A stretch of DNA of 64,000 bases from Rhodobacteraceae bacterium Alg238-R152 (GTDB taxonomy: Bacteria > Pseudomonadota > Alphaproteobacteria > Rhodobacterales > Rhodobacteraceae), in NCBI GenBank assembly GCA_900537125.1, contig UNRJ01000007.1:62001-126000 (forward strand). Direction: 5' to 3'. Made by a program: the position numbers and the translations under genes. The notes under the pieces are model-generated. The model was not told where the DNA came from. It saw only the letters and a list, made by a program, of their open reading frames with translations, and made no database searches. Shown here one piece after another: positions 1 to 64,000 of this stretch. Position 1 is the stretch's first letter; every line of letters starts with the position of its first letter.

Positions 1-118
1 TGAGGCGACAGAAGACACCGGTGGAAGAAACACAGACATAGGCGCGTCCGTCATAAGCGGAATCGCGGGCCAGGAGGGCCGCATAAAGCGTGTCATGGGT
101 GGGTAAATCAAACATCAT
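1..118 (-). CDS. Ada-type DNA repair/regulatory protein, N-terminal fragment cut by the window edge
   Basis: Only the first 39 codons lie in the window and the rest runs off the left edge. The translation opens MMFDLPTHDTLYAALLARDS and contains the motif TGVFCR, which is typical of the Ada metal-binding domain. In that domain this cysteine is a zinc ligand and the acceptor for methyl groups from DNA methylphosphotriesters. Two adjacent ATG codons (118 and 115) could serve as start. The remainder could be an AraC-type regulator with or without methyltransferase, or an AlkA-type glycosylase, so the full architecture cannot be told. The family call rests on recognition of a short stretch. Confidence 0.6.
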   Translation of the reverse strand, partial: MMFDLPTHDTLYAALLARDSAYDGRAYVCVSSTGVFCRL

Positions 119-253
119 GACGTCACCCTAGCAGCGGCAGAACGGTGTGCAGCCGAAAATCGGGCGTGTATTTCAGAAAGCTGGTCAGGTTTGCGTGACT
201 GGCAGTTTACCTTGGGGCAGGCTTAAGGTCAGACAGCATGTGTGAGGGTAGTG

Positions 254-1003
254 ATGGCAGAGAATAGTTTGTATTCGAATCCGGCGTTGATTGCGGTCTA
301 TGACGCGTTAAATGCCGGGCGGGAAGACTATGATTTCTACTTGTCACAATTGCCCAATGTGCCGCAGAGAATTTTGGACGTTGGCTGTGGTACCGGCCGG
401 TTTGCGCTGGAGCTGGCAGCGCGGGGCCATGATGTCTGTGCAGTTGATCCGGCTCCAGGCATGGTGGCCTTTGCGCGGGAGAAACCCGGTGCCGAGTTGG
501 TCGAGTGGTACGTCGGGCGCTGTTGTGTGGTGCCCAAGTCGCGCCCGTTTGATTTTGTATTCATGACCGGCCACGCGTTTCAGTGCCTGTTGACCGATCA
601 GGATATCCTACGGCTCTATGCCGATGTGGTGGCACGGTTGGCACCTGACGGCGTGTTTTTTGCCGAGAGCCGCAATCCGGCGGTGAAAGCCTGGGAGCAG
701 TGGTGCCCAGAGAGTATGGGGCCTCCGGAGGACCTGCCGGTAGGGTGCAAGGTTCAGGTGCAACAGGAGGTGACGTCCGTGCACGGCGAACTCGTGCGCT
801 TTGTGGAGACCTATCGATTTGAGCCTGAGGGGGCAGCTGTGCGCTCTGAGAGTTGTTTGCGTTTTTGTACTAAAGAAAAGTTGGAGGCGTTGGCGCAACA
901 AGCTGGTCTGTACGTGGGGCATCTCAGCGGGGGCTGGGATGGACAGGCCTTCGATGCGGCCAGCAGCCCTGAGATCATTTTTGGTCTACAATTCCAAAAC
1001 TAA
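254..1003 (+). CDS. class I SAM-dependent methyltransferase
   Basis: A 249-residue protein with the glycine-rich SAM-binding motif I (ILDVGCGTGRFALELAARG, about residues 40-58), followed by the acidic end of strand beta2 (AVDPAPGM). This is a Methyltransf_25/11-like Rossmann fold. The substrate is unknown. The frame is open from a GTG at 242, but GAGGG sits about six bases before the ATG at 254, so 254 is chosen. It is a single gene ending in a bidirectional terminator that it shares with the convergent peptide permease operon. It faces away from the Ada fragment. Nothing in the sequence points to a particular small-molecule, protein or RNA substrate. Confidence 0.8.
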   Translation: MAENSLYSNPALIAVYDALNAGREDYDFYLSQLPNVPQRILDVGCGTGRFALELAARGHDVCAVDPAPGMVAFAREKPGAELVEWYVGRCCVVPKSRPFDFVFMTGHAFQCLLTDQDILRLYADVVARLAPDGVFFAESRNPAVKAWEQWCPESMGPPEDLPVGCKVQVQQEVTSVHGELVRFVETYRFEPEGAAVRSESCLRFCTKEKLEALAQQAGLYVGHLSGGWDGQAFDAASSPEIIFGLQFQN

Positions 1004-1004
1004 A

Positions 1005-1028
1005 AAGGCCGGGCAACTGCCCGGCCTT
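1005..1028. terminator. bidirectional intrinsic terminator
   Basis: An 11-bp stem, AAGGCCGGGCA paired with TGCCCGGCCTT, lies immediately after the methyltransferase stop. A-rich sequence precedes it and T-rich sequence follows it. It separates the rightward methyltransferase from the leftward permease gene. Confidence 0.85.
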
Positions 1029-1048
1029 CTGTATTTTGTGTGGCTGTC

Positions 1049-1960
1049 TTACCGGCCGCGAATGCGGGGGTCGAGCGCGTCGCGCAGGCCGTCGCCGAGG
1101 TAGTTCACCGACAGAACGGTCAGCGAGATGCCCAAACCGGGCCAGAACACGCGTTCTGGGTAATCTTGCAGATACTGCACCGCATCGTTCAGCAAACGGC
1201 CCCAGGTTGGGAAGTCTGGCGGGAAGCCAAGGCCCAGGAAGGACAGCGCCGATTCCGTGATGATCGCGTTGGCGATCCCCAAAGTGGCCGACACCATGAT
1301 GGGCGACAGCACGTTGGGCAGGATGTGACGGGTGATCATGTTCTTGTTGGAGGTGCCGATAGAGCGGGCAGCCAGAACAAATTCACGTTCTTTCAGCGCC
1401 AGCACATCGCCACGCACGATCCGTGCGGTGGGCATCCAGGACGTGATGCCAATGGCAACCACAATCAGGATGAAGATACCACGCTCTGGACCAACCGCTG
1501 AGGACAGCGGTTCGCGGAAGAGCATCATCATCACCAACAAAAGTGGCAGGATTGGCAGCGCCAGGAACAGATCCGTCAGGCGCATCAGCGGACCGTCCAA
1601 CTTCTTAAAGAAGCCCGCAACGATGCCGACAAAACTGCCGAGGCTCAAGGCCAACAACATGGCGGTGAGGCCCACCGCGATGGAGGTCTGCCCCCCAGCC
1701 ATCATTCTCGCAAGGAGGTCACGGCCCAATTGGTCGGTGCCAAAGGGGTGTGCCAAGCTTGGACCTTGGTTGCGCGATCGGATGTCGATGTAGGTCGCGT
1801 CGTAAGGCCAGAGCAATGGGCCGAGAAAGACCCCGAACACAATGATCAGGAAGACGATGCCACCCAGCATGGCGCCTTTGTGCGCCTTGAACTGGTGCCA
1901 AACATCGTACCACTGGCTGTGCGGTGGGGTGGTTGGCTCGGTGTTGGTGGTATCAGTCAT
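1049..1960 (-). CDS. peptide/nickel-type ABC transporter permease (DppC/OppC family)
   Basis: A 303-residue inner-membrane permease. An N-terminal cytoplasmic tail leads into a first membrane segment (MLGGIVFLIIVFGVFLGPLLW begins it), then the characteristic HPFGTDQLGRD motif of the DppC/OppC family. The EAA loop (about AARSIGTSNKNMITRHILPN) contacts the ATPase. The open frame extends upstream to 1978, but GAGGA sits six bases before the ATG at 1960, so that start is preferred. The gene then overlaps the end of the upstream permease by 8 nt, which implies translational coupling. It works with the second permease, the binding protein at 3070 and the fused ATPase at 5072. The substrate is probably di- or oligopeptides, but this is inferred from family only. 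Confidence 0.9.
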   Translation of the reverse strand: MTDTTNTEPTTPPHSQWYDVWHQFKAHKGAMLGGIVFLIIVFGVFLGPLLWPYDATYIDIRSRNQGPSLAHPFGTDQLGRDLLARMMAGGQTSIAVGLTAMLLALSLGSFVGIVAGFFKKLDGPLMRLTDLFLALPILPLLLVMMMLFREPLSSAVGPERGIFILIVVAIGITSWMPTARIVRGDVLALKEREFVLAARSIGTSNKNMITRHILPNVLSPIMVSATLGIANAIITESALSFLGLGFPPDFPTWGRLLNDAVQYLQDYPERVFWPGLGISLTVLSVNYLGDGLRDALDPRIRGR

Positions 1961-2960
1961 AGCGGATCCTCGGATCAAGAATGCCGTAGAGCACGTCTGC
2001 GATCAGGTTGAAGAAGACGATCAGGAAGGCGAACATAAAGGTCAGCGTCTGCACGGTGGGCAAATCGTTGGCCTGAATGGCGCCAATCAGCTGTGCGCCG
2101 ATGCCGTTCACGGAGAACACCTGCTCGGTGATGATGGCGCCGCCGAAGATGGCTGGAAGACCCAGCGCAATCACGGTCACAACCGGGATCATCGAGTTGC
2201 GCAACACGTGCACCAATACCACAACCTTTTCGCTCAGACCTTTGGCACGCGCGGTGCGCACGTAGTCCTGATTGAGGTTGTCCAGCATTGAGGCGCGCAT
2301 GTAGCGGCTGATCTGGGCGGTGGTTTGCAAGGCAAGCACCATCACCGGCATGATCATCTGACGCAGCTGATAGACAAAGCTGTCCCAATCAACCACCTCA
2401 TGTGTTGTATCATAGATGAACGGGAACCAGCCCAAGTTCACCGAGAACAACACGATCACCAACGGGCCGGTGAAGAACGGCGGAATAGAGTAGCCGATCA
2501 TGGTGATGAACGTACCCGCCTGATCAAACATCGAGTATTGCTTATAGGCAGAGTAGATGCCGATCGGCAGAGCGATCATGATACCGACGATGTAGGACAA
2601 GCCCACAACCCAAAGGGTCTGTGGCAGGCGTTCGACAACCACGTCCATCACTGGGCCACGGTGCTGCCAGCTGATGATGCGCAGTTTGCCTTCGGCAAAA
2701 GTGGTGCCAAACATGTGGTCAAACAGGATCTGGGGTTCCACCCAGAAGAACTGGACCAGCCATTTATAAAAACGGATATAGCCAGGTTCGCCAAGGCCAA
2801 GGGCCAAGCGCATTTTTTCTTTGACCTCTGGCGGAACGGTCAGGGGGACTTGAGCCATCGGGTCGCCGGGCGCAAGCTCGAGCAGGAGGAAGATGACAAG
2901 TGAGATAAAGAGCAACGTCGGGACCGCAAGGATCAGACGGCGTATGGTGAAGGTCAGCAT
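1953..2960 (-). CDS. peptide-type ABC transporter permease (DppB/OppB family)
   Basis: A 335-residue membrane protein starting MLTFTIRRLILAVPTLLFIS, the usual DppB/OppB opening. It is followed by the PGDP motif and several hydrophobic segments. The EAA-type loop RTARAKGLSEKVVVLVHVLRN interacts with the ATPase. It ends in the usual YGILDPRIRYD. It lies between the binding-protein gene upstream (109-bp gap holding two strong stem-loops) and the DppC-like gene, which it overlaps by 8 nt. The protein forms the heterodimeric channel with the DppC-like subunit. Confidence 0.9.
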   Translation of the reverse strand: MLTFTIRRLILAVPTLLFISLVIFLLLELAPGDPMAQVPLTVPPEVKEKMRLALGLGEPGYIRFYKWLVQFFWVEPQILFDHMFGTTFAEGKLRIISWQHRGPVMDVVVERLPQTLWVVGLSYIVGIMIALPIGIYSAYKQYSMFDQAGTFITMIGYSIPPFFTGPLVIVLFSVNLGWFPFIYDTTHEVVDWDSFVYQLRQMIMPVMVLALQTTAQISRYMRASMLDNLNQDYVRTARAKGLSEKVVVLVHVLRNSMIPVVTVIALGLPAIFGGAIITEQVFSVNGIGAQLIGAIQANDLPTVQTLTFMFAFLIVFFNLIADVLYGILDPRIRYD

Positions 2961-2993
2961 GGAAGCGCCTTTGTGCGTCGTTTTTGTTGTTTA

Positions 2994-3023
2994 GCCCCGC
3001 ACAGTGACCTTACTGTGCGGGGC
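2994..3023. promoter_or_regulatory. strong intercistronic stem-loop (second of a pair)
   Basis: A perfect 12-bp stem (GCCCCGCACAGT against ACTGTGCGGGGC) with a 6-nt loop, located between the binding-protein gene and the dppB-like gene. In the leftward transcript no U-run follows it. It is therefore better read as an mRNA 3'-end stabiliser or partial attenuator than as a full terminator. Confidence 0.7.
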
Positions 3024-3034
3024 CTAATAGAGTT

Positions 3035-3058
3035 GGGGCGAGCCCGAAAGCTCGCCCC
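3035..3058. promoter_or_regulatory. strong intercistronic stem-loop (first of a pair)
   Basis: A 9-bp stem (GGGGCGAGC against GCTCGCCCC) with a 6-nt loop begins 11 bp after the stop of the binding-protein gene. Together with the stem-loop at 2994-3023 it probably lets the binding protein be made in excess over the permeases, as in other ABC operons. Confidence 0.7.
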
Positions 3059-3069
3059 ATTTCGGTGAA

Positions 3070-4770
3070 TTACTTCACACGATGCCAGTCTGCAACATTC
3101 CACAGCTCGGAGTCCCAAACGTTCAGGACGACGCCGCCCAGAGAGTTTGCGTGTGCCGAGACGCGGCCACGGTGCACGAGAGGCACGATGGTGTAGCTGT
3201 CTTTGGTCAGCATGTTGTTCATCTTGATCGCGATTTCGCCGCGCTTCTCGATGTCACCGGTGCGAGCCAGTTCGTCGATCAGAGCGTCATATGCTGGATC
3301 ACAGAAACGGTTGATGTTTTCACCCTGCCACTGGCTGTCCGGCTTCGGCTCACCACCACAGCGATATGCTGCGAGGTACTGCTGAGGGTCGGTGCCGTTG
3401 AAGGTGTTGGCATACATTTCCACGTCTGCGTAGAACTTCTGGAAGGTGTCAGGGGAACCTGGGTCACCACCGAAGAATACAGATGCGGACAGGTTGCGCA
3501 GTTCGGTTTCAACACCAATCTCGCTCCACCACTGTTTGATCAGGGCTTGGAAGTCCTGACGTACGGCGTTTGTGGAGGTCTGGTACAGGATGGACAGCTT
3601 CACGCCGTCTTTGGCGCGGATGCCGTCGCCACCTTTAACCCAACCAGCTTCGTCCAGCAGTGCGTTGGCGCCAGCGATGTCCTGCGTTGCGCAGTAGTCA
3701 TTTTTGGCGGCATAGTTGTCTGGCGAAGGCACGAGGTCACAGGTCACTTTACCTGCTTTGCCGTAGCCAATTTCCACCAGCAGCTCGCGGTCGATTGCCA
3801 TGGACAGTGCTTTACGCACGTTCATGTCGGACAGGAACGGGTGTGGGTGTGCAACAGTTGCGCGCTCGCCTTCCGGAAGATCGGAGGACGGGTTGGTCAT
3901 GTTCATTTCCAGACGCTCTACCAATGGACCGAAGCCTGCGATGGCTTTGCCTTTGCCGCCTTCTTCCATCTTGGCAATCACATCAGGTGCCAGCTGGAGG
4001 TTCCATGCGTAGTCAAATTCGCCAGTTTCCAGAACCGCACGACCAGCACCGGTTGCGTCGCCGCCCCCTTTGAAAGTCACAGTTGCGAACGCGGGCTTAG
4101 ACGCGTCACGGTAGTTAGGGTTGGCTTCGTACTGGATCACGTCGTTGGTTTTGAAGTTTGTCACAACAAACGGGCCGGTGCCGATTGGGCCAAAGTTCTC
4201 AGCAGTACACTCAGGCGCTTTGGCACCGGTGCAGTTTTCGAACTGAGCTTTCTGGATGATCGGGGACTGACCACCAACAAATGGGCCGTATGGGTTCGGC
4301 TTTGGCTGGTTGAAAGTTACTTTGACGGTTTTGTCGTCAAGCGCTTCGATGTTTTCAACACCGTCAAAGAAAGCTGCCTGAGCACAGCCACCTTCGGGGT
4401 GCATGCAGTATTCGCCGGTGAAGACAACGTCAGCGGAAGTCACTGCGGAGCCATCAGACCACACCATGCCGTCAGCGATGGTCCAGGTGATGCTGGTCAA
4501 GTCTTCGGAAACACCGCCGTTTGAAACGGTTGGGATTTCTGCTGCCAGGAACGGAACCATTTTGCCGGTTTCGTCGTAACGTGCCAGCGGCTCCAGGGTG
4601 AGGGAGGCGGATTCAACGTCCTTGGTACCGGAAGACAGGTACGGGTTCAGGATGGATGGCGCCTGCCAATAAATGATGTTTACGTGGCCGTCCGAACCGC
4701 GCTCTGCCATGGCCGCTGGGGCCATCACAAACGCTGCTGCGGCGCCAAGCATCAAAGTTTTTGCTTTCAT
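3070..4770 (-). CDS. periplasmic peptide-type ABC substrate-binding protein (SBP family 5)
   Basis: A 566-residue protein with a clear Sec signal peptide (MKAKTLMLGAAAAFVMAPAA, cleavage after AMA). It then shows the family-5 binding-protein pattern: NPYLSSGTKD near the N terminus, LTSITWTIADGMVWSDG as the lid segment, and VRKALSMAIDRELL in the middle. The length is usual for DppA/OppA proteins (about 530-570). GGAGTGAG precedes the ATG at 4770. It is the first gene of the leftward operon and captures the ligand for the permeases at 1049-2960 and the ATPase at 5072. Several cysteines in the mature region could form disulfides. Peptide specificity is inferred from family and from the neighbouring M20 hydrolase. 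Confidence 0.9.
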   Translation of the reverse strand: MKAKTLMLGAAAAFVMAPAAMAERGSDGHVNIIYWQAPSILNPYLSSGTKDVESASLTLEPLARYDETGKMVPFLAAEIPTVSNGGVSEDLTSITWTIADGMVWSDGSAVTSADVVFTGEYCMHPEGGCAQAAFFDGVENIEALDDKTVKVTFNQPKPNPYGPFVGGQSPIIQKAQFENCTGAKAPECTAENFGPIGTGPFVVTNFKTNDVIQYEANPNYRDASKPAFATVTFKGGGDATGAGRAVLETGEFDYAWNLQLAPDVIAKMEEGGKGKAIAGFGPLVERLEMNMTNPSSDLPEGERATVAHPHPFLSDMNVRKALSMAIDRELLVEIGYGKAGKVTCDLVPSPDNYAAKNDYCATQDIAGANALLDEAGWVKGGDGIRAKDGVKLSILYQTSTNAVRQDFQALIKQWWSEIGVETELRNLSASVFFGGDPGSPDTFQKFYADVEMYANTFNGTDPQQYLAAYRCGGEPKPDSQWQGENINRFCDPAYDALIDELARTGDIEKRGEIAIKMNNMLTKDSYTIVPLVHRGRVSAHANSLGGVVLNVWDSELWNVADWHRVK

Positions 4771-5071
4771 GTCTCACTCCATGTTGGTGCACGCTGGTCG
4801 CGTGCCGTTCAGGCAGATTGATTCCGCCCGGTTTTTGCTTGTCAGGAAAGGACACAGATGTCGCCATCTACGGTTCCACATGGTGGAAAAGTCGTACACC
4901 CCTCCGACTGCAGGCATCACAGACCAGTGGGGGTGAAATTGCAAGAGGCCAAATTGAATAAATGTTCATTCAGGGCCGGAATCTGGCCCTACATTGTTTG
5001 ACCATTGCATTTATGGGCGGTAGCGTCTGGGCGAGGGACCAAAAATAACAATACTCAGGGGAGCCACCTTC
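4771..5071. promoter_or_regulatory. divergent promoter region of the split peptide transporter locus
   Basis: This 301-bp region separates the leftward binding-protein/permease operon from the rightward ATPase/deacylase operon and contains no credible gene. It must carry promoters for both. An inverted repeat at 4972-4990 (AGGGCC, 7-nt spacer, GGCCCT) next to AT-rich sequence is a candidate operator or the 5' leader of one transcript. No -35/-10 pair could be assigned with confidence. Confidence 0.5.
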
Positions 5072-6892
5072 ATGTTGGACAACGCCATTGCGTCAATCGA
5101 GAATCTGCGAGTCGAGTTCCAGACAAAGGACGGCCCCGTGGTGGGCGTGGAGGATGTGTCCTTCAAGGTGAATCCTGGCGAAACCGTTTGTATCGTTGGA
5201 GAATCCGGGTCCGGGAAATCTGTTTCCTCGCTGTCTCTGATGCGTCTTGTTGAGTTTGGTGGTGGGGAAATATCAGGCGGACGTTTGCTGTTTGACCGCA
5301 AAGACAATGACGATGTCGACCTGTCCAAGGCTGACCAAGATCTGATGCGCACGATTCGCGGCAATGAAATTGGCATGATCTTCCAAGAACCGATGACCGC
5401 GTTGAACCCGGTGTTCACAGTGGGGCGCCAGCTGACCGAAGGGCTGCGGTTGCATAAAAATCTGTCCAAATCGGATGCGGAAGCCCGGGCAATTGAACTG
5501 TTGCGCGAAGTGCGTATCCCGGAACCGGAGCGTCGCCTTAAGCAATATCCACACGAGTTGTCCGGCGGTATGCGTCAGCGTGTGGTGATTGCCATGGCGA
5601 TGGCCTGTGAGCCACGTCTGTTGATTGCGGACGAGCCAACAACGGCGTTGGACGTGACCATTCAAGCCGAGATTCTAGCGCTGATGGACCGTTTGAAACG
5701 TGAAACTGGCACCGCGGTGATGTTCATCACCCACGACATGGCGGTTGTGGCGCAGATGGCGGACCGCGTTGTGGTGATGTTCCGCGGTAACAAGGTGGAG
5801 GAGGGCACCGTCGAAGAAATCTTCGAAAATCCCACACATGATTATACCAAGGCACTTCTGGCTGCTGTGCCGAAGTTGGGTGAGATGACAGGCACCGATG
5901 TGCCCAGCCCGATGAAGCTGTTTGGCGACAATACACACAGCACCGACCCGATTCCCGGCACCAATGAGCCAATCCTTGAGGTGAAGAACCTTGTGACTCG
6001 CTTCCCTGTGAAGGGGGGCTTGATGCGTCGTACCGTGGCCAATGTGCATGCGGTAGAGGACTTGTCGTTTACGGTGAACAAAGGGCAGACCTTGTCTCTG
6101 GTGGGGGAATCTGGCTGTGGGAAGTCGACGGCGGGCCGCTCTTTGCTGCGCTTGGTGGAGCCGACATCCGGTGAAGTGAGCTTTGACGGTCAGGACATCA
6201 TTTCTTTGAACCCAAAAGAGATGCACACGGCGCGCCAAGAGATGCAAATGATCTTCCAGGACCCATTTGCCTCTCTGAACCCGCAGATGATGCTGCAGGA
6301 TCAAGTGTCTGAGCCAATGCGCAACTACGGCACGCACTCCGGTAAAGAGCTGCAAAAACGTGTCGAGATGCTGTTTGATCGTGTCGAGTTGCCGCGCAGC
6401 TTTATGCGCCGTTATCCGCACGAAATGTCCGGTGGTCAGCGTCAGCGGATTGCGATTGCCCGAGCGCTTGCCTTGAACCCGAAGCTGATTGTCTCAGATG
6501 AAGCTGTGTCTGCGCTTGACGTGTCGGTACAGGCGCAGGTTTTGAACCTGATGATGGAGTTGCAGGCTGAGCTGGGCATTTCTTACGTCTTTATCAGCCA
6601 CGATATGGCGGTTGTGGAACGTGTGAGCCACCATGTGGGTGTTATGTATTTAGGTCGGATTGTGGAACTTGGCCCGCGTCGCGCGGTGTTTGAGAATCCT
6701 CAGCACCCCTACACACAATCTTTGATGAAGGCGGTTCCAATTGCTGACCCACGTCAGCGTAAATCGGAGAAAGACCTGAACTTTAAGCCAATCCCGTCGC
6801 CAATCCACCCAGAAGGATATGAGGCCGCGCCGTCGGAGTACAAAGAGGTAGGTCCGGGCCACAAGGTTCTGATCACCGACAGCGGGTATTAA
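5072..6892 (+). CDS. fused peptide ABC transporter ATPase (DppD-DppF type, two nucleotide-binding domains)
   Basis: A 606-residue cytoplasmic protein carrying two complete ATPase modules. The first has Walker A GESGSGKS near residues 43-50, signature LSGGMRQR near 163 and Walker B LLIADEPTTALD. The second has Walker A GESGCGKS near 344-351, signature MSGGQRQR near 452 and Walker B LIVSDEAVSALD. Where most second modules have DEP, this one has DEA; the catalytic glutamate is kept. Each module is followed by an oligopeptide-type C-terminal extension. It powers import through the permeases at 1049-2960, although it is transcribed in the opposite direction to them. Five bases separate it from the M20 deacylase gene, so the two are cotranscribed. 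Confidence 0.93.
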   Translation: MLDNAIASIENLRVEFQTKDGPVVGVEDVSFKVNPGETVCIVGESGSGKSVSSLSLMRLVEFGGGEISGGRLLFDRKDNDDVDLSKADQDLMRTIRGNEIGMIFQEPMTALNPVFTVGRQLTEGLRLHKNLSKSDAEARAIELLREVRIPEPERRLKQYPHELSGGMRQRVVIAMAMACEPRLLIADEPTTALDVTIQAEILALMDRLKRETGTAVMFITHDMAVVAQMADRVVVMFRGNKVEEGTVEEIFENPTHDYTKALLAAVPKLGEMTGTDVPSPMKLFGDNTHSTDPIPGTNEPILEVKNLVTRFPVKGGLMRRTVANVHAVEDLSFTVNKGQTLSLVGESGCGKSTAGRSLLRLVEPTSGEVSFDGQDIISLNPKEMHTARQEMQMIFQDPFASLNPQMMLQDQVSEPMRNYGTHSGKELQKRVEMLFDRVELPRSFMRRYPHEMSGGQRQRIAIARALALNPKLIVSDEAVSALDVSVQAQVLNLMMELQAELGISYVFISHDMAVVERVSHHVGVMYLGRIVELGPRRAVFENPQHPYTQSLMKAVPIADPRQRKSEKDLNFKPIPSPIHPEGYEAAPSEYKEVGPGHKVLITDSGY

Positions 6893-6896
6893 GCGC

Positions 6897-8060
6897 ATGG
6901 CGGAGCGCCTGAGCCCGCGGGCCATTTTGGATAAGCTGGTGTCGTTTCCAACCGTGAGTCACGACACCAACCTGCCACTGATCACATGGGTTCAGGATTA
7001 CCTGAGCAGCCACGGCATTGAGGCACACCAGCATCCGCATGAGACCGACCCGGCGAAAGCTGGGCTGTTTGCCCATGTTGGGCCAAAGGTTGAGGGGGCT
7101 ATTGTGTTCTCCGGCCATACAGATGTGGTGCCGGTGGAAGGACAGCCTTGGTCGACCGACCCATTTGAGGTTGTGGAGAAAGACGGCAAACTGTTTGGGC
7201 GCGGCACCTGTGACATGAAAGGCTTTGACGCGTTGGCGATATGGGCCGTCGTGGAGGGGCATTATAGCGGTCTGAAACAGCCTTTGCAGTTGGCGCTATC
7301 GTACGATGAGGAAATTGGCTGCACCGGTGCTGCACCGCTCATAGAGAGCATCAGTAAACACTTCCCCAAGGGGTCTGCCGTGATTGTTGGCGAGCCGTCA
7401 ATGATGGGCGCGGTGACTGGCCACAAAGGCGGGCAGGGCTTTAACGTACATGTGCGCGGCTTTGAGGTGCACAGTTCGCTGATGCACACTGGCGTGAATG
7501 CAATCATGTATGGCGCCAAGCTGATTGAGTGGGCCAATCAAATGAACGTCGAGAACCGTGCCAAGATCCCCGGCGCGGTGGCTGCCACATTTGAGCCGCC
7601 CTGGACAACGGTGCATGTTGGTGTGATCGAAGGTGGCACTGCCCATAACATCACCGCGCTGGACTGTCGCTTTGGCCTCGATTTCCGGATTGTGCCAGAC
7701 GAGAGCCGAGATGACTGGATTGCGCGATTCAAAGCTAAGGTTGCCGAGGTTGAAGCGGAGATGCAGGCGGTCGTGCCTGAAAGCCATATTGCGTTGACTG
7801 AAAAGTTCTTTGTGCCGGGGTTGATGCCGGAAGACGCAGGCGCGGCAGAAGCACTTGTGCGTCAGTTGACGGGTGATAATGCCCCTCGCGTGGTTAGTTA
7901 TGGTACAGAAGGCGGTCACTTCCAAGAGGCAGGCTTTTCCACCGTAATTTGCGGACCAGGTGATATTGCTCAGGCGCACCAGCCGGATGAGTTCCTTAGT
8001 GTCGCACAATTTGAAGCGGGACACGGCTTTATGGATAAGCTTATCAAGACCTGTTCCTGA
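6897..8060 (+). CDS. argE: M20-family acetylornithine deacetylase (ArgE-like)
   Basis: A 387-residue di-zinc hydrolase. SGHTDVVPV supplies His74 and Asp76, GRGTCDMKG supplies the bridging Asp107, and DEEIGC gives the catalytic and ligand glutamates. The dimerisation domain follows (about residues 180-290), then a C-terminal GTEGGHFQEAG/ICGPGD block typical of ArgE. In arginine synthesis the enzyme removes acetate from N-acetylornithine. Its position directly behind the peptide transporter ATPase suggests it could instead act on imported N-acylated amino acids or short peptides. Family membership is firm; the in vivo substrate is inferred. It ends in a stem-loop at 8136-8173. Confidence 0.85.
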   Translation: MAERLSPRAILDKLVSFPTVSHDTNLPLITWVQDYLSSHGIEAHQHPHETDPAKAGLFAHVGPKVEGAIVFSGHTDVVPVEGQPWSTDPFEVVEKDGKLFGRGTCDMKGFDALAIWAVVEGHYSGLKQPLQLALSYDEEIGCTGAAPLIESISKHFPKGSAVIVGEPSMMGAVTGHKGGQGFNVHVRGFEVHSSLMHTGVNAIMYGAKLIEWANQMNVENRAKIPGAVAATFEPPWTTVHVGVIEGGTAHNITALDCRFGLDFRIVPDESRDDWIARFKAKVAEVEAEMQAVVPESHIALTEKFFVPGLMPEDAGAAEALVRQLTGDNAPRVVSYGTEGGHFQEAGFSTVICGPGDIAQAHQPDEFLSVAQFEAGHGFMDKLIKTCS

Positions 8061-8135
8061 GACCGTTCCGAGAGGGATGCGAACTTTATCGAAATGAACG
8101 GTTAATGCCGGTCAAATTTTAACCATGGCTTAAGA

Positions 8136-8173
8136 AACCCGCCATTTACCCCCTTCGGAGGGCTTGGCGGGTT
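8136..8173. terminator. stem-loop downstream of argE
   Basis: A 9-bp outer stem (AACCCGCCA with TGGCGGGTT) encloses a small inner CCCT-TCGG-AGGG hairpin. No strong T-run follows, so it may be a Rho-assisted or partial terminator between the deacylase gene and bpt. Confidence 0.55.
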
Positions 8174-8220
8174 AATAACCTGTTGATAAGTTCGAAGGCG
8201 ATCTCAGGTGTTGGAGCGTC

Positions 8221-9042
8221 ATGCGTCATAGTCTTCCGATAGTACCACAGTTTTATGTGACCGCGCCGCAGCCGTGCCCCTATTTGGAAGGGCGCATGGA
8301 ACGTAAGCTCTTTACAGCGCTGCAAGGCGATAATGCGACGGCTTTGAATGACTCACTGTCGCAGCAAGGTTTTCGGCGCTCCCAGAATGTACTTTATCGG
8401 CCGTCTTGCACTGATTGTAGTGCCTGCATGTCGGCTCGGATTGATGTGTCAAAATTTACCGCAACCAAGAGCCAACGCCGGGCCGCACGGCGCAATGCGT
8501 ACCTGCAGCGAAGAGCGACGTCACCTTGGGCCACGGAAGAGCAGTTTGATCTGTTCCGTCGCTATCTCGATAGCCGCCATGCAGACGGCGGTATGGCAGA
8601 TATGGATGTGTTTGAGTTTGCTGCGATGATTGAAGAAACCCCGATCCGTAGCCGGGTGGTGGAATATTGTGATCAAGACAGCGGTCAGCTGACCGGCGTG
8701 TGCCTGACAGATGTGCTCGAAGATGGTGTGAGCATGGTCTACTCGTTTTATGATCCGGAGATGAGCCGCACGTCACTGGGCACGTTCTTGATCCTAGATC
8801 ACATTGAGATCGCGCGTGAAGCAGGCCTGCCGTACGTGTATCTTGGTTATTGGGTGCCGGGTAGTCAGAAGATGGGTTATAAGGCGAAATTCTCGGGCTT
8901 AGAGGTGTTTGTCGGCGGGCGTTGGCTGGCGATGACCGATCCAGAGGCGTTCTCGGAAAACCATCATCCGCTGTCGTCCCCGCCAATTGCAGAACAGGTA
9001 GCGAATATCGCGTTGCCGGAGGTACGTGGGCGGAAGGTGTGA
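8221..9042 (+). CDS. bpt: aspartate/glutamate leucyltransferase (N-end rule)
   Basis: A 273-residue protein of the Bpt/ATE family. It opens with [21 protein letters not shown] and carries the conserved [12 protein letters not shown] segment and [18 protein letters not shown] near the C terminus. Bpt attaches leucine from leucyl-tRNA to proteins that begin with aspartate or glutamate, marking them for ClpS/ClpAP degradation. The length matches the bacterial family, which is often misannotated as arginyltransferase. A VOC-family gene starts two bases after its stop, so they are probably cotranscribed. Confidence 0.93.
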
Positions 9043-9043
9043 G

Positions 9044-9448
9044 GTGGCACGCAATTTGTACGCCATGGCAATCTTGGTGCCCGACTATGACGATGCCCTA
9101 GATTTTTATGTCAAGAAACTTGGTTTTGTCTTACGTGAAGACGTGACGCTTTCTGAGGACAAGCGCTGGGTTGTGATCGCGCCAGACATGAATTGTGCGA
9201 CCAACCTTCTTTTGGCTAAAGCGCGCGGTTCCCGCCAGGAAGCTGCGGTTGGTGATCAGTTTGGTGGGCGTGTTGGGTTGTTCCTGAACACCGACAATTT
9301 CGACAGAGAGTATCAAAAAATGCAGGCGGCGGGTGTCAACTTTGAGGAAGAGCCGCGCGACGAGGACTATGGAAAAGTCGCAGTGTGGCGGGACCCGTTT
9401 GGCAATCGGTGGGATTTGCTAGAATTGAAGCCACACAAGCTGAGATAG
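9044..9448 (+). CDS. VOC-family (glyoxalase/bleomycin-resistance fold) protein
   Basis: A 134-residue protein with the paired beta-alpha-beta modules of the vicinal oxygen chelate superfamily: AILVPDYDDALDFYVKKLGF at the start and KVAVWRDPFGNRWDLLEL at the end. The start is GTG at 9044, with GGAAGG six bases upstream inside the end of bpt. The frame runs back to 9026, but no better ribosome site is there. Substrate and reaction are unknown. Close coupling to bpt suggests shared transcription but not necessarily shared function. Confidence 0.8.
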   Translation: MARNLYAMAILVPDYDDALDFYVKKLGFVLREDVTLSEDKRWVVIAPDMNCATNLLLAKARGSRQEAAVGDQFGGRVGLFLNTDNFDREYQKMQAAGVNFEEEPRDEDYGKVAVWRDPFGNRWDLLELKPHKLR

Positions 9449-9521
9449 GCATGATTGCACATTTGTCATAAGCATGAGTTTTGATAGTCATCCACATGGC
9501 GCGTCCCCAGTGTCTGGAGAA

Positions 9522-9551
9522 TGTTGTCGCCAAATTTAATCGGCGACAACA
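9522..9551. terminator. stem-loop between convergent genes
   Basis: A perfect 10-bp stem (TGTTGTCGCC with GGCGACAACA) and a 10-nt loop lie between the stops of the VOC gene and the leftward binding-protein gene. No T-run is evident on either side. It is probably a bidirectional transcription end or a 3'-end protector. Confidence 0.6.
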
Positions 9552-9563
9552 CATTAAGATGGC

Positions 9564-10643
9564 TTAGTTGGTAGCGCTCATGCCCATGGCGCGCTTGGAC
9601 ATCAGCTCAATCGCATTACCTGCTGCACGGGTATAGGGGGGCCAGAACATGCTCTCTTCAAAGAAGTCCGGGTTGGCCTCGATCAGCGGGTTGGCGTCGA
9701 CCAAAGCGGAAGATGCCACCATGCCCAGACCTTCAACCACGCGGGTCTGAACTGCTTTGCCGATGAAGTAGTTGGCAAAGATTTCGGCCGCTTCCAATTT
9801 TTGACCTTCCAAATGTTTGGCAAAGTTGATGGTGTCGAGCCAGACGGTGTTGCCCTCGGCGAAGGGCACAAGACCCCAGTTGCCCCCTTCTGCAATGGCG
9901 GCGGAAGCGCCCACGCCATAAGAGGCTACCAGATCGTATTCGCCGGTGAAGGGTGGGGAGGCGCTCCAGAAGTGGCCAACCTGGCCATAGAGCGCATTCA
10001 CGGTCTGTTGCAGGTCGCTGTCCGGAGAGGCAAGGGCGCCCAAGGATGCGCGATCGCCTGAAACGTCATTGACCTCAAAGGCCGAGCGGCCAAGCGCCAG
10101 CAGCGCCAGTGATACGTTTGGATGCACCTGACCGTCGGTCAGCGACAGGCGGCCCGTCCATTCGGGTTCCAGCATGTCTTTCACGGAAGCAGGCATCTCC
10201 TGAACGGTGTCGAGGTTGGCCCAGATACCATAAGCGCCGCCACCCCATGGAATATACAGGTGTTGATCGCCTTTCATGCCCATCGGAATGTCAGTCAGTG
10301 CTTTGGACAGATGCTGATAGTTTTCCAGACGGGGGGAATTCACATTGATCGGCTGCAACATGTTGGCAGACGGGCTGCCTTCCATGTTGATGTAGTTCAG
10401 CGTCAGGAAGGACACATCCACATCACCTGAGCGCAGCATGTCAAACATTTGCTGTGGGCCTTCGGCCACGGCCTCCAGTAGGTTGACCTCGACGTCATAA
10501 CCTTGCTCTTTCAGCAGCGCGTTCACCGCTGTAACTTCGGATTCGGTGACGTAGCCGTCCCATGTAAAAATATTGAGCTGTTCGGTTGCATGCGCCATGT
10601 TTGCGCTTGCCGCCAAAATACATCCCATCAAAGCGTGTTTCAT
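9564..10643 (-). CDS. orphan PotD/PotF-type periplasmic solute-binding protein
   Basis: A 359-residue protein with a signal peptide (MKHALMGCILAASANMAHA). The mature N terminus TEQLNIFTWDGYVTESEV matches the polyamine-binding PotD/PotF family. The W-x-x-Y element (WDGY) and the later VWLDTINF (W-x-D) correspond to aromatic-box residues of that family. No permease or ATPase is adjacent, so it either uses another transporter, such as the one at 28.8-32.7 kb, or acts as a sensor. The gene stands alone, and a terminated rplY lies upstream on the same strand. Specificity for polyamines is inferred. Confidence 0.8.
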   Translation of the reverse strand: MKHALMGCILAASANMAHATEQLNIFTWDGYVTESEVTAVNALLKEQGYDVEVNLLEAVAEGPQQMFDMLRSGDVDVSFLTLNYINMEGSPSANMLQPINVNSPRLENYQHLSKALTDIPMGMKGDQHLYIPWGGGAYGIWANLDTVQEMPASVKDMLEPEWTGRLSLTDGQVHPNVSLALLALGRSAFEVNDVSGDRASLGALASPDSDLQQTVNALYGQVGHFWSASPPFTGEYDLVASYGVGASAAIAEGGNWGLVPFAEGNTVWLDTINFAKHLEGQKLEAAEIFANYFIGKAVQTRVVEGLGMVASSALVDANPLIEANPDFFEESMFWPPYTRAAGNAIELMSKRAMGMSATN

Positions 10644-10835
10644 CTAGGCACCCCAGTTGTTGAAAACAGTGTTTGTGCGATCGGGCAAAAGTTTCCCGAA
10701 CGACCTGGCGCCAGATTTGCGTGACAACCACTAACAACCTGTGAATGTGTGTTGGGGGTGTGAAATGATTTGTGGTTGAAAGTCGAGCTAAGTTGATAAG
10801 CAGTTGTTTTCAATTGTGTTCAATTGACAGGACAC

Positions 10836-10865
10836 AAAAAAACGCGGTGCCGGGGGCACCGCGTT
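10836..10865 (-). terminator. intrinsic terminator of rplY
   Basis: In the leftward direction AACGCGGTGCC pairs with GGCACCGCGTT across a three-base loop and is followed by a run of seven T. This is a classic Rho-independent terminator 28 bp after the rplY stop. Confidence 0.9.
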
Positions 10866-10893
10866 CTCACAATCCGCTGATGCGGAGATGTGA

Positions 10894-11532
10894 TTATTCT
10901 TCGGCTGCCGCTTCTTCGCCTTCAGCAGCTTCACCTTCGTCGTCTTCACCAGCGGAACGCAGGCCAGACGGCGCGGACAGGTTGGCAATCACGAAGTCAC
11001 GATCGATGGTTGGCTTGGCGCCTTCCGGAAGATCAATTTGGCTGATGGTGATGGTGTCGCCGATGTCTTTGCCGGTCAGGTCCACTACCAGACGCTCAGG
11101 AATGTCACCTGCGGTCACGTTCAGCTCAACTTCAGGACGCACGATGGTCAACACGCCGCCTTTTTTGATGCCGGGTGCTTCTTCTTCGTTTTCAAAATCA
11201 ACGTGGATGAACAGGCTGATTTTAGACGTGCGACGCAGGCGCAGCAGGTCGATGTGAGTTGGCAGATCTTTGATGACGTCGCGCTGAACGCCACGGCAGA
11301 TCACACGCACGTCTTCCTGACCTTCAACTTTCAGGTTGAACAGGGTCGACAGGAAGCGGCCATCTTTCAGTTTCTTCAGCAGAACGTTGAAAGGGATCTG
11401 GATTGCCACAGGGTCGGCTTCGCCGCCGTATACAACACCAGGAACCATGCCATCGCGACGTGCTTGACGAGCGGCGCCCTTGCCTGTCCCCGTGCGTGCT
11501 TCGGCGATAAGATCAGGAATTTGACCAGCCAT
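10894..11532 (-). CDS. rplY: 50S ribosomal protein L25 (long, CTC-type)
   Basis: A 212-residue protein. The N-terminal L25 domain (about residues 1-95) includes [20 protein letters not shown] and GVVYGG, and it binds 5S rRNA. A C-terminal TL5/CTC beta domain follows, then a strongly acidic alanine/glutamate tail. This long form is standard in alphaproteobacteria, where the protein is about 190-220 residues. It is monocistronic and closed by the terminator at 10836-10865. Within the ribosome it stabilises the central protuberance. Many roseobacters have pth directly downstream, but here a polyamine-type binding protein follows instead. Confidence 0.95.
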
Positions 11533-11636
11533 ATTGAATTCTCCATATACATAGGCAGGGATCCTCCAAGGCTGTATCCCCGCGTGAAGCCGCGCCTATA
11601 TCGCGGATTTGTCTGAATGCAAAGGGGATTCGCGCC

Positions 11637-12263
11637 TTATGTGCTCTGAAATTCCCGTAAAACGCCACCAGCTGCGGTTACCCGGTCATAGAGAGCAAAG
11701 TCCGCAGGTCGTGCGGCCCGAAATGCGGCTTCGACATCTGGCGATAAAGAGGCCTCAATGTCTGGAGAAACGTTCTTCTGGCCTGGCAGAATACTCTCAC
11801 CAAACCGATCTTTTAGAAACTGCTGCAACAGGTCTTGGCGATCATAGGCAAAGAGGTGATCCATCGGGATCTCTCCCACACCTAGCGACAGAAACGAGGC
11901 TTGCGACCCAATTCCTGCAGCCTTGGACGGAAATTGGCTAATAGCGTCGCAGATAAAATCGTCAAAGCTAACACCGCCGTGGCAGGTTGAGTTGTGGCGG
12001 TCCATTCGGTCAGGGCTGCGGTATTTGTACCAGCTGCGGGCATGATCAATCGGGTCACGTATCACCGCAAAGCGTTCTGGTGTAAGGCCATATGTTTCGC
12101 GGAGAAACGGGGCAAATTTGGCGTGGTATTTGCCAATGGTCATATGCTTGACACGTTTGGTAAAAATCACGTCTGCCCGAGGGCGCAGCGCAAGTTCATA
12201 AGCCGTAGAGCCGGTTTTTGGCACCGACAGAAATGCCAAATTTGGCTTGAAAAATACCAGCAT
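11637..12263 (-). CDS. sulfotransferase-family protein
   Basis: A 208-residue protein. Near the N terminus, VPKTGSTAYELAL fits the 5'-phosphosulfate-binding loop. In the middle, FAVIRDPIDHARSWYKY fits the 3'-phosphate-binding motif of PAPS-dependent sulfotransferases (Sulfotransfer_2-like). Neither a signal peptide nor membrane segments are present, so it is probably cytosolic. The acceptor is unknown; such proteins in marine bacteria may modify polysaccharides, lipids or small metabolites. It lies downstream of lldD on the same strand across 65 bp that contain a 10-bp inverted repeat. No sugar or polysaccharide genes are nearby to suggest an acceptor. Confidence 0.75.
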   Translation of the reverse strand: MLVFFKPNLAFLSVPKTGSTAYELALRPRADVIFTKRVKHMTIGKYHAKFAPFLRETYGLTPERFAVIRDPIDHARSWYKYRSPDRMDRHNSTCHGGVSFDDFICDAISQFPSKAAGIGSQASFLSLGVGEIPMDHLFAYDRQDLLQQFLKDRFGESILPGQKNVSPDIEASLSPDVEAAFRAARPADFALYDRVTAAGGVLREFQST

Positions 12264-12274
12264 ACGCTCTCTAC

Positions 12275-12311
12275 CTCTTGCCCGACATGTTTATGACGCG
12301 ACGGGCAAGAG
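12275..12311. repeat. inverted repeat between lldD and the sulfotransferase gene
   Basis: CTCTTGCCCG at 12275-12284 and its exact reverse complement CGGGCAAGAG at 12302-12311 are separated by 17 bp. No T-run follows in the leftward direction. It could be a weak terminator for lldD or an operator for the sulfotransferase gene. Confidence 0.6.
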
Positions 12312-12328
12312 CTTGTCAAAGAGATTGA

Positions 12329-13495
12329 TCAGTCCTGCCAGCAGCCTTCGAAGTTTTCCGGTACCAACAGGATGTCACGATCCAGCTCAGCTATGGTGCG
12401 GCGGCCACAGAGCGCCATGGAGACATCAAGCTCCTTGTGGATCACTTCCAGAGCTTTGGTCACACCCGCTTCACCCATTGCGCCAAGGCCATAGATGAAG
12501 GCTCGGCCGATATAGGTGCCTTTGGCTCCCAGTGACAGCGCCTTAAGCACGTCCTGTCCCGACCGGATGCCACTGTCCAGATGCACTTCTACGTCATCGC
12601 CTACCGCTTCCATAATCGAGGGCAGGGCGCGAATGGCGCTGAGCGCACCGTCCAGCTGACGGCCACCATGGTTGGACACGATGATGGCATCCGCGCCAAT
12701 GTTGAGAGCCATTTTGGCATCCTCAGCATCTAGGATGCCTTTCAGGATGACCTTGCCGCCCCATTTCTCTTTGATCTTGGCCACTTTGTCCCAATCCAAA
12801 GTGAGGTCAAAACTTTCGGCCGTCCAGGCGCCGAGGTCGGCGGTGTCGGTGACGCCATCAACATGGCCGACAATGTTGCCAAAGTTGCGGCGTTTGGCGC
12901 CCAGCATTTCAATACCCCAACGCCATTTGGTCATCAGATTGGCGATGGTCGAAGGAGTCAGCTTGGGCGGGGCAGAGAGGCCGTTTTTAAGGTCTTTGTG
13001 GCGTTGACCAAGGATTTGTAGATCTAAAGTGATCACCAATGCAGAGCACTTGGCGTCTTTGGCGCGTTGGATCAGGCGGTCAACAAAATCCTCATCTGTC
13101 ATGGTATAAAGCTGAAACCAGAACGGCTTGGTTGTGGCCTCTGCTACCTCTTCGATCGAGTTGATCGACATGGTGGATAAGGTGAACGGCACGCCAAATT
13201 TTTCGGCAGCGCGCGCTGCTTTGATCTCACCGTCTGCACATTGCATGCCGGTCAGGCCCACGGGGGCCAGGGCGACAGGCATTGCCACGTCTTGGCCAAT
13301 CATCTGACTCGCCGTGGAGCGGCCGGACATATCCACCGCAACACGTTGGCGTAGGTAGATGTCGGCAAAATCAGACGTGTTCTCGACGAAAGTTTTCTCC
13401 GTCCAGCTGCCGGTTTCTGCATAGTCATAAAACATGCGTGGTGCGCGACGTTGATAAAGGCGCTTCAGGTCTTCGATGCAGGTGATGACAGCCAT
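12329..13495 (-). CDS. lldD: FMN-dependent L-lactate dehydrogenase (quinone)
   Basis: A 388-residue member of the FMN alpha-hydroxy-acid oxidase family. It has ALAPVGLTGMQCADGE in the FMN site, FQLYTMTDEDF near the substrate pocket, the catalytic block SNHGGRQLDG with its histidine, and the terminal FMN-phosphate motif LDSGIRSGQDVLKALSLGA. The family oxidises L-lactate to pyruvate and passes electrons to the quinone pool at the inner membrane. The length is close to that of E. coli LldD (396). A GAGAGAG ribosome site precedes the ATG. Paralogues acting on glycolate or mandelate are possible, but the sequence fits lactate dehydrogenase best. No lldP or lldR is adjacent. Confidence 0.88.
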   Translation of the reverse strand: MAVITCIEDLKRLYQRRAPRMFYDYAETGSWTEKTFVENTSDFADIYLRQRVAVDMSGRSTASQMIGQDVAMPVALAPVGLTGMQCADGEIKAARAAEKFGVPFTLSTMSINSIEEVAEATTKPFWFQLYTMTDEDFVDRLIQRAKDAKCSALVITLDLQILGQRHKDLKNGLSAPPKLTPSTIANLMTKWRWGIEMLGAKRRNFGNIVGHVDGVTDTADLGAWTAESFDLTLDWDKVAKIKEKWGGKVILKGILDAEDAKMALNIGADAIIVSNHGGRQLDGALSAIRALPSIMEAVGDDVEVHLDSGIRSGQDVLKALSLGAKGTYIGRAFIYGLGAMGEAGVTKALEVIHKELDVSMALCGRRTIAELDRDILLVPENFEGCWQD

Positions 13496-13638
13496 AAACT
13501 CTCTCGTTGGTCGCTATTGGTAAATGTTTTTTACCAATGTGGCGACATTTTGCAATCCCCGAAGTTGGTTAACGAAATGTTTATCGTTTGTGCTCATTCT
13601 GTTCCTGTGGTTGGTTTGTGTATTACGCGGAGGTCCGT

Positions 13639-14184
13639 ATGAAAGGCATTGTTTTCGTCGAATTGATCCGTATGGCCGAATCTGTGATGGGGGAGGCGGC
13701 TGTTGATGACCTATTGGATAAGGTCGAATTGAAGAATGATGGTGCCTTTACCGCGGTGGGCAATTACCCGTGTCGAGAGCTCCTGAAAATTGTCGATGCA
13801 ATTGGGGCAGAGTTAAACGCGCCAATAGAGGCGCTTCACAAGCGATTTGGACATTGGATGTTTGCGCGTTTTGTGGAAGGTTATCCGATCTTTTTTGATG
13901 GCAAAGAAGACGGTTTTGACATGTTGGAGTCCATTGAAAACGAAGTGCATGTGGAAGTGCGTAAGTTGTATCCCGAGGCGGAACTTCCCAGCTTCGCGAC
14001 CGAGCGGCTGGAAGGCGATCTGTTCAAGATGGTGTATACCAGCGAGCGGCCGCTCCACCATTTCTGTCACGGATTGATCGAGGCGTGCTTGCTGCATTTT
14101 CAGCATCGGTCGGAGATCCAAATGCAAGAGCGACATGTTGCAGGAAAATTCTGCGCCGAATTCCTGATCCAGAAAGTAGCCTGA
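13639..14184 (+). CDS. H-NOX heme nitric-oxide sensor protein
   Basis: A 181-residue stand-alone H-NOX (HNOB) domain starting MKGIVFVELI. The proximal heme ligand is His104, in the segment NEVHVEVRKLYPEAELPSF. The heme-propionate motif Y-x-S-x-R is present as YTSER, with Tyr133, Ser135 and Arg137. These are the diagnostic residues of bacterial NO sensors. The start at 13639 has GCGGAGG upstream and gives the usual family length; the frame runs back to 13588 without a ribosome site. The stop overlaps the start of the next gene (TGATG), a hybrid histidine kinase. In related systems, ferrous H-NOX binding NO changes the kinase activity of its partner. No distal-pocket tyrosine could be confirmed, so NO rather than O2 is assumed. 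Confidence 0.93.
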   Translation: MKGIVFVELIRMAESVMGEAAVDDLLDKVELKNDGAFTAVGNYPCRELLKIVDAIGAELNAPIEALHKRFGHWMFARFVEGYPIFFDGKEDGFDMLESIENEVHVEVRKLYPEAELPSFATERLEGDLFKMVYTSERPLHHFCHGLIEACLLHFQHRSEIQMQERHVAGKFCAEFLIQKVA

Positions 14185-15548
14185 TGTATGAACGAGGCCA
14201 AATAGCAGCCCCAAAGGATGCTGTGTCGCGCCGACGCTACATGCGTGAGCGATTGGCCCGTGAAGAGGCAGAATCCCTGCTGGAGGAAAAAAGCAGAGAG
14301 CTTTTTGAGGCCAATCAAGGGTTGCAAAAGCTGCTTGGGACTTTGGAAACAGCGGTTCAAGAGCGCACGCGTGAGTTGGAGACAGCCCGTGTCGCCGCAG
14401 AGGCTGCAAACGAGGCCAAGTCAATTTTCCTGGCGTCAATGAGCCACGAAATACGCACCCCGATGAATGGCATTCTGGGCATGGCGCAAGCGCTGGACGA
14501 CAGTGGATTGAGCAAGGATCAGGGCAAGCTGGTATCGATCCTGAGTGACAGCGGCAAGCTGCTGTTGGCGATCATAAATGATGTGCTCGACATTTCCAAA
14601 ATCGAAGCTGGTAAGCTGGAGTTTGAATTCATCCCATATCCATTGACGGATTTGGTGGAAAACATGCAACATCACTATCAGTTCCCCGCACAAGAGAAAG
14701 CGCTGCGTTTTGATGTTGCGATCACCGAAGCGGCGCGATGCTGGGTGCGCACGGATCCAATCCGTCTGCAGCAAGTGGTCGGCAACCTGCTGTCGAATGC
14801 CATTAAGTTCACCGAGGCTGGGGCAGTAGCTTTGTCGGTGGATTTGCTGCCGCTCTCCTCTGAGCACGCGATGTTGAGCCTCAAAGTGAAGGACACGGGG
14901 CCTGGTATACCCGAAGACCAGCAAGCGCGCCTCTTTGAACGGTTTGGTCAAGCCCATTCCAGCGTCAACCGCACCCATGGTGGGACAGGTTTGGGACTAG
15001 CGATATCGCGCCATATTTGTGTGTTGATGGGCGGCAAAATTTCGGTCCGTTCCCAGCCGGAACAGGGCGCCGAGTTTCATGCCATGGTCAAAGTTGAACT
15101 GGCAGACGAGGCCGTGGCACACATTAGATCCGCGCCCAAAGCAGACGCCGCCCGGCGGCTGGTTGGGCTCCGGGTTTTGGCCGCCGAAGACAATCGCACC
15201 AACCAATTAGTGCTGCGACATATGCTGAAAAAAAATGACCTGACTCTGGACATTGTCGACAATGGCAAAGAAGCGCTACGCGCGTGGCGGGACGGCACAT
15301 ATGATATGGTTCTCATGGACATTGACATGCCTGTCATGGGGGGGCTTGAGGCCACGCAGCGCATCCGTATCATCGAAAACGAAACCATGAAAAATCCCAT
15401 CCCAATCCTGGCGGTTAGTGCCAACGCAATGGTGCATCAGGTGGCGGGGTATCTCGCGGGAGGCATGAGTGGCCATGTGGCCAAACCGGTGAGCCGGGAT
15501 GCTCTGGTACAGGCCATGGCTGCTGCGTTGGAAGGGGAGACACGTTGA
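14184..15548 (+). CDS. cytosolic hybrid histidine kinase, H-NOX partner
   Basis: A 454-residue protein. The N terminus is a charged, probably coiled-coil helix (about residues 20-80). The phosphoacceptor His88 follows in SMSHEIRTPMNG, then a full HATPase domain (N-box GNLLSNAIKF near 199, DTGPGIP near 237, GGTGLGLAI near 266). A receiver domain has its phosphoacceptor Asp379 in VLMDIDMP. There are no membrane segments, so the signal must arrive through a protein partner. The start overlaps the H-NOX stop by one base, so the partner is almost surely H-NOX. The frame is open back to 14085, but that lies inside the H-NOX gene. No HPt domain or response regulator lies nearby, so the relay must continue elsewhere in the genome. 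Confidence 0.92.
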   Translation: MYERGQIAAPKDAVSRRRYMRERLAREEAESLLEEKSRELFEANQGLQKLLGTLETAVQERTRELETARVAAEAANEAKSIFLASMSHEIRTPMNGILGMAQALDDSGLSKDQGKLVSILSDSGKLLLAIINDVLDISKIEAGKLEFEFIPYPLTDLVENMQHHYQFPAQEKALRFDVAITEAARCWVRTDPIRLQQVVGNLLSNAIKFTEAGAVALSVDLLPLSSEHAMLSLKVKDTGPGIPEDQQARLFERFGQAHSSVNRTHGGTGLGLAISRHICVLMGGKISVRSQPEQGAEFHAMVKVELADEAVAHIRSAPKADAARRLVGLRVLAAEDNRTNQLVLRHMLKKNDLTLDIVDNGKEALRAWRDGTYDMVLMDIDMPVMGGLEATQRIRIIENETMKNPIPILAVSANAMVHQVAGYLAGGMSGHVAKPVSRDALVQAMAAALEGETR

Positions 15549-15603
15549 CCCGAGAAACCCCGATCCCTGTTCACACCACGTTTCCAAGCAGGGCGTACCT
15601 ACA

Positions 15604-17184
15604 TCAAATGGTGTCCACCTTTCCCGCGTAAACCTCAACGATGTGTTTGTCTGCGACGGTTGTAAGGGCTGCAATCTCTTGGGTTTGCGTCTCACTTAAG
15701 ACGCCGCCTTCGGGGGCAGTTTTGATCGCATGCAGTGCCTTGTCGCGCGCAATATCGAATGCGGCACGTCGTCCATCAGCCTCATAGTCATCACGCCCGA
15801 CGCGTTGAAATACCTCCGGCATGTGCTGATCACGACATCCGACCACGGTATGGGTGCTGTCCAGAAAATGTCCACCTACAGGCACTTGCATCATCTCGTC
15901 AAAATTTAGCGCGGCGTCATCCACATCGGGCACCCGTAAAAAGCGCCGCACCATGCTGCCAAGCTCGTTGTCCAAAACGGCTTGCACCGGACTAAAAACG
16001 GTGGCGCATTCCAATTGGCCAACACCGCCCAGAATGTCCGCTCCGCTCAGAGCAACAGTTTGCATGAGAAGTGCTCGCTCAGCCATCGATTGATGGTCTG
16101 CATCCGGTGTGTCAGATCCGGACCCATAGGTATGAGCCATCAAACCAAAGCCTTGTTTGACCATTTGTATCGCGAGTGAGGCGGCTTGCTGGGCTTCGAC
16201 GGACGATTGCAGCGCGCTGCCGGTGCGCATGTCGAGCGCAAACATCAACGGCGTGGCAATCACTGGCAGGCCCGGGGAGAGCACATGCGCCATGGTGACC
16301 ATCCCAAGCACCTCCGCAACCGCCATCACAGCGAGGGCTGCGGGGGACAAGGGTGCCGTGCCACCGGCGCTGGGCAGCGAGCAAGCATGTACCGGTACGC
16401 CGTAATTGCCACAGGCGATGATCACTTCAGTGTCCATAAATTTGAACTCAAGCGGCGAGAAAGAACAGGTTATGGTGCTGGTGGAGGGATTAGCGCGTAG
16501 GGCATCTTCCCCCCCAGCGGCGATGGCGGCAATCTTCAGCAGATAGTCGATGTTTTCTTTCTGATAAGGCTGCATCCACACGTGTTTTTCGCTGTGGGCG
16601 GAGATGGCCGCAAAGCTGTGGATGTCAGCGGTGACTTCTGGCACGCCGTGCACAAACGGATGCGCAATAAAGCCAACTTGATCCAGCGTGTTGGTCACGG
16701 CGGCTATCTCGCGGGCGGCGGTCAGGTCCATGTTGCGATAGCTGGCATCCCGAGGGTCGACGTAGCCATGTCCGCCCGTGCCAGTGCGCAGAATGAAACC
16801 AGCATCGCCGCGTGGCACCTGCATGTCATATTTGCGGTTGCGTCCAGTTAGGCGACAGCTTTTGGGAGTGGTCGCAAGCGCTTCGGCCACCATCTCGCGT
16901 GGCATTTTGAGGCGTCCGGCCTGGGGCCCCTCAATGGCGCCAGCTTTTAGGAGCGCAGTCTTAGCTTTTGGGTGAACAATCATCACGCCGTAGTTGGCCA
17001 AAAGATCCAGCACCCGCGCTTTTAGCGTCGCCATTCGGTCACTGTCCAGAAAGCCAAAATGCGCCCGGGGGCCAATGATGTGTTCCAGTGAAAACGCATC
17101 CGCAGAGGCACGACTCACAGGCGGGGCTTTGCGTCCGCGACGTTTGCGGGAGGGGAGGGTATTGTCGGTTGGCAAGTTGGTCAC
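15604..17184 (-). CDS. trimethylamine methyltransferase family protein (MttB superfamily, non-pyrrolysine)
   Basis: A 526-residue TIM-barrel protein of the MttB superfamily. It is recognisable by GFILRTGTGGHGYVDPRDASY, the alanine/glycine-rich AAISAHSEKHVWMQPY region and VFSPVQAVLDNELGSMVRR. The reading frame is continuous with no internal UAG, so the pyrrolysine residue of true MttB is absent. Such homologues demethylate glycine betaine, proline betaine, carnitine or similar quaternary amines and hand the methyl to a corrinoid protein. No corrinoid protein or activase is adjacent. A basic N-terminal tail (SRKRRGRKAPP) precedes the fold. It is convergent with the H-NOX kinase gene, with no obvious terminator between them. 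Confidence 0.82.
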   Translation of the reverse strand: MTNLPTDNTLPSRKRRGRKAPPVSRASADAFSLEHIIGPRAHFGFLDSDRMATLKARVLDLLANYGVMIVHPKAKTALLKAGAIEGPQAGRLKMPREMVAEALATTPKSCRLTGRNRKYDMQVPRGDAGFILRTGTGGHGYVDPRDASYRNMDLTAAREIAAVTNTLDQVGFIAHPFVHGVPEVTADIHSFAAISAHSEKHVWMQPYQKENIDYLLKIAAIAAGGEDALRANPSTSTITCSFSPLEFKFMDTEVIIACGNYGVPVHACSLPSAGGTAPLSPAALAVMAVAEVLGMVTMAHVLSPGLPVIATPLMFALDMRTGSALQSSVEAQQAASLAIQMVKQGFGLMAHTYGSGSDTPDADHQSMAERALLMQTVALSGADILGGVGQLECATVFSPVQAVLDNELGSMVRRFLRVPDVDDAALNFDEMMQVPVGGHFLDSTHTVVGCRDQHMPEVFQRVGRDDYEADGRRAAFDIARDKALHAIKTAPEGGVLSETQTQEIAALTTVADKHIVEVYAGKVDTI

Positions 17185-17290
17185 TCCTGATCACACGTGA
17201 AAAGGGCACACACCAATTATGCTCACTGCCTGCCGACTTGAGCAGGAGCAGGGTACCATGGCGCGGCGGACCGCGCCAATGTTTGATGTA

Positions 17291-18082
17291 TCAAGCGCGA
17301 TGCGCACCGTCGGCCAGTGACTTCACAAAAGCCAGCACGTCAGCAACAGGCTTGCCTGCCGCGATCTGGCTCACAATGGCGGAACCCACAACAGCACCGT
17401 CAGCCACAGAAGCAATGTTATGCGCCTTTTCTGGTGTGTTGATGCCAAAACCCACGATCACTGGCAGGTCCGTTTTGGACTTGATCCGGGTCACTTCCGG
17501 TCCCACATCCGTGGCCTCTGCCTCTGCGGAGCCGGTGATACCAGTGATCGAGACATAGTAAACAAAACCAGATGTGTTCTGTAAAACCTTAGGCAGGCGT
17601 TTGTCGTCTGTGGTTGGCGTCGCCAGGCGGATAAAATTCAGGCCCGCAGCTTGGGCTGGAATACAGAGTTCGCTGTCTTCTTCTGGTGGCAGGTCCACCA
17701 CAATCAACCCATCAATGCCAGCAAGCTTTGCATCGATCAAAAACTTGTCGACACCGCGGGAATAGATTGGATTGTAATAGCCCATCAACACAATTGGCGT
17801 GGTGTCGTCCACACGCCGAAACTCGGTGGCCAGATCAAGGGTCTGTTCCATTGTCATACCACCGTCGAGTGCGCGCTGGCCGGCAAGCTGGATGGTTGGG
17901 CCGTCGGCCATTGGATCGGTAAACGGTAGGCCCAGCTCGATGATATCAACGCCAGCGCCGGGAAGGCCTTTTATGATCTCAAGGGAAGTATCGTAGTCTG
18001 GGTCCCCGGCCATGACATAAGCCACAAAGGCTTTCTTGCCGGCGGCATTCAGTTCGGCGAATTTGGCGTCGATACGTGTCAT
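17291..18082 (-). CDS. trpA: tryptophan synthase alpha chain
   Basis: A 263-residue TIM-barrel enzyme that cleaves indole-3-glycerol phosphate to indole and glyceraldehyde 3-phosphate. The catalytic pair Glu49 (IIELGLPF) and Asp60 ([10 protein letters not shown]) falls at the same positions as in the well-studied enterobacterial enzyme. The phosphate-binding [11 protein letters not shown] and GAVVGSAIV segments are also present. The trpB gene is not next to it in this window. Upstream is the frameshifted VOC gene on the same strand. A 106-bp gap without clear features separates it from the MttB-like gene downstream. Confidence 0.96.
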
Positions 18083-18163
18083 GAACAGTCCTCAGAGTTT
18101 GCTGACAGAAGATGTGCCGAAAATTCTAAGGGAAATCAATCCTTGCTAAGCATGTGCCGCAGC

Positions 18164-18573
18164 TTAGGTGGGGGCGTCGTCGGCCATTATCATCCAATGC
18201 GTCCCAAACCGATCTTTGCACATGCCAAAACCGGCGGAGAAAAACTGCTTCTCAAATGGCATGATTGTCACGCCACTTTCGCACAATCGCTCAAATCGGA
18301 TGCGTGCCTCTTTCACAGTTTTGGATTGATGTGCCACCGATACAGAGGCCTGTGGCTGATATGGCATGTCATTGGGCAAGTCGTTTGACATCAACTTCCA
18401 GCATCTTTCTCGTTATGGCTGTACATAATTTTGTTGCTTGGCCGCATTCCATTCTCTGGAGAGGCATCTTTGAAGCGCATTTTCACAACGTCATCGGCAT
18501 CAAAGACACCGGCATAGAAATTCATGGCGTCTTCGCTGGTGCCATCAACGTAAATGTAGGGAATAAGCGTCAT
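18164..18573 (-). pseudogene. frameshifted PhnB-like VOC protein gene
   Basis: Two overlapping frames together spell one VOC/PhnB-type protein. The first part starts MTLIPYIYVDGTSEDAMNFY at 18573 and stops at 18391. The second part continues in another frame with MSNDLPNDMPYQPQASVSVA and ends FGTHWMIMADDAPT at 18164. One missing base in the segment around 18390-18400 (GGAAGTTG, where an extra A would restore GGA-AAG-TTG) explains the break. AAGGTG precedes the start. It is either a recent inactivating mutation or a sequencing error in a run of A. The intact protein would be about 136 residues of unknown function. Confidence 0.8.
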
Positions 18574-18671
18574 CACAATCACCTTGTTTAAAGGGTCAAT
18601 TCTAACACGTGGCTTGCGCCGGGCCCAAACTCTGCCTAAGAGCAGCACAAACATGTGACAGGAGACCGGAC

Positions 18672-19769
18672 ATGGGTTTCAAGATGGGCATCGTAGGTCT
18701 GCCAAATGTTGGCAAATCCACGCTCTTTAACGCGCTGACAAAAACCGCTGCGGCGCAGGCGGCAAACTTCCCGTTCTGCACCATCGAGCCAAACGTAGGC
18801 GAAGTGGGGGTGCCGGACGCGCGGCTGGATAAATTGGCGGCGATCGCGCAGTCTAAGTCTATCATCCCAACCCGCATGACCTTTGTGGACATTGCTGGAT
18901 TGGTGAAAGGCGCGTCCAAAGGCGAAGGCCTTGGCAACCAGTTCCTTGCCAATATTCGCGAGACCGATGCGATTGCCCACGTGCTGCGCTGTTTTGAAGA
19001 CGGCGATGTGACCCACGTGGATGGGCGTGTTGATCCGGTGGCGGATGCGGAAACCATTGAAACCGAGCTGATGTTGGCGGATCTGGAGAGCATCGAGAAG
19101 CGTCTTCAGGGCATCGTGCGTAAGGTGCGCGGTGGTGACAAAGAAGCGGTTCAGCAGGAGCGCCTCCTGAAAGCGGCACAAGAGATGCTGGAAGATGGCA
19201 AGCCTGCGCGCCTGGTTGAGGTTGATGAAGACGACGTCAAGGCCTGGAAAATGTTGCAACTTCTGAGCACCAAGCCGGTGCTTTATGTGTGCAACGTGGG
19301 CGAGTCTGAATCTGCTGAAGGCAACGCACACTCTGCTAATGTGGCGGAGATGGCGGCGGCGCAAGGCAACAGCCATGTGATCATTTCCGCGCAGATCGAA
19401 GAAGAGATCAGCCAGCTGGAGGATGATGAGGCCATCATGTTCCTTGAGGAGATGGGCTTGGAAGAGGCTGGTCTCGACCGTCTTATCCGTGCGGGTTACG
19501 AGCTTTTGCATTTGGAAACCTATTTTACGGTTGGCCCCAAAGAGGCCCGCGCCTGGACCATTCGTCAGGGCACCATGGCGCCACAGGCCGCCGGTGTGAT
19601 CCACGGCGACTTTGAAAAAGGCTTCATCCGTGCAGAGACCATTGCCTATGAGGACTACGTCACCTGCGACGGTGAAAGTGGTGCCAAAGAGGCGGGCAAG
19701 ATGCGTGCGGAAGGCAAAGGTTATGAGGTGAAGGACGGCGACGTCATGCACTTCCTGTTCAACACCTAA
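18672..19769 (+). CDS. ychF: redox-regulated ATPase/GTPase YchF (EngD)
   Basis: A 365-residue Obg-family P-loop protein. The P-loop GLPNVGKST lies at residues 9-17, followed by the switch region TIEPNVGEVGVPD and DIAGLVKGASKGEGLGNQFL. A helical coiled-coil insert sits in the middle. The C-terminal TGS-like domain includes TYFTVGPKEARAWTIRQG and ends VMHFLFNT. It binds ribosomes and hydrolyses ATP rather than GTP in characterised homologues. The ATG at 18672 has AGGAG upstream; the frame is open back to 18609 without a ribosome site. The stop codon lies inside a 20-bp tandem duplication. Confidence 0.96.
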   Translation: MGFKMGIVGLPNVGKSTLFNALTKTAAAQAANFPFCTIEPNVGEVGVPDARLDKLAAIAQSKSIIPTRMTFVDIAGLVKGASKGEGLGNQFLANIRETDAIAHVLRCFEDGDVTHVDGRVDPVADAETIETELMLADLESIEKRLQGIVRKVRGGDKEAVQQERLLKAAQEMLEDGKPARLVEVDEDDVKAWKMLQLLSTKPVLYVCNVGESESAEGNAHSANVAEMAAAQGNSHVIISAQIEEEISQLEDDEAIMFLEEMGLEEAGLDRLIRAGYELLHLETYFTVGPKEARAWTIRQGTMAPQAAGVIHGDFEKGFIRAETIAYEDYVTCDGESGAKEAGKMRAEGKGYEVKDGDVMHFLFNT

Positions 19770-19794
19770 ACGGTCTGTTCAACACCTAAACGGT
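19755..19794. repeat. 20-bp tandem duplication across the ychF stop codon
   Basis: The unit CTGTTCAACACCTAAACGGT occurs twice without a gap (19755-19774 and 19775-19794). The first copy contains the last codons and TAA stop of ychF. The second duplicates them in the untranslated tail, so the protein is unchanged. Confidence 0.95.
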
Positions 19795-19813
19795 TTTGAC
19801 CAGTTCAAATTGA

Positions 19814-19843
19814 AAAAGCCCGCTGCGATGACAGCGGGCTTTT
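19814..19843. terminator. bidirectional intrinsic terminator
   Basis: A 12-bp stem, AAAAGCCCGCTG paired with CAGCGGGCTTTT, with a 6-nt loop. It serves ychF and probably also the convergent amino acid transporter operon. Confidence 0.88.
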
Positions 19844-19864
19844 GTGTTTGGTGCAGGTTGGGGG

Positions 19865-20596
19865 CTATTTCAGCGCACGTGCCAGAAACGCCTGCGTGTC
19901 GGGATGCTGTGGCGCATCAAACAAGGCGCTGGGCGCGCCTTCTTCAACCACTTTGCCATCTTTCAGGAAACAGACCTTGTCTGCCGCTTCACGGGCAAAC
20001 CCCATCTCATGGGTGGCCAGCACCATGGTCATGCCGCTGTTTTTGAGCAGGCGCAGCACATCCAGTACTTCGCCCACCAGCTGCGGATCCAGCGCAGAGG
20101 TGATTTCGTCAAACAGCATCACTTCCGGCTTCATCGCCAAGGCGCGCACAATGGCCACGCGTTGCTGTTGCCCGCCGGAGAGCTGATCCGGATAGTGATC
20201 CATGCGGTCCGCCAACCCAAAGCGTTTGAACAGCTCGGTGATTTCCGGACGTAGCTCGGTGCGGGATTTTTTGTAAACCCGTCGCGGTGCCAACATCACG
20301 TTCTCGGCGGCGGTCATATGCGGGAACAGGTTGTAGCTCTGAAACACCATGCCAATGCGGCGGCGCACTGGTTGCGGGTTGAGGCCGGGCAGAGAAATAT
20401 CCTCTCCGTCCAGTAGGATTTCTCCGTTCTCAATGGTCTCCAGCAGGTTAATACAGCGCAGCAAAGTGGATTTTCCTGCACCAGACGCACCAATTAAGCA
20501 GACCATCTGGCCTTCCTCTACCTCAAGGTCGATGCCGTCGCAGACAGTGTTGTCGCCAAAACGTTTTTCGACGCCTTTCAGGATGATCTTCGCCAT
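19865..20596 (-). CDS. polar amino acid ABC transporter ATPase
   Basis: A 243-residue GlnQ/HisP-type ATPase. It has Walker A GASGAGKS, signature LSGGQQQRVAIVRALAM, Walker B VMLFDEITSALDP and the H-loop ATHEMGFAREA. The DEITSALDP form, rather than DEPTSALDP, is common in this family. Its start codon meets the stop of the permease gene (one-base overlap). It energises uptake with the permease at 20596 and the binding protein at 21431. The class of solute (polar amino acid) is inferred from family. Confidence 0.93.
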   Translation of the reverse strand: MAKIILKGVEKRFGDNTVCDGIDLEVEEGQMVCLIGASGAGKSTLLRCINLLETIENGEILLDGEDISLPGLNPQPVRRRIGMVFQSYNLFPHMTAAENVMLAPRRVYKKSRTELRPEITELFKRFGLADRMDHYPDQLSGGQQQRVAIVRALAMKPEVMLFDEITSALDPQLVGEVLDVLRLLKNSGMTMVLATHEMGFAREAADKVCFLKDGKVVEEGAPSALFDAPQHPDTQAFLARALK

Positions 20597-21429
20597 CAGC
20601 TGCGCTCCCGGTTTTGCTTGGCCATCAAGTAGTCGGCATAGCGCGTGGCCGGGATGGTCACCGCAAGGAAGATCACGGCGGCGCCCACGTAGGGGGTGAA
20701 ATTGGCCAACAGCGATTTGTACACGCCGGCCTGACGGAAGATTTCGACCGGACCGATAAAACTTAACAACGCCACGTCTTTTTGCAGTGCGATGAACATG
20801 TTCATCTGAGCTGGGATCACGCGGCGGATGGCTTGCGGCAGGATCACAAACCGCATGCTGTCTCCATCCGATAGACCCAAAGATTGTGCGGCCGCCCGCT
20901 GACTTTTGTGCACGCTATCGATGCCAGATCGGAAGATTTCGGCCACGTAAGCTGAATAGGTCAGGATCAGCGCAAGAGAGCCCCAGATGTAGGGGGAATT
21001 CCATGGCCGGGGCAGGCCAAGGCCAGGAATGCCAAAGCCAATCAGGTATACGGTCAATACCACCGGCACACCTCGGAAGATGTCCGTGTAAGCCGCGCCT
21101 AGGATACGGAGCGGGAACAAAGCGGGATTGCGTGTGTCACGTGCGAGTGCAACCAGCAATCCAAGGATTATGATGGCGGGCGCACTCCATAAGAAGATCG
21201 CCACATCCAGCTTGAAGGCTTCAAGCAGCTTTGGGAATGTCTTGGCAAATACTTCCCAGTTGAAGAAGCTGGCTTTGACACGGTCCCAACCCGGTGCCAA
21301 GGGCACCAGTACAAGGACGGACAGCAACACCGCCAAGGTACTGCCGCCCGCGATTAGCATGGAGCGGCGGCGCAGGCGGTCTTCGTAAATTTGGCGGCGG
21401 GTTTTGCCCGCCGCGTTGGTCTTGCTCAT
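20596..21429 (-). CDS. polar amino acid ABC transporter permease (HisM/GlnP type)
   Basis: A 277-residue membrane protein. A basic cytoplasmic N terminus and a long first periplasmic segment precede the conserved block IFRGVPVVLTVYLIGFGIPG. The ATPase-contacting EAA loop is AAQSLGLSDGDSMRFVILPQA. Only one permease gene is present, so the channel is probably a homodimer, unlike systems with paired HisQ/HisM subunits. The gene starts one base after the binding-protein stop and its stop overlaps the ATPase start, so the three genes form a tight operon. Confidence 0.92.
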   Translation of the reverse strand: MSKTNAAGKTRRQIYEDRLRRRSMLIAGGSTLAVLLSVLVLVPLAPGWDRVKASFFNWEVFAKTFPKLLEAFKLDVAIFLWSAPAIIILGLLVALARDTRNPALFPLRILGAAYTDIFRGVPVVLTVYLIGFGIPGLGLPRPWNSPYIWGSLALILTYSAYVAEIFRSGIDSVHKSQRAAAQSLGLSDGDSMRFVILPQAIRRVIPAQMNMFIALQKDVALLSFIGPVEIFRQAGVYKSLLANFTPYVGAAVIFLAVTIPATRYADYLMAKQNRERS

Positions 21430-21430
21430 G

Positions 21431-22246
21431 CTATTTGATCAACGGCACACCAGTGGTTTCCTGCAACCACTCGGCCTCAATGGCGGCCAACTTCCCTGTT
21501 TCAGTTAGGGATGCGATAGCCTCATCGACACATGCTTTCAAGGGGTTACCCTCTTCAAGCAAAAGACCAAACCGGTCTGGGTTCTCGGTGCGATCTGCCG
21601 GGAACTGGCCAATCACAGCGGAGCCTTCGACAACAACGGCGCTTAGGTACAGCGCGGTGGGCAGATCAAACAGCGCCGCGTCGATCTGGCCTGCCTGCAT
21701 GGCGGCGGTCACATCTGCATTGTCACCATACAGCAGTGGCATGTCTTTTGGGCCAATGGCGTCCATCAGAACCGGCACAGCGGTCGTGCCGCCCATGGCG
21801 CCCCACTTCAGGTCTTTGAGGGCATCTACAGTTGCGTCCGTGCCTTTTGCATCCGCAGAGGCCAAAATTGCCATGGGCGCGGCATAATATGCGGAGGAGA
21901 AATCCACCATCTTCTCTCGCTCATCAGTGATGGAGAATTGTTGCAGGTTGAAATCAAAGTCTTTTGGGCCGGGCTGAATCGCCTGATCAAATGAGGAGCG
22001 TGCCCAAGTCACCTTATCGGCGGCAAAGCCCATTTCTTCGGCCACGGCATAGGCAACAGCGGCTTCAAACCCTTTGCCACTTTCTGGCGCATCATCCATG
22101 ACCCATGGGTAGTAAGCCGGGTTGCCGGTGGCGACGGTCAAAGTGCCCTCGGTGAGCGTTTTCCCATCGGCGCAATGGCCGGCTGCAAAAGCAGCGGAGG
22201 CGGTTAACGCGGTGAGCGCTGTGGCGGCAATGACTTTGTGAAACAC
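21431..22246 (-). CDS. polar amino acid ABC transporter substrate-binding protein (SBP family 3)
   Basis: A 271-residue periplasmic protein. The GTG start at 22246 is preferred: GGGAAG lies eight bases before it, and it begins a clean signal peptide (FHKVIAATALTALTASAAFA). The open frame continues to 22315, but that would add a hydrophilic leader. The mature part has GTLTVATGNPAYYPWVMDD, GFEAAVAYAVAEEMGF and the QFSITDEREKMVDFS block of family-3 binding proteins. It is the first gene of its operon. The arginine usual after T-x-x-R in amino acid binders is here TDEREKMVDFS, supporting an amino-acid-type ligand. Confidence 0.9.
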   Translation of the reverse strand: MFHKVIAATALTALTASAAFAAGHCADGKTLTEGTLTVATGNPAYYPWVMDDAPESGKGFEAAVAYAVAEEMGFAADKVTWARSSFDQAIQPGPKDFDFNLQQFSITDEREKMVDFSSAYYAAPMAILASADAKGTDATVDALKDLKWGAMGGTTAVPVLMDAIGPKDMPLLYGDNADVTAAMQAGQIDAALFDLPTALYLSAVVVEGSAVIGQFPADRTENPDRFGLLLEEGNPLKACVDEAIASLTETGKLAAIEAEWLQETTGVPLIK

Positions 22247-22563
22247 GGAGATATCTTCCCTTTTGAACTCTTTGGCCAAAACATGCGGGGGAAGGGGTTT
22301 GTTGTCCAGTAACATCTCTTTGGTAAGTGTTCATTCAAAGGCGTTGCAGCCAGAAGCCCCCAAAAATCACCTGCTTTTACCAGTGCGCACTCAAAAACCG
22401 AGCAGGCAATTTCTGAAGGGGCGCTAATGGAAGAATTTGGACCAAATGCGCTTATTTTGGCTGGTGGCTTTATCCAGAAGTCCAGATTGCAATTCAGAGG
22501 TATCCGACGGCTGATCAAAACGAAGGTACGGGAGCCAATTTCTCCAATTGACACCACGGTGTT
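22247..22563. other. intergenic stretch upstream of the amino acid transporter operon
   Basis: 317 bp between the leftward dehydrogenase gene and the transporter operon. It holds the operon promoter region. On the plus strand a frame is open from 22313 to a TAA at 22564-22566. It has a purine-rich GAAGGGG before an ATG at 22427 that would encode 46 residues (MEEFGPNALILAGGF at the start). The wording faintly resembles the C-terminal part of ROK-family proteins, so it may be a gene remnant. This is weak, because other frames here are open too. Confidence 0.3.
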
Positions 22564-23553
22564 CTAACCAACCGAAACCGGGCCACCTTGGTGCCGCGAT
22601 TGGTCTGCGGCATCTGCAAGGATTTGGGCACGAAGGCCGTCGTTGATGTCGGGCGAAGGGTGCGACCCGCTTGAGATGGCTTGCACAAAATGTGCAAGCT
22701 CCATTCGATATGCCGCCTCATATCTTTCCAGAAAGAAATGCTGCGCTGGTGCTCGTCGAAAGCCAGACGCAGACGCCATTTCAATTGTGTTCTCGAGTAC
22801 GTTGTCCGCCCGCAACATGCCTTTGGAGCCATGCACTTCGATCCGTTGATCGTATCCGTAGGTCGCGCGGCGTGAGTTCGAGATCTGGCAGATTCTTCCA
22901 CTTTCTGTGGTAAGCGTCACCGCAGCGGTATCAACGTCGCCGCTGTTGCCGATTTCTGGATCGACCAATGAAGAACCAACGGCAAACACCGAAGTGGGTT
23001 CCTCGCCAAGCAAAAAACGGGCCATGTCCAAATCATGGATCATCATATCTCGAAACAAGCCACCGGAGGAAGCGATGTATTCCATCGGCGGCGGCGTCGG
23101 GTCACGTGACAGGATGGTCACCAATTCCACAGACCCAATCTCGCCACGTGCAATGCGTGACTGAATTTGCGAAAAGTTGGGGTCAAACCTGCGATTAAAA
23201 GCCGTCATGAATGGAACGCCTGCGCTCTCAACAGCCCAAATACAGTCGCGAATTCTGTCCGTCGACATGTCGACAGGTTTTTCGCAAAAAATGGCCTTGT
23301 GGGCTTTGCAAGCTGTATGGATGAAATCGTAGTGTGTGTCTGTTGGGGTCGCGATGAGTACGGCATCAACCTCCGAGCTGGAGATTAGGTCCGCTGCGGA
23401 CAGCATTTGGGCGTTTTCTTTTGACGCAAGCTCTTGTGCCGGGGGCTCACAAGCGTCGGCCACGGCTGTAAGGGTTACACCGTCCAGCTGGCTGATTGAG
23501 CGTGCGTGAACCTGTCCAATTCGACCACAGCCCAAGAGACCAATTTTCAACAT
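22564..23553 (-). CDS. Gfo/Idh/MocA-family NAD(P)-dependent dehydrogenase, inositol 2-dehydrogenase-like
   Basis: A 329-residue oxidoreductase. The N-terminal Rossmann motif is GLLGCGRIGQVHA (residues 6-18), and the signature EKPVD follows near residue 93. The substrate domain includes RRFDPNFSQIQSRIARGEIG and the catalytic H-D pair in MMIHDLDMARFLLGE. The wording is closest to myo-inositol 2-dehydrogenase (IolG). No other inositol genes (iolB, C, D, E) lie in the window, so the substrate could be another cyclitol or sugar. GGGAGC precedes the ATG. The gene stands alone, with a 380-bp upstream region that holds an imperfect palindrome. Confidence 0.85.
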   Translation of the reverse strand: MLKIGLLGCGRIGQVHARSISQLDGVTLTAVADACEPPAQELASKENAQMLSAADLISSSEVDAVLIATPTDTHYDFIHTACKAHKAIFCEKPVDMSTDRIRDCIWAVESAGVPFMTAFNRRFDPNFSQIQSRIARGEIGSVELVTILSRDPTPPPMEYIASSGGLFRDMMIHDLDMARFLLGEEPTSVFAVGSSLVDPEIGNSGDVDTAAVTLTTESGRICQISNSRRATYGYDQRIEVHGSKGMLRADNVLENTIEMASASGFRRAPAQHFFLERYEAAYRMELAHFVQAISSGSHPSPDINDGLRAQILADAADQSRHQGGPVSVG

Positions 23554-23933
23554 TTATTGCTCCCGTGCGAGGGCCGTTTACGTTGGCAGCGAGTACATCG
23601 TTTCACTTGCCAAACGAATTCCTAGCCCTGAGATTTGACCGCGGGTCTCCGTGAAGAGAACATCTTTTTAGCTGTCCCAACGGAACAGTCTCTGGAATTT
23701 GCGGTGTTTTGCTGGTTTTGCCAATACCTGCTAAGTGAATAACTGGACGCAGCATGCTTGAGCTGTGTATGGGATAGACCGCTATGTTTCCTAACGCGCG
23801 CGCATCGTGGCCCTCATCCGATGGCTCAGAAACCCTGCGTGTGTTTTACCAAAACCCCCGGCGTAAGGATGCTTAAGGGATTGGCAAGGCGATGGCCTTA
23901 TGACTGTTATCGGGATTTATATTCGGTCAAAAA
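23554..23933. other. 380-bp divergent intergenic region
   Basis: This region lies between the leftward dehydrogenase and the rightward hybrid kinase and holds no credible gene. At 23672-23688 there is a 17-bp imperfect palindrome (CTGTCCC-AAC-GGAACAG, six of seven... arms match except one pair), a candidate operator for the dehydrogenase gene. The 60 bp before the kinase are AT-rich, and its ribosome-binding site is weak. No stable RNA was recognised. Confidence 0.4.
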
Positions 23934-25790
23934 ATGCAGAACCAATCGATCACACGAGGCTACTTGCGGCTGCGCAGCGGCATTGCTTTGGCCATATTAT
24001 TATTCGCCAGCCTCGGTGCATTTTATGTGTCGTTGGTGGGGCAACGTCATGTTATTGAAAGCTCCCAGAACACCCGCATGATGGACCGTATCCTGGTCAC
24101 ATTGGCCGATTTTTCGTTGTCCTTTGATGCGATAAAACGCGACCCAACTAGCCAATCGGCAGAACAAGCGATGTCTCGTTTGCGGCGCGGAGATCGTTTG
24201 GGGCAGCTGGCATTAGATGAGCTTGTTGTAGCGCAGGTTAAGCACGCTCATTCAGAAGAAACCCGGCGGATACTGACACAACAGACTCTTAATCCGCTAG
24301 AAGAATTCTCTGATGTGTTGGATCTGGCCCGGCTTTCAAATTCGGGTGGTCGTTCAGAAGATCAAATGCTCCGTGTCGCCACATTGGGCGCGGAGTTAAG
24401 TCGGCGATTGATCCCTGTTTTTTTACGCTTAACGGAGGCTGAGGCCGTCGCGTCTGAACGGGTTGCCAAGGAACAAAAGATTTACTCACTGGTCGCCATT
24501 TTGATTGGTGCATTTGGAATCTTTGTTGCGGCGCGGTTTGTACATTTGCCGATGGAGAGATTTGTGATCTCCGCAACTGCGGAAATCGCGCGAAACCAAC
24601 GTAAGGCTGAGGCGGCCTCTGAAGCAAAATCGGTGTTCTTGGCGACTATGAGCCATGAGATTCGCACCCCCCTAAACGGGGTGATGGGACTGAGTGAGCT
24701 GTTGCAAGATAGTGAGGCTGATCCGGATAGGCGGCGCATGTTGGACATGATTGTGTCCAGTGGGCATTCTCTTCTTCAGGTCATCAACGACGTGCTTGAT
24801 TTGTCAAAAATTGAGGCCGGAAAAATCACCATGGATGCGCAGGATTTTGATGTGAATACCCTGTGTGATGAAGTGGTTGAGCTGTTTAAGGCGCAGGCAA
24901 TCAATAAGGACATCGAGCTGGACCTCGAAGTCCTTCCAGCGCACGGAAATTGGCGGATCAAGGCCCCCAGCAAGGCGGTGCGGCAAGTGGTGCTCAATCT
25001 CGTCAACAACGCGGTAAAATTCACTGACCATGGTAAGATTTCTGTTCAGCTGAGTTACGTGGAAGACACGTCCTTGCAGCTGCAAAACAGTGAACGTTGC
25101 GTCCGCATAGTGGTTTCAGACACCGGTATTGGGATTTCGGAAGCTGCTTTACCAAAGATCTTTGACCAGTTTGCACAGGCGGACAGTTCAACCACCACCC
25201 GTTTTGGCGGGACCGGACTCGGTTTGGCGATTGCCAAGCAGTTGGGCAACGCTATGGGCGGGGATGTGACCGTCACAAGTAACGTGGGTGTAGGGTCGAC
25301 ATTTGTATTAGAGTTTCCAGCGTTGTCACAGCCGGCGGCAGCCCGGGTCCGCAAACAAGTGTCCGAGCGACTGGTGTTCGAGGGCAAAGTCCTTGTTGCT
25401 GATGATAACCGGGTGAACCTTCTTGTGGCTGAAAAAATGCTGATGAAGTTGGGATGTACTGTCAAGAAAGCGACCAACGGTGTGGAAGCTGTGGGCATGC
25501 AACGCACCTGGATGCCGGACCTGATCCTAATGGACATCCGAATGCCGGAAATGGATGGCTTGGAGGCAACTCGCATGTTGCGTATCGACGGGGCGCAATC
25601 TGCGGCTGGCGAGGTGCCAATCATTGGATTGTCTGCAAATGCTCTCAAAGAGCATCGAGACGCTGGCCTGGCTTCTGGGATGACCGGCTATTTAACGAAA
25701 CCACTCAAAAAAGAAGCGCTGGTATCGGAGCTAAAGAAACATCTCCGATACACGGTGTTCAAAGTAATGGAGCAAAAGAAATGCGCTTAG
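23934..25790 (+). CDS. membrane-bound hybrid histidine kinase, probable partner of the PotD-like protein
   Basis: A 618-residue protein. TM1 (about residues 14-36) and TM2 (about 182-204) flank a periplasmic domain of about 145 residues that is mostly helical in appearance and matches no family I recognise. The phosphoacceptor His241 follows in TMSHEIRTPLNG, then an HATPase domain (NLVNNAVKFTD, DTGIGIS, GGTGLGLAIA). A receiver domain has Asp534 in ILMDIRMPEMDG. No HPt or output domain is present. The last 10 nt overlap the start of a PotD-like periplasmic binding protein gene, so the pair is made together. The periplasmic domain is therefore the likely docking site for that binding protein. 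The ribosome site before the ATG is weak; no earlier start is available. Confidence 0.9.
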   Translation: MQNQSITRGYLRLRSGIALAILLFASLGAFYVSLVGQRHVIESSQNTRMMDRILVTLADFSLSFDAIKRDPTSQSAEQAMSRLRRGDRLGQLALDELVVAQVKHAHSEETRRILTQQTLNPLEEFSDVLDLARLSNSGGRSEDQMLRVATLGAELSRRLIPVFLRLTEAEAVASERVAKEQKIYSLVAILIGAFGIFVAARFVHLPMERFVISATAEIARNQRKAEAASEAKSVFLATMSHEIRTPLNGVMGLSELLQDSEADPDRRRMLDMIVSSGHSLLQVINDVLDLSKIEAGKITMDAQDFDVNTLCDEVVELFKAQAINKDIELDLEVLPAHGNWRIKAPSKAVRQVVLNLVNNAVKFTDHGKISVQLSYVEDTSLQLQNSERCVRIVVSDTGIGISEAALPKIFDQFAQADSSTTTRFGGTGLGLAIAKQLGNAMGGDVTVTSNVGVGSTFVLEFPALSQPAAARVRKQVSERLVFEGKVLVADDNRVNLLVAEKMLMKLGCTVKKATNGVEAVGMQRTWMPDLILMDIRMPEMDGLEATRMLRIDGAQSAAGEVPIIGLSANALKEHRDAGLASGMTGYLTKPLKKEALVSELKKHLRYTVFKVMEQKKCA

Positions 25791-26866
25791 GCAATCAAGC
25801 TGGTTTGCGATGGGTTTGCCTTATAGGGGCAATAGGTGTGCAGTCAGCGCAAGCAGATGAGATAGCTATTCTGAATTGGACTGACTATTTCGGTCCGTCT
25901 GTCATATCTGAGTTCTCCGAACGTATGGGCAGGAAAGTGGTCGTGGACACCTTTCTTGATGCAGATGAAGTAGAAGGAATCCTAGTTGGGCGAAAGTCGG
26001 GCTACGATGTGGTTGTGGTGCCAACTGAATCCTTGTCCCGTGTTGTCCACGAGGGGGCTTTGACGCCGGTGGCGAAGCTGCAAAAGCGGGCGTGGAAAAA
26101 AGCGGATCAAGCTCTGTGGAAGAAAGTACAGGGAGCCATGCCAGAGGCCGCTGACTACGCGGTGCCCTATGTTTGGGGGACTACTGGGTTGGCCTTTAAC
26201 ATCGATCAGGTGAGGGATCGGATTGGCCAAGATACGCCACTGGACAGCTGGGCGCTTATCTTTGAGCCTGAAAATGCGGCAGCGCTTTCGGACTGTGGGA
26301 TCTCAATTGTGGACAGCAGTGAAGAGGTCGTGGCCATAGTCTTAAGATATTTGGGACGAAACCCTCAGTCGCGGCAAGAGGATGACCTCAACGCGGCCTT
26401 TGGGGTCTTGGAGGGCATTTCTCCGTATGTGCGCTTCTTTGACACGGAACAATACGATGCTCTGGCAGATGGCGAGGCTTGTGTGGCTGTCTCATGGAGC
26501 TCCGAGGCATTTGGGCCAATCATTGACGAGGGAATGGAGAATTACCGGTATGTGGTGCCAAAAGAAGGCAGCAACTTGTGGGCGGATGTATTTGTTTTGC
26601 CGGTGGATGGTCCAAACCCTGAGGTTGCTCAATCGTTTTTGGACTACATGGGAGAAGAAGATGTTGCCGCCGCAAATGTACAGTGGGTGTTTGGAGCGGT
26701 GCGAGATGAGAGCATTCGGTCTCAAATAGACGATCCAAATTTTGACCATCCGGCACTTCGCTTGGAAGATGGGATCGTGGAACGGCTGTTTGTCGTCCAA
26801 ACGCGTGCTGGTGTGGAAAAACGAGCGTTGGAGCGCCGGTGGCGGCGGATGGTGTTGGGGATGTAG
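25781..26866 (+). CDS. PotD-like periplasmic binding protein coupled to a hybrid kinase (probable polyamine sensor subunit)
   Basis: A 361-residue protein with signal peptide LRWVCLIGAIGVQSAQA and mature start DEIAILNWTDYFGPSVISEF. The NWTDY element corresponds to the aromatic-box Trp and Tyr of PotD. The later VAVSWSSEAFGP and NLWADVFVLP supply further tryptophans and the Asp that contacts polyamine amines in PotD. The start at 25781 has GGAG upstream and overlaps the kinase gene by 10 nt; the frame is open further back inside the kinase gene. No permease or ATPase is near. The arrangement resembles NspS, a PotD-like protein that signals through the membrane protein MbaA in Vibrio cholerae, rather than a transport operon. 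That role is inferred. Confidence 0.82.
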   Translation: MRLGNQAGLRWVCLIGAIGVQSAQADEIAILNWTDYFGPSVISEFSERMGRKVVVDTFLDADEVEGILVGRKSGYDVVVVPTESLSRVVHEGALTPVAKLQKRAWKKADQALWKKVQGAMPEAADYAVPYVWGTTGLAFNIDQVRDRIGQDTPLDSWALIFEPENAAALSDCGISIVDSSEEVVAIVLRYLGRNPQSRQEDDLNAAFGVLEGISPYVRFFDTEQYDALADGEACVAVSWSSEAFGPIIDEGMENYRYVVPKEGSNLWADVFVLPVDGPNPEVAQSFLDYMGEEDVAAANVQWVFGAVRDESIRSQIDDPNFDHPALRLEDGIVERLFVVQTRAGVEKRALERRWRRMVLGM

Positions 26867-26974
26867 TTACGGGTGTTGTTTCGGTGCATCTGTCAGGCTG
26901 ATAGGCGGCCATTTGACATGCAGAGGGCCGCGATACCTTGTGACTTTGTGACACGAGGTACTGTACTTATAGGC

Positions 26975-27649
26975 CTAAAGGAGTGAAGCGTCGTCGAGCT
27001 CGGCACGTAAGGCGCGAATGCGGACCCTCTGACCCGCGGAGATATGGGCTCGCATGGCCGTTTCAGCTGCATCACCGTCGCGGGCTTTTAGAGCAGCGAG
27101 CACTGCGGTGTGCTCTTCCAAGGCGCTTTCGTATCGCTCAGCATCCGCCAATGTTGTGCGTCCGAGGATCAGCATGGCCTTCTGTAGGGCTAGCATGGAC
27201 TTGATGAGAAAGCGGTTTTTGGCAGCCTCCAGTAGGGCACGGTGGAACAGGCGATTCAGGCGGGCAGCTTCTGTGCCTTTGCCCACTTGGGCGAGCTCTT
27301 CGCTGATGGCTGTAAGCTCGGCGATCTCCACATCGGAAGCGGCACGTGCGGCCATACGTGCGGCAGTGCATTCCAGCACGCTGCGCATTTCGTAGAGTTC
27401 CATAACTTCAGAATAATCGAGTGTGCGCACCGTGGCGCCGACTCGCGGCAGATGGGTGACAAGCCCATCTGCCTCTAACTGCCGGATGGCTTCTCGCACG
27501 GGGGTGCGACTGACGCCAAAGCGCGTCGCAAGCTCGGTTTCTCGCAGGCGGTCGCCGGGGGAGAGGTGGCCATTGCGGATTTCCGCGAGCAGGGCACCGT
27601 AAGCGGCGTTGCCATGCAGACCTTCGGGGGTGGTGAGATCGTCGCTCAT
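26975..27649 (-). CDS. GntR-family transcriptional regulator (FadR/FCD subgroup)
   Basis: A 224-residue regulator. The N-terminal winged helix (about residues 15-80) includes PGDRLRETELATRFGVSRTPVREAIRQLEADGLV. An all-helical FCD effector domain follows, with MRSVLECTAARMAA and RLFHRALLEAAKN (histidines that usually bind a metal). The ATG at 27649 is chosen because the frame upstream of it runs through the perfect operator-like palindrome at 27677-27706. The ribosome site is poor. It is divergent from the AbrB-type membrane protein gene and probably represses it and itself in response to a carboxylate effector. Confidence 0.88.
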   Translation of the reverse strand: MSDDLTTPEGLHGNAAYGALLAEIRNGHLSPGDRLRETELATRFGVSRTPVREAIRQLEADGLVTHLPRVGATVRTLDYSEVMELYEMRSVLECTAARMAARAASDVEIAELTAISEELAQVGKGTEAARLNRLFHRALLEAAKNRFLIKSMLALQKAMLILGRTTLADAERYESALEEHTAVLAALKARDGDAAETAMRAHISAGQRVRIRALRAELDDASLL

Positions 27650-27676
27650 AGGCGTGTTTGACCAGATATTGAATAA

Positions 27677-27706
27677 TTGCATCCATGTGTATACAGATGG
27701 ATGCAA
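27677..27706. promoter_or_regulatory. FCD-type GntR operator palindrome
   Basis: Arms TTGCATCCAT and ATGGATGCAA are perfect reverse complements and flank GTGTATACAG, whose core TGTATACA is itself palindromic. Only the bases flanking the core break the 30-bp symmetry. The core fits the TNGTNNACNA consensus of FadR-type regulators. It lies 28 bp before the regulator start and 27 bp before the AbrB-type gene. Confidence 0.85.
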
Positions 27707-27732
27707 TCTGTCAATTGAGATAGGAATCACCG

Positions 27733-28770
27733 GTGTCTATCCTGCGACTTCGTGCGTCTACCTTTTTGGTGGCGGCCATTGGGACCTTTGTGTTCTGGGC
27801 GCTAAATCTGCCGTTACCGTTTCTGTTTGGCCCGATGGTGGCCTGTTTGATCGCGGCATTGAGTGGTGCGCGGTTTGCAGGTTTTGGAGAGATAACGGCT
27901 GGTGCGCGCACGATCCTTGGCGTGGCTGTGGGGACCTCAATCACACCAGAAGTGGCCTCGCAACTGCCAAGCATGGCCGGGTCCATCGCTTTGATGCCAC
28001 TCTACATATTTGTGATCGCGCTGATTGGGGTGCCGTTCTTTCACAGGGTCTGCAAGTTTGATCCGGTGACGTCTTATTATGCCGCGATGCCCGGGGGGTT
28101 GCAGGACATGATCCTGTTTGGTGAAGAAGCCGGAGGCAACGCGCGGGTGCTGTCATTGATCCACGCAACGCGGGTGCTTGTCATCGTTTCGGTGGCGCCG
28201 GTCATGTTAATTTCAGTCTATGGTGTGAGCCTATCGAACCCAATTGGGCAACCTGCATCTGAGCTTCCGATTTACGAGATGATGATTATGGCAGTGGCCG
28301 CGGTTGTTGGTTGGAAGGGGGGCGAACGGCTAGGATTGTTTGGTGCGTCAATTTTGGGACCGATGATTGTCTCAGCAGCGCTGACCATGGGGGGCGTTCT
28401 GCATTCTCGGCCGCCGCAAGAAGCAATCTGGACCGCACAGTTCTTTATCGGGGTGGTGATAGGAGTTTACTACGTTGGCGTCACCATGCGGGAGCTGCGC
28501 AGTGTTGTGCTGTCTGGGTTGGCGTTTATGGTTGTTCTGGCGGTGTTGGCCGCGGGCTTTGCCGAGATAGCGACACGCTTGGGATTTGCGCCTGCGATGG
28601 AGGCTTTTCTGGCCTTTGCCCCGGGCGGTCAGGCAGAAATGACGGTCCTGGCAATTGTGGTGGGTGCTGACCTTGGGTTTGTCATTGCGCATCACCTGAC
28701 GCGTATTGTCCTGGTGATCTTAGGCGCGCCAATTGCGGCGCGCCTGATAAAGCCGAAGGCCTCTGGTTAG
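27733..28770 (+). CDS. AbrB/ammonia monooxygenase-like membrane protein (PF05145 type)
   Basis: A 345-residue protein with roughly ten hydrophobic segments in two related halves. PLPFLFGPMVACLIAALSGA and ILGVAVGTSITPEV lie in the first half, and GLFGASILGPMIVSAALTMGG and FFIGVVIGVYYVGVTM lie in the second. YYAAMPGGLQDMILFGEEAG and FAPGGQAEMTVLAIVVGAD are the repeated PGG signatures. Despite family names such as AbrB regulator, it has no DNA-binding domain and looks like a transporter. The start is GTG at 27733 with AGGAAT upstream. The divergent GntR regulator and its operator suggest substrate-induced expression. Its stop overlaps that of the convergent permease gene by 2 nt. Confidence 0.85.
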   Translation: MSILRLRASTFLVAAIGTFVFWALNLPLPFLFGPMVACLIAALSGARFAGFGEITAGARTILGVAVGTSITPEVASQLPSMAGSIALMPLYIFVIALIGVPFFHRVCKFDPVTSYYAAMPGGLQDMILFGEEAGGNARVLSLIHATRVLVIVSVAPVMLISVYGVSLSNPIGQPASELPIYEMMIMAVAAVVGWKGGERLGLFGASILGPMIVSAALTMGGVLHSRPPQEAIWTAQFFIGVVIGVYYVGVTMRELRSVVLSGLAFMVVLAVLAAGFAEIATRLGFAPAMEAFLAFAPGGQAEMTVLAIVVGADLGFVIAHHLTRIVLVILGAPIAARLIKPKASG

Positions 28771-29618
28771 CCCTTCTTCTGAAAGGCGATCATGACGAGG
28801 GCCAACAGAGATGAACCTAGCATCAGCAGCAGGCTGACCGCGTTCAAGAGAGGGGTAGAACCCTCTTTGAGGCGATCAAACATTGCAATGGTCAACGGGG
28901 CATCGGAGCCAACCAACATTAATGTGGTGTTGAAATTCTCAAAGCTCATCAAGAAAGATACCACAAATGCGCCGATCATGGCGGGTGCCAGATAGGGCAG
29001 GGTGACTGTGCGGATTGCCGTCAAGCGTCCGGCGCCGAGGTTCAGCGCCGCCTCTTCCAAAGTCTTGTCAAATTTCTGCAGGCGCGCACCAATTACCAAC
29101 GTGGCGATGGTGGTGATGAACGAAAACTGCCCCAGGACCACCAACCACAGGCCGGGCCGCAGGGCTTCCACATCCCATTGAAATCCGTCCCAGAGGCCGT
29201 TTGCCATGCGGCTGGACGCCACCAGAATGGAGATGCCAAGAACAATGCCAGGAATGACCAGAGGCAGCAGCATGAAGACATAAAGGATGCTTTGTCCACG
29301 GAACTTGTAGCGGTTGAACAAGAAGGCATTTGACAGGCCAACAACCATGGAAAGCGCTGATACGCAGAAAGCGACAAAGACAGACGTCCCGATGGCACGC
29401 AGGATGGAACGCTCGTGGAACGCACCGATCATCGGGCGCTCTGAACCAAAGAACCAATTCCAAGTGAAACCCTCCCAAGGCAGGGATGGGAATTGGCTGT
29501 CATTGAAGGCAAAGGCGGCAACCACGATCAATGGCAGCGCAAGAAAGATGAAGAATAATGTCACGTAGGCCGTATAGGCCGTGGTAACCAAGCGGGACTG
29601 TGGGATGGAAGGGATCAT
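28767..29618 (-). CDS. polyamine-type ABC transporter permease (PotC/PotI family)
   Basis: A 283-residue inner-membrane permease with six likely segments. The PotC-like stretch FNDSQFPSLPWEGFTWNWF follows TM1. The EAA loop EEAALNLGAGRLTAIRTVTLP contacts the ATPase, and FENFNTTLMLVGSDAPLTIA lies in the C-terminal half. It is last in the four-gene leftward importer operon. A 12-bp gap separates it from the PotB-type gene. It ends tail-to-tail with the AbrB-type gene, with stops overlapping. Confidence 0.92.
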   Translation of the reverse strand: MIPSIPQSRLVTTAYTAYVTLFFIFLALPLIVVAAFAFNDSQFPSLPWEGFTWNWFFGSERPMIGAFHERSILRAIGTSVFVAFCVSALSMVVGLSNAFLFNRYKFRGQSILYVFMLLPLVIPGIVLGISILVASSRMANGLWDGFQWDVEALRPGLWLVVLGQFSFITTIATLVIGARLQKFDKTLEEAALNLGAGRLTAIRTVTLPYLAPAMIGAFVVSFLMSFENFNTTLMLVGSDAPLTIAMFDRLKEGSTPLLNAVSLLLMLGSSLLALVMIAFQKKG

Positions 29619-29630
29619 TGTTAGCGCTCC

Positions 29631-30488
29631 TTATCCCATAGTCTTTTCAAGTGACTGACCGGTGAGGCGCAACATGCCCCAGACAATTACCGATGAGAGG
29701 ATCAGCAACAGGAAGCCAAAGGCGGCGCCCAACTCCCAATTGAATCGCACGATGAACTGCGAATAGATCAATTCTGTGAACCAGAGGCTTTCTTTGCCGC
29801 CCAACATAGTGGGGGTCAGGTAATTCCCAAGGCACAGCATGAAGACGACGATGGAGCCTGATACGATGCCCGGCATGGCGTGAGGAATGACAATCTCGCG
29901 GAGAACGCTGAGGCCGCTACCGCCGAGGTCATAACCGGCTTCAACCACTTCGTCGGGCAGGCTTTCCAATGTGGTGACCAGAGGCACCACCATGAAGAGC
30001 ATCGATGTGTAGACCAGACCAACCATGATGGCGGCATCGTTGTAGAGCATTTCAACCGGGCCTTGGGCGAGGCCGAGCGATTGCAACAAGTTGGAAATGA
30101 TGCCGGTTTCCCGTAGTAGGATCATCCAGCCAAATGTGCGTACCAGCTCAGAGACCCAAAACGGCACTAGGCAAAGCAGAAAGAGCGCGGATTGGGTGCG
30201 GCCCTTGGCCATTTTTGCGATGTAATATGCAACCGGAAAACCAATCAGCAGGGTCAGCAGAGTGGCAAAAATAGACATCACCGCGGTGCGCAGAAACGTC
30301 ATCATGTAAAGGGGTTCGGTAAAGAACGTCAGGTAGTTGCCAAGGCTGATTTTGTATTCCCCCACGCCCACGCGTTCACGCAGGGAGACCAGCAAGAGGT
30401 CAATGTGGGGGATAATGATCAGCAAGCTGAGCCACAGGAGAAAGGGCGTCAGAAGAAGGATTAGGCCAAGTTTGGCTTCACGGTGCAT
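29631..30488 (-). CDS. polyamine-type ABC transporter permease (PotB/PotH family)
   Basis: A 285-residue membrane permease starting MHREAKLGLILLLTPFLLWL. LVPFWVSELVRTFGWMILL and the EAA loop VEAGYDLGGSGLSVLREIVIPHA are typical of the PotB family. The chosen ATG at 30488 overlaps the ATPase stop by one base (TGATG); the open frame continues to 30533 inside the ATPase gene. It pairs with the PotC-type permease in the channel. Confidence 0.92.
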   Translation of the reverse strand: MHREAKLGLILLLTPFLLWLSLLIIIPHIDLLLVSLRERVGVGEYKISLGNYLTFFTEPLYMMTFLRTAVMSIFATLLTLLIGFPVAYYIAKMAKGRTQSALFLLCLVPFWVSELVRTFGWMILLRETGIISNLLQSLGLAQGPVEMLYNDAAIMVGLVYTSMLFMVVPLVTTLESLPDEVVEAGYDLGGSGLSVLREIVIPHAMPGIVSGSIVVFMLCLGNYLTPTMLGGKESLWFTELIYSQFIVRFNWELGAAFGFLLLILSSVIVWGMLRLTGQSLEKTMG

Positions 30489-31588
30489 CAAGCAACTCCT
30501 GCGCCAAAACAGTTGGCCTGATCGCTGGCCCACCCAATGTGAACCGGTGCCCCTTTGGTCAGGTTTGCGAACTCTCCGGATTGCGGCAGGTTTACCGCGA
30601 CTTCTTCGTGTCCGGCCACGTCACGCACCATGACCCGTGAGGCTGCGCCGTTAAACAGGATTGAAGTAACGGTGCCAGAAATTTGGTTGTCAAAGCTTGC
30701 AAGGTCTTGGGCATTGTGGGCAATGCGAATGGCCTCAGGGCGGACAAAGGCGTCAATGGTGTCGCCTTCGCTCAGAGCCCGTCCTTGGGTTGCGCCGCGT
30801 AGCGTTAGACCGCTTGTGGTTTGCACAAGTGTGTTGCTGCCATCCTGTTTGATCACTTTGCCGGACCAGCGGTTGCTGTCGCCCACAAAGCCCGCAACAA
30901 AAGCAGTGTCAGGCCGGTAGTAGAGGTCTTGCGCACTGCCAACCTGTTCAAAGCGGCCGGCGTTCATCACAGCAATATTGTCAGACATTACCAATGCTTC
31001 GGATTGGTCGTGCGTGATGTAGACAAAGGTTGTGTCGAAAGCCGCTTGCAGGCTTTTGAGTTCAACTTTCATGTGCTCTCTGAGCTTGAGATCCAGCGCG
31101 CCCAGGGGTTCGTCAAGTAGAAGCACGTCGGGTTCCAGCACCATACAGCGGGCAATCGCGACACGCTGTTTTTGACCGCCAGAGAGCTCGTTCACGCGGC
31201 GTTGGCCAATGCCGGGAAGGCCAATGCGTTCAAGAGCCTCGTCAACTTTGAAGCCGATGTCCTTTTTGTGCATTCCAGCGCGGCGCAGGCCATAGCCGAT
31301 GTTGTCGGCAATGTTCATCATCGGGAAGAGGGCGAGGTGCTGGAACACCATATTCACGTGGCGTTTGTTGGGCGGCACGTTCAGGACCGAATTGCCTTTG
31401 ATCTGGATGTCGCCGCTGCTTGGCTCAAGGAAACCAGCAATCATGCGCATGATAGTGGTTTTACCACAGCCAGAAGGGCCGAGGATCGAGAAGAAGGACC
31501 CCGCTGGTACAGAGAACGAGACATTGTCCACCGCTGTTGTCTCGCCAAACTTTTTGGTGAGGTTGGTGCACTGCAGATCGGGCGTCAT
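30488..31588 (-). CDS. potA: polyamine-type ABC transporter ATPase (PotA family)
   Basis: A 366-residue ATPase. It has Walker A GPSGCGKT, signature LSGGQKQRVAIARCM, Walker B VLLLDEPLGALD and H-loop YITHDQSEALVMSD. The C-terminal TOBE domain (about residues 275-360) is the regulatory extension of PotA/CUT1-type proteins. The ATG at 31588 has AAGGA upstream; the open frame to 31633 lacks a ribosome site and crosses an attenuator-like hairpin. It couples ATP hydrolysis to the two permeases downstream. The substrate could be putrescine, spermidine or another cation; family membership alone does not decide. Confidence 0.93.
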   Translation of the reverse strand: MTPDLQCTNLTKKFGETTAVDNVSFSVPAGSFFSILGPSGCGKTTIMRMIAGFLEPSSGDIQIKGNSVLNVPPNKRHVNMVFQHLALFPMMNIADNIGYGLRRAGMHKKDIGFKVDEALERIGLPGIGQRRVNELSGGQKQRVAIARCMVLEPDVLLLDEPLGALDLKLREHMKVELKSLQAAFDTTFVYITHDQSEALVMSDNIAVMNAGRFEQVGSAQDLYYRPDTAFVAGFVGDSNRWSGKVIKQDGSNTLVQTTSGLTLRGATQGRALSEGDTIDAFVRPEAIRIAHNAQDLASFDNQISGTVTSILFNGAASRVMVRDVAGHEEVAVNLPQSGEFANLTKGAPVHIGWASDQANCFGAGVA

Positions 31589-31609
31589 TGGGAGGTCCTT
31601 TAAAGTCGT

Positions 31610-31638
31610 AAAAGCGTGCGCCCGCGAGGACACACGCT
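31610..31638 (-). terminator. attenuator-like hairpin between binding protein and ATPase genes
   Basis: In the leftward transcript AGCGTG pairs with CACGCT across a GC-rich 14-nt loop, followed by four T. It is weak as a terminator and probably reduces read-through, so that the binding protein is made in excess. Confidence 0.5.
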
Positions 31639-31664
31639 GTTTTTAGTAGTTGAAAAGCGCTGGC

Positions 31665-32735
31665 TTATTTAGCGGCTTTTACGCGATCCAGCACACCACC
31701 TTCGATGGCTTCAAGACCGGCTGGTACTGGTGGGTACCATTTGATGTTGTCGATAGCTTCCGCTGGGAAGGACCCCTGGTAACGTGCCTTCAGGTCCGCG
31801 GATGCAAATTCATCAGCACCTTTGGATGCGGTGAAGTTGCCAGCAGCTGCGGTGATCATTGCCGCTACTTCTGGCTGCATCACAAAGTTGATCCAAGCGT
31901 AGGCCGCGTCATCTGCTTTGCCTTTTGCTGGCAGAACAAAGGTATCAACCCAACCCAGAGCACCAGCAGCAGGTGCCACAAAGGTGATGTCCGCGTTGTC
32001 GGAGTTCAGCTTCCATCCACCGGTGTCCCAAGCCATAGAGGCCACAACTTCGCCGGAGCGCATCAGGCCCATCAGTTCGTCGCCGCCGCCCCAGTAGGTT
32101 TTGACGCCAGCTTTACATTCGATCAGCTTGGCTTCGACCTGAGACATGATGTCAGCATACGCCGCTTCGTCACCGTATGCAGCAAACGGGTCCAGACCCA
32201 TGGAGAACGCGAAGCCAATCAGAGTCGGGCGTTTCAGACGGTAAGACACTTTGCCCGCTACGTCGGATGCGCAGAGGTCAGTGTAGTCCTGAACCATGGA
32301 CGCTTTGGCGGTGTCAACCACGAGGCCAGAGGTGCCCCAAACGTGTGGCACGCCGTAAACGTCACTGCCAACAGTGGTGTTGCCTTTGGTGGCATCCATC
32401 ATGGATGGAATGAAGAGCGACGCGTCGATCTTGGACAGGTCGATTGGTTTGTAGATGCCGAACTCAGCCTGTGGGCCTGCGATCCGGTCTTGGCTTGGTT
32501 GTGCAAGGTCAAAACCGCCGCCGCCAGTAGCGCGCAGCTTGGCGATCATCTCTTCGTTGTTGGATTTTGTCACTTCAACGGTGTGGCCGGTTTCAGCCTC
32601 AAACTTCGCAACTACGTCTTCCGGTGCATAGCCGCCCCAAGTCAATAGGCGCAGGGTGTCTGCAGAGGCGGTACCTGCGCTGAGCATTGCTGCAACAGCA
32701 ACGGTCATAGACAGCTTAAATGTTTGATTTTTCAT
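31665..32735 (-). CDS. PotD/PotF-type periplasmic binding protein of the complete importer
   Basis: A 356-residue protein. The signal peptide is MKNQTFKLSMTVAVAAMLSA, cleaved after GTASA, and the mature start is DTLRLLTWGGYAPEDVV. VVASMAWDTGGWKL and ALGWVDTFVLP supply the tryptophans and aspartate expected in the polyamine aromatic box. The ATG at 32735 has GGGGGAC upstream; a longer frame to 32786 would place a hydrophilic leader before the signal. It is the first gene of the operon feeding the ATPase and both permeases. It is divergent from the P450 operon across 277 bp. Three cysteines are not obviously paired. Confidence 0.92.
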   Translation of the reverse strand: MKNQTFKLSMTVAVAAMLSAGTASADTLRLLTWGGYAPEDVVAKFEAETGHTVEVTKSNNEEMIAKLRATGGGGFDLAQPSQDRIAGPQAEFGIYKPIDLSKIDASLFIPSMMDATKGNTTVGSDVYGVPHVWGTSGLVVDTAKASMVQDYTDLCASDVAGKVSYRLKRPTLIGFAFSMGLDPFAAYGDEAAYADIMSQVEAKLIECKAGVKTYWGGGDELMGLMRSGEVVASMAWDTGGWKLNSDNADITFVAPAAGALGWVDTFVLPAKGKADDAAYAWINFVMQPEVAAMITAAAGNFTASKGADEFASADLKARYQGSFPAEAIDNIKWYPPVPAGLEAIEGGVLDRVKAAK

Positions 32736-33012
32736 GGAACATGTCCCCCCGGGAACTTCTCTTATGTTGTTTGATGGCGCCACCATGAGGGGAATGTATC
32801 ATTTGGTCAAATATTTTCGTGCCGCGTTACGAAAGTTTTAATTTTCGCAATTTGTGGTTGCATGTTGGTGACTTAATAGGCCGCCGTGCACCTCTCCGGT
32901 GATCAGAAGTAGAAGAGCCTTGTGCGAGTTTTGTCCAGTTTCATGGGAGTTGACGACATTTACATTGGAATGTTTCGCAGTATTGTCCAGCTTCCAATTG
33001 TGCGAGGGCAAC
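32736..33012. promoter_or_regulatory. divergent promoter region, importer versus P450 operon
   Basis: 277 bp separate the two divergent operons and should contain both promoters. The part next to the importer (about 32800-32870) is AT-rich. No operator palindrome stood out. The AraC-type protein encoded at 34597 is a candidate regulator of one or both sides. Confidence 0.45.
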
Positions 33013-34254
33013 ATGCAAACTGACTCAGCTAGCCAAATTATTCTGGACCCGCAAAGCGCAGCCTTTGCCGTGGATCCGCATGCTGTTTATTCGGCAATGC
33101 GCAGGCTAAGCGAACCCTACTTTTGGGCAAGTGCCGATACATGGATGCTGACCAAAGTGGCGGACGTTGAGGCTGTCGCGCTCAACAAGACCATGTTGCG
33201 TAACAATGAAGAGTTTATCGACGACGTTGACCGCAAAGCGCAACAGCGTGCGATCAACTTTCAAGATATGCCGTATCATGAGCGTTTTGTTCAGGTGAAC
33301 CTCTTGGAGAGTGAGGGCGCAACACACGCCCGATTGCGCAAGGTGGTGTTTCGGGAATTCACACCAGCAATGATCGCACGCCAACGCCCTGCCATTCAGG
33401 CCTTCGTGGATGGATTGCTTGAGGGCCTCAGCGACCGAGACGAAATCGATTTTGTGGGAGACTTTGCTGCACACGTCCCGGGACATATTATTGGGCGTGT
33501 CCTTGGCGTGCCTGATGAAGACGCTCCGAAGCTTCGGCATTGGTCAGAAGAAGTGGTGCGCTACTTCGATGTTGGACGCGGCGACGCGGACAAAGCGCGG
33601 GCGGAGCTTGCGACCAAAGAATTCTACGAATACTTGCTGATCTTGGTGGCAGAGCGGGAAGCTGCCCCACAAGAAGACCTGCTTAGCCGTCTGGTTGCCT
33701 ATCGGGACGCCGGCCAATTGAGCCAAGATGAGTTGATTTCCACAGCCATGCTGATCTTGATGGCCGGACATGGCTCCACAATTGATGTGTTGGGTAGCGG
33801 TCTGCATGCGTTGCTTCGCTTCCCTGATCAACATCAGAAGTTGCGGCAAGATCCCAAGCTTATGAAAACGGCAGTGCAAGAGATGTTCCGCTACGAGTCT
33901 CCTTTGCCGTATTTTCATCGATTTGCGACCGAGGAAACCGAAGTCGGGGGCAAAGTGTTCCCGGCGGGAACGCGGTTTGGACTGCTTTATGGGGCGGCCA
34001 ACCGCGATCCAGCACGGTTTGAAAATCCTGATCTCTTTGACGTTTCGCGGAGCCCCAATAGGCATCTGGCCTTTGGCGGAGGGGGGCATTTCTGCCTTGG
34101 AAACCATCTGGCCCGTCTGGATATGGACGTGATCTTTTCAACGCTCAATGCGCGGTTCAGTGAAATTGGGCTCGTCGACGCCGAGCCAGAATATAAACGT
34201 GGTCTTTCAGTGCGGGGCCCAAAGGCACTGCACATTGGCTGGAAACGGGCGTAA
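33013..34254 (+). CDS. cytochrome P450 (class I, bacterial) with an atypical I-helix
   Basis: A 413-residue soluble P450. The heme-thiolate signature FGGGGHFCLGNHLA carries Cys361. The K-helix ExxR is EMFR (Glu290, Arg293), and the I-helix is LILMAGHGSTID. In most bacterial P450s the I-helix reads AGxET or AGxDT. Here the acid is Gly254 and the following alcohol is Ser255, so the usual proton-delivery pair is altered. The ATG at 33013 follows GAGGG; the frame is open back to 32899 with no ribosome site. A 2Fe-2S ferredoxin and an AraC regulator follow in the same operon. No ferredoxin reductase is nearby. The substrate is unknown. Confidence 0.92.
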   Translation: MQTDSASQIILDPQSAAFAVDPHAVYSAMRRLSEPYFWASADTWMLTKVADVEAVALNKTMLRNNEEFIDDVDRKAQQRAINFQDMPYHERFVQVNLLESEGATHARLRKVVFREFTPAMIARQRPAIQAFVDGLLEGLSDRDEIDFVGDFAAHVPGHIIGRVLGVPDEDAPKLRHWSEEVVRYFDVGRGDADKARAELATKEFYEYLLILVAEREAAPQEDLLSRLVAYRDAGQLSQDELISTAMLILMAGHGSTIDVLGSGLHALLRFPDQHQKLRQDPKLMKTAVQEMFRYESPLPYFHRFATEETEVGGKVFPAGTRFGLLYGAANRDPARFENPDLFDVSRSPNRHLAFGGGGHFCLGNHLARLDMDVIFSTLNARFSEIGLVDAEPEYKRGLSVRGPKALHIGWKRA

Positions 34255-34269
34255 ATTCGAGGCGACAAG

Positions 34270-34590
34270 ATGATAAAACTGACGTTTGTACAGGCTGACG
34301 GTACTGAGATTGGAACTGAGGCAGCGCCAGGGCTCTCGCTCATGCAGGCGGCGGTCAACGCAGGGGTGGAGGCGATTGCGGCTGAGTGTGGCGGGGCGTG
34401 TGCTTGCGGAACTTGCCATTGTGTTTTGCCGCAAAAATGGTTTGACCGCACACCAGCCCCTCAGGATGATGAAGTTGATATGCTTGAGTTTGTTATTGAG
34501 CCTCAATCAACAAGCCGTTTGAGTTGTCAGGTAGTTGTGACCGAGGAGATGCACGGCATGGTAATCAACGTACCGGATTCGCAGGTGTGA
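34270..34590 (+). CDS. adrenodoxin-type [2Fe-2S] ferredoxin
   Basis: A 106-residue ferredoxin. Cys40, Cys46, Cys49 and Cys86 give the C-x5-C-x2-C-x36-C spacing of adrenodoxin/putidaredoxin, which passes single electrons to class I P450s. Two extra cysteines (44 and 51) lie in the same loop. It starts 15 bp after the P450 stop and is probably its electron donor. The acidic interaction helix (DDEVDMLEFV) matches the surface that redox partners use. A cognate reductase must be encoded elsewhere. Confidence 0.95.
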   Translation: MIKLTFVQADGTEIGTEAAPGLSLMQAAVNAGVEAIAAECGGACACGTCHCVLPQKWFDRTPAPQDDEVDMLEFVIEPQSTSRLSCQVVVTEEMHGMVINVPDSQV

Positions 34591-34596
34591 AGCGCA

Positions 34597-35442
34597 TTGG
34601 AACGTGTGGCATTTGATACTTCGACGGTCCTATTCAATGCCCACAAAGATGAACTGGGGCTGTGGCCGTACCACGTATCTGTTGCTGGACGTACAATTGC
34701 GCAGCACGAAGACGGAATGGTGCGACAAAACTATCATGAACATGTTTTGATCCTAACCCTTAGCGGGCGCGGATGTGTTGAGGTGGGGCAGGCTCAGTTT
34801 GACGCATTGCCAGGGGATCTCATTTGGATCGATACAGCACACAGTTACGCGCATAAGGCCAGTCCAGCGGAAGACTGGTGCTATCTTTGGTTGTCGTGCA
34901 AGGGGCATGGAATTGACGCGCTTTATACTCATCTTGGCTTCGATAGGTCGCCAAAGGTCGCCAAATGCATCGGCACAAAGGGGTCTTTTGAGGGCGTGAT
35001 TGACGCATTGTCCGATGTTGCTTCAGCACCTCTGGCCCGGGTGAGCGCACATGTGTCCGAGGTCCTTGGAACACTTGCGTCATTGCGCGGGCAGCATAGT
35101 CGCATCAGCCAGCCTAGTGCGGTAACTCGGGTGAGCCAACATGTGCGTGCTGAGCTTGATCGGACCTGGTGTGTCGGTGATATGGCGGAAATCGCCGGCA
35201 TCAGCCAATCTCAACTGTTTCGTCGTTTTCAAGAGGAAACCGGCAACAGCCCTATGGGGTGGATGCGGCAAGAACGGATGGTTTTGGCTCGCTACCTGTT
35301 ACGCAGTACAGAGCTGCCGATTACACAGGTTGCGCTCAGGTGTGGATATTCAGATCCGTTTCATTTCAGCCGAGACTTTAAGCGTTCACATGGGGATGCA
35401 CCGCGCTATTTTCGCACGCAGTTCCGGGGGGAAGGCAACTGA
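34597..35442 (+). CDS. AraC-family transcriptional regulator
   Basis: A protein of up to 281 residues. The N-terminal cupin-like sensing domain includes HEDGMVRQNYHEHVLILTLSGRG and LPGDLIWIDTAHSYAHKA. A C-terminal pair of helix-turn-helix motifs follows (about residues 185-280), with VGDMAEIAGISQSQLFRRFQ and ITQVALRCGYSDPFHFSRDFKR. The start is uncertain: TTG at 34597 is listed, and GTG at 34606 is equally possible. It lies 6 bp after the ferredoxin stop. It probably controls the P450 operon in response to a small ligand, perhaps the P450 substrate; that link is inferred from position. Confidence 0.87.
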   Translation: MERVAFDTSTVLFNAHKDELGLWPYHVSVAGRTIAQHEDGMVRQNYHEHVLILTLSGRGCVEVGQAQFDALPGDLIWIDTAHSYAHKASPAEDWCYLWLSCKGHGIDALYTHLGFDRSPKVAKCIGTKGSFEGVIDALSDVASAPLARVSAHVSEVLGTLASLRGQHSRISQPSAVTRVSQHVRAELDRTWCVGDMAEIAGISQSQLFRRFQEETGNSPMGWMRQERMVLARYLLRSTELPITQVALRCGYSDPFHFSRDFKRSHGDAPRYFRTQFRGEGN

Positions 35443-35502
35443 GGTGAGCAAACGCAGAGTAACGTGCAAGTCTCTTACGAAATAGCTGTGAAGGTCAGGC
35501 GA

Positions 35503-36507
35503 TCAGCCGCCGGTGTGGCTCATATGCCGTGACATTTGCCCGTCGACCTTTTGGCGGGAATAGTCAAAGTCATGACCTTTGGGCTTAAGGGCAATGGCTG
35601 CACGAATGGCCTCTTCAAGGGCGGCATCACTTTCACTACCACGCAAAGAGTCGCGCAGGTCCACCATGTCTTCTTGTCCTAAACACATAAAAAGCTGTCC
35701 AGTACAGGTGAGACGGACGCGATTGCAACTTTCACAGAAATTGTGCGTCATCGGAGTGATCAACCCGATTTTTTGGCCGGTCTCTTCGAGGCGAATGTAG
35801 CGCGCGGGACCACCTGTGCGTTCCGCGAGGTCTGTCAACGTGTAGCGCTCCGCCAATTTGCCGCGCAATTCATCCAAGGACCAATATTGGTCAATCCGGT
35901 CTTCGTTGCCCAAATCTCCCATTGGCATGACTTCGATCCAAGTCATATCCATGTCACGTTCCGCACACCATTCAGCAAGTGTGAAGAGCTCGTCCTCATT
36001 AAAGCCCTTTAGGGCAACCGCGTTGATCTTTACACGCAATCCGGCAGCTTGCGCTGCATCAATACCGCGCATCACCTGTTCAAGGCGACCCCAGCGGGTG
36101 ATTTCGGCAAATTTTGCCTCATCAATTGTGTCTATGGAGATGTTCACGCGACGCACACCGTAGGCGTAAAGCTCCTCGGCAAACCGTTCCAACTGAGACC
36201 CATTAGTGGTCAGAGTGAGCTCTTTGAGGGCCCCGCTGTCCAAATGCCGTTTCATGCCTTTGAAGAAGGTCATGATATCCCGTCGTACCAAAGGCTCTCC
36301 ACCGGTAATGCGTAGTTTTTCCACGCCAAGCCGTATGAATGTGGAGCACATACGGTCTAGCTCCTCCAGGGTCAGCAATTCCTTCTTGGGAAGGAACGTC
36401 ATGTTTTCTGCCATGCAGTACACGCAGCGGAAATCACATCGGTCTGTGACGGAGACACGCAAGTAGGATACGGCGCGATGGAACGGATCAATCAAAGGTG
36501 TGGTCAT
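35503..36507 (-). CDS. moaA: GTP 3',8-cyclase (molybdenum cofactor synthesis)
   Basis: A 334-residue radical SAM enzyme. The N-terminal cluster cysteines 24, 28 and 31 are in [14 protein letters not shown]. The C-terminal second cluster is in [20 protein letters not shown]. The protein ends in the Gly-Gly tail that is needed for catalysis. It converts GTP to 3',8-cyclo-GTP, the first step towards molybdopterin. MoaC and other partners are not adjacent. The gene is alone and convergent with the AraC gene. The upstream 125 bp show nothing that I can identify as a molybdenum-cofactor riboswitch. Confidence 0.96.
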
Positions 36508-36632
36508 AGGTCATTGGTAATGGGACAAGCGGAGATGAGCAAGGGCGGCTAAAGTTGTAGGCCATTTCCTAGTTTGTGAGAGGTTCAGGTTTTCTGGCGG
36601 TGCGCCTCACTCTGGTACGTGGGAGCCTTGAG

Positions 36633-37313
36633 TTAGCGCAGGTATTTTGAAGCCTCTTTGACCGCAGAAGGCTTCATGTCCGTGGCGTATTGTTTCAAAA
36701 ATCTATTTACGCGTTCTGCGTCATGTTTGGAAAGATCCCGAAGCCACCAAGCCACGGCCTTTTGGATGAACCAAGCATGATCCCTTACATAAGACGCAGC
36801 CCACCCCAAAATGCGGTCTCTGGCTTCAAGCTCGGCCGGCTTTGGAAAGTTTTGCTTTGTCCAGGGTAGGGTGATCACTAAAGCGGCCCGCCGGGTCCAC
36901 ATGTGGTCGGATGTGGTCCATGTCTCTACCAAATCCAACCGGGATGGATCCGCTACGAGCCGCTTTTGACCAGCCATACAGGCGTGGTCGGCAATGGCCC
37001 AGCTGTCAAACTCAGGCACCCAGCTTGCAATCAGGTGCCAAGCGGCATCGTCGGGGCGAAGCCGGGCCTGGGTGAGCAATTTTGAAGCAACTATGCGTGC
37101 TTCAAAAATGTCCGTCTGCCAAAGCTCTGAGGCAAGCATAACACGCTGCTCCACCGTCAGGGACTGGCGCCATGCCTTTGATAGATCGTTCAAAGCAGGG
37201 TTTGGGATGCCCAATACAGTGCGGGTTTGCTTGTGGTAGCTGGCCATTCCTTCGGCGCGTCCAGCTTCAACCAGTTCTTGTAGCGCATCTAAAGCGTCTT
37301 GGATTTGCATCAT
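36633..37313 (-). CDS. AlkD-like DNA alkylation repair protein
   Basis: A 226-residue all-helical HEAT-like repeat protein of the DNA alkylation repair family. IPNPALNDLSKAWRQSL lies near the N terminus. VPEFDSWAIADHACMAG and DHMWTRRAALVITLPW are in the middle, and FIQKAVAWWLRDLSKHD lies near the end. AlkD-type glycosylases remove bulky cationic 3-methyl and 7-methyl purines without base flipping. The first of two adjacent ATGs (37313) overlaps the glmS stop by four bases (ATGA). The second ATG at 37310 has slightly better spacing from GGTGGA. It is last in the glmU-glmS operon, an unexpected neighbour for a repair enzyme. Confidence 0.85.
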   Translation of the reverse strand: MMQIQDALDALQELVEAGRAEGMASYHKQTRTVLGIPNPALNDLSKAWRQSLTVEQRVMLASELWQTDIFEARIVASKLLTQARLRPDDAAWHLIASWVPEFDSWAIADHACMAGQKRLVADPSRLDLVETWTTSDHMWTRRAALVITLPWTKQNFPKPAELEARDRILGWAASYVRDHAWFIQKAVAWWLRDLSKHDAERVNRFLKQYATDMKPSAVKEASKYLR

Positions 37314-39133
37314 TCCACCGTAACTGATTTTGCGAGATTGCGTGGTTGGTCCACGTCTGTGCCTTTGGCAATTGCTGTATGGTAGGCCAGCAATTGTGCA
37401 GGAATTGCATAGAGGATCGGTGACAGAATGTCGGGCACTTTTGGCATTTTGATAGATTCCCACGTGCCCTCAGCACCGCCTTCCAATCCTAAGGAGTCGG
37501 TGATCAATAACACTTTTCCAGCCCGCGCCATAACTTCCTGCATGTTGGAGATGGATTTGTCATAGAGTTCATCATGCGGCGCCAGCACAACCACAGGTAC
37601 ATGTTGATCAATCAACGCGATCGGGCCGTGCTTCAACTCTCCGGATGCATAAGCTTCGGCGTGAATGTAGCTGATTTCTTTGAGCTTTAGGGCACCTTCG
37701 AGTGCAAGCGGGAACATGCGGCCACGTCCCAAAAAGAGGATATCTCGGGCCTCTGCAAGCTTGCTGGCTACTTGGGCGATATGGCCCTCAGAGGCGAGAG
37801 CTTGATTGACCAAACCAGGCAAAGCACGAAGATCGGCAAGGTGGGATTCTAGGGTATCCGCGCTGATGCGTCCCCGATCAGCGGCGGCTTTAAGGGCAAG
37901 GACGAGCAACACGCTCAGTTGGCAAGTAAAGGCTTTGGTAGAGGCCACACCAATTTCCGCCCCGGCCAAAATTGGCAACGCAAGGTCGCTTTCACGCGCA
38001 ATGGAGCTCTCGGGCACGTTGACGACGGAGACAATTTTGTCTGCTTTTCCTGCGCAATATCGCAAGGCTGCCAGCGTGTCTGCAGTTTCGCCGGACTGCG
38101 ACACAAAAAGCGCCACAGTGCCGTCTGTGATAGGAGGTTCGCGGTAGCGAAACTCGGAGGCCACATCCACTTCAACTGGAATGCCTGCAATTTGCTCAAA
38201 CCAGTATTTTGCTGTCAGGCAGGCATAAGACGCGGTGCCGCAGGCCACCATAACCAGCCGACTTACCTTAGAGAAATCCAGCTCTCCGCCTGGTAGGCTG
38301 ATTTGGGTGCCTTGGTTTGGAAGGTAGTGGCGAATTGCTTCGCCCAAAACAGTGGGTTGTTCGGCAATTTCTTTTGCCATGAAGTGCTTATGCCCACCTT
38401 TGTCGACCTGTGTTTGATCGATGTTGATGGTTTTGCACTCGCGCTGAGTAATGTCGCCATCACAATCTCGGATCACCAAGCTGGTGCGGGTGACAACGGC
38501 GCTGTCGCCTTCTTCGAGGTATGTGATGCGATCTGTGAGTGGTGAAAGCGCAATGGCATCGGAGCCAATAAACATCTCCCCATCGCCATGACCAATGGCC
38601 AGGGGGGAGCCCTTTCGGGCAGCAACAATGAGGTCTTCTTCACCTTCAAACAAGAAAGCCAAAGCAAAGGCGCCTTCAAGTTGTGCTAGCGTTTTGAGTG
38701 CGGCATCAACAGGTTGCAGGCCAGACTGCATGTGTGACTGGGCCAGTAATGCAATGGTTTCCGTGTCGGTATCTGTGACAAAGGGAATGCCTTTGTCAGC
38801 GAGCTCGCTCCGCAACTCTCGGAAGTTTTCGACAATGCCGTTGTGCACCACCGCCACTGGGCCGGCTTGGTGAGGGTGCGCGTTGGTCACGCTTGGCGCA
38901 CCGTGGGTTGCCCAGCGGGTGTGGCCAATCCCAGATTTGCCGCGCAAAGGCTCGTGAACCAACAGATCCGACAAGTTGATCAATTTACCCACCGCGCGAC
39001 GACGTTCCAAAACGCCGTCATTCACGGTGGCAATGCCTGCGCTATCGTAGCCGCGATATTCGAGACGTTTAAGGGTCTCGACAAGAATTGGTGCCACTTC
39101 GTGGCTTCCAAGTACCCCAACAATTCCGCACAT
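37310..39133 (-). CDS. glmS: glutamine-fructose-6-phosphate aminotransferase (isomerizing)
   Basis: A 607-residue enzyme making glucosamine 6-phosphate for the cell wall. It begins MCGIVGVLG with the glutaminase nucleophile Cys2, followed by the class II glutaminase motifs HTRWATHG and HNGIVENF. Two SIS isomerase domains follow (ACGTASYACLTAKYWFE and FLGRGRMFPLALEGALKLKE). The protein ends PRNLAKSVTVE, as expected. Its start overlaps the stop of glmU by one base, and alkD overlaps its end. No room exists upstream for a glmS ribozyme, because the gene is internal to an operon. Confidence 0.97.
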   Translation of the reverse strand: MCGIVGVLGSHEVAPILVETLKRLEYRGYDSAGIATVNDGVLERRRAVGKLINLSDLLVHEPLRGKSGIGHTRWATHGAPSVTNAHPHQAGPVAVVHNGIVENFRELRSELADKGIPFVTDTDTETIALLAQSHMQSGLQPVDAALKTLAQLEGAFALAFLFEGEEDLIVAARKGSPLAIGHGDGEMFIGSDAIALSPLTDRITYLEEGDSAVVTRTSLVIRDCDGDITQRECKTINIDQTQVDKGGHKHFMAKEIAEQPTVLGEAIRHYLPNQGTQISLPGGELDFSKVSRLVMVACGTASYACLTAKYWFEQIAGIPVEVDVASEFRYREPPITDGTVALFVSQSGETADTLAALRYCAGKADKIVSVVNVPESSIARESDLALPILAGAEIGVASTKAFTCQLSVLLVLALKAAADRGRISADTLESHLADLRALPGLVNQALASEGHIAQVASKLAEARDILFLGRGRMFPLALEGALKLKEISYIHAEAYASGELKHGPIALIDQHVPVVVLAPHDELYDKSISNMQEVMARAGKVLLITDSLGLEGGAEGTWESIKMPKVPDILSPILYAIPAQLLAYHTAIAKGTDVDQPRNLAKSVTVE

Positions 39134-40488
39134 TATTCGTTCTCCAATGCCCGTTTTTGTTTTTTCTTCTTTAAGATTTCAAACAATTTACGGGCGACGC
39201 CAGGTTTTGTTTGTTGCTCGGCGCGCGATATGGCCAAAGCGGCCTCTGGCACATCTTTTGTGATCACGGATCCGGACCCCGTCATGGCCTCGTCTCCTAC
39301 GGAAACTGGCGCAACGAGCATCGTGTTGGAGCCGATGAAAGCCTTGCTGCCTATTGTGGTGCGGTGTTTCATCACGCCGTCGTAGTTACATGTGATTGTG
39401 CCCGCGCCTATGTTGGTTCCCGATCCGAGGGTCGCATCCCCGATATAGGATAGGTGGTTCACCTTTGTGCCTTCACCAACTTCCGCGTTTTTGATTTCGA
39501 CAAAGTTTCCGACATGCACGTTTTCGGACAGCTCCGCCCCTGGGCGCAGACGCGCGTAGGGGCCAACCGTTGCGCCTCGGGAAACGTGGCATCCCTCCAG
39601 GTGTGAAAAGGCACGAATGCGTGTGCCGGACTCGATCGTGACACCGGGGCCGAAATAGACGTTTGGCTCAATCAAAGTGTCGCGTCCAATGACTGTGTCA
39701 AAAGAGAGCATAACCGTCTCTGGCTGTTGAAGCGTGACACCCAAATCCAGAAGTTCCTTGCGAGCCCGTGTTTGGAAAATCGCTTCTGCGTCTGCCAGAT
39801 GTGCGCGGGAGTTGATCCCAAGCGTTTCGCGCTCATCACAGGCGACGGCGGTGACCCCCAGTCCTCGTTGACGCGCAAGCCCCACCACATCCGTGAGGTA
39901 ATATTCGCCTTGGGCATTGTGTGGACCAACACTCTCGATCAGCGAGAAAAGAGTCTGGCGGTCGGCAAGCATGACGCCAGAGTTGCAGAACGTTACCGCG
40001 CGTTCCTCATCAGAAGCATCGGCAAACTCGACGATGCGATCCAGCTGGTCTCCAGACATCATTAGACGCCCATATTTCCCCGGATCGGCAGCTTCGAATC
40101 CTAAAACAACCACGGCGTTTTGTGCTTTTGCTGAAATCATCGATTCCAGCGTTTCTTCACTCACAAACGGGGTGTCACCAAATAGCACAATCACATCGCC
40201 ATCAAAGCCTAGGAGAGCTTCGCGGCAAACCTCCACAGCGTGCGCCGTTCCTTTCTGCTCTGACTGTTCAACAACAACAACGTCGTCATTGAACTCTTTT
40301 GCCGCGCTTTGAACCGCGTCAAACTCGTGGCCAGCAACTACTACTGTGCGCGCGGGGGATAAAGCGGCACCTGCCTTCATCGCATGCACCAACATGGGGG
40401 CGTTTGCGATTGGATGAAGGACCTTTGGCAGGTCTGAATTCATCCGTGTGCCTTTGCCTGCGGCTAGGATGACAAGTGCAATGCTCAT
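39133..40488 (-). CDS. glmU: bifunctional UDP-N-acetylglucosamine pyrophosphorylase/glucosamine-1-phosphate acetyltransferase
   Basis: A 451-residue enzyme. The N-terminal nucleotidyltransferase has LAAGKGTRMNSDLPKVLHP (residues 8-26) and the substrate loop EQKGTAHAV. The C-terminal left-handed beta-helix acetyltransferase contains hexapeptide repeats and the acetyl-CoA site block NHLSYIGDATLGSGTNIGAG. It makes UDP-GlcNAc for peptidoglycan and lipopolysaccharide. It is first in the glmU-glmS-alkD operon. It faces away from the gph gene across 134 bp that should contain both promoters. Confidence 0.97.
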   Translation of the reverse strand: MSIALVILAAGKGTRMNSDLPKVLHPIANAPMLVHAMKAGAALSPARTVVVAGHEFDAVQSAAKEFNDDVVVVEQSEQKGTAHAVEVCREALLGFDGDVIVLFGDTPFVSEETLESMISAKAQNAVVVLGFEAADPGKYGRLMMSGDQLDRIVEFADASDEERAVTFCNSGVMLADRQTLFSLIESVGPHNAQGEYYLTDVVGLARQRGLGVTAVACDERETLGINSRAHLADAEAIFQTRARKELLDLGVTLQQPETVMLSFDTVIGRDTLIEPNVYFGPGVTIESGTRIRAFSHLEGCHVSRGATVGPYARLRPGAELSENVHVGNFVEIKNAEVGEGTKVNHLSYIGDATLGSGTNIGAGTITCNYDGVMKHRTTIGSKAFIGSNTMLVAPVSVGDEAMTGSGSVITKDVPEAALAISRAEQQTKPGVARKLFEILKKKKQKRALENE

Positions 40489-40622
40489 CTGATTTCTCTT
40501 TTATTTCGATTGTGCCCGTTTTATCGGAGTGCGGGAAGGGTGCAAGGCCAACGGCCATCAATTCAGATTGCGCCCTGTAACAGCAATGCGCGGGAAATTG
40601 CGCAAGCGGCAGGGGACACAGC

Positions 40623-41297
40623 ATGAAAACCGTGGTTTTCGATTTGGACGGCACACTTGCGGACACGAGCGGCGACTTGATTGCAGCGGCCAACGTGTGC
40701 TTTCGCGATATGGGACATGGGGATGTTCTGTCAGCCGAAATAGATGCGGCGGTCGCGTTGCGAGGCGGGCGGCGCATGTTGACCGAAGGGCTCGCACGTT
40801 TGGAGGCCATGGATGAGGCCGTGGTGGCCAAGTATTATCCCGTCTTGCTTGAGGCTTACGGTGGTGCGATTGCGACTCACACCGTGCTTTACGACGGCGC
40901 AATGGCGGCTGTTGAGACGCTCAAATCTCGCGGCTACGGCGTGGGGATTTGTACTAACAAACCTGAGGCTTTGGCGGAGCAACTTCTAATGGCGCTTGGC
41001 GTTAGGGAGGCATTTGGCGCTTTGGTTGGCGCTGACACGTTGCCTGTGCGCAAGCCAGATCCGCTACCGCTGCAAGAGACCGCGCGGCGATTGAACGGTG
41101 ATCCAGCACAGACTTTGCTTGTTGGGGACAGCGACACCGACAGAAATACGGCCCGTGCGGCGGGGGTGCCCAGCGTTTTAGTGACCTTTGGTCCAAGCGG
41201 CGAGGACATGGCCGCACTGGAGCCTGAGGCGTTGCTACACGACTATAAGGCGCTGCCTCAGGTTGTTGCCGCGTTAATTGGCCAAAATACAGCTTGA
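40623..41297 (+). CDS. gph: HAD-family phosphoglycolate phosphatase
   Basis: A 224-residue HAD hydrolase. The nucleophile/acid pair Asp8 and Asp10 is in VFDLDGTLADT. A helical cap follows, then motif II (GICTNKP), motif III lysine (RKPDPLPL) and motif IV (LLVGDSDTDRNTARAAG). Gph detoxifies 2-phosphoglycolate arising from DNA repair or photorespiratory reactions. Other HAD substrates cannot be excluded. It precedes the DegT-type aminotransferase by 59 bp on the same strand. Confidence 0.88.
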   Translation: MKTVVFDLDGTLADTSGDLIAAANVCFRDMGHGDVLSAEIDAAVALRGGRRMLTEGLARLEAMDEAVVAKYYPVLLEAYGGAIATHTVLYDGAMAAVETLKSRGYGVGICTNKPEALAEQLLMALGVREAFGALVGADTLPVRKPDPLPLQETARRLNGDPAQTLLVGDSDTDRNTARAAGVPSVLVTFGPSGEDMAALEPEALLHDYKALPQVVAALIGQNTA

Positions 41298-41356
41298 TTT
41301 CAAATGTATATCGCCAATCAATCTCTGATGTGACTACAAAACCGCGAGCGTCAAAT

Positions 41357-42550
41357 ATGAGCGAAATTTTCACTGGCAACTTTACCCAACAACAGCCGAT
41401 CTCTGAGGAGGCGATTGAGGCTGCGGTTTCAGTGATGCGGAGCGGGCGGCTGCATCGCTACAACCTGTCAGAGGGGGAGGTCGGTGAGGTTTCGCTTCTG
41501 GAGCAGGAATTTGCGGCCTATGTCGGGAGTAAGTATTGCCTCGCGGTTGCCTCCGGAGGTTACGCGCTTGCCTGCGCATTGCGCGCGCTGGAAGTGAAAC
41601 CGGGCGATCGGGTTTTGACCAACGCCTTCACATTGGCGCCGGTGCCAGGTGCGATTGCCAGCATCGGCGCGGTGCCTGTTTTTGTTGGTGTGACGGAAGG
41701 GCTGGTGATCGATTTGGCCGACCTTGAGGCCAAGGCGGGGCAAGCGGATGTCCTCATGTTGTCACATATGCGTGGGCATATCTGTGACATGCAGGCGCTT
41801 ATGGCGATTTGTGACGCATATGATGTTAAGGTGATCGAGGATTGCGCACACACGATGGGCGGCGGTTGGGATGGGGTTCCTTCAGGACGCCATGGTGCCA
41901 TGGCTTGTTATTCCACACAGACCTACAAACATCTCAACTCCGGCGAAGGCGGCTTTTTGATCAGTGATGATGAAGAGCTTATGGCCCGTGCAGTGATGCT
42001 ATCTGGCAGCTACATGCTTTATGAGCGGCACGGAGCCGCGCCAGCCCCGCATGTTTTTGAACAGGTGAAGTATCATACGCCCAACGTATCAGGGCGCATG
42101 GATCATTTGCGGGCGGCGATATTGCGCCCTCAGCTGAGCGATTTGGAGGTACAAGTCACCGCTTGGAACAGACGGCATGACATTTTGCTTGAAGGCTTGC
42201 GTGGAACGCCGGGGTTGACTGTAGTGAAGCGTCCCGACGGAGAAGACTACGTCGGCAGTTCAATTCAGTTCCTGTTGTTGGACTGGTCAGAAACACACAT
42301 CACTGAGGCTCTGAACCGCTGCGGGGAGCGTGGCGTGGAGCTTAAATGGTTCGGTGGTGCGGAACCTGTGGCCTTTACATCGCGCTATGACAGTTGGCGC
42401 TACGCGCCCTCGGAAGCGATGCCAAAGTCGGATCGCATTCTGAAAGGCATTGTCGATATGCGCATCCCGCTCACGTTTTCAGAGGCGGACTGCGCGTTGA
42501 TTGCTCGCATCATTCGGGCGGAAGTCAGCGCGGTGTATCAGGCGGGCTAG
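41357..42550 (+). CDS. DegT/DnrJ/EryC1/StrS-family PLP aminotransferase
   Basis: A 397-residue sugar-aminotransferase-fold protein. The PLP lysine is probably Lys191, in STQTYKHLNSGEGGF. The cofactor-binding Asp and Gln neighbourhood appears as VIEDCAHTMGGGW. LAVASGGYALACALRALEV and LTNAFTLAPVPGAI match the N-terminal part of the family. The start at 41357 gives the expected N terminus; the open frame continues to 41294 inside gph. Relatives act in antibiotic, lipopolysaccharide and cyclitol pathways. No other nucleotide-sugar genes are near, so the substrate is unknown. Confidence 0.85.
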   Translation: MSEIFTGNFTQQQPISEEAIEAAVSVMRSGRLHRYNLSEGEVGEVSLLEQEFAAYVGSKYCLAVASGGYALACALRALEVKPGDRVLTNAFTLAPVPGAIASIGAVPVFVGVTEGLVIDLADLEAKAGQADVLMLSHMRGHICDMQALMAICDAYDVKVIEDCAHTMGGGWDGVPSGRHGAMACYSTQTYKHLNSGEGGFLISDDEELMARAVMLSGSYMLYERHGAAPAPHVFEQVKYHTPNVSGRMDHLRAAILRPQLSDLEVQVTAWNRRHDILLEGLRGTPGLTVVKRPDGEDYVGSSIQFLLLDWSETHITEALNRCGERGVELKWFGGAEPVAFTSRYDSWRYAPSEAMPKSDRILKGIVDMRIPLTFSEADCALIARIIRAEVSAVYQAG

Positions 42551-42556
42551 TGCCCT

Positions 42557-42895
42557 TTAGAGAATGTCGAGAACGGCTTCAGGTGGGCGGCCCATGGCGG
42601 CTTTGCCGTTGGCCAGCACAATTGGGCGCTCGATCAGCTTGGGGTTTTCTGCCATTGCCGCAAGCAAAGTTGCGTCGTCATCGGACTTGGCGAGGCCAAG
42701 TTCTTTGAACAGCGCGTCTTTGGCGCGCATCATATCTATGGCGGAGACGCCCAGCAAGGATTGCACTTCAGTCAGCTCTTGTAGGGGGGGGGCATCTTCA
42801 AGATAACGGCGTACCGTAACCTCGCCCTTCGCCTCTATAAGTTCGAGGGTTTGGCGTGATTTTGAGCAACGCGGGTTGTGCCAAATTGTGATCAT
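42557..42895 (-). CDS. ArsC-like arsenate reductase/thioredoxin-fold protein
   Basis: A 112-residue protein starting [20 protein letters not shown]. The cysteine in NPRCSKSR is the ArsC catalytic residue, and [20 protein letters not shown] matches the C-terminal part. The family reduces arsenate with glutaredoxin, although many members have no proven arsenic role. The ATG at 42895 overlaps the pyrD stop by four bases (ATGA). A longer frame would need a TTG start. No other ars genes are present. It ends 7 bp from the convergent DegT gene. Confidence 0.85.
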
Positions 42896-43959
42896 AGCCA
42901 ATCCTCGCGTTTGCTGCCTACGGCGTCAGCGACTGTCGCAAAACCGTTTTTTTGCAATAATAGGTCTAGGTCGCGAATGATGGTCTCGGCCAAAGAAAAG
43001 CCGCCATATACCAAAGCAGTGTAGAGTTGCACAGCGCTGGCACCGGCGCAGATCTTTACATAGGCTTGTTCGGCTGATCCAATACCACCAACACCGATCA
43101 GAGGGATGCTGCCGTCTGTCAGTTTGGAGAGCTGTGCCAATACACGGGTGGATTTCTCAAACAGCGGCGCGCCGGACAGGCCGCCCGCTTGATCTTTATG
43201 GGCGCTCTGAAGCCCCTCGCGGGACAGGGTTGTGTTGGTTGCGATGATCGCGTCCAAGCCGCTTTCGGCTGCTACCTCGGCAATCTCAGCCAGTTCATCG
43301 GTTGTCAGATCAGGCGCGATTTTTAGAAATACGGGGATCTTGCGAGCCAAGCTATCACGGGCATCCATGACACCGGCCAGAAGCGCGGAGAGCGCGGCTT
43401 TGCCTTGCAGGTCTCGAAGTTTCTCGGTGTTGGGGGAGCTGACGTTGACGGTCGCAAAGTCCAAATCTGCGCCGCAGTGTGCCAACACGCGGGCAAAGTC
43501 TTCAGCGCGGTTTTCACTGTCTTTATTGGCCCCAAGGTTGAGACCGATCACTGCGTTGGTTGGCCGATTGGCAAGGCGCGCGCCGATGGCTTCCATGCCA
43601 TCGTTGTTGAAGCCAAACCGATTGATCGCCGCCTTGTCTTCGGAAAGGCGGAACAGACGTGGTTTGGGGTTTCCCGGCTGTGGGCGAGGGGTCGCTGCGC
43701 CAACTTCCACAAAGCCAAAACCCGATTTGGATAGGGCATCGAGGGCGGTGGCGTTTTTGTCAAAACCCGCTGCGAGGCCTATTGGGTTGGGGAGATCTAA
43801 TCCTGCCAAGGAGGTCTTTAGGCGTGGGGACGTGATTTTGCCGGGTGTGTTGCCCATACCCATTTCCAAAGCCTTCAGAGCCATGCCATGGGATTTTTCC
43901 GGGTCCATGCCGCGCAAGACATTCATGCCCACGGCTTCGAGACTGCGCTTCAGGCTCAT
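42892..43959 (-). CDS. pyrD: quinone-dependent dihydroorotate dehydrogenase (class 2)
   Basis: A 355-residue FMN enzyme oxidising dihydroorotate to orotate at the inner membrane in pyrimidine synthesis. The N-terminal helical extension (about residues 1-45) is typical of class 2 and contacts quinone. [35 protein letters not shown] and [16 protein letters not shown] carry FMN and substrate contacts; the serine in NVSSPNT is the usual catalytic base. It overlaps the DUF952 gene upstream and the ArsC-like gene downstream by four bases each. Confidence 0.96.
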
Positions 43960-44297
43960 GTCAGAACTCCTGCTGGAAACTCATGTTTGCCGTCAATCAA
44001 GGGCAGCGGTTGCGCCCAAGACACGTCTGATAGGCGGAACTCTCGATACAGGTGGGGGAATTCTGCGCCGCCGCGGGAGACTTCCCATTTCAGCACGTCG
44101 CCCATCGTGTCGCTTTCACAAGCCAGTAAGAAGAGGTCCTCTTCGCCGGCAAAGTGCTTCGCGGCGGTTTCAGCGGCTTGCTCAGCGGTTGAGAAATGTA
44201 CGTAGCCATCGGCCACATCAACAGGCGCGCCCGCGGTTTGCCCATTGGTACGCAGGGCCGCCCATTCATCGGAGCGGAGTATCTTGAAGATCAGCAT
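43956..44297 (-). CDS. DUF952-family protein
   Basis: A 113-residue protein with [16 protein letters not shown] at the start, [22 protein letters not shown] in the middle and [14 protein letters not shown] near the end. These are the marks of the small DUF952 family, whose function is unknown. The ATG at 44297 is preceded by GAGCGG; the frame is open to 44453 but would overlap the divergent nucleotidase gene. It is first in the three-gene operon with pyrD. A fixed association with pyrD is common in alphaproteobacteria, but a functional link is not established. Confidence 0.82.
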
Positions 44298-44419
44298 GGG
44301 CCGCTCATGCAACGGACAGGGCGTGAGGTCAAGCGCGACGCGAATTGTTAAATCTTTGACATTTGAGCTGATTAAACGGCACGATATTGACTGAACAATA
44401 AAAAGAGAGGGGATTCTCC

Positions 44420-45979
44420 ATGATTGCTCGACTGATGACAGGGGCGGCAGCATTGGCCGTCACGGCCGGAATGGCTGCGGCGGACTACACGCTGACAGTT
44501 CTGCACACCAATGATTTTCACGCCCGCTTTGAGCCGATTTCGAAGTACGATTCCGGATGTAGCGCGGACTCCAATGCCGAGGGCAAATGCTTTGGTGGTT
44601 CTGCCCGCCTTGTGACTGCGCTGGCGGATGCGCGTGCGCGTTCCAACAACTCGATCCTCGTTGACGGCGGTGACCAATTCCAGGGCACATTGTTCTATAC
44701 CTATTACAAAGGCAAACTTGCTGCTGAGATGATGAACAAGCTTGGGTACGACGGTATGACCGTTGGCAACCACGAGTTTGACGATGGCCCAGAAGTGCTG
44801 CGCGGCTTTATGGACGCCGTTGAGTTCCCAGTGCTGATGTCCAATGCGGATTTCTCAGGTGAAGAACTGCTGGCTGATAAGCTGCTGAAATCCACGGTGA
44901 TCGAACGCGGTGGTGAAAAAATTGGCCTAATCGGTCTGACACCACAGGACACCGATGAGCTTGCAAGCCCAGGTCCAAACATCACGTTTACTGACCCGTC
45001 TGAAGCGGTTCAGGGCGAAGTTGATAAGCTCACCGAAATGGGTGTGAACAAGATTATCGTGCTGAGCCACTCCGGTTATGGAGTCGATCAGAAGGTAGCC
45101 GCCAACACCACTGGTGTAGACGTGATTGTGGGGGGGCATTCTAACACGCTGTTGTCCAACACGTCTGACCGCGCGGAAGGCCCATACCCAACCATGGTTG
45201 GCAGCACAGCCATTGTGTCTGCATACGCCTATGGCAAATTCCTTGGTGAGTTGAATGTGACCTTCAATGACGCTGGCGAAATTGTTGAAGCGGCTGGTGA
45301 ACCGATCATCATGGATGCGGCCGTGGCCGAAGATGAAGCCACCAAAGCACGGATTGCGGAAGCAGCGGCTCCTCTGGATGAAATCCGAAAACGGGTTGTT
45401 GCCGAGACTGCGGAAGCGATTGATGGCGAGCGTGGGTCTTGCCGTGCCGGAGAATGCACCATGGGCAACCTGATTGCTGATGCGATGCTGGATCGTGTGA
45501 AAGATCAAGGTGTGCAGATTGCCATTCAAAACGGTGGTGGTATTCGTGCCTCCATTGATGCAGGCGAAGTGACCATGGGCGAAGTGTTAACTGTGCTGCC
45601 GTTCCAAAACACGTTGTCCACTTTCCAAGTCACTGGCGAAACACTTGTTGCTGCACTGGAAAATGGCGTGAGCCAGCACGAAGAAGGTGCTGGTCGTTTT
45701 CCACAGGTTGCGGGCATGTCTTATGCCTTTGATGCGAGCAAGGAGGCTGGAAGCCGTGTGAGCGACGTGATGGTTGGCGGTGAACCAATCGACACGGGCA
45801 AGCTCTATAACGTGGTGTCCAACAACTATGTGCGCAATGGCGGCGACGGCTACAAGATGTTCCGCGATGCGCAAAATGCCTATGACTATGGTCCGGATCT
45901 GGCGGATGTAACCGCCGAATATTTGGCGGCCCAAGGCCCGTTCAAACCATTCTTGGATGGCCGTATCACCATGAAGTAA
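44420..45979 (+). CDS. periplasmic 5'-nucleotidase/metallophosphatase (UshA-like)
   Basis: A 519-residue protein. A signal peptide (MIARLMTGAAALAVTAGMAA) precedes the metallophosphatase domain with LHTNDFHARFEP (Asp32, His34), DGGDQFQGT, GNHEFDDG and GGHSNTLL. A 5'-nucleotidase C-terminal domain follows (about residues 330-500) with the substrate-stacking NGGGIRASIDAGEVTMGEVL and NNYVRNGGDGYKMF. It dephosphorylates nucleotides outside the cytoplasm so that nucleosides and phosphate can be taken up. It is monocistronic and closed by a strong terminator. Confidence 0.93.
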   Translation: MIARLMTGAAALAVTAGMAAADYTLTVLHTNDFHARFEPISKYDSGCSADSNAEGKCFGGSARLVTALADARARSNNSILVDGGDQFQGTLFYTYYKGKLAAEMMNKLGYDGMTVGNHEFDDGPEVLRGFMDAVEFPVLMSNADFSGEELLADKLLKSTVIERGGEKIGLIGLTPQDTDELASPGPNITFTDPSEAVQGEVDKLTEMGVNKIIVLSHSGYGVDQKVAANTTGVDVIVGGHSNTLLSNTSDRAEGPYPTMVGSTAIVSAYAYGKFLGELNVTFNDAGEIVEAAGEPIIMDAAVAEDEATKARIAEAAAPLDEIRKRVVAETAEAIDGERGSCRAGECTMGNLIADAMLDRVKDQGVQIAIQNGGGIRASIDAGEVTMGEVLTVLPFQNTLSTFQVTGETLVAALENGVSQHEEGAGRFPQVAGMSYAFDASKEAGSRVSDVMVGGEPIDTGKLYNVVSNNYVRNGGDGYKMFRDAQNAYDYGPDLADVTAEYLAAQGPFKPFLDGRITMK

Positions 45980-46002
45980 GTCGTTTGACTTGACGATCTA
46001 GG

Positions 46003-46030
46003 CCCCCGCTAGGAAACTGGCGGGGGTTTT
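46003..46030 (+). terminator. intrinsic terminator of the 5'-nucleotidase gene
   Basis: A stem of CCCCCGC with GCGGGGG and a 10-nt loop is followed by TTTTCTTTT, 23 bp after the stop. Confidence 0.88.
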
Positions 46031-46127
46031 CTTTTGAGGCAGTCATGCAGCAATCTCTTTGCCGCTGGATAACAGAAATAGCGACTATGAACGTTGAATC
46101 TGAGATGGCTTTGAGGGTACTTCGCTG

Positions 46128-46784
46128 ATGTGTGGGCGCATTGCCATCACGCTGCCAACAGATGCCATGGCTCAGTTGTTTTCAGCTATGCCGGCAAATA
46201 ATCTGCCCGATGTACCAAATTTCAATGTTTGCCCGACCAACCAAATTCACGTTGTGTTGGGTGAAGACGAGGCTGCACGACGTCTGGTATCTATGCGATG
46301 GGGATTTATTCCTAATTGGTACAAATCACCATCCGATGGCCCCCTATTGATCAACGCCCGTGCTGAAACGCTCGCAGAGAAACCTGCGTTTCGATCGGCG
46401 TGTCGAAGTCGGCGTTGTCTTATACCTGTCACTGGCTTCTACGAATGGACCAAAGACAGCGCTGGCGTGCGCTGGCCATGGTATATTTCTGCAGAAGCGC
46501 CCTTGGCTTTGGCGGGGGTTTGGCAAGATTGGGCATTCGGGGATGAGTCCTTGTCGACCTGCGCAATTGTTACAACCCGCGCGAATGACACATTGTCTCA
46601 GATACACCATCGTATGCCCGTCGTGATTGACGAAGAGGACTGGGGGCTATGGCTTGGTGAGCAAGGGCACGGGGCGGCGGCGTTGATGAAAGCAGCTCCT
46701 GAGGATCTGTTGTCTTTTTACCAAGTGGATCGGGCTGTGAATTCCAATCGGGCGTCGGGTCCGGAATTGCTTGAACCCTTATAG
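46128..46784 (+). CDS. SOS response-associated peptidase (YedK/HMCES family)
   Basis: A 218-residue SRAP domain protein beginning MCGRIAIT. The catalytic Cys2 forms a thiazolidine crosslink with abasic sites in single-stranded DNA. The conserved NARAETLAEKPAFR (DNA-binding Asn), CLIPVTGFYEW (Glu) and IHHRMPVVI (His) are all present. It protects abasic sites during replication. The gene stands alone. The downstream 135 bp show no clear terminator. Confidence 0.94.
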   Translation: MCGRIAITLPTDAMAQLFSAMPANNLPDVPNFNVCPTNQIHVVLGEDEAARRLVSMRWGFIPNWYKSPSDGPLLINARAETLAEKPAFRSACRSRRCLIPVTGFYEWTKDSAGVRWPWYISAEAPLALAGVWQDWAFGDESLSTCAIVTTRANDTLSQIHHRMPVVIDEEDWGLWLGEQGHGAAALMKAAPEDLLSFYQVDRAVNSNRASGPELLEPL

Positions 46785-46919
46785 TATTCGTTTTTGGACG
46801 AAGGTAGTGGGTGGATTTTCAATAATTCCGCGACAATCCTTCAGCTTCTAAAAGGCCGCAAGCACCTTGGCGTTAAGCGTTGGGCCTGAGATGATGTGGC
46901 GAACTTTTAGGAGGGTCCC

Positions 46920-47738
46920 ATGTCCCGGTCTTCGTATTATGCGCCACAAGGTGGCTTGCCACCCCAAACCCAACTGCTCACTGACAGAGCCATGTTCACC
47001 GAAAGCTTTGCGGTAATCCCCAAAGGCACACTCACCGATATTGTGACCTCCAACTTGCCGTTCTGGTCTGAGACGCGGGTTTGGGTGATCGCGCGCCCAA
47101 TGAGCGGTTTCTCCGAGACTTTTTCCCACTATATCGCTGAAGTCGCGCCAGGGGGCGGGAGTGACAAACCTGAAATCAACATCCAAGCCCAGAGTGTACT
47201 TTTTGTGGTGGAAGGCAACATCTCGGTGTCCATCGACGGACAGAGCCATACCCTTGAGACCGGTGGTTACGCCTACGTGCCAGCAGGATGTGATTGGACG
47301 CTGCACAACCAAAGCGACGCTCCCGCGAAATTTCATTGGATTCGTAAGAAATATGAGGCGGTTGAGGGGATTGAAACGCCCGTCGCCTTTGTGACATCGG
47401 ATGCGGAAACCCCGATCAATTTTATGCCAAATACAGACGGAAAATGGGGCACTACGCGGTTTGTGGAGCCGGACGATCTGCGCCACGACATGCACGTGAA
47501 CATCGTGACGTTTGAGCCTGGCGGTGTGATCCCGTTTCTGGAAACCCATGTGATGGAACACGGTCTTTATGTGTTGGAGGGCAAGGCGGTCTACAAGCTC
47601 AATCAGGATTGGGTCGAGGTCGAAGCGGGTGATTACATGTGGCTGCGCGCGTTCTGCCCGCAGGCCTGCTACGCCGGTGGGCCGGGCAAATTCCGTTATC
47701 TGCTGTACAAAGACGTGAACCGTCACATGGCTCTCTGA
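46920..47738 (+). CDS. allE: (S)-ureidoglycine aminohydrolase-like bicupin
   Basis: A 272-residue protein with two cupin barrels: metal-site blocks around IQAQSVLFVVEGNISVSIDG in the first half and HVMEHGLYVLEGKAVYKLN in the second. The opening SRSSYYAPQGGLPPQTQLLTDRA (its first 20 residues suffice) is typical of AllE/YlbA, which releases ammonia from (S)-ureidoglycine in allantoin breakdown. The start follows GGAGGG. No other purine or allantoin catabolic genes (allC, allB, puuE, uraH) are next to it. The pathway role therefore rests on family similarity. A terminator follows at 47819. Confidence 0.85.
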   Translation: MSRSSYYAPQGGLPPQTQLLTDRAMFTESFAVIPKGTLTDIVTSNLPFWSETRVWVIARPMSGFSETFSHYIAEVAPGGGSDKPEINIQAQSVLFVVEGNISVSIDGQSHTLETGGYAYVPAGCDWTLHNQSDAPAKFHWIRKKYEAVEGIETPVAFVTSDAETPINFMPNTDGKWGTTRFVEPDDLRHDMHVNIVTFEPGGVIPFLETHVMEHGLYVLEGKAVYKLNQDWVEVEAGDYMWLRAFCPQACYAGGPGKFRYLLYKDVNRHMAL

Positions 47739-47818
47739 GAGACACTAAGAGGCGTTTCGCTGGTAGCCTGAGCGGTTGTGGCAAAATGCCATCGCTTGAT
47801 AGCGGTAACAAATGCCGC

Positions 47819-47841
47819 GGGGCGGAATTTCCGCCCCTTTT
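47819..47841 (+). terminator. intrinsic terminator of the bicupin gene
   Basis: GGGGCGG pairs with CCGCCCC across AATTT and is followed by four T. The stem lies 81 bp after the stop. Confidence 0.8.
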
Positions 47842-47904
47842 GGGGTGGCAATTGCATGTCAAACCCTATCAATTGACCATTCAGGACAAACTGGGACGCG
47901 TGTC

Positions 47905-48903
47905 ATGTCAGAGCGCAAGATCAAGATATTCATCAATGGATTTGGGCGGATCGGTCGAACGGTTTTGCGCATCTTGGCCAAAGGTCAGCATCCTGAGTTT
48001 GAGATCGTCGGGATCAATGACATAGAACCGCTGGAAACCTGCGCCTATCTGTTTGAGTTTGATAGTGTCTTTGGCGCCTATGCTGGATCGGTCGCGTGTG
48101 GTGATCAGGCGCTTATCGTGGATGGGACGGCCCTCCCATTTCATGCAACACAAGATATCAGCGGGCTTGATTTGAGCGATGTGGACGTGGTGTTGGAATG
48201 TACCGGCATGGCCGGTACGCGTGCAGTTGCCGAGCGTGGTTTGGACGCCGGTGCCACTAAGGTGCTGATCTCGGGGCCTTCTGATGAAGCAGATGACACA
48301 ATTGTGCTGGGTGCCAATCAGGAGGTTTTGAAGGATCAAAAGATCCTGTCCAATGCGTCGTGCACAACCAATGCGTTGGCGCCGCTGATGCGGGTGTTGG
48401 ATGAAGAATTTGGACTGATCAGCGGGCATATGACCACCGTGCATTGCTACACCGGGAGCCAGCCAACGGTGGATAAACCGCGCGCGGACCTGGTGCGGAG
48501 CCGGGCGGCGGCGCTATCGATGGTGCCAACAACCACCTCGGCACAGCGGTTGATCGGGAAAGTTTTGCCCCACCTCAACGGCCGGGTAGAAGCACGTGCT
48601 ATTCGTGTTCCAACGGCCAGCGTTTCGGCGATTGATATGACAATTCAGACCGAAAAAGATGTGACAATTGAGACGGTTAACGCGTGCCTAAAAGCAGCTG
48701 CGGAAAGAGACGGTATCTTGGGTTGGAGCACCAAGCCGCTTGTCTCGACTGACCTGCGGGCGCGGCCGGAATCACTGATAGTGAGTGAGCGTGAAACCAG
48801 CGTGTCAGTGGGCGGGCTTCTGCGCGTCTTTGGCTGGTACGACAATGAATGGGGCTTTTCCAACCGGATGTTGGATATGGCCAGAGTAATGGGGCGGCGC
48901 TGA
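47905..48903 (+). CDS. glyceraldehyde-3-phosphate dehydrogenase family protein, divergent (possible erythrose-4-phosphate dehydrogenase)
   Basis: A 332-residue dehydrogenase. NGFGRIGR is the NAD loop, and the catalytic Cys153 sits in SNASCTTNALAPL with its histidine in TTVHCYTGSQ. Usual GAPDHs have STGAAK in the phosphate loop; here it reads TTTSAQR. The C-terminal half (AIRVPTASVSAIDM, KPLVSTDL, WYDNEWGFSNRMLD) resembles both GAPDH and Epd. The residue pattern therefore leaves the substrate open between glyceraldehyde 3-phosphate and erythrose 4-phosphate. The ATG at 47905 fits the family N terminus. maeB follows after 32 bp, which suggests a shared central-carbon transcript. Confidence 0.85.
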   Translation: MSERKIKIFINGFGRIGRTVLRILAKGQHPEFEIVGINDIEPLETCAYLFEFDSVFGAYAGSVACGDQALIVDGTALPFHATQDISGLDLSDVDVVLECTGMAGTRAVAERGLDAGATKVLISGPSDEADDTIVLGANQEVLKDQKILSNASCTTNALAPLMRVLDEEFGLISGHMTTVHCYTGSQPTVDKPRADLVRSRAAALSMVPTTTSAQRLIGKVLPHLNGRVEARAIRVPTASVSAIDMTIQTEKDVTIETVNACLKAAAERDGILGWSTKPLVSTDLRARPESLIVSERETSVSVGGLLRVFGWYDNEWGFSNRMLDMARVMGRR

Positions 48904-48935
48904 GCTGCGCGAGGGGATTTGGGAGACTACAAGAA

Positions 48936-51212
48936 ATGACAAACACCAAAGATCAGGACCGCGCCCGTCAGGCCGCACTAAACTACCACGAGTTTCCCAA
49001 GCCGGGTAAACTGGAAATCCGCGCGACCAAGCCGATGGCAACAGGGCGTGATTTGAGTCGGGCTTACAGTCCTGGGGTGGCCGACGCCTGTCTCGAAATT
49101 GAAAAAAACCCTGCAGATGCAACGCGTTACACCGCCAAAGGCAATCTGGTTGCGGTGATATCTAACGGTACCGCGGTGCTTGGTCTCGGCGATATTGGCG
49201 CGCAGGCGTCCAAGCCGGTGATGGAAGGCAAGGCGGTTCTTTTCAAAAAATTTGCCGGGATCGATTGTTTTGACATCGAAGTGAATGAGCCTGATCCGGA
49301 AAAACTTGCTGATTTGGTCTGTCGTCTGGAACCCACTTTCGGGGCCATCAATTTAGAAGATATTAAAGCGCCGGACTGCTTCCTTGTGGAGCGCCTCTGC
49401 AAAGAGCGCATGAACATTCCGGTGTTCCACGATGACCAGCACGGCACCGCCATTGTGGCAGCTGCTGCGGCATTTAACGCGTTAATCGTGGCCAAGAAGA
49501 ACGTCGAAGACATTAAGGTTGTGGCGCTCGGCGCGGGGGCGGCGGGGATTGCTTGCCTTAAGATGCTGATGACCATGGGGGTTCAACACGAAAACATCCT
49601 GATGCTGGACAGCAAAGGCGTGGTGCATAAGCAGCGTAACGACCTGACCGCAGAGAAGGCGGAATTTGCGCAAGACACTGATAAACGGACCACAATGGAG
49701 GCCATGGAAGGTGCAGACCTGTTCCTCGGCGTGTCGGGGCCGGGCCTGCTGACCAAAGAAATGGTTGAGCAGATGGCCGATGATCCGATCATCTTTGCCT
49801 TGGCCAACCCAACGCCTGAGATCATGCCGGAGTTGGCACGTGAGGCGGCGCCTGGCGCGTTGATCGCAACCGGGCGGTCGGACTACCCGAACCAAGTCAA
49901 TAACGTGCTGTGCTTTCCGTTTATTTTCCGTGGTGCGTTGGATGCCGGTGCGACGGAAATCAACGATGCGATGAAGCTGGCCTGCGTGGAAGCCATTGCT
50001 TCGTTGGCGCGGGAAACCACGTCTGCTGAAGTTGGGGTGGCTTATAAAGGCGAGACCCTGGCGTTTGGGCCTAACTACCTGATTCCAAAGCCGTTTGATC
50101 CGCGCCTTCTGCCGACAATTGCGGTGGCTGTGGCCAAGGCGGCAATTGAGTCTGGTGTGGCAACCAAAGAGCTTGATCTGCACGCCTATGAGAACAAGCT
50201 GCAGGCGCAGGTGTTCCGCTCTTCGATGATCATGCGTCCGGTGTATGAGGCCGCGAGCATGAGCCGCCGTCGGGTTGTGTTTGCAGAGGGCGAAGACGAG
50301 CGTGTGCTGCGGACGGCGCAGGCGATGCTGGAGGATACGGTTGACACACCGGTGCTCATTGGTCGTCCCGAGGTTGTTGCACATCGTCTTGAAAAGGCAG
50401 GATTAAAGATCAAGCCGGGGGTGGACTTTGAACTGATCAACCCTGAGCAAGATGAGCGCTATCGTGACTACTGGACCCACTATCACGCCAAGCTGCGCCG
50501 TCAGGGTGTGAGCCCTGATAGTGCGCGGGCAATTATGCGGACCAATAACACGGCGATTGCGGCAATTGCGGTGGATCGTGGGGACGCGGACAGCATGATC
50601 TGTGGCACCTTCGGGGAGTACCGCTGGCATCTGCGCTATGTGACAGAGATGTTGAAAAACAAAGAGTTGCACCCGGTTGGATCACTGTCTTTGATCATTT
50701 TGGACAAGGGGCCGCTGTTCCTAGCGGACACGCATATTCACATTGAACCTACTTCCGAGCAAATCGCGGAAACGGTGATCGCGGCGGCACGGCACGTGCG
50801 GCGGTTTGGGGTCGATCCGAAGATTGCGCTGTGCTCTGGAAGCCAGTTTGGCAACTTGGATTCCCACTCCGGGCGGGTGATGCGCGGGGCGCTGGATCTG
50901 TTGGATCAGAACGACTATGACTTTGAATATGAAGGGGAAATGCACACCGACGCGGCTCTGGATCCAGAGTTGCGCGAGCGTTTGTTCCCGGGTGGGCGTT
51001 TGACCGGCAAAGCAAATGTGCTGGTGTATTCCAACACGGATGCGGCGGGCGCGACCCGTAACATCTTGAAATCAGTGTCAGATGGGTTGGAAGTTGGGCC
51101 AATTCTGATGGGCATGGGCAACCGGGCGCACATTGTGACGCCATCGATCACTGTGCGTGGATTGCTCAACATTGCTGCGCTGGCGGGTACCGAGGTGTCG
51201 ACCTACGGCTAA
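48936..51212 (+). CDS. maeB: NADP-dependent malic enzyme with C-terminal phosphotransacetylase-like domain
   Basis: A 758-residue fusion. The malic enzyme part (about residues 15-420) has [41 protein letters not shown] and the NADP loop [18 protein letters not shown] Pta-like domain (about 430-758) contains [33 protein letters not shown] and [14 protein letters not shown]. The enzyme decarboxylates malate to pyruvate with NADPH formation, and the Pta part is thought to be regulatory (acetyl-CoA) rather than catalytic. The open frame goes back to 48849 inside the previous gene; the ATG at 48936 gives the usual N terminus. Confidence 0.95.
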
Positions 51213-51232
51213 GCCACACTTAAAGACATGCA

Positions 51233-51271
51233 ACAGGCCCCGTTAACCATGGTTTTCGGGGTCTGTTTTTT
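51233..51271 (+). terminator. intrinsic terminator of maeB
   Basis: ACAGGCCCCG pairs with CGGGGTCTGT (one G-U pair) and is followed by six T, 20 bp after the maeB stop. Confidence 0.88.
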
Positions 51272-51367
51272 GACTGTATGACGTCGGTATCACGTCGGTG
51301 TGGGGCTTGTGCTGCGGGACGCAGGTAAACACAAAGCGCGTTGCGCGGGTGTTGCGTAACGCAACGA

Positions 51368-53140
51368 TTAAAGCGGCCAGAACACCAGGATCGCCGGGAT
51401 CGAGACCACAACCACCAAGATTTCCAGTGGTAGTCCCATGCGCCAGTAATCTCCAAAGCTGTAACCGCCCGGACCAAGGATCAGCGTGTTGTTCTTGTGC
51501 CCAATTGGTGTGAGGAAAGCCGAAGAGGCGGCAACGGCGACCGCCATCAGGAATGGATCAGCAGACACACCAAGTGCCTGCGCCATTTGGATGCCAACCG
51601 GGGCGGCCACGATGGTGGTGGCAGTGTTGTTGAGCACGTCGCTGAGCGTCATCGTCACGAGCATCAGGACCGTCAACACAGCCCAAGCGGGCAGGCCGGA
51701 GGTGAGGCCAACCAGACCGTTGGCAATCAGGGCGGTGCCGCCGGAGCTGTCCAGCGCCGCGCCAAGCGGGATCATAGAGCCAAGCAGCACAACCACAGGC
51801 CATTCGACATGGTCGTAGAGTTCCGAGAGTGGAACGATTTTTGCGAGCACATAGGCGATCACGACAAGGCCCAAAGCGATGGGCAGGTAGATCAAACCAA
51901 ATGAAGCCGCTGCAACTGCGCCAACAAACAAGCCGATGGCCAGCCACATTTTGCTATTTGCGGTGACGGTCAGGCCGCGATCAGCCAGTGGTAGGCAGCC
52001 GAGCCAATCGGTGACATCTGGGCCGCGATCTTTGTGTACAAGGATCAGGAGGATGTCGCCGGGCTGCACCACGGTTTTGCGGATCTGACTGCGGATGCGG
52101 CGGCCTTCGCGGGAGATGCCCATAAGCACCGCGCCTTGTCGCCAGGCGAGACCGAGGGCGGCGGCGGTTTTGCCGGCGATGCGCGCGGTTTCCGGCACCA
52201 CAACTTCGACAATGTCGAGACCGTCGCCAGCGGCTTTGAGTTGTTCCTCGCGTTTCTCATCAGAGAAGTTGAGTGAGAGAGCGGCGCGAAATTCATCCAG
52301 CGCGTCGGGGGTGGCCTCGAGCACCAAGGCGTCGCCTTCGCGCAGGATGTTGGTGCGGGCGGAACCGTAGAGGCGTTTGCCGCCGCGCATCAAGCCGATG
52401 ATTTGTACGTCTGCGTCTTCGGCGTCTGGTTCCACTTCGCCAAGTCGTTTGCCAATCAGTTTGCTCTCGGCGGGGACGGTGAGTTCGGCGATATATTGAC
52501 CAAGGTCGGCGACCTTTTTGCCTGCGTCTTCGCGATCCGGGATCAGGCGCCAGCCTATCAGAGCCACAAACAGCAGGCCTGCGATGGCGGTGAGGCCACC
52601 CACAGGGGCGAAGTCAAACATCTTGAACGGCTCGCCAAGGCTTTCCTCGCGGATAGAGGCAATGATGATGTTGGGCGGCGTGCCGATGAGCGTGGCCATA
52701 CCGCCAAGGATGGTGGCGAAGCTCAAAGGCATGAGGGATCTGGAGGGGCTGCGGCCTGCTTTGCGGGCGGTTTGGATGTCCACCGGCATCAGCAGGGCCA
52801 GAGCGGCGACGTTGTTCATAAAGGCAGAAAGCACGGCGCCCACCGCGCCGATGATGGCGATGTGGTTGCCAAGGGAGCGGGCGCTGTCGACCAGTGTGCG
52901 GGTGATCAGCCCCACTGCGCCGGAGCGCACAAGGCCAGCGGAGACAATCAGCACCAGCGCCACAATGAGTGTGGCGGGATGGCCAAAGCCGGAAAAGGCG
53001 TCTTTGGTGGGGACCACGCCTGCGACGACGGCAATCATCAACGCAGCAAAAGCCACCATGTCATAGCGGAAGCGCCCCCACAGCAGCATGACAAAAACAC
53101 CGCCAAAAAGGCTGAACAAAATGATCTGATCGGATGTCAT
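51368..53140 (-). CDS. SLC13/DASS-type permease with two RCK_C (TrkA-C) domains
   Basis: A 590-residue membrane protein. Two hydrophobic halves carry the DASS pattern (SAFMNNVAALALLMPV, GGMATLIGTPPNIII, SDVLNNTATTIVAAPV, SSAFLTPIGHKNN). Between them (about residues 205-385) lies a cytoplasmic insert of two TrkA-C-like modules, recognisable by SKLIGKRLGEVEPDAEDADV, LREGDALVLEATPDAL and VVQPGDILLILVHKD. These inserts usually bind small ligands and gate transport. Substrates in the family include sulfate, dicarboxylates and citrate. The ATG at 53140 begins the first membrane helix; the frame upstream to 53308 overlaps yebC and is not used. It is convergent with maeB. Confidence 0.9.
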   Translation of the reverse strand: MTSDQIILFSLFGGVFVMLLWGRFRYDMVAFAALMIAVVAGVVPTKDAFSGFGHPATLIVALVLIVSAGLVRSGAVGLITRTLVDSARSLGNHIAIIGAVGAVLSAFMNNVAALALLMPVDIQTARKAGRSPSRSLMPLSFATILGGMATLIGTPPNIIIASIREESLGEPFKMFDFAPVGGLTAIAGLLFVALIGWRLIPDREDAGKKVADLGQYIAELTVPAESKLIGKRLGEVEPDAEDADVQIIGLMRGGKRLYGSARTNILREGDALVLEATPDALDEFRAALSLNFSDEKREEQLKAAGDGLDIVEVVVPETARIAGKTAAALGLAWRQGAVLMGISREGRRIRSQIRKTVVQPGDILLILVHKDRGPDVTDWLGCLPLADRGLTVTANSKMWLAIGLFVGAVAAASFGLIYLPIALGLVVIAYVLAKIVPLSELYDHVEWPVVVLLGSMIPLGAALDSSGGTALIANGLVGLTSGLPAWAVLTVLMLVTMTLSDVLNNTATTIVAAPVGIQMAQALGVSADPFLMAVAVAASSAFLTPIGHKNNTLILGPGGYSFGDYWRMGLPLEILVVVVSIPAILVFWPL

Positions 53141-53283
53141 AAAACGGCCTGTGCGCAAATTTTGTTGCGCTGGAGTCAATCGCACAGGCAGGGGAAACGC
53201 AAGTCGCTTGCGGCCTTTGGCTGCCTTGACGTATAGAGAGCCCTGAAAAAGCGATACTGCCAATAGATAACCGGAGGCGAACC

Positions 53284-54024
53284 ATGGCCGGCCACAGTAA
53301 ATGGGCAAACATTCAGCACCGCAAAGGGCGTCAGGACGCCGCGCGTTCCAAGCTGTTTTCCAAACTTTCCAAAGAGATCACCGTCGCAGCCAAGATGGGC
53401 GACCCGGATCCGGAGAAAAATCCACGTCTGCGTATGGCTGTTAAAGAAGCCAAAAGCCAGTCCGTGCCGAAAGACGTGATTGATCGCGCGATCAAAAAAT
53501 CGGTTGCCGGAGAAGGTGACGATTATGAAGAAATCCGCTATGAGGGTTACGGCCCCAATGGCGTGGCGGTGATTGTCGAAACCATGACTGACAACCGCAA
53601 CCGCACAGCCTCCACCGTGCGCTCCACCTTTACCAAGAGTGGCGGCAACCTCGGCGAGACCGGATCAGTTGGCTTCATGTTTGATCGCAAAGGTGAAGTG
53701 ACCTACGGCGCGGACGCCGGGGATGCGGACTCTGTGTTTGAAGCGGCAATTGAGGCTGGTGCCGAGGATGTGGAAAGCTCTGAAGAGGGCCACATCATCT
53801 GGTGTGAAGACACTGATCTGAACGACGTTTCCAACGCACTTGAAGCGGCGCTGGGTGAATCCGAGAGCACCAAGCTGGTGTGGAAACCCACCACCACAAC
53901 CGAGCTGGATCTGGAAGGCATGCAGAAATTGATGCGCCTGATTGATGCGCTGGAAGATGACGATGACGTGCAGCGCGTGACCGCCAATTTTGAAGCCTCC
54001 GATGAGGTCATGGAGCAGCTTTAA
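53284..54024 (+). CDS. YebC/PmpR-family protein (TACO1-like)
   Basis: A 246-residue three-domain protein beginning [20 protein letters not shown], followed by [40 protein letters not shown] and [18 protein letters not shown] lie in the central part, with an acidic C-terminal region. Family members have been described both as transcription regulators and, more recently, as factors that relieve ribosome stalling. The gene is often next to ruvC in proteobacteria, but not here. A GGAGG site precedes the ATG and a strong terminator follows. Confidence 0.95.
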
Positions 54025-54047
54025 GCCGTTACCGACCAACGAATTTA

Positions 54048-54080
54048 GAGAAGGCCCGCACATTTGCTGCGGGCCTTCTC
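54048..54080 (+). terminator. intrinsic terminator of the yebC-family gene
   Basis: GAGAAGGCCCGCA pairs with TGCGGGCCTTCTC (13 bp) across a 7-nt loop and is followed by TATTTG, 24 bp after the stop. Confidence 0.85.
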
Positions 54081-54161
54081 TATTTGTGTGGGTGGTGTCT
54101 CAATTTCGCCTTAAGCGTGTGTTTTGGTTGTGGGGTCTTGTTGGTACAGGAGAAGGTTCTC

Positions 54162-54806
54162 GTGCAGATTGGTTGTTGGAGAGGTCAAGTGGCCGCTGTA
54201 GGGCGTGTTGCCGGTGTCGTTGGCTTGATTATCTGGACGTCGACGTATGAGGCGGCAGCGTCAGAAACCAAAAAGGTGGACCAACAAGCACAGCTTTGCA
54301 TGGGCGTTTACAAAGAAAAAACCAAGGATCCGGATCGCATGGCGCAGGGTTTTGCTGCGTGTGACATGTGGGTGACGACGTCGAATGCCAGTGCACGTGC
54401 GCTGTACGGGCGCGCGTTGGTTCGCGGGCGATTGGGGCAAAGTCCTGAAGACTTCCGGGTTGCATACCAGGATCTGTCGCAGGTCATTCAGCGATCGCCA
54501 GAGTGGCCAAACGCGTGGTCTGTGCGTGCGTTGATAAATGTAAAACTGGACAACTATGACCAAGCCTTGCGCGATGTAAACAAAGCGATCACCTTGAAAC
54601 AGGCGGCAGACGCGCCGCCAGATTTGAACAAGGAATACTGGAAGCGAGCAGGCATTCTGTTTGTCCTTGGTGCGGAACATCACAGCATTGAGATTCTGGA
54701 GAAAGCTCTGGACGACGCCAAAACACTGAAGTCACTCGGAGTTGAGGACGAAAGGCTCCCTCGCTTTGTGGTGGAGGTTCAGGCAAATATTGATCGACTT
54801 CGGTAA
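54162..54806 (+). CDS. secreted TPR-like repeat protein of unknown function
   Basis: A 214-residue protein. The GTG at 54162 has a strong AGGAGAAGG site seven bases upstream and begins a signal-like segment (GQVAAVGRVAGVVGLIIW, then TSTYEAAA), so it is preferred over the longer frame from 54084. The mature part is helical, with TPR-like helices: ASARALYGRALVRGRLGQSP, PEWPNAWSVRALINVKLDNY and DQALRDVNKAITLKQAAD. Such repeats mediate protein binding. No family was recognised beyond the repeat. The gene is isolated between the yebC terminator and the acyltransferase gene. Confidence 0.72.
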   Translation: MQIGCWRGQVAAVGRVAGVVGLIIWTSTYEAAASETKKVDQQAQLCMGVYKEKTKDPDRMAQGFAACDMWVTTSNASARALYGRALVRGRLGQSPEDFRVAYQDLSQVIQRSPEWPNAWSVRALINVKLDNYDQALRDVNKAITLKQAADAPPDLNKEYWKRAGILFVLGAEHHSIEILEKALDDAKTLKSLGVEDERLPRFVVEVQANIDRLR

Positions 54807-54930
54807 GCAGCGCGTGCCATTGGACGCGATGTCGCTTTACTAGCCATTAGACTTCTCGCAGTTTTGCCGCATTTTGATGCTAGCGTGCACCTAGAACTAC
54901 AAAGAAATTGTTGGGTTGAGGACTGAGGGC

Positions 54931-56022
54931 ATGCGATTTGACCTTCTGGACGGGGTGCGTGGGCACCTGCTTTTTATGATGATGTTGGCGCATTTGGGCG
55001 CTCAGCCGGGCTTGGGCTATCTTTATGACGTACATCATGTGCGCGTTATTCAGATATTGGATGCCGAGTTTCTGGTAATGTTGTCGGGGCTTCTGGTGGG
55101 CATTCTTTATGCCATCAAATTTCAAAGCCCAGACAGATTGGCGCGGTTTCTAAAGCAGCGCATTCGCAAAATTTACATCTACTACCTGATCTCCGCGGGG
55201 CCGTTTTTGGTATTGCTCGCATTGGCCGGGGCTGATTTGGGACAGTTTGCCTTTGGGGTTGGAGAGGTGCTGCTGCTACAGAATGGCGGCGCATATTCGG
55301 ATATCCTGCCGATCTATATTTACTGTTTTGCCTTGCTGTTTGGTTTGAGCTTTGCACTTAGGCATGTGCCTCAACTGGCGCTGTTGGGACCGTCGGCGCT
55401 GATCTATGGGGTCAGCCTATTCAATTATGAGGGCGGGGTGTTCGGCTGGGGCGGCAAGTTTCTGGTTTTTGACATAGCCGCCTGGCAGTTCCTGTTTTTT
55501 CTGTCTTATTTTGCGGGGCTCTATTTCCGGCAGATCGTGGATTGGCTCAACGGGCTGAGTGAAGGGGCCTTTGTGGCCTTGCTGGTAGGGTGTGCTGTGC
55601 TGGCGTTGGGGCAGCGTTGGGCGTTTTGGTATCCGACGATTGGGGAAATGCCAGAGGGGGTGCTCGACAACTGGTATCGTATGCACCTGCACCCAGTGCA
55701 TGTGCTGCGCACCATTGCGGTAGCGGCGTTTGTGACAGTGGTCTTGACGCGGGCGGTGCCCGCAACGGCATGGCTCACGGCGGGGTTGCGTTGGTATTTC
55801 TCTCTGCCGTTGTTACGGTATTGTGGGGTTTGGGCAATTCAGATGTTTGTGATCCACGTCTATATGATCGCGCTGTTTGCGTATTTTTTGCCGGAGTGGA
55901 ATGAGACGCAGCGCTTTGGTTGGGCGGTGACGTTTCAAGTCATATTCATGGTGATACCGTACGCCATCCACCATGGAATGGCGCGGCGTAGAGACCTGCG
56001 TGCAGCGCGCGGCGTTAGTTAA
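54931..56022 (+). CDS. OpgC-like membrane acyltransferase
   Basis: A 363-residue protein with about ten hydrophobic segments. It begins MRFDLLDGVRGHLLFMMMLA. The early histidine and the FLVMLSGLLVGILYAIKF segment fit the OpgC/acyltransferase-3 superfamily, which moves acyl groups such as succinyl onto periplasmic glucans or other glycans. The ATG at 54931 has GAGGA eight bases upstream; a TTG at 54916 is possible. No opgG, opgH or glycan gene is near, so the acceptor is unknown. It ends overlapping the 3' end of convergent argP by 8 nt. Confidence 0.78.
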   Translation: MRFDLLDGVRGHLLFMMMLAHLGAQPGLGYLYDVHHVRVIQILDAEFLVMLSGLLVGILYAIKFQSPDRLARFLKQRIRKIYIYYLISAGPFLVLLALAGADLGQFAFGVGEVLLLQNGGAYSDILPIYIYCFALLFGLSFALRHVPQLALLGPSALIYGVSLFNYEGGVFGWGGKFLVFDIAAWQFLFFLSYFAGLYFRQIVDWLNGLSEGAFVALLVGCAVLALGQRWAFWYPTIGEMPEGVLDNWYRMHLHPVHVLRTIAVAAFVTVVLTRAVPATAWLTAGLRWYFSLPLLRYCGVWAIQMFVIHVYMIALFAYFLPEWNETQRFGWAVTFQVIFMVIPYAIHHGMARRRDLRAARGVS

Positions 56023-56890
56023 GATGGGCGCGGGCAACCTGGCGCACTGCTTGGGTTAGTGGCGCCAATGCCGGAGCCAAGAGGCGGCTGGATTGCCAGT
56101 GGAGCGGTGTGTCGTAGGTGGTTCCTGGGATTAGTGGAACCAAGGTGCCACTCTGCAAATGTGGGCGTACCAAAGGCTCGGGGTTCATGCCCCAGCCCAG
56201 CCCCAGCAGGCAGGCTTCGACAAATCCGGTGGAGGAAGGCAGGCGGTGGCTTGGCGGCGTGGGTGTCACGCCGAGATTTTGTGCCATCCAGTTTTGCTGC
56301 AGGCGGTCTTTGGCATCATAGATCAGCAGAGGCGCATGGCTAATGGCCTCCGCAGTGACGCCGTTTGGGAAGTGGCGGGCCATGTAGGCAGGGCTGGCAG
56401 AGGGGACGTAACGGATCGGGCCGAGGGCTGTGCTGTCGCAACCAGCAATTGGAGCTTGGTGCGCTGTGACCGCAGCAACCACCTCGCCACGCCGGAGCCA
56501 CTCAGCAGAGAAATCCTGATCATCGACCACCAGATCAAACAACAGATCAGGCACTTGGGCCGCGGCTTTCAGAAACCATGTTGCAAGGCTGTCGGCGGTG
56601 ACGGCAATGCGCAGGCGCGCAGAGCGCGGGGTGAGTTTGGACAAATCGCGGGCCAGCGCGCCTTCGAGCATGCCAACTTGATCCAAGTGAGCGGCGAGGC
56701 GGCGGCCTGTTTCGGTACCTTGGCAGGGGGTGCCGCGAAGGACCAAAGGCATGCCGACACGTTCTTCTAGGGCTTTTAGGCGTTGAGATATGGCGGATTG
56801 AGTGACGCCCAACTCTTGCGCCGCGCCTTCAAAACTGCCGGTGCGCAGGATCGCCGCGAGAGCGGCAAGGTGGCCATAGTCGAGGGTCAT
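56015..56890 (-). CDS. argP: LysR-family regulator ArgP/LysG
   Basis: A 291-residue regulator. The N-terminal winged helix is LAAILRTGSFEGAAQELGVT followed by QSAISQRLKALEERVG, and a periplasmic-binding-like effector domain follows. The ArgP-type wording (MTLDYGHLAALAAILRTGSF) is close to LysG/ArgP, which senses lysine and arginine and activates the exporter argO/lysE. The exporter gene is indeed nearby at 57362 on the opposite strand. A small unknown gene lies between them and overlaps the argP start by four bases. Confidence 0.9.
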   Translation of the reverse strand: MTLDYGHLAALAAILRTGSFEGAAQELGVTQSAISQRLKALEERVGMPLVLRGTPCQGTETGRRLAAHLDQVGMLEGALARDLSKLTPRSARLRIAVTADSLATWFLKAAAQVPDLLFDLVVDDQDFSAEWLRRGEVVAAVTAHQAPIAGCDSTALGPIRYVPSASPAYMARHFPNGVTAEAISHAPLLIYDAKDRLQQNWMAQNLGVTPTPPSHRLPSSTGFVEACLLGLGWGMNPEPLVRPHLQSGTLVPLIPGTTYDTPLHWQSSRLLAPALAPLTQAVRQVARAHLN

Positions 56891-57261
56891 TGCAGCTTGG
56901 CTGCGGTGCCGTGGGTGGGTTGGACTTGGTATTGCTGGGCGTTCATTTTTGAGCTGTCATGGGCGAGGGCCCAGTCTTTCGCCTCGGCGAGCGGAAGACC
57001 AAGGTTGACCGCCAGTTTGTCCGCAAGAGCATAAGCGGAGCGGGTTGGGTGCAGCTTTGTAAGCGTGTCGATGTGGCGAAAGCGGGCTTCTGGGAATTGG
57101 TCAAGACAGTGCTTGATACCGTCTTGCGGCAGCTGGAAATGGAACGTGAGTGCATTGCGTAGGAACAGCGCGTCATGGCCAGCGGCCTCTAGGCGGCGGC
57201 AATAGGCTACGTTGCTTTCACCTTTGGCGGGCGGTAGTGTTTTGTAGCTTGGAAGCGTCAT
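56887..57261 (-). CDS. conserved hypothetical protein in the argP operon
   Basis: A 124-residue soluble protein starting MTLPSYKTLPPAKGESNVAY. It has a helical middle (CRRLEAAGHDALFLRNALTF, LPQDGIKHCLDQFPEARFRH) and a polar tail. No family was recognised, and there is no signal peptide or membrane segment. The ATG at 57261 has GGGAAA upstream; the longer frame to 57588 is antisense to the exporter gene. It sits between argP and argO, shares the divergent promoter with the exporter, and is translationally coupled to argP. A role in basic amino acid export or its sensing is conceivable but not shown. Confidence 0.7.
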   Translation of the reverse strand: MTLPSYKTLPPAKGESNVAYCRRLEAAGHDALFLRNALTFHFQLPQDGIKHCLDQFPEARFRHIDTLTKLHPTRSAYALADKLAVNLGLPLAEAKDWALAHDSSKMNAQQYQVQPTHGTAAKLQ

Positions 57262-57361
57262 AAGTTTCCCTAATGCAGTCCCAATTGTTTTAATTTGAGT
57301 AATTGACCTGCGGGCCGTAGTCAAACCCCAAGATGACATTACAGACAAAGGTGCAACAGGC

Positions 57362-57979
57362 ATGGGTGAAACAGGTATTATGGGACCGGCATTGGCTGGG
57401 TTTGCCCTGGGGTTTTCGCTGATTATGGCGATTGGTGCGCAGAATGCCTTTGTGTTGCGGCAAGGGTTGCGTGGTGAATATGTGCTGCCACTCGTGCTGA
57501 CCTGCGCGGTCAGTGATGCAGCGTTGATAACGTTGGGCGTGGCGGGATTTGGCACGTTGATTGCCGCCAATGACTGGGTGTTGACCATTGTGCTCTATGC
57601 GGGGGCGGCGTTCTTGTTTGTTTATGGCGCGCTGAATTTCAAAACGGCGTTTGCCGGAGGTGGTAAGTTGGAAGACAAGGGGCGGACGGCGGGTAGCCTT
57701 GTGGCTGCGCTCACAACCTGCTTGTTGCTCACCTGGGCTAATCCGCATGTGTATTTGGACACCGTGATTTTGTTGGGCGGGATTTCGGCGCAATATGACC
57801 CATCTTGGGCCTTTGGGTTTGGAGCCGTGATTGCGAGTTTTGCGTTCTTCTTTAGTCTTGGATTTGGGGCCCAGCTTTTGCGTCCGATGTTCACCAGCCC
57901 TCGTGCATGGCAGGCTTTGGACGGTTTGGTTGGCTTGACCATGTGGGGGATTGCGCTCAGTTTGCTACTGAAAGTTTGA
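57362..57979 (+). CDS. argO: LysE/ArgO-family basic amino acid exporter
   Basis: A 205-residue membrane protein with about six segments. GFSLIMAIGAQNAFVLRQGL is the family signature near the N terminus, and LLLTWANPHVYLDTVILLGG contains the NPH motif of the second half. It exports arginine and/or lysine when they accumulate, under control of ArgP/LysG encoded divergently. The start at 57362 gives a short hydrophilic leader; ATG at 57380 is an alternative. The 100-bp gap to the unknown gene should hold the ArgP site. Confidence 0.88.
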   Translation: MGETGIMGPALAGFALGFSLIMAIGAQNAFVLRQGLRGEYVLPLVLTCAVSDAALITLGVAGFGTLIAANDWVLTIVLYAGAAFLFVYGALNFKTAFAGGGKLEDKGRTAGSLVAALTTCLLLTWANPHVYLDTVILLGGISAQYDPSWAFGFGAVIASFAFFFSLGFGAQLLRPMFTSPRAWQALDGLVGLTMWGIALSLLLKV

Positions 57980-57996
57980 TTAGCAAGAGGGCAATA

Positions 57997-58452
57997 ATGC
58001 GAAATAGACTATTGGCGGTGGTGGCAGCGGTGTTGATCCCTGCCGCTGCGTGGGCAGAGTGTTATCCCTTTGAGGCGCACGCTTCGATTGAGGAAAACCA
58101 ATGGTCGATCATCTGGCAGGATGATGAGCGATATGCGGTCAGTGAGATGTACCCGCTTGTGATGTTACCGCTTTTTATGCACGCCCCTGAGAAGCCGCAG
58201 CTCTTGTTTTTTGATCGCCCCATAAAAGATCGTCCCGATGTGGCGATGCTGCGCTATTATGCAGGCTCGCCTGGCACGTCTGTTCTGGTGCCAATTGTCG
58301 AGCAGGTGGTGTTTGACCTCGCGGATGCAGGCAAGGAGGTGTTGCGGGGGACGTATAGTGAAAACTGCGACCGTGCGGATTGGGAATGGGCGCAGGAAAC
58401 CGTTGCAGTGGACGATCCTGCAATGGGGTATCAAAAAGTGGCACTTCCGTGA
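57997..58452 (+). CDS. small secreted protein of unknown function
   Basis: A 151-residue protein with a signal peptide (MRNRLLAVVAAVLIPAAAWA, cleavage before ECYPFEAH). The mature protein of about 130 residues has two cysteines, one near each end (CYPF and ENCDRADW), which could form a disulfide. It is predicted to be mixed alpha-beta. It starts 18 bp after the exporter stop with AAGAGGG upstream, so it is probably cotranscribed with argO. No family was recognised. Confidence 0.75.
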   Translation: MRNRLLAVVAAVLIPAAAWAECYPFEAHASIEENQWSIIWQDDERYAVSEMYPLVMLPLFMHAPEKPQLLFFDRPIKDRPDVAMLRYYAGSPGTSVLVPIVEQVVFDLADAGKEVLRGTYSENCDRADWEWAQETVAVDDPAMGYQKVALP

Positions 58453-58540
58453 GTTTGCGCACATAAGTTGTGAGCGGGTGGCGGTTTTGTGCGGGTGGAA
58501 GATAGACACATCCACTTGATAGTAACCAAAGGAGCACACC

Positions 58541-59485
58541 ATGAGCTGGAATCCCGCACTTGAACCAACGTTGCCAGACGCAACCACTCTGGAGGCAATT
58601 GAGACGGTGATTGTGCCGCGCTCTCGCGATTTGGGTGGGTTTTCGGTGCGCCGAGCTTTGCCGTCGCCACGGCGGCAAATGGTGGGCCCGTTTATTTTCT
58701 TTGATCAAGCTGGGCCAGCAGAGTTCCTGACCGGCAATGGGGTGGATGTGCGGCCACATCCCCATATTGGCCTTGGAACGGTGACTTATTTGTACAAAGG
58801 GGAGTTTGAGCATCGCGACAGTCTTGGCACCCATCAGATGATTTATCCCGGTGAGGTGAATTGGATGATGGCGGGCAATGGCGTGACCCATTCGGAGCGC
58901 ACGTCAGTGGAGACGCGCCAAGCGCCGAGTTCGTTGTTTGGCATCCAGACGTGGATTGCTTTGCCTGAGGCGCATGAGGACGATCCCGCGATGTTTGAGC
59001 ACCACAGCAAAGAGGTGCTGCCGTTACTCGAAGGCGAGGGCAAACAAGTGCGCCTTATCCTTGGCGATGCCTGGGGGGAGCGCGCGCCAGTAACGATGTT
59101 GTCCGAGACGTTTTACGCAGATGTAGTGCTTGAACCGGGAGCAAAGTTGCCGATGCCCGACAACCACGAAGACCGCGGGCTTTACGTGACGCAGGGGGCG
59201 GTGGAGATTGCTGGCGATGTCTTTGAGGCGGGGCGTATGATGGTGTTTCGACCGGGGGATGCGATCACCGTGACGGCGGGCCCACAAGGTGCGCGGCTGA
59301 TGGCGCTGGGCGGCGAAACAATGAATGGGCCTCGATATATCTCGTGGAACTTTGTCAGCTCAAGCAAGGAAAAGATCGAAGCAGCTAAGGCCGATTGGGC
59401 GGCGGGGGATTGGGCGCATGGCCGGTTTCAGTTGCCATCGGGGGATGCCGAGGAGTTTATTCCGTTGCCTGACAGGATGCTGTGA
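58541..59485 (+). CDS. pirin-family cupin protein
   Basis: A 314-residue bicupin. The N-terminal metal site is visible in RPHPHIGLGTVTYLYKGEFE with HRDSLG following, which matches the His-x-His...His...Glu iron site of pirins. RRQMVGPFIFFDQAGPAEF precedes it, and VNWMMAGNGVTHSERT follows. Bacterial pirins include quercetin 2,3-dioxygenases and proteins that modulate pyruvate dehydrogenase; which role applies cannot be told. It has a good AAAGGAG site and stands upstream of the EamA permease gene. Confidence 0.92.
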   Translation: MSWNPALEPTLPDATTLEAIETVIVPRSRDLGGFSVRRALPSPRRQMVGPFIFFDQAGPAEFLTGNGVDVRPHPHIGLGTVTYLYKGEFEHRDSLGTHQMIYPGEVNWMMAGNGVTHSERTSVETRQAPSSLFGIQTWIALPEAHEDDPAMFEHHSKEVLPLLEGEGKQVRLILGDAWGERAPVTMLSETFYADVVLEPGAKLPMPDNHEDRGLYVTQGAVEIAGDVFEAGRMMVFRPGDAITVTAGPQGARLMALGGETMNGPRYISWNFVSSSKEKIEAAKADWAAGDWAHGRFQLPSGDAEEFIPLPDRML

Positions 59486-59556
59486 CGCGGCGACAAAGTT
59501 TTGCTTAACAGGTTTCCTATCTCGACACTGTCGCCACGTCATGTCTATGTGACGGC

Positions 59557-60462
59557 ATGACGGATGAAAGCTCTTCCTCACCACTAAAAGGCGTGTTCTG
59601 GATGCTGATCACGGGCTTGTGCTTTGTGGCGGTAACGGCGCTTGTGAAGATGGTGGGGACGCGACTGCCAGCGTCTGAGACAGCGTTTCTGCGCTATGCG
59701 CTGGGCATTGTGTTTTTGATCCCGATGATCCGGCCCATTCTTCGGGCCAACCTGACAAAACGGCAGGTGGGTTTGTTCACGCTTCGCGGTGTGTTGCACA
59801 CAGGTGCGGTGGTGGCCTGGTTTTTTGCCATGGCGCGAATCCCGATCGCCGAAGTGACGGCGATGAACTATCTGTCACCGGTTTACGTCACCATCGGCGC
59901 AGCGTTGTTCCTTGGCGAAAAGCTGGCGTTTCGGCGGATCGCGGCGGTGATTGTGGCCTTGGTGGGCGTGGCAATCATTTTGCGGCCGGGCTTTCGCGAG
60001 TTGAGTCCAGGGCATTTTGCGATGCTGTTTACCGCGCTAGGCTTTGCAGGTGGATACTTGATTGCCAAGCGGTTGAGCGAAGAGGTCAGCCCCACGGTGG
60101 TGGTGGGGATGTTGTCGGTCACGGTGACGATTGGGCTGGCGCCCTTGGCGTTTTCGGTGTGGGTCACGCCGACGTTGGAAGAGTTGGTGATCCTGTTTGG
60201 TGTGGCCTGTTTTGCCACCGCCGGGCACTACACGATGACCTTGGCGTTTAAGGCCGCGCCGGTGACGGTGACGCAGCCGGTGAGTTTCTTGCAAATGGTT
60301 TGGGCCGTGCTGCTGGGTTGGATTGGATTTGGTGAGCAGCCGGACGTTTGGGTGCTGGTTGGTGCGGCGATTATTATTAGCGCGATCAGTTTCATCACGT
60401 GGCGTGAGGCGATGCTGAAGCGGCGGCAGATCACGCCGCTTGAGGGGCAGACCAAGCTCTAA
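59557..60462 (+). CDS. DMT-superfamily (EamA) permease
   Basis: A 301-residue protein with ten predicted segments in two EamA halves. Motifs include TALVKMVGTRLPASETAFLR in the first and PVSFLQMVWAVLLGWIGFGE in the second. EVTAMNYLSPVYVTIGAALF is the usual conserved stretch at the end of the first half. Members export amino acids, nucleotides or other metabolites. The substrate is not predictable. It starts 72 bp after the pirin gene. Confidence 0.88.
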   Translation: MTDESSSSPLKGVFWMLITGLCFVAVTALVKMVGTRLPASETAFLRYALGIVFLIPMIRPILRANLTKRQVGLFTLRGVLHTGAVVAWFFAMARIPIAEVTAMNYLSPVYVTIGAALFLGEKLAFRRIAAVIVALVGVAIILRPGFRELSPGHFAMLFTALGFAGGYLIAKRLSEEVSPTVVVGMLSVTVTIGLAPLAFSVWVTPTLEELVILFGVACFATAGHYTMTLAFKAAPVTVTQPVSFLQMVWAVLLGWIGFGEQPDVWVLVGAAIIISAISFITWREAMLKRRQITPLEGQTKL

Positions 60463-60516
60463 GATTTGCGCGAAACGCGATTGTGCGCCTATCTTGCTGA
60501 AAAGCAGGAGGGAAAC

Positions 60517-61605
60517 ATGGCGGCTTTTCGGGGGATTTTGGCGGGTGTTGTGATGGTGGTGATAACACCATTGGCCGCGCAGGCAGGATTTGAGATCTGC
60601 AATGAAGCATCGTTTTCTCAAAGTGTGTCAGTGGCCTACAAAGATGGCGATGCCTATCGTTCGCGCGGGTGGTGGAACCTTGATCCCGGAGAGTGCAATA
60701 CGCCGGTGACCGGTGATTTGAAGCGGCGATACTACTACGTGTTTGCCACGGCGCAGGGGTATGAGTTTGATCCGGAAGAGCGCTATAGCTTTTGTACAGA
60801 ACTGGATGGGTTCTCGATTGTTGGGGATGCGGATTGCGCGGCGCGTGGCTATGACAAGTCGATGTTTGCAAAGATCGACACCGGCAAGACAGCAAAAGAC
60901 TATACACTGGCGATCAAGGCGGGGATTTTTACGGCGTTGGACACCGGGGCCTCGGGCGGTTCGTCAGCGACCCAACCAGCGGAGATTGTCTATACCACCG
61001 AGTCCGAGGCGCGGCGCATATTGCCGCTGTATATGCCGATGGAAAATTCGGGGTTCTTTGGTGAGCCGTTTTCGCAGGTGGGGATTTTTCAGGGCTGCAC
61101 CTTTGAGTATGAGGACGCGTATTGCAGCTTTCACGCGGAAGGGTGGAAGTATTACGTTAACTACGGCAATGGCACCGAGGACGCGTTGTTGGATGCCTTG
61201 GAGTTCCTGCCAGTGGGCACGCCAGTCGCCTTTGGCGGGGACATGATCAGTTATGGCGACATCACGGCGGATACAGTGATCCGCGAGGTGAGCTATTTTC
61301 CGGAGCTCGATCCATATCAGCACATCCGCGAAGCGATGATGGGGATGTGGCGCGATATGACGGATCCTACTGCGCAAATTTTGATTGAAGGTGCGGAGTG
61401 GACGGACTTGTACAACGGCGAGCCAGCGGCAACCTATTTTTTGCAGATCGCGTCAGTCTGTGATGCGGGGCCGGGCGGCCCGGTGTTGTTGCAGACCAAC
61501 CCGGAGGATCGCGAGCCCTATTGCTACATGATCGACAGTGTCACGGATGATGAAATGGTGCTCTATTACTACGGCAATCCACAGCCGTTCGTTTATCGGC
61601 GATGA
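60517..61605 (+). CDS. secreted DUF1036 protein with an extra C-terminal domain shared with the protein at 63260
   Basis: A 362-residue protein. A signal peptide (FRGILAGVVMVVITPLAAQA) precedes a DUF1036-like domain (about residues 25-140) with FEICNEASFSQSVSVAYKDG, RGWWNLDPGECNTPV and YYYVFATAQG. A Ser/Thr-rich linker leads to a second domain (about 182-362). That domain has four cysteines and motifs GCTFEYEDAYC, GWKYYVNY, ELDPYQHIREAMMGMWRDM and YCYMIDSVTDDEMV, which recur in the secreted protein at 63260. The ATG at 60517 has GGAGGG upstream. The second domain matches no family I recognise. Confidence 0.82.
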   Translation: MAAFRGILAGVVMVVITPLAAQAGFEICNEASFSQSVSVAYKDGDAYRSRGWWNLDPGECNTPVTGDLKRRYYYVFATAQGYEFDPEERYSFCTELDGFSIVGDADCAARGYDKSMFAKIDTGKTAKDYTLAIKAGIFTALDTGASGGSSATQPAEIVYTTESEARRILPLYMPMENSGFFGEPFSQVGIFQGCTFEYEDAYCSFHAEGWKYYVNYGNGTEDALLDALEFLPVGTPVAFGGDMISYGDITADTVIREVSYFPELDPYQHIREAMMGMWRDMTDPTAQILIEGAEWTDLYNGEPAATYFLQIASVCDAGPGGPVLLQTNPEDREPYCYMIDSVTDDEMVLYYYGNPQPFVYRR

Positions 61606-61678
61606 TTTGTCGCGAAACGTCTTGAGCGGAACGCCTAGCTCTCCATAGGGTGGGGCCAACGATCCAAGGAGTTCCGTC

Positions 61679-63187
61679 ATGTCCCGTCCCAACATCCTGA
61701 TTTTTATGGTGGATCAACTCAACGGTACATTGTTTCCGGATGGGCCGGCGGAGTGGTTACATGCACCCAACCTGAAAAAACTGGCGGCACGGTCGACGCG
61801 GTTTCAAAACGCGTATACTGCCAGTCCGCTTTGCGCGCCGGGGCGGGCGGCGTTTATGTCGGGGCAGTTGCCCAGCGGCACTGGGGTTTACGACAACGCG
61901 GCGGAGTTTGCCTCCTCCATTCCGACATATGCGCACCATTTGCGCCGGGCAGGATATCAAACTTGTCTGTCTGGCAAGATGCACTTTGTTGGGCCAGATC
62001 AGCTGCATGGTTTTGAGGAGCGGCTGACCACAGACATCTATCCGCCGGATTTTGGCTGGACGCCGGATTATCGCAAGCCCGGCGAGCGCATCGAGTGGTG
62101 GTATCACAACATGGGCAGCGTGACCGGCGCCGGCGTGGCAGAGATTTCCAATCAGATGGAGTATGACGACGAGGTTGCTTACCATGCTACGCGTAAGGTT
62201 TATGATCTGGCGCGCGCGCAGGATACGCGGCCTTGGTGTTTGACGGTCAGCTTTACGCATCCACATGATCCCTATGTGGCGCGCCAGAAATACTGGGATT
62301 TGTACGAGGACTGTGACCATCTTCTACCCGAAGTGGGGGCCATCCCCTATGAGGAGCAAGACGCGCATTCCAAGCGGATTTTTGATGCCAATGACTGGCG
62401 CAGTTTTGACATTACCAATGAAAACACTCGCCGCAGTCGCCGGGCCTATTTTGCCAACATCAGTTATTTGGATGACAAAATTGGTGAGGTGATGGAGGCG
62501 CTGGAGTCCACGCGACAAGAGGCTGTGATCCTGTTTGTCAGCGACCACGGTGATATGCTCGGCGAGCGCGGGTTGTGGTTCAAGATGAGCTTTTATGAGG
62601 GTTCCAGCCGGGTGCCAATGATGGTGGCCGCACCGTCGATGGAACCTGGGTTGGTGACCACACCGGTTAGCAACATCGATGTCTGTCCAACGCTCTGTGA
62701 GTTGGCGGGTGTGAGCATGGAAGAGGTCATGCCCTGGACTACAGGTGAGAGCCTGGTGCATTTGGGGCAGGGAGGAGAACGCGATACGCCGGTGATGATG
62801 GAATATGCCGCGGAGGCGACGTATGCGCCAATGGTGTCGCTGCGTTATGGCAAGTGGAAGTACAATCGCTGTGCACTCGACCCGGATCAGCTGTTTGACT
62901 TGGAGGCTGATCCACATGAGCTGATCAATTTGGTGGAGGAACCCGCGCATCAGGGCACTGTGCAGACGTTGCGGGCCAAATCGGAAGCACGCTGGGATCT
63001 GGCGGCGTTTGATGCCGCCGTGCGAGAAAGTCAGGCGCGGCGTTGGGTCGTCTATGAAGCGTTGCGTGTAGGTGGTTACTTCCCATGGGATTATCAGCCA
63101 CTGCAAAAGGCCTCTGAGCGCTACATGCGCAACCACATGGACCTGAACGAGGTGGAAGAACGCCAACGGTTTCCGCGTGGAGAATAA
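61679..63187 (+). CDS. betC: choline-sulfatase
   Basis: A 502-residue type I sulfatase. The formylglycine site is Cys52 in SPLCAPGRAAFMSGQ (C-x-P-x-R; the fourth position is Gly where Ser or Ala is usual). Metal ligands lie in MVDQLNG and VSDHGDMLGERGLWFKMSFY. The C-terminal choline-sulfatase extension (YEALRVGGYFPWDYQPLQKA, then SERYMRNHMDLNEVEERQRF) is diagnostic for BetC, which releases choline from choline O-sulfate for glycine betaine synthesis. There is no signal peptide, so it is cytoplasmic. No betA, betB, betI or choline transporter is in the window. It lies between two secreted proteins that share a domain. Confidence 0.93.
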   Translation: MSRPNILIFMVDQLNGTLFPDGPAEWLHAPNLKKLAARSTRFQNAYTASPLCAPGRAAFMSGQLPSGTGVYDNAAEFASSIPTYAHHLRRAGYQTCLSGKMHFVGPDQLHGFEERLTTDIYPPDFGWTPDYRKPGERIEWWYHNMGSVTGAGVAEISNQMEYDDEVAYHATRKVYDLARAQDTRPWCLTVSFTHPHDPYVARQKYWDLYEDCDHLLPEVGAIPYEEQDAHSKRIFDANDWRSFDITNENTRRSRRAYFANISYLDDKIGEVMEALESTRQEAVILFVSDHGDMLGERGLWFKMSFYEGSSRVPMMVAAPSMEPGLVTTPVSNIDVCPTLCELAGVSMEEVMPWTTGESLVHLGQGGERDTPVMMEYAAEATYAPMVSLRYGKWKYNRCALDPDQLFDLEADPHELINLVEEPAHQGTVQTLRAKSEARWDLAAFDAAVRESQARRWVVYEALRVGGYFPWDYQPLQKASERYMRNHMDLNEVEERQRFPRGE

Positions 63188-63259
63188 TGCGGCACACGCA
63201 ACAGTAGATTGTTAAGGCTTCTCGCCGTAGGCTGCGCGCAACGCGAAGGGGAGAGATCT

Positions 63260-63916
63260 ATGACTTTGAAATTGTTAAGTTTGGCGGCGGGTGTTGTGGC
63301 GTTGGGCGGTGCAGTACAGGCGCAGATGTTTATTGATAGCGGGACAAAAAGTGGCACTCGGGGAGAGCCAATTGAAGACGTCGCCATGCTGCACAGCTGT
63401 ATTTTTGAAACAGAGGTGCCGAGCTGTCAACTGACGAGCAACGGGTTCACCTATTACGTGAGCTGGAATGAGCCGACGCCAAGCTACATTGTCGAGGCGA
63501 TGGGTACGTTGCATGTAAACGCCCCCCTGTGGCTGCGGGCAGATATTGTGGAGATGGGGGACATGTCGGCGGAGCTGGCAGTGCATGCGTTCCGCCACGA
63601 TCCTTCTCTGGACCCATATGCCGAAATCCGCGCCAACCTGCAGGGCCAATGGGTGTTTGCCGCTGATCCTGCCTACACATCGAGCGTCTGGGGCGATCAG
63701 GTGACTGAGGAGGTCAATGGGGACTATTCGTCGGAGTACACGCTGCAATTGGCCGACAGCTGCGAGAAATCAAACGGGCAGGGGCCGGTGATGATTGCGC
63801 ATATCAACCCTTGGGATGAGCCCCCTTGCATGATTATTGAAGCGGTTACTGCCGACAAAATGATCATGCAGTTGGCCGGAGGGGACGGGACGCTGTACAA
63901 ATACGTGCGTCCGTAA
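63260..63916 (+). CDS. secreted protein of unknown function, paralogous to the C-terminal domain at 60517
   Basis: A 218-residue protein. A signal peptide (MTLKLLSLAAGVVALGGAVQ, then AQ) precedes one domain (about residues 35-218). It lines up with residues 182-362 of the protein at 60517: GEPIEDVAMLHSCIFETEVP against GEPFSQVGIFQGCTFEYEDA, SLDPYAEIRANLQGQW against ELDPYQHIREAMMGMW, CMIIEAVTADKM against CYMIDSVTDDEM. Four cysteines are shared. It lacks the DUF1036 part. The start follows AAGGGGAG. Function unknown; likely periplasmic. Confidence 0.8.
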   Translation: MTLKLLSLAAGVVALGGAVQAQMFIDSGTKSGTRGEPIEDVAMLHSCIFETEVPSCQLTSNGFTYYVSWNEPTPSYIVEAMGTLHVNAPLWLRADIVEMGDMSAELAVHAFRHDPSLDPYAEIRANLQGQWVFAADPAYTSSVWGDQVTEEVNGDYSSEYTLQLADSCEKSNGQGPVMIAHINPWDEPPCMIIEAVTADKMIMQLAGGDGTLYKYVRP

Positions 63917-63925
63917 GTTTCTTTT

Positions 63926-63977
63926 TGCCCCAAATATCCCGGGGGAGTCGCGCATCGCGCGGCGGGGGCTGGCCCCC
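63926..63977. repeat. candidate intergenic repeat element with nested hairpins
   Basis: After the last gene, GCCCCAAATATCCCGGGGG leads into two short inverted repeats (GCGC-ATC-GCGC at 63950-63960 and GGGGGC-TG-GCCCCC at 63964-63977). Similar CCCGGGG/ATATTT intergenic boxes recur in Rhodobacteraceae genomes in my recollection. Only one copy is in the window, so repeat status is not demonstrated here. Confidence 0.4.
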
Positions 63978-64000
63978 AACTCTCAGCAGGTCAGTCCTGT

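Follow-up and report, generated by a model that had tools for sequence, protein, structure and literature searches.

In the sea, choline, choline-O-sulfate and glycine betaine serve as osmolytes and nutrients, and much work has been done on the bet cluster. Parts of two papers on marine Roseobacter describe betI, betC, betB and betA as neighbours (PMC4744692, PMC12442346), and the second places betC almost exclusively beside betI1, with Shimia litoralis as the exception. A second system that bears on the locus described here is the arsenate operon of Vibrio, where, in the relevant part of PMC9601151, the slot between gap and arsJ holds the putative phosphatase gene varH. The domain DUF1036 is listed in Pfam as being of unknown function, and is named in a single paper among the 5.39 million that our search covered.

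The window analysed here, a stretch of 64,000 nucleotides from the genome of Rhodobacteraceae bacterium Alg238-R152, contains two genes, encoding the proteins P0001 and P0002, on either side of betC. The features are as follows.

59557-60462, forward strand: gene for an EamA-family (DMT) transporter, directly upstream of the DUF1036 gene (PF00892, E = 8.6e-31).
60517-61605, forward strand: gene for P0001, 362 residues, with a signal peptide (about 1-23, by eye), DUF1036, a predicted OB-like module and a GxW module.
60577-60906, forward strand: DUF1036 domain of P0001, residues 21-130 (PF06282, E = 1.9e-30; score 106.2 bits, cut-off 23).
61051-61299, forward strand: N module of P0001, putatively OB-like by homology to P0002, with the first cysteine pair (profile A3).
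61300-61602, forward strand: C module of P0001, GxW type, with the second cysteine pair (profiles A4 and A8).
61606-61678, forward strand: spacer that separates the DUF1036 gene from betC, with partial conservation in six Shimia sequences (the window's included).
61679-63187, forward strand: betC, choline-sulfatase (TIGR03417; score 899.2 bits, cut-off 433.45); no signal peptide seen.
63188-63259, forward strand: spacer between betC and the P0002 gene, partly conserved in the same way in six Shimia sequences (the window's included).
63260-63916, forward strand: gene for P0002, 218 residues, with a signal peptide (about 1-21, by eye), an N module and a C module, and no DUF1036.
63353-63601, forward strand: N module of P0002, predicted OB-like, with mature-protein elements E15-27, E34-39, E42-47, H54-61, E68-78 and E82-92.
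63602-63913, forward strand: C module of P0002, a predicted helix, GxW and eight strands (model elements H100-106 to E191-196).

The coordinates and the TIGR03417 match thus bear out the sequence-only reading in placing the two genes around betC on one strand. The annotated neighbours in this genome are EamA, betC, betI, betB and betA, and a P0002-type gene between betC and betI fits the Shimia litoralis exception noted in part of PMC12442346. Locus L030 of Shimia sagamensis DSM 29734 shares the order EamA, DUF1036 gene, betC and bare gene. Inspection of the upstream alignments by eye revealed no operator common to the three genes.

The same reading had taken P0001 and P0002 to be secreted proteins with a common four-cysteine region, fused to DUF1036 in one copy, and each of these points was supported. 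Residues 177-353 of P0001 align with residues 30-207 of P0002 at 34% identity (BLASTP, 111 bits, E = 1e-33), while the highest score among 1000 shuffled copies of P0002 was 24.6 bits, which establishes the homology of the two proteins. All motifs that had been listed were found: GEP at residue 182 of P0001 and 35 of P0002, GWKYYV/GFTYYV, LDPYQHIR/LDPYAEIR, YFLQIA/YTLQLA, GPV and CYMIDSVTDDEM/CMIIEAVTADKM, the last with an I in P0002 at a position that had been given as M. The cysteines lie at residues 194, 203, 315 and 336 of P0001 and at 47, 56, 168 and 190 of P0002, which has no others. Both N-termini are hydrophobic, end in AQA and VQA, respectively, and resemble signal peptides by eye. Such starts pass a crude rule in 57 of 72 frames (the window's included); eight of the 15 that fail appear signal-peptide-like by eye, and the remaining seven are fragments or carry the module far from the start. 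PF06282 matches P0001 and finds no match in P0002 up to E 10, nor any among the 44 shared regions of relatives. Whole-genome searches at E up to 10 returned no third copy, the family occupying two places only.

The shared region had also been described as belonging to no named family, and the profile searches agree. Neither Pfam-A nor NCBIfam holds a model covering the region common to P0001 and P0002, and when the shared regions of 44 relatives were compared singly with Pfam-A up to E 0.1, two weak matches resulted, each to one member. Searches of PDB sequences returned no meaningful match to the family, and none to the C module up to E 10; in the literature searched, no report of the family or of its link to bet or ars loci was found. 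Weak Pfam matches to one or two members include DUF5640, DUF5818, DUF7044, CYTH, DUF742 and others. We consider it most likely that the two genes encode members of a single secreted protein family, whose two small barrel-like modules are uncatalogued and in some members follow a DUF1036 domain.

The view of this region as one four-cysteine domain did not hold. The model of P0002 (pLDDT 78.3, pTM 0.59) and the architectures of relatives divide it into two modules, the second of which also occurs without the first. By sequence and model, the region is predicted to comprise an OB-like half and a GxW half of eight strands, with one cysteine pair each. The model displays an OB topology, followed by a helix and eight strands; within the C module it is weak at residues 141-170 (pLDDT 51-58). 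The AlphaFold prediction for P0001, made from six near-identical rows, reached a pLDDT of 36, and its folds are assigned by homology. The four cysteines are retained in 62, 63, 63 and 63 of 63 domains of relatives. Across 56 aligned C modules, G and W are present in all 56 and, together with the two cysteines, are the sole invariant positions, and hence nothing in the alignment points to a catalytic or ligand site.

The family was detected in 43 of 345 genomes of relatives and is thus missing from most of them, which indicates that the gene is dispensable. The C module used alone as a profile matched 44 of the 345, namely the same 43 and a control genome (G635), the latter marginally (E = 4.5e-4) and with a stop. 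A match at locus L035 was rejected as false, being a sensor-kinase-like frame. Class-wide samples of 289 genomes gave matches in Shimia only, with four genomes of the window's own taxonomic family in those listings; phage sequences gave no family match, and among plasmid sequences P0002 matched Maritalea only. All members found but one belong to one taxonomic family. The Maritalea plasmid relative covers 94% of P0001 and lies 163 bases downstream of a universal-stress gene, which in this one record follows a gene for a SulP-family inorganic anion transporter. In trees, the Shimia proteins with DUF1036 from the bet side make up one clade and those without DUF1036 another (SH-aLRT 99-100), and the two clades are sisters in neither tree. 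The tandem duplication that had been proposed is thus not supported as stated. A single Shimia clade, however, is not rejected (AU p = 0.214; three divergent rows of 63, L092, L097 and L099, were dropped before the quick tree and the AU test), and the deep forks are poorly resolved. These sequences therefore neither demonstrate a local tandem duplication in Shimia nor speak decisively against one.

The family gene lies within 6 kb of betI, betC, betB or betA in 29 of the 43 matching genomes, and an EamA gene is found within 1.5 kb of it in 22. No bet gene was present in the examined stretch in 14 of the 43, one of which (G529) has betC about 4 kb away. For the 27 non-Shimia loci that fall on the bet side of the tree, a bet gene lies within 4 kb in 22 and an EamA gene within 2.1 kb in 21; an EamA-like gene lies within the latter distance in all 15 Shimia bet-side loci. 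For the ten loci on the other side of the tree, two of them from Shimia, both counts are zero. In 15 of the 16 non-Shimia bet-side loci with betC in the stretch, the family gene is upstream of betC on the same strand, and three shorter C-module forms (L134, L093, L097) are likewise placed between EamA and bet genes. The neighbourhoods thus tie the family to the bet cluster and an EamA transporter, and not just to choline-sulfatase. A restriction to that enzyme is ruled out, since eight loci without betC (L078-L082, L084, L126, L132) keep the family gene beside betI, with betB and/or betA, and a sister lineage sits in arsJ operons. The frequency of betC itself (E 1e-100 or better) differs little between matching genomes (38/43) and the others (221/302). 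EamA adjoins bet genes in 14 of 20 control stretches that lack the family, and may therefore belong to bet rather than to the family protein.

In the sister lineage, seven of ten loci place the gene between the ArsJ-associated GAPDH gene (gap) and arsJ, as do two of three loci that combine DUF1036 with the C module, giving this arrangement in nine of nine ars-linked loci. With the models used (NF033735 for gap, NF033734 for arsJ), neither gene was found in the 27 bet-side loci or in 20 control betC loci. Three sister loci (L106, L102, L104) and one DUF1036-plus-C locus (L094) have neither bet nor ars genes. The theme common to the bet and ars settings is a neighbouring small-molecule transporter.

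Our main reading, to which we tentatively assign a probability of about 0.4, is that the family acts in the periplasm as an accessory to the inner-membrane transporter encoded next to it or to the solute moved, and is made of OB-like and GxW eight-stranded modules with or without DUF1036, and belonging in this lineage to the bet neighbourhood. It builds on what was observed directly, namely the homology, the module structure of the sequence family, the conserved cysteines and both neighbourhoods. Export and the two folds, the latter for P0002, are predicted; the disulfides, the periplasmic site and the partnership with a transporter we infer. The protein would leave the cytoplasm via Sec, and its two cysteine pairs would form disulfides, one within each module. 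In the periplasm, it would partner the adjacent transporter or its solute (EamA beside the bet genes, ArsJ in the arsenic loci), and may bind the solute or a breakdown product, or pass the solute on. A wider version, which we find rather doubtful, would see in the varying combinations of DUF1036, OB-like and GxW modules a previously unnamed class of periplasmic partners, attached separately to EamA (choline/betaine), ArsJ (arsenate) and perhaps SulP (sulfate), binding the solute or oxyanion outside and so completing export or exchange.

Both bet and ars operons serve stress, and the protein might be a general envelope-stress factor, sharing no more than its regulation with osmoprotection and arsenate defence, that stabilises the periplasm or outer surface without contacting a transporter. 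Short DUF1036-only plasmid genes do adjoin envelope genes: among seven chosen records (of 20 listed and 30 matched), six have a Tss (type VI) gene, five ExbB/ExbD and four a peptidoglycan-type peptidase. A general stress protein would not, however, require slots as fixed as those next to EamA and between gap and arsJ, and we regard this explanation as somewhat unlikely. Quite unlikely, in our judgement, is hitch-hiking, in which a single ancestral placement beside bet was retained by vertical descent without a shared function. The confinement of nearly all members to one taxonomic family would agree with this, and the relatedness of the genomes means that the loci are not independent, but close neighbours are kept across genera with copies 18-31% identical to P0002, and the shorter C-module forms hold their EamA-bet slot.

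The settings beside betC, between gap and arsJ and, in Maritalea, near SulP could also suggest a periplasmic binder of tetrahedral oxyanions, which would bind sulfate derived from choline-O-sulfate, arsenate or its phosphoglycerate ester at ArsJ, and sulfate at SulP. This we consider improbable, as the eight bet loci without betC hold the gene, the Maritalea case is a single record and a conserved basic site was not identified. Potempins of Tannerella use OB folds or eight-stranded barrels, and the sole VIA row spanning the C module of P0002 alone is potempin E (8ehc_B, Z 7.5, 81 aligned, 2.8 Å), although a Z under 8 may mean merely a common arrangement. An inhibitor-type role of this kind nevertheless seems highly improbable: no peptidase was found among the annotated neighbours in this genome; at other loci, annotation covered some of the neighbours.

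A secreted protein keeps its place beside bet across many genera, yet has no Pfam or NCBIfam model, and the gap-arsJ slot of the sister lineage adds a second, separate setting for this protein family and for DUF1036. Together they pose the question of what these bacteria require on the far side of the inner membrane in order to move osmolytes or arsenate.

Compared with known systems, P0001 resembles DUF1036 proteins in its residues 21-130 and in being secreted and cysteine-bearing, but PF06282 leaves the region shared with P0002 uncovered. The N module of P0002 is predicted to have the b-b-b-a-b-b order of many OB folds (e.g. 4gla_C, 3k0y), with the helix between strands 3 and 4 and VIA Z-scores up to 7.9, a range that may mean merely a common arrangement; no sequence relation was found, and the fold is common and uninformative on function. 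GxW at the first strand marks lipocalins, and the C module likewise has GxW ahead of eight predicted strands, often with R or K at the end. It differs from lipocalin/calycin-type barrels in spanning just about 100 residues and in its cysteine pair, and no model named for them is among the Pfam matches of 56 C-module members. A potempin gene would be expected next to that of its target peptidase, whereas the annotated neighbours of P0001 and P0002 in this genome are EamA and the bet genes. The betC passages of a salt-resistance paper (PMC4602150) draw no link to the family protein. The relevant parts of PMC4744692 and PMC12442346 describe the Roseobacter bet clusters without mention of it. As for the gap-arsJ arsenate operons in the corresponding part of PMC9601151, the sister lineage occupies the slot held by varH in Vibrio, but its gene encodes a secreted DUF1036 protein.

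The DUF1036 protein P0001 and the shorter P0002, which lacks DUF1036, are encoded on either side of the choline-sulfatase gene betC, in a locus (L075) that continues past the window end:

59557-60462, + strand: EamA transporter gene
60517-61605, + strand: DUF1036 gene P0001
61679-63187, + strand: betC
63260-63916, + strand: P0002
past the window end, strand opposite to P0002: betI
past the window end after betI, + strand: betB, betA

The two proteins have ~180 residues in common (34% identity, E = 1e-33), and their alignment scores 111 bits, the best of 1000 shuffles reaching 24.6 bits. The homology proposed in the sequence-only reading between the C-terminal part of the DUF1036 protein and the 63260 protein is thus borne out. 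Its view that the region belongs to no named family also held, as neither Pfam-A nor NCBIfam matched it in P0001 or P0002, and Pfam-A searches over 44 relatives returned just weak matches, each to one or two members. No third copy was found in the genome at E-values up to 10. Blocks upstream of the three genes (60460-60516, 61606-61678 and 63188-63259) are partly conserved in six or seven sequences from Shimia, the near relatives of the source genome, as if P0001, betC and P0002 each had its own promoter. An open frame of 181 amino acids at 57907-58452, without Pfam match, has a part from residue 31 on that begins in signal-peptide fashion.

Four cysteines, one pair per half of the region, are kept in 62, 63, 63 and 63 of 63 domains, many of them from close Shimia relatives. 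An AlphaFold model of mature P0002, built from 13 rows (pLDDT 78.3, pTM 0.59; five models span 78.3 to 53.5), predicts an OB topology (b-b-b-a-b-b) for the first half, and a helix followed by eight strands for the second. VIA-align matched the first half to OB folds, with Z up to 7.9, and the second to one entry, potempin E (8ehc_B; Z = 7.5, 81 residues, 2.8 Å); values below 8, the tool warns, may reflect just a common arrangement. The predicted folds are of known types. Because the modelled halves differ, and because the second (C module) also occurs with no first (N module) detected, the single four-cysteine domain originally described is better seen as two modules. Such C modules directly follow DUF1036 in L094, L095 and L096, stand alone in L134 and L093, and in L098 accompany DUF4087 and a ricin-type lectin match, the latter below cut-off. 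Among 56 aligned C modules, for which Pfam again gave just weak matches to one or two members each, only the G and W of GxW and two cysteines are invariant. In Shimia genome G023 the C-terminal part alone occupies the EamA-betI slot (L089:7781-8182), perhaps as a decayed copy. We conclude that the family is real, conserved and unnamed, and probably secreted.

Searched with the family profile, 43 of 345 genomes (42 of 344 genera) of the source's taxonomic family gave a match, as did 23 of 195 in an order-level sample, all from that taxonomic family; among 289 genomes sampled across the class, the only two matches were Shimia. The sole relative of both P0001 parts found outside lies on a plasmid of Maritalea myrionectae (Hyphomicrobiales; L163:11953-12960), adjoining genes for a SulP transporter and a universal stress protein. 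Members lacking DUF1036 occur in 13 of the 25 genomes taken from the genus, with the source genome counted, and also in a few other genera (L100, L099 and the divergent L092). Short DUF1036-only genes are also present in the seven plasmid records examined (L195-L201), with a Tss (type VI) gene nearby in six, ExbB/ExbD in five and a peptidoglycan-type peptidase in four.

The flanks of all 43 matching genomes were searched with the locus's own BetI, BetC, BetB, BetA and EamA sequences. At least 29 of the 43 genomes (25 of 36 where both modules are present) have a bet gene no more than 6 kb from the family gene, and at least 22 of 43 have EamA within 1.5 kb, these counts being lower bounds because the fetched stretches differ in length; in G529, scored as a miss, betC is ~4 kb away. 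Random placement would, by estimate, give such a neighbour in ~0.4% of cases (17 kb in 4.2 Mb), although these genomes are related by descent. When 15 loci whose calls were doubtful or distant were re-examined, the BetI frame scored only 72-93 bits in 11, eight of which also have BetA, BetB or BetC above threshold; L127 has a BetA fragment (271 bits), L092 a BetB fragment (185 bits), and L099 no further bet gene. Twenty control betC loci, the highest-scoring from genomes without a family match (G581 and G394 passed over), contained neither a DUF1036 nor a module gene. EamA was present in 14 of the 20, so its position beside bet genes is independent of the family protein. In five loci the DUF1036 two-module gene is immediately preceded by a gene whose product carries three or four DUF1036 repeats (L107:1850-3790, L121:1304-3070, L123:6660-8177, L126:6829-9003, L127:2570-4579), and in four of these EamA stands ahead of the repeat gene.

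In a quick tree of 60 rows (three divergent rows dropped), one branch (SH-aLRT 94, FastTree 0.989) separates a group of 11 rows that come from 10 loci, including two from Shimia. No bet gene or EamA occurs in the fetched stretches of these 10 loci, whereas on the other side 22 of 27 non-Shimia loci have bet within 4 kb and 21 have EamA within 2.1 kb (Fisher p = 9e-6 for bet, loci treated as unrelated despite kinship). The neighbours are instead ArsJ-associated GAPDH (NF033735), ArsJ (NF033734), Acr3 and an ArsR-ArsC-like fusion. The family gene sits between gap and arsJ, in the same orientation, in seven of the 10 sister loci, as does a DUF1036-plus-C-module gene in two of three (L085, L086, L128, L105, L129, L112, L101, L095, L096), with two such genes in tandem in L101. 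ArsJ-associated GAPDH and arsJ were absent from the 27 bet-side loci and the 20 controls; a 205-bit GAPDH frame in the source genome, >11 kb from the family gene, is taken as ordinary GAPDH. L106, L102, L104 and L094 have neither setting, and no common theme was seen among the neighbours scanned. Both lineages coexist in G364 and G636. Such a double neighbourhood of one unnamed secreted family is striking.

Tandem duplication, also suggested initially, fared less clearly. The Shimia bet-side DUF1036 forms and the bare forms each make one clade (SH-aLRT 99-100), and these are not sisters in either tree, the deep forks being weakly supported; yet a constraint joining them is not rejected (AU p = 0.214). 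The pair is homologous, and it is probably older than the sampled Shimia species.

A signal-peptide-like start was seen in 57 of 72 frames by a crude rule which, with inspection by eye, makes Sec export likely. No such start was seen in BetC, so P0001 and P0002 could not meet it if BetC stays cytoplasmic. What the bet loci share with the ars loci is an inner-membrane transporter of a small solute, and on this ground we propose that the family protein would act as a periplasmic accessory partner of the neighbouring transporter or its solute. The main rival is a role in envelope stress, with no contact with either. A bolder reading, in which the protein would bind oxyanions, draws on the settings beside betC, arsJ and, once, SulP, but bet loci that lack betC weaken it.

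DUF1036 is named in one of 5.39 million papers searched, an interactome of a citrus pathogen. The gene is not mentioned in the mostly open-access literature covered on betC (Roseobacter, hypothetical proteins) and on arsJ (in general and in Roseobacter/Rhodobacteraceae). According to PMC12442346, Shimia litoralis is the exception to betC adjoining betI1, which fits the family gene between betC and betI in the present locus.
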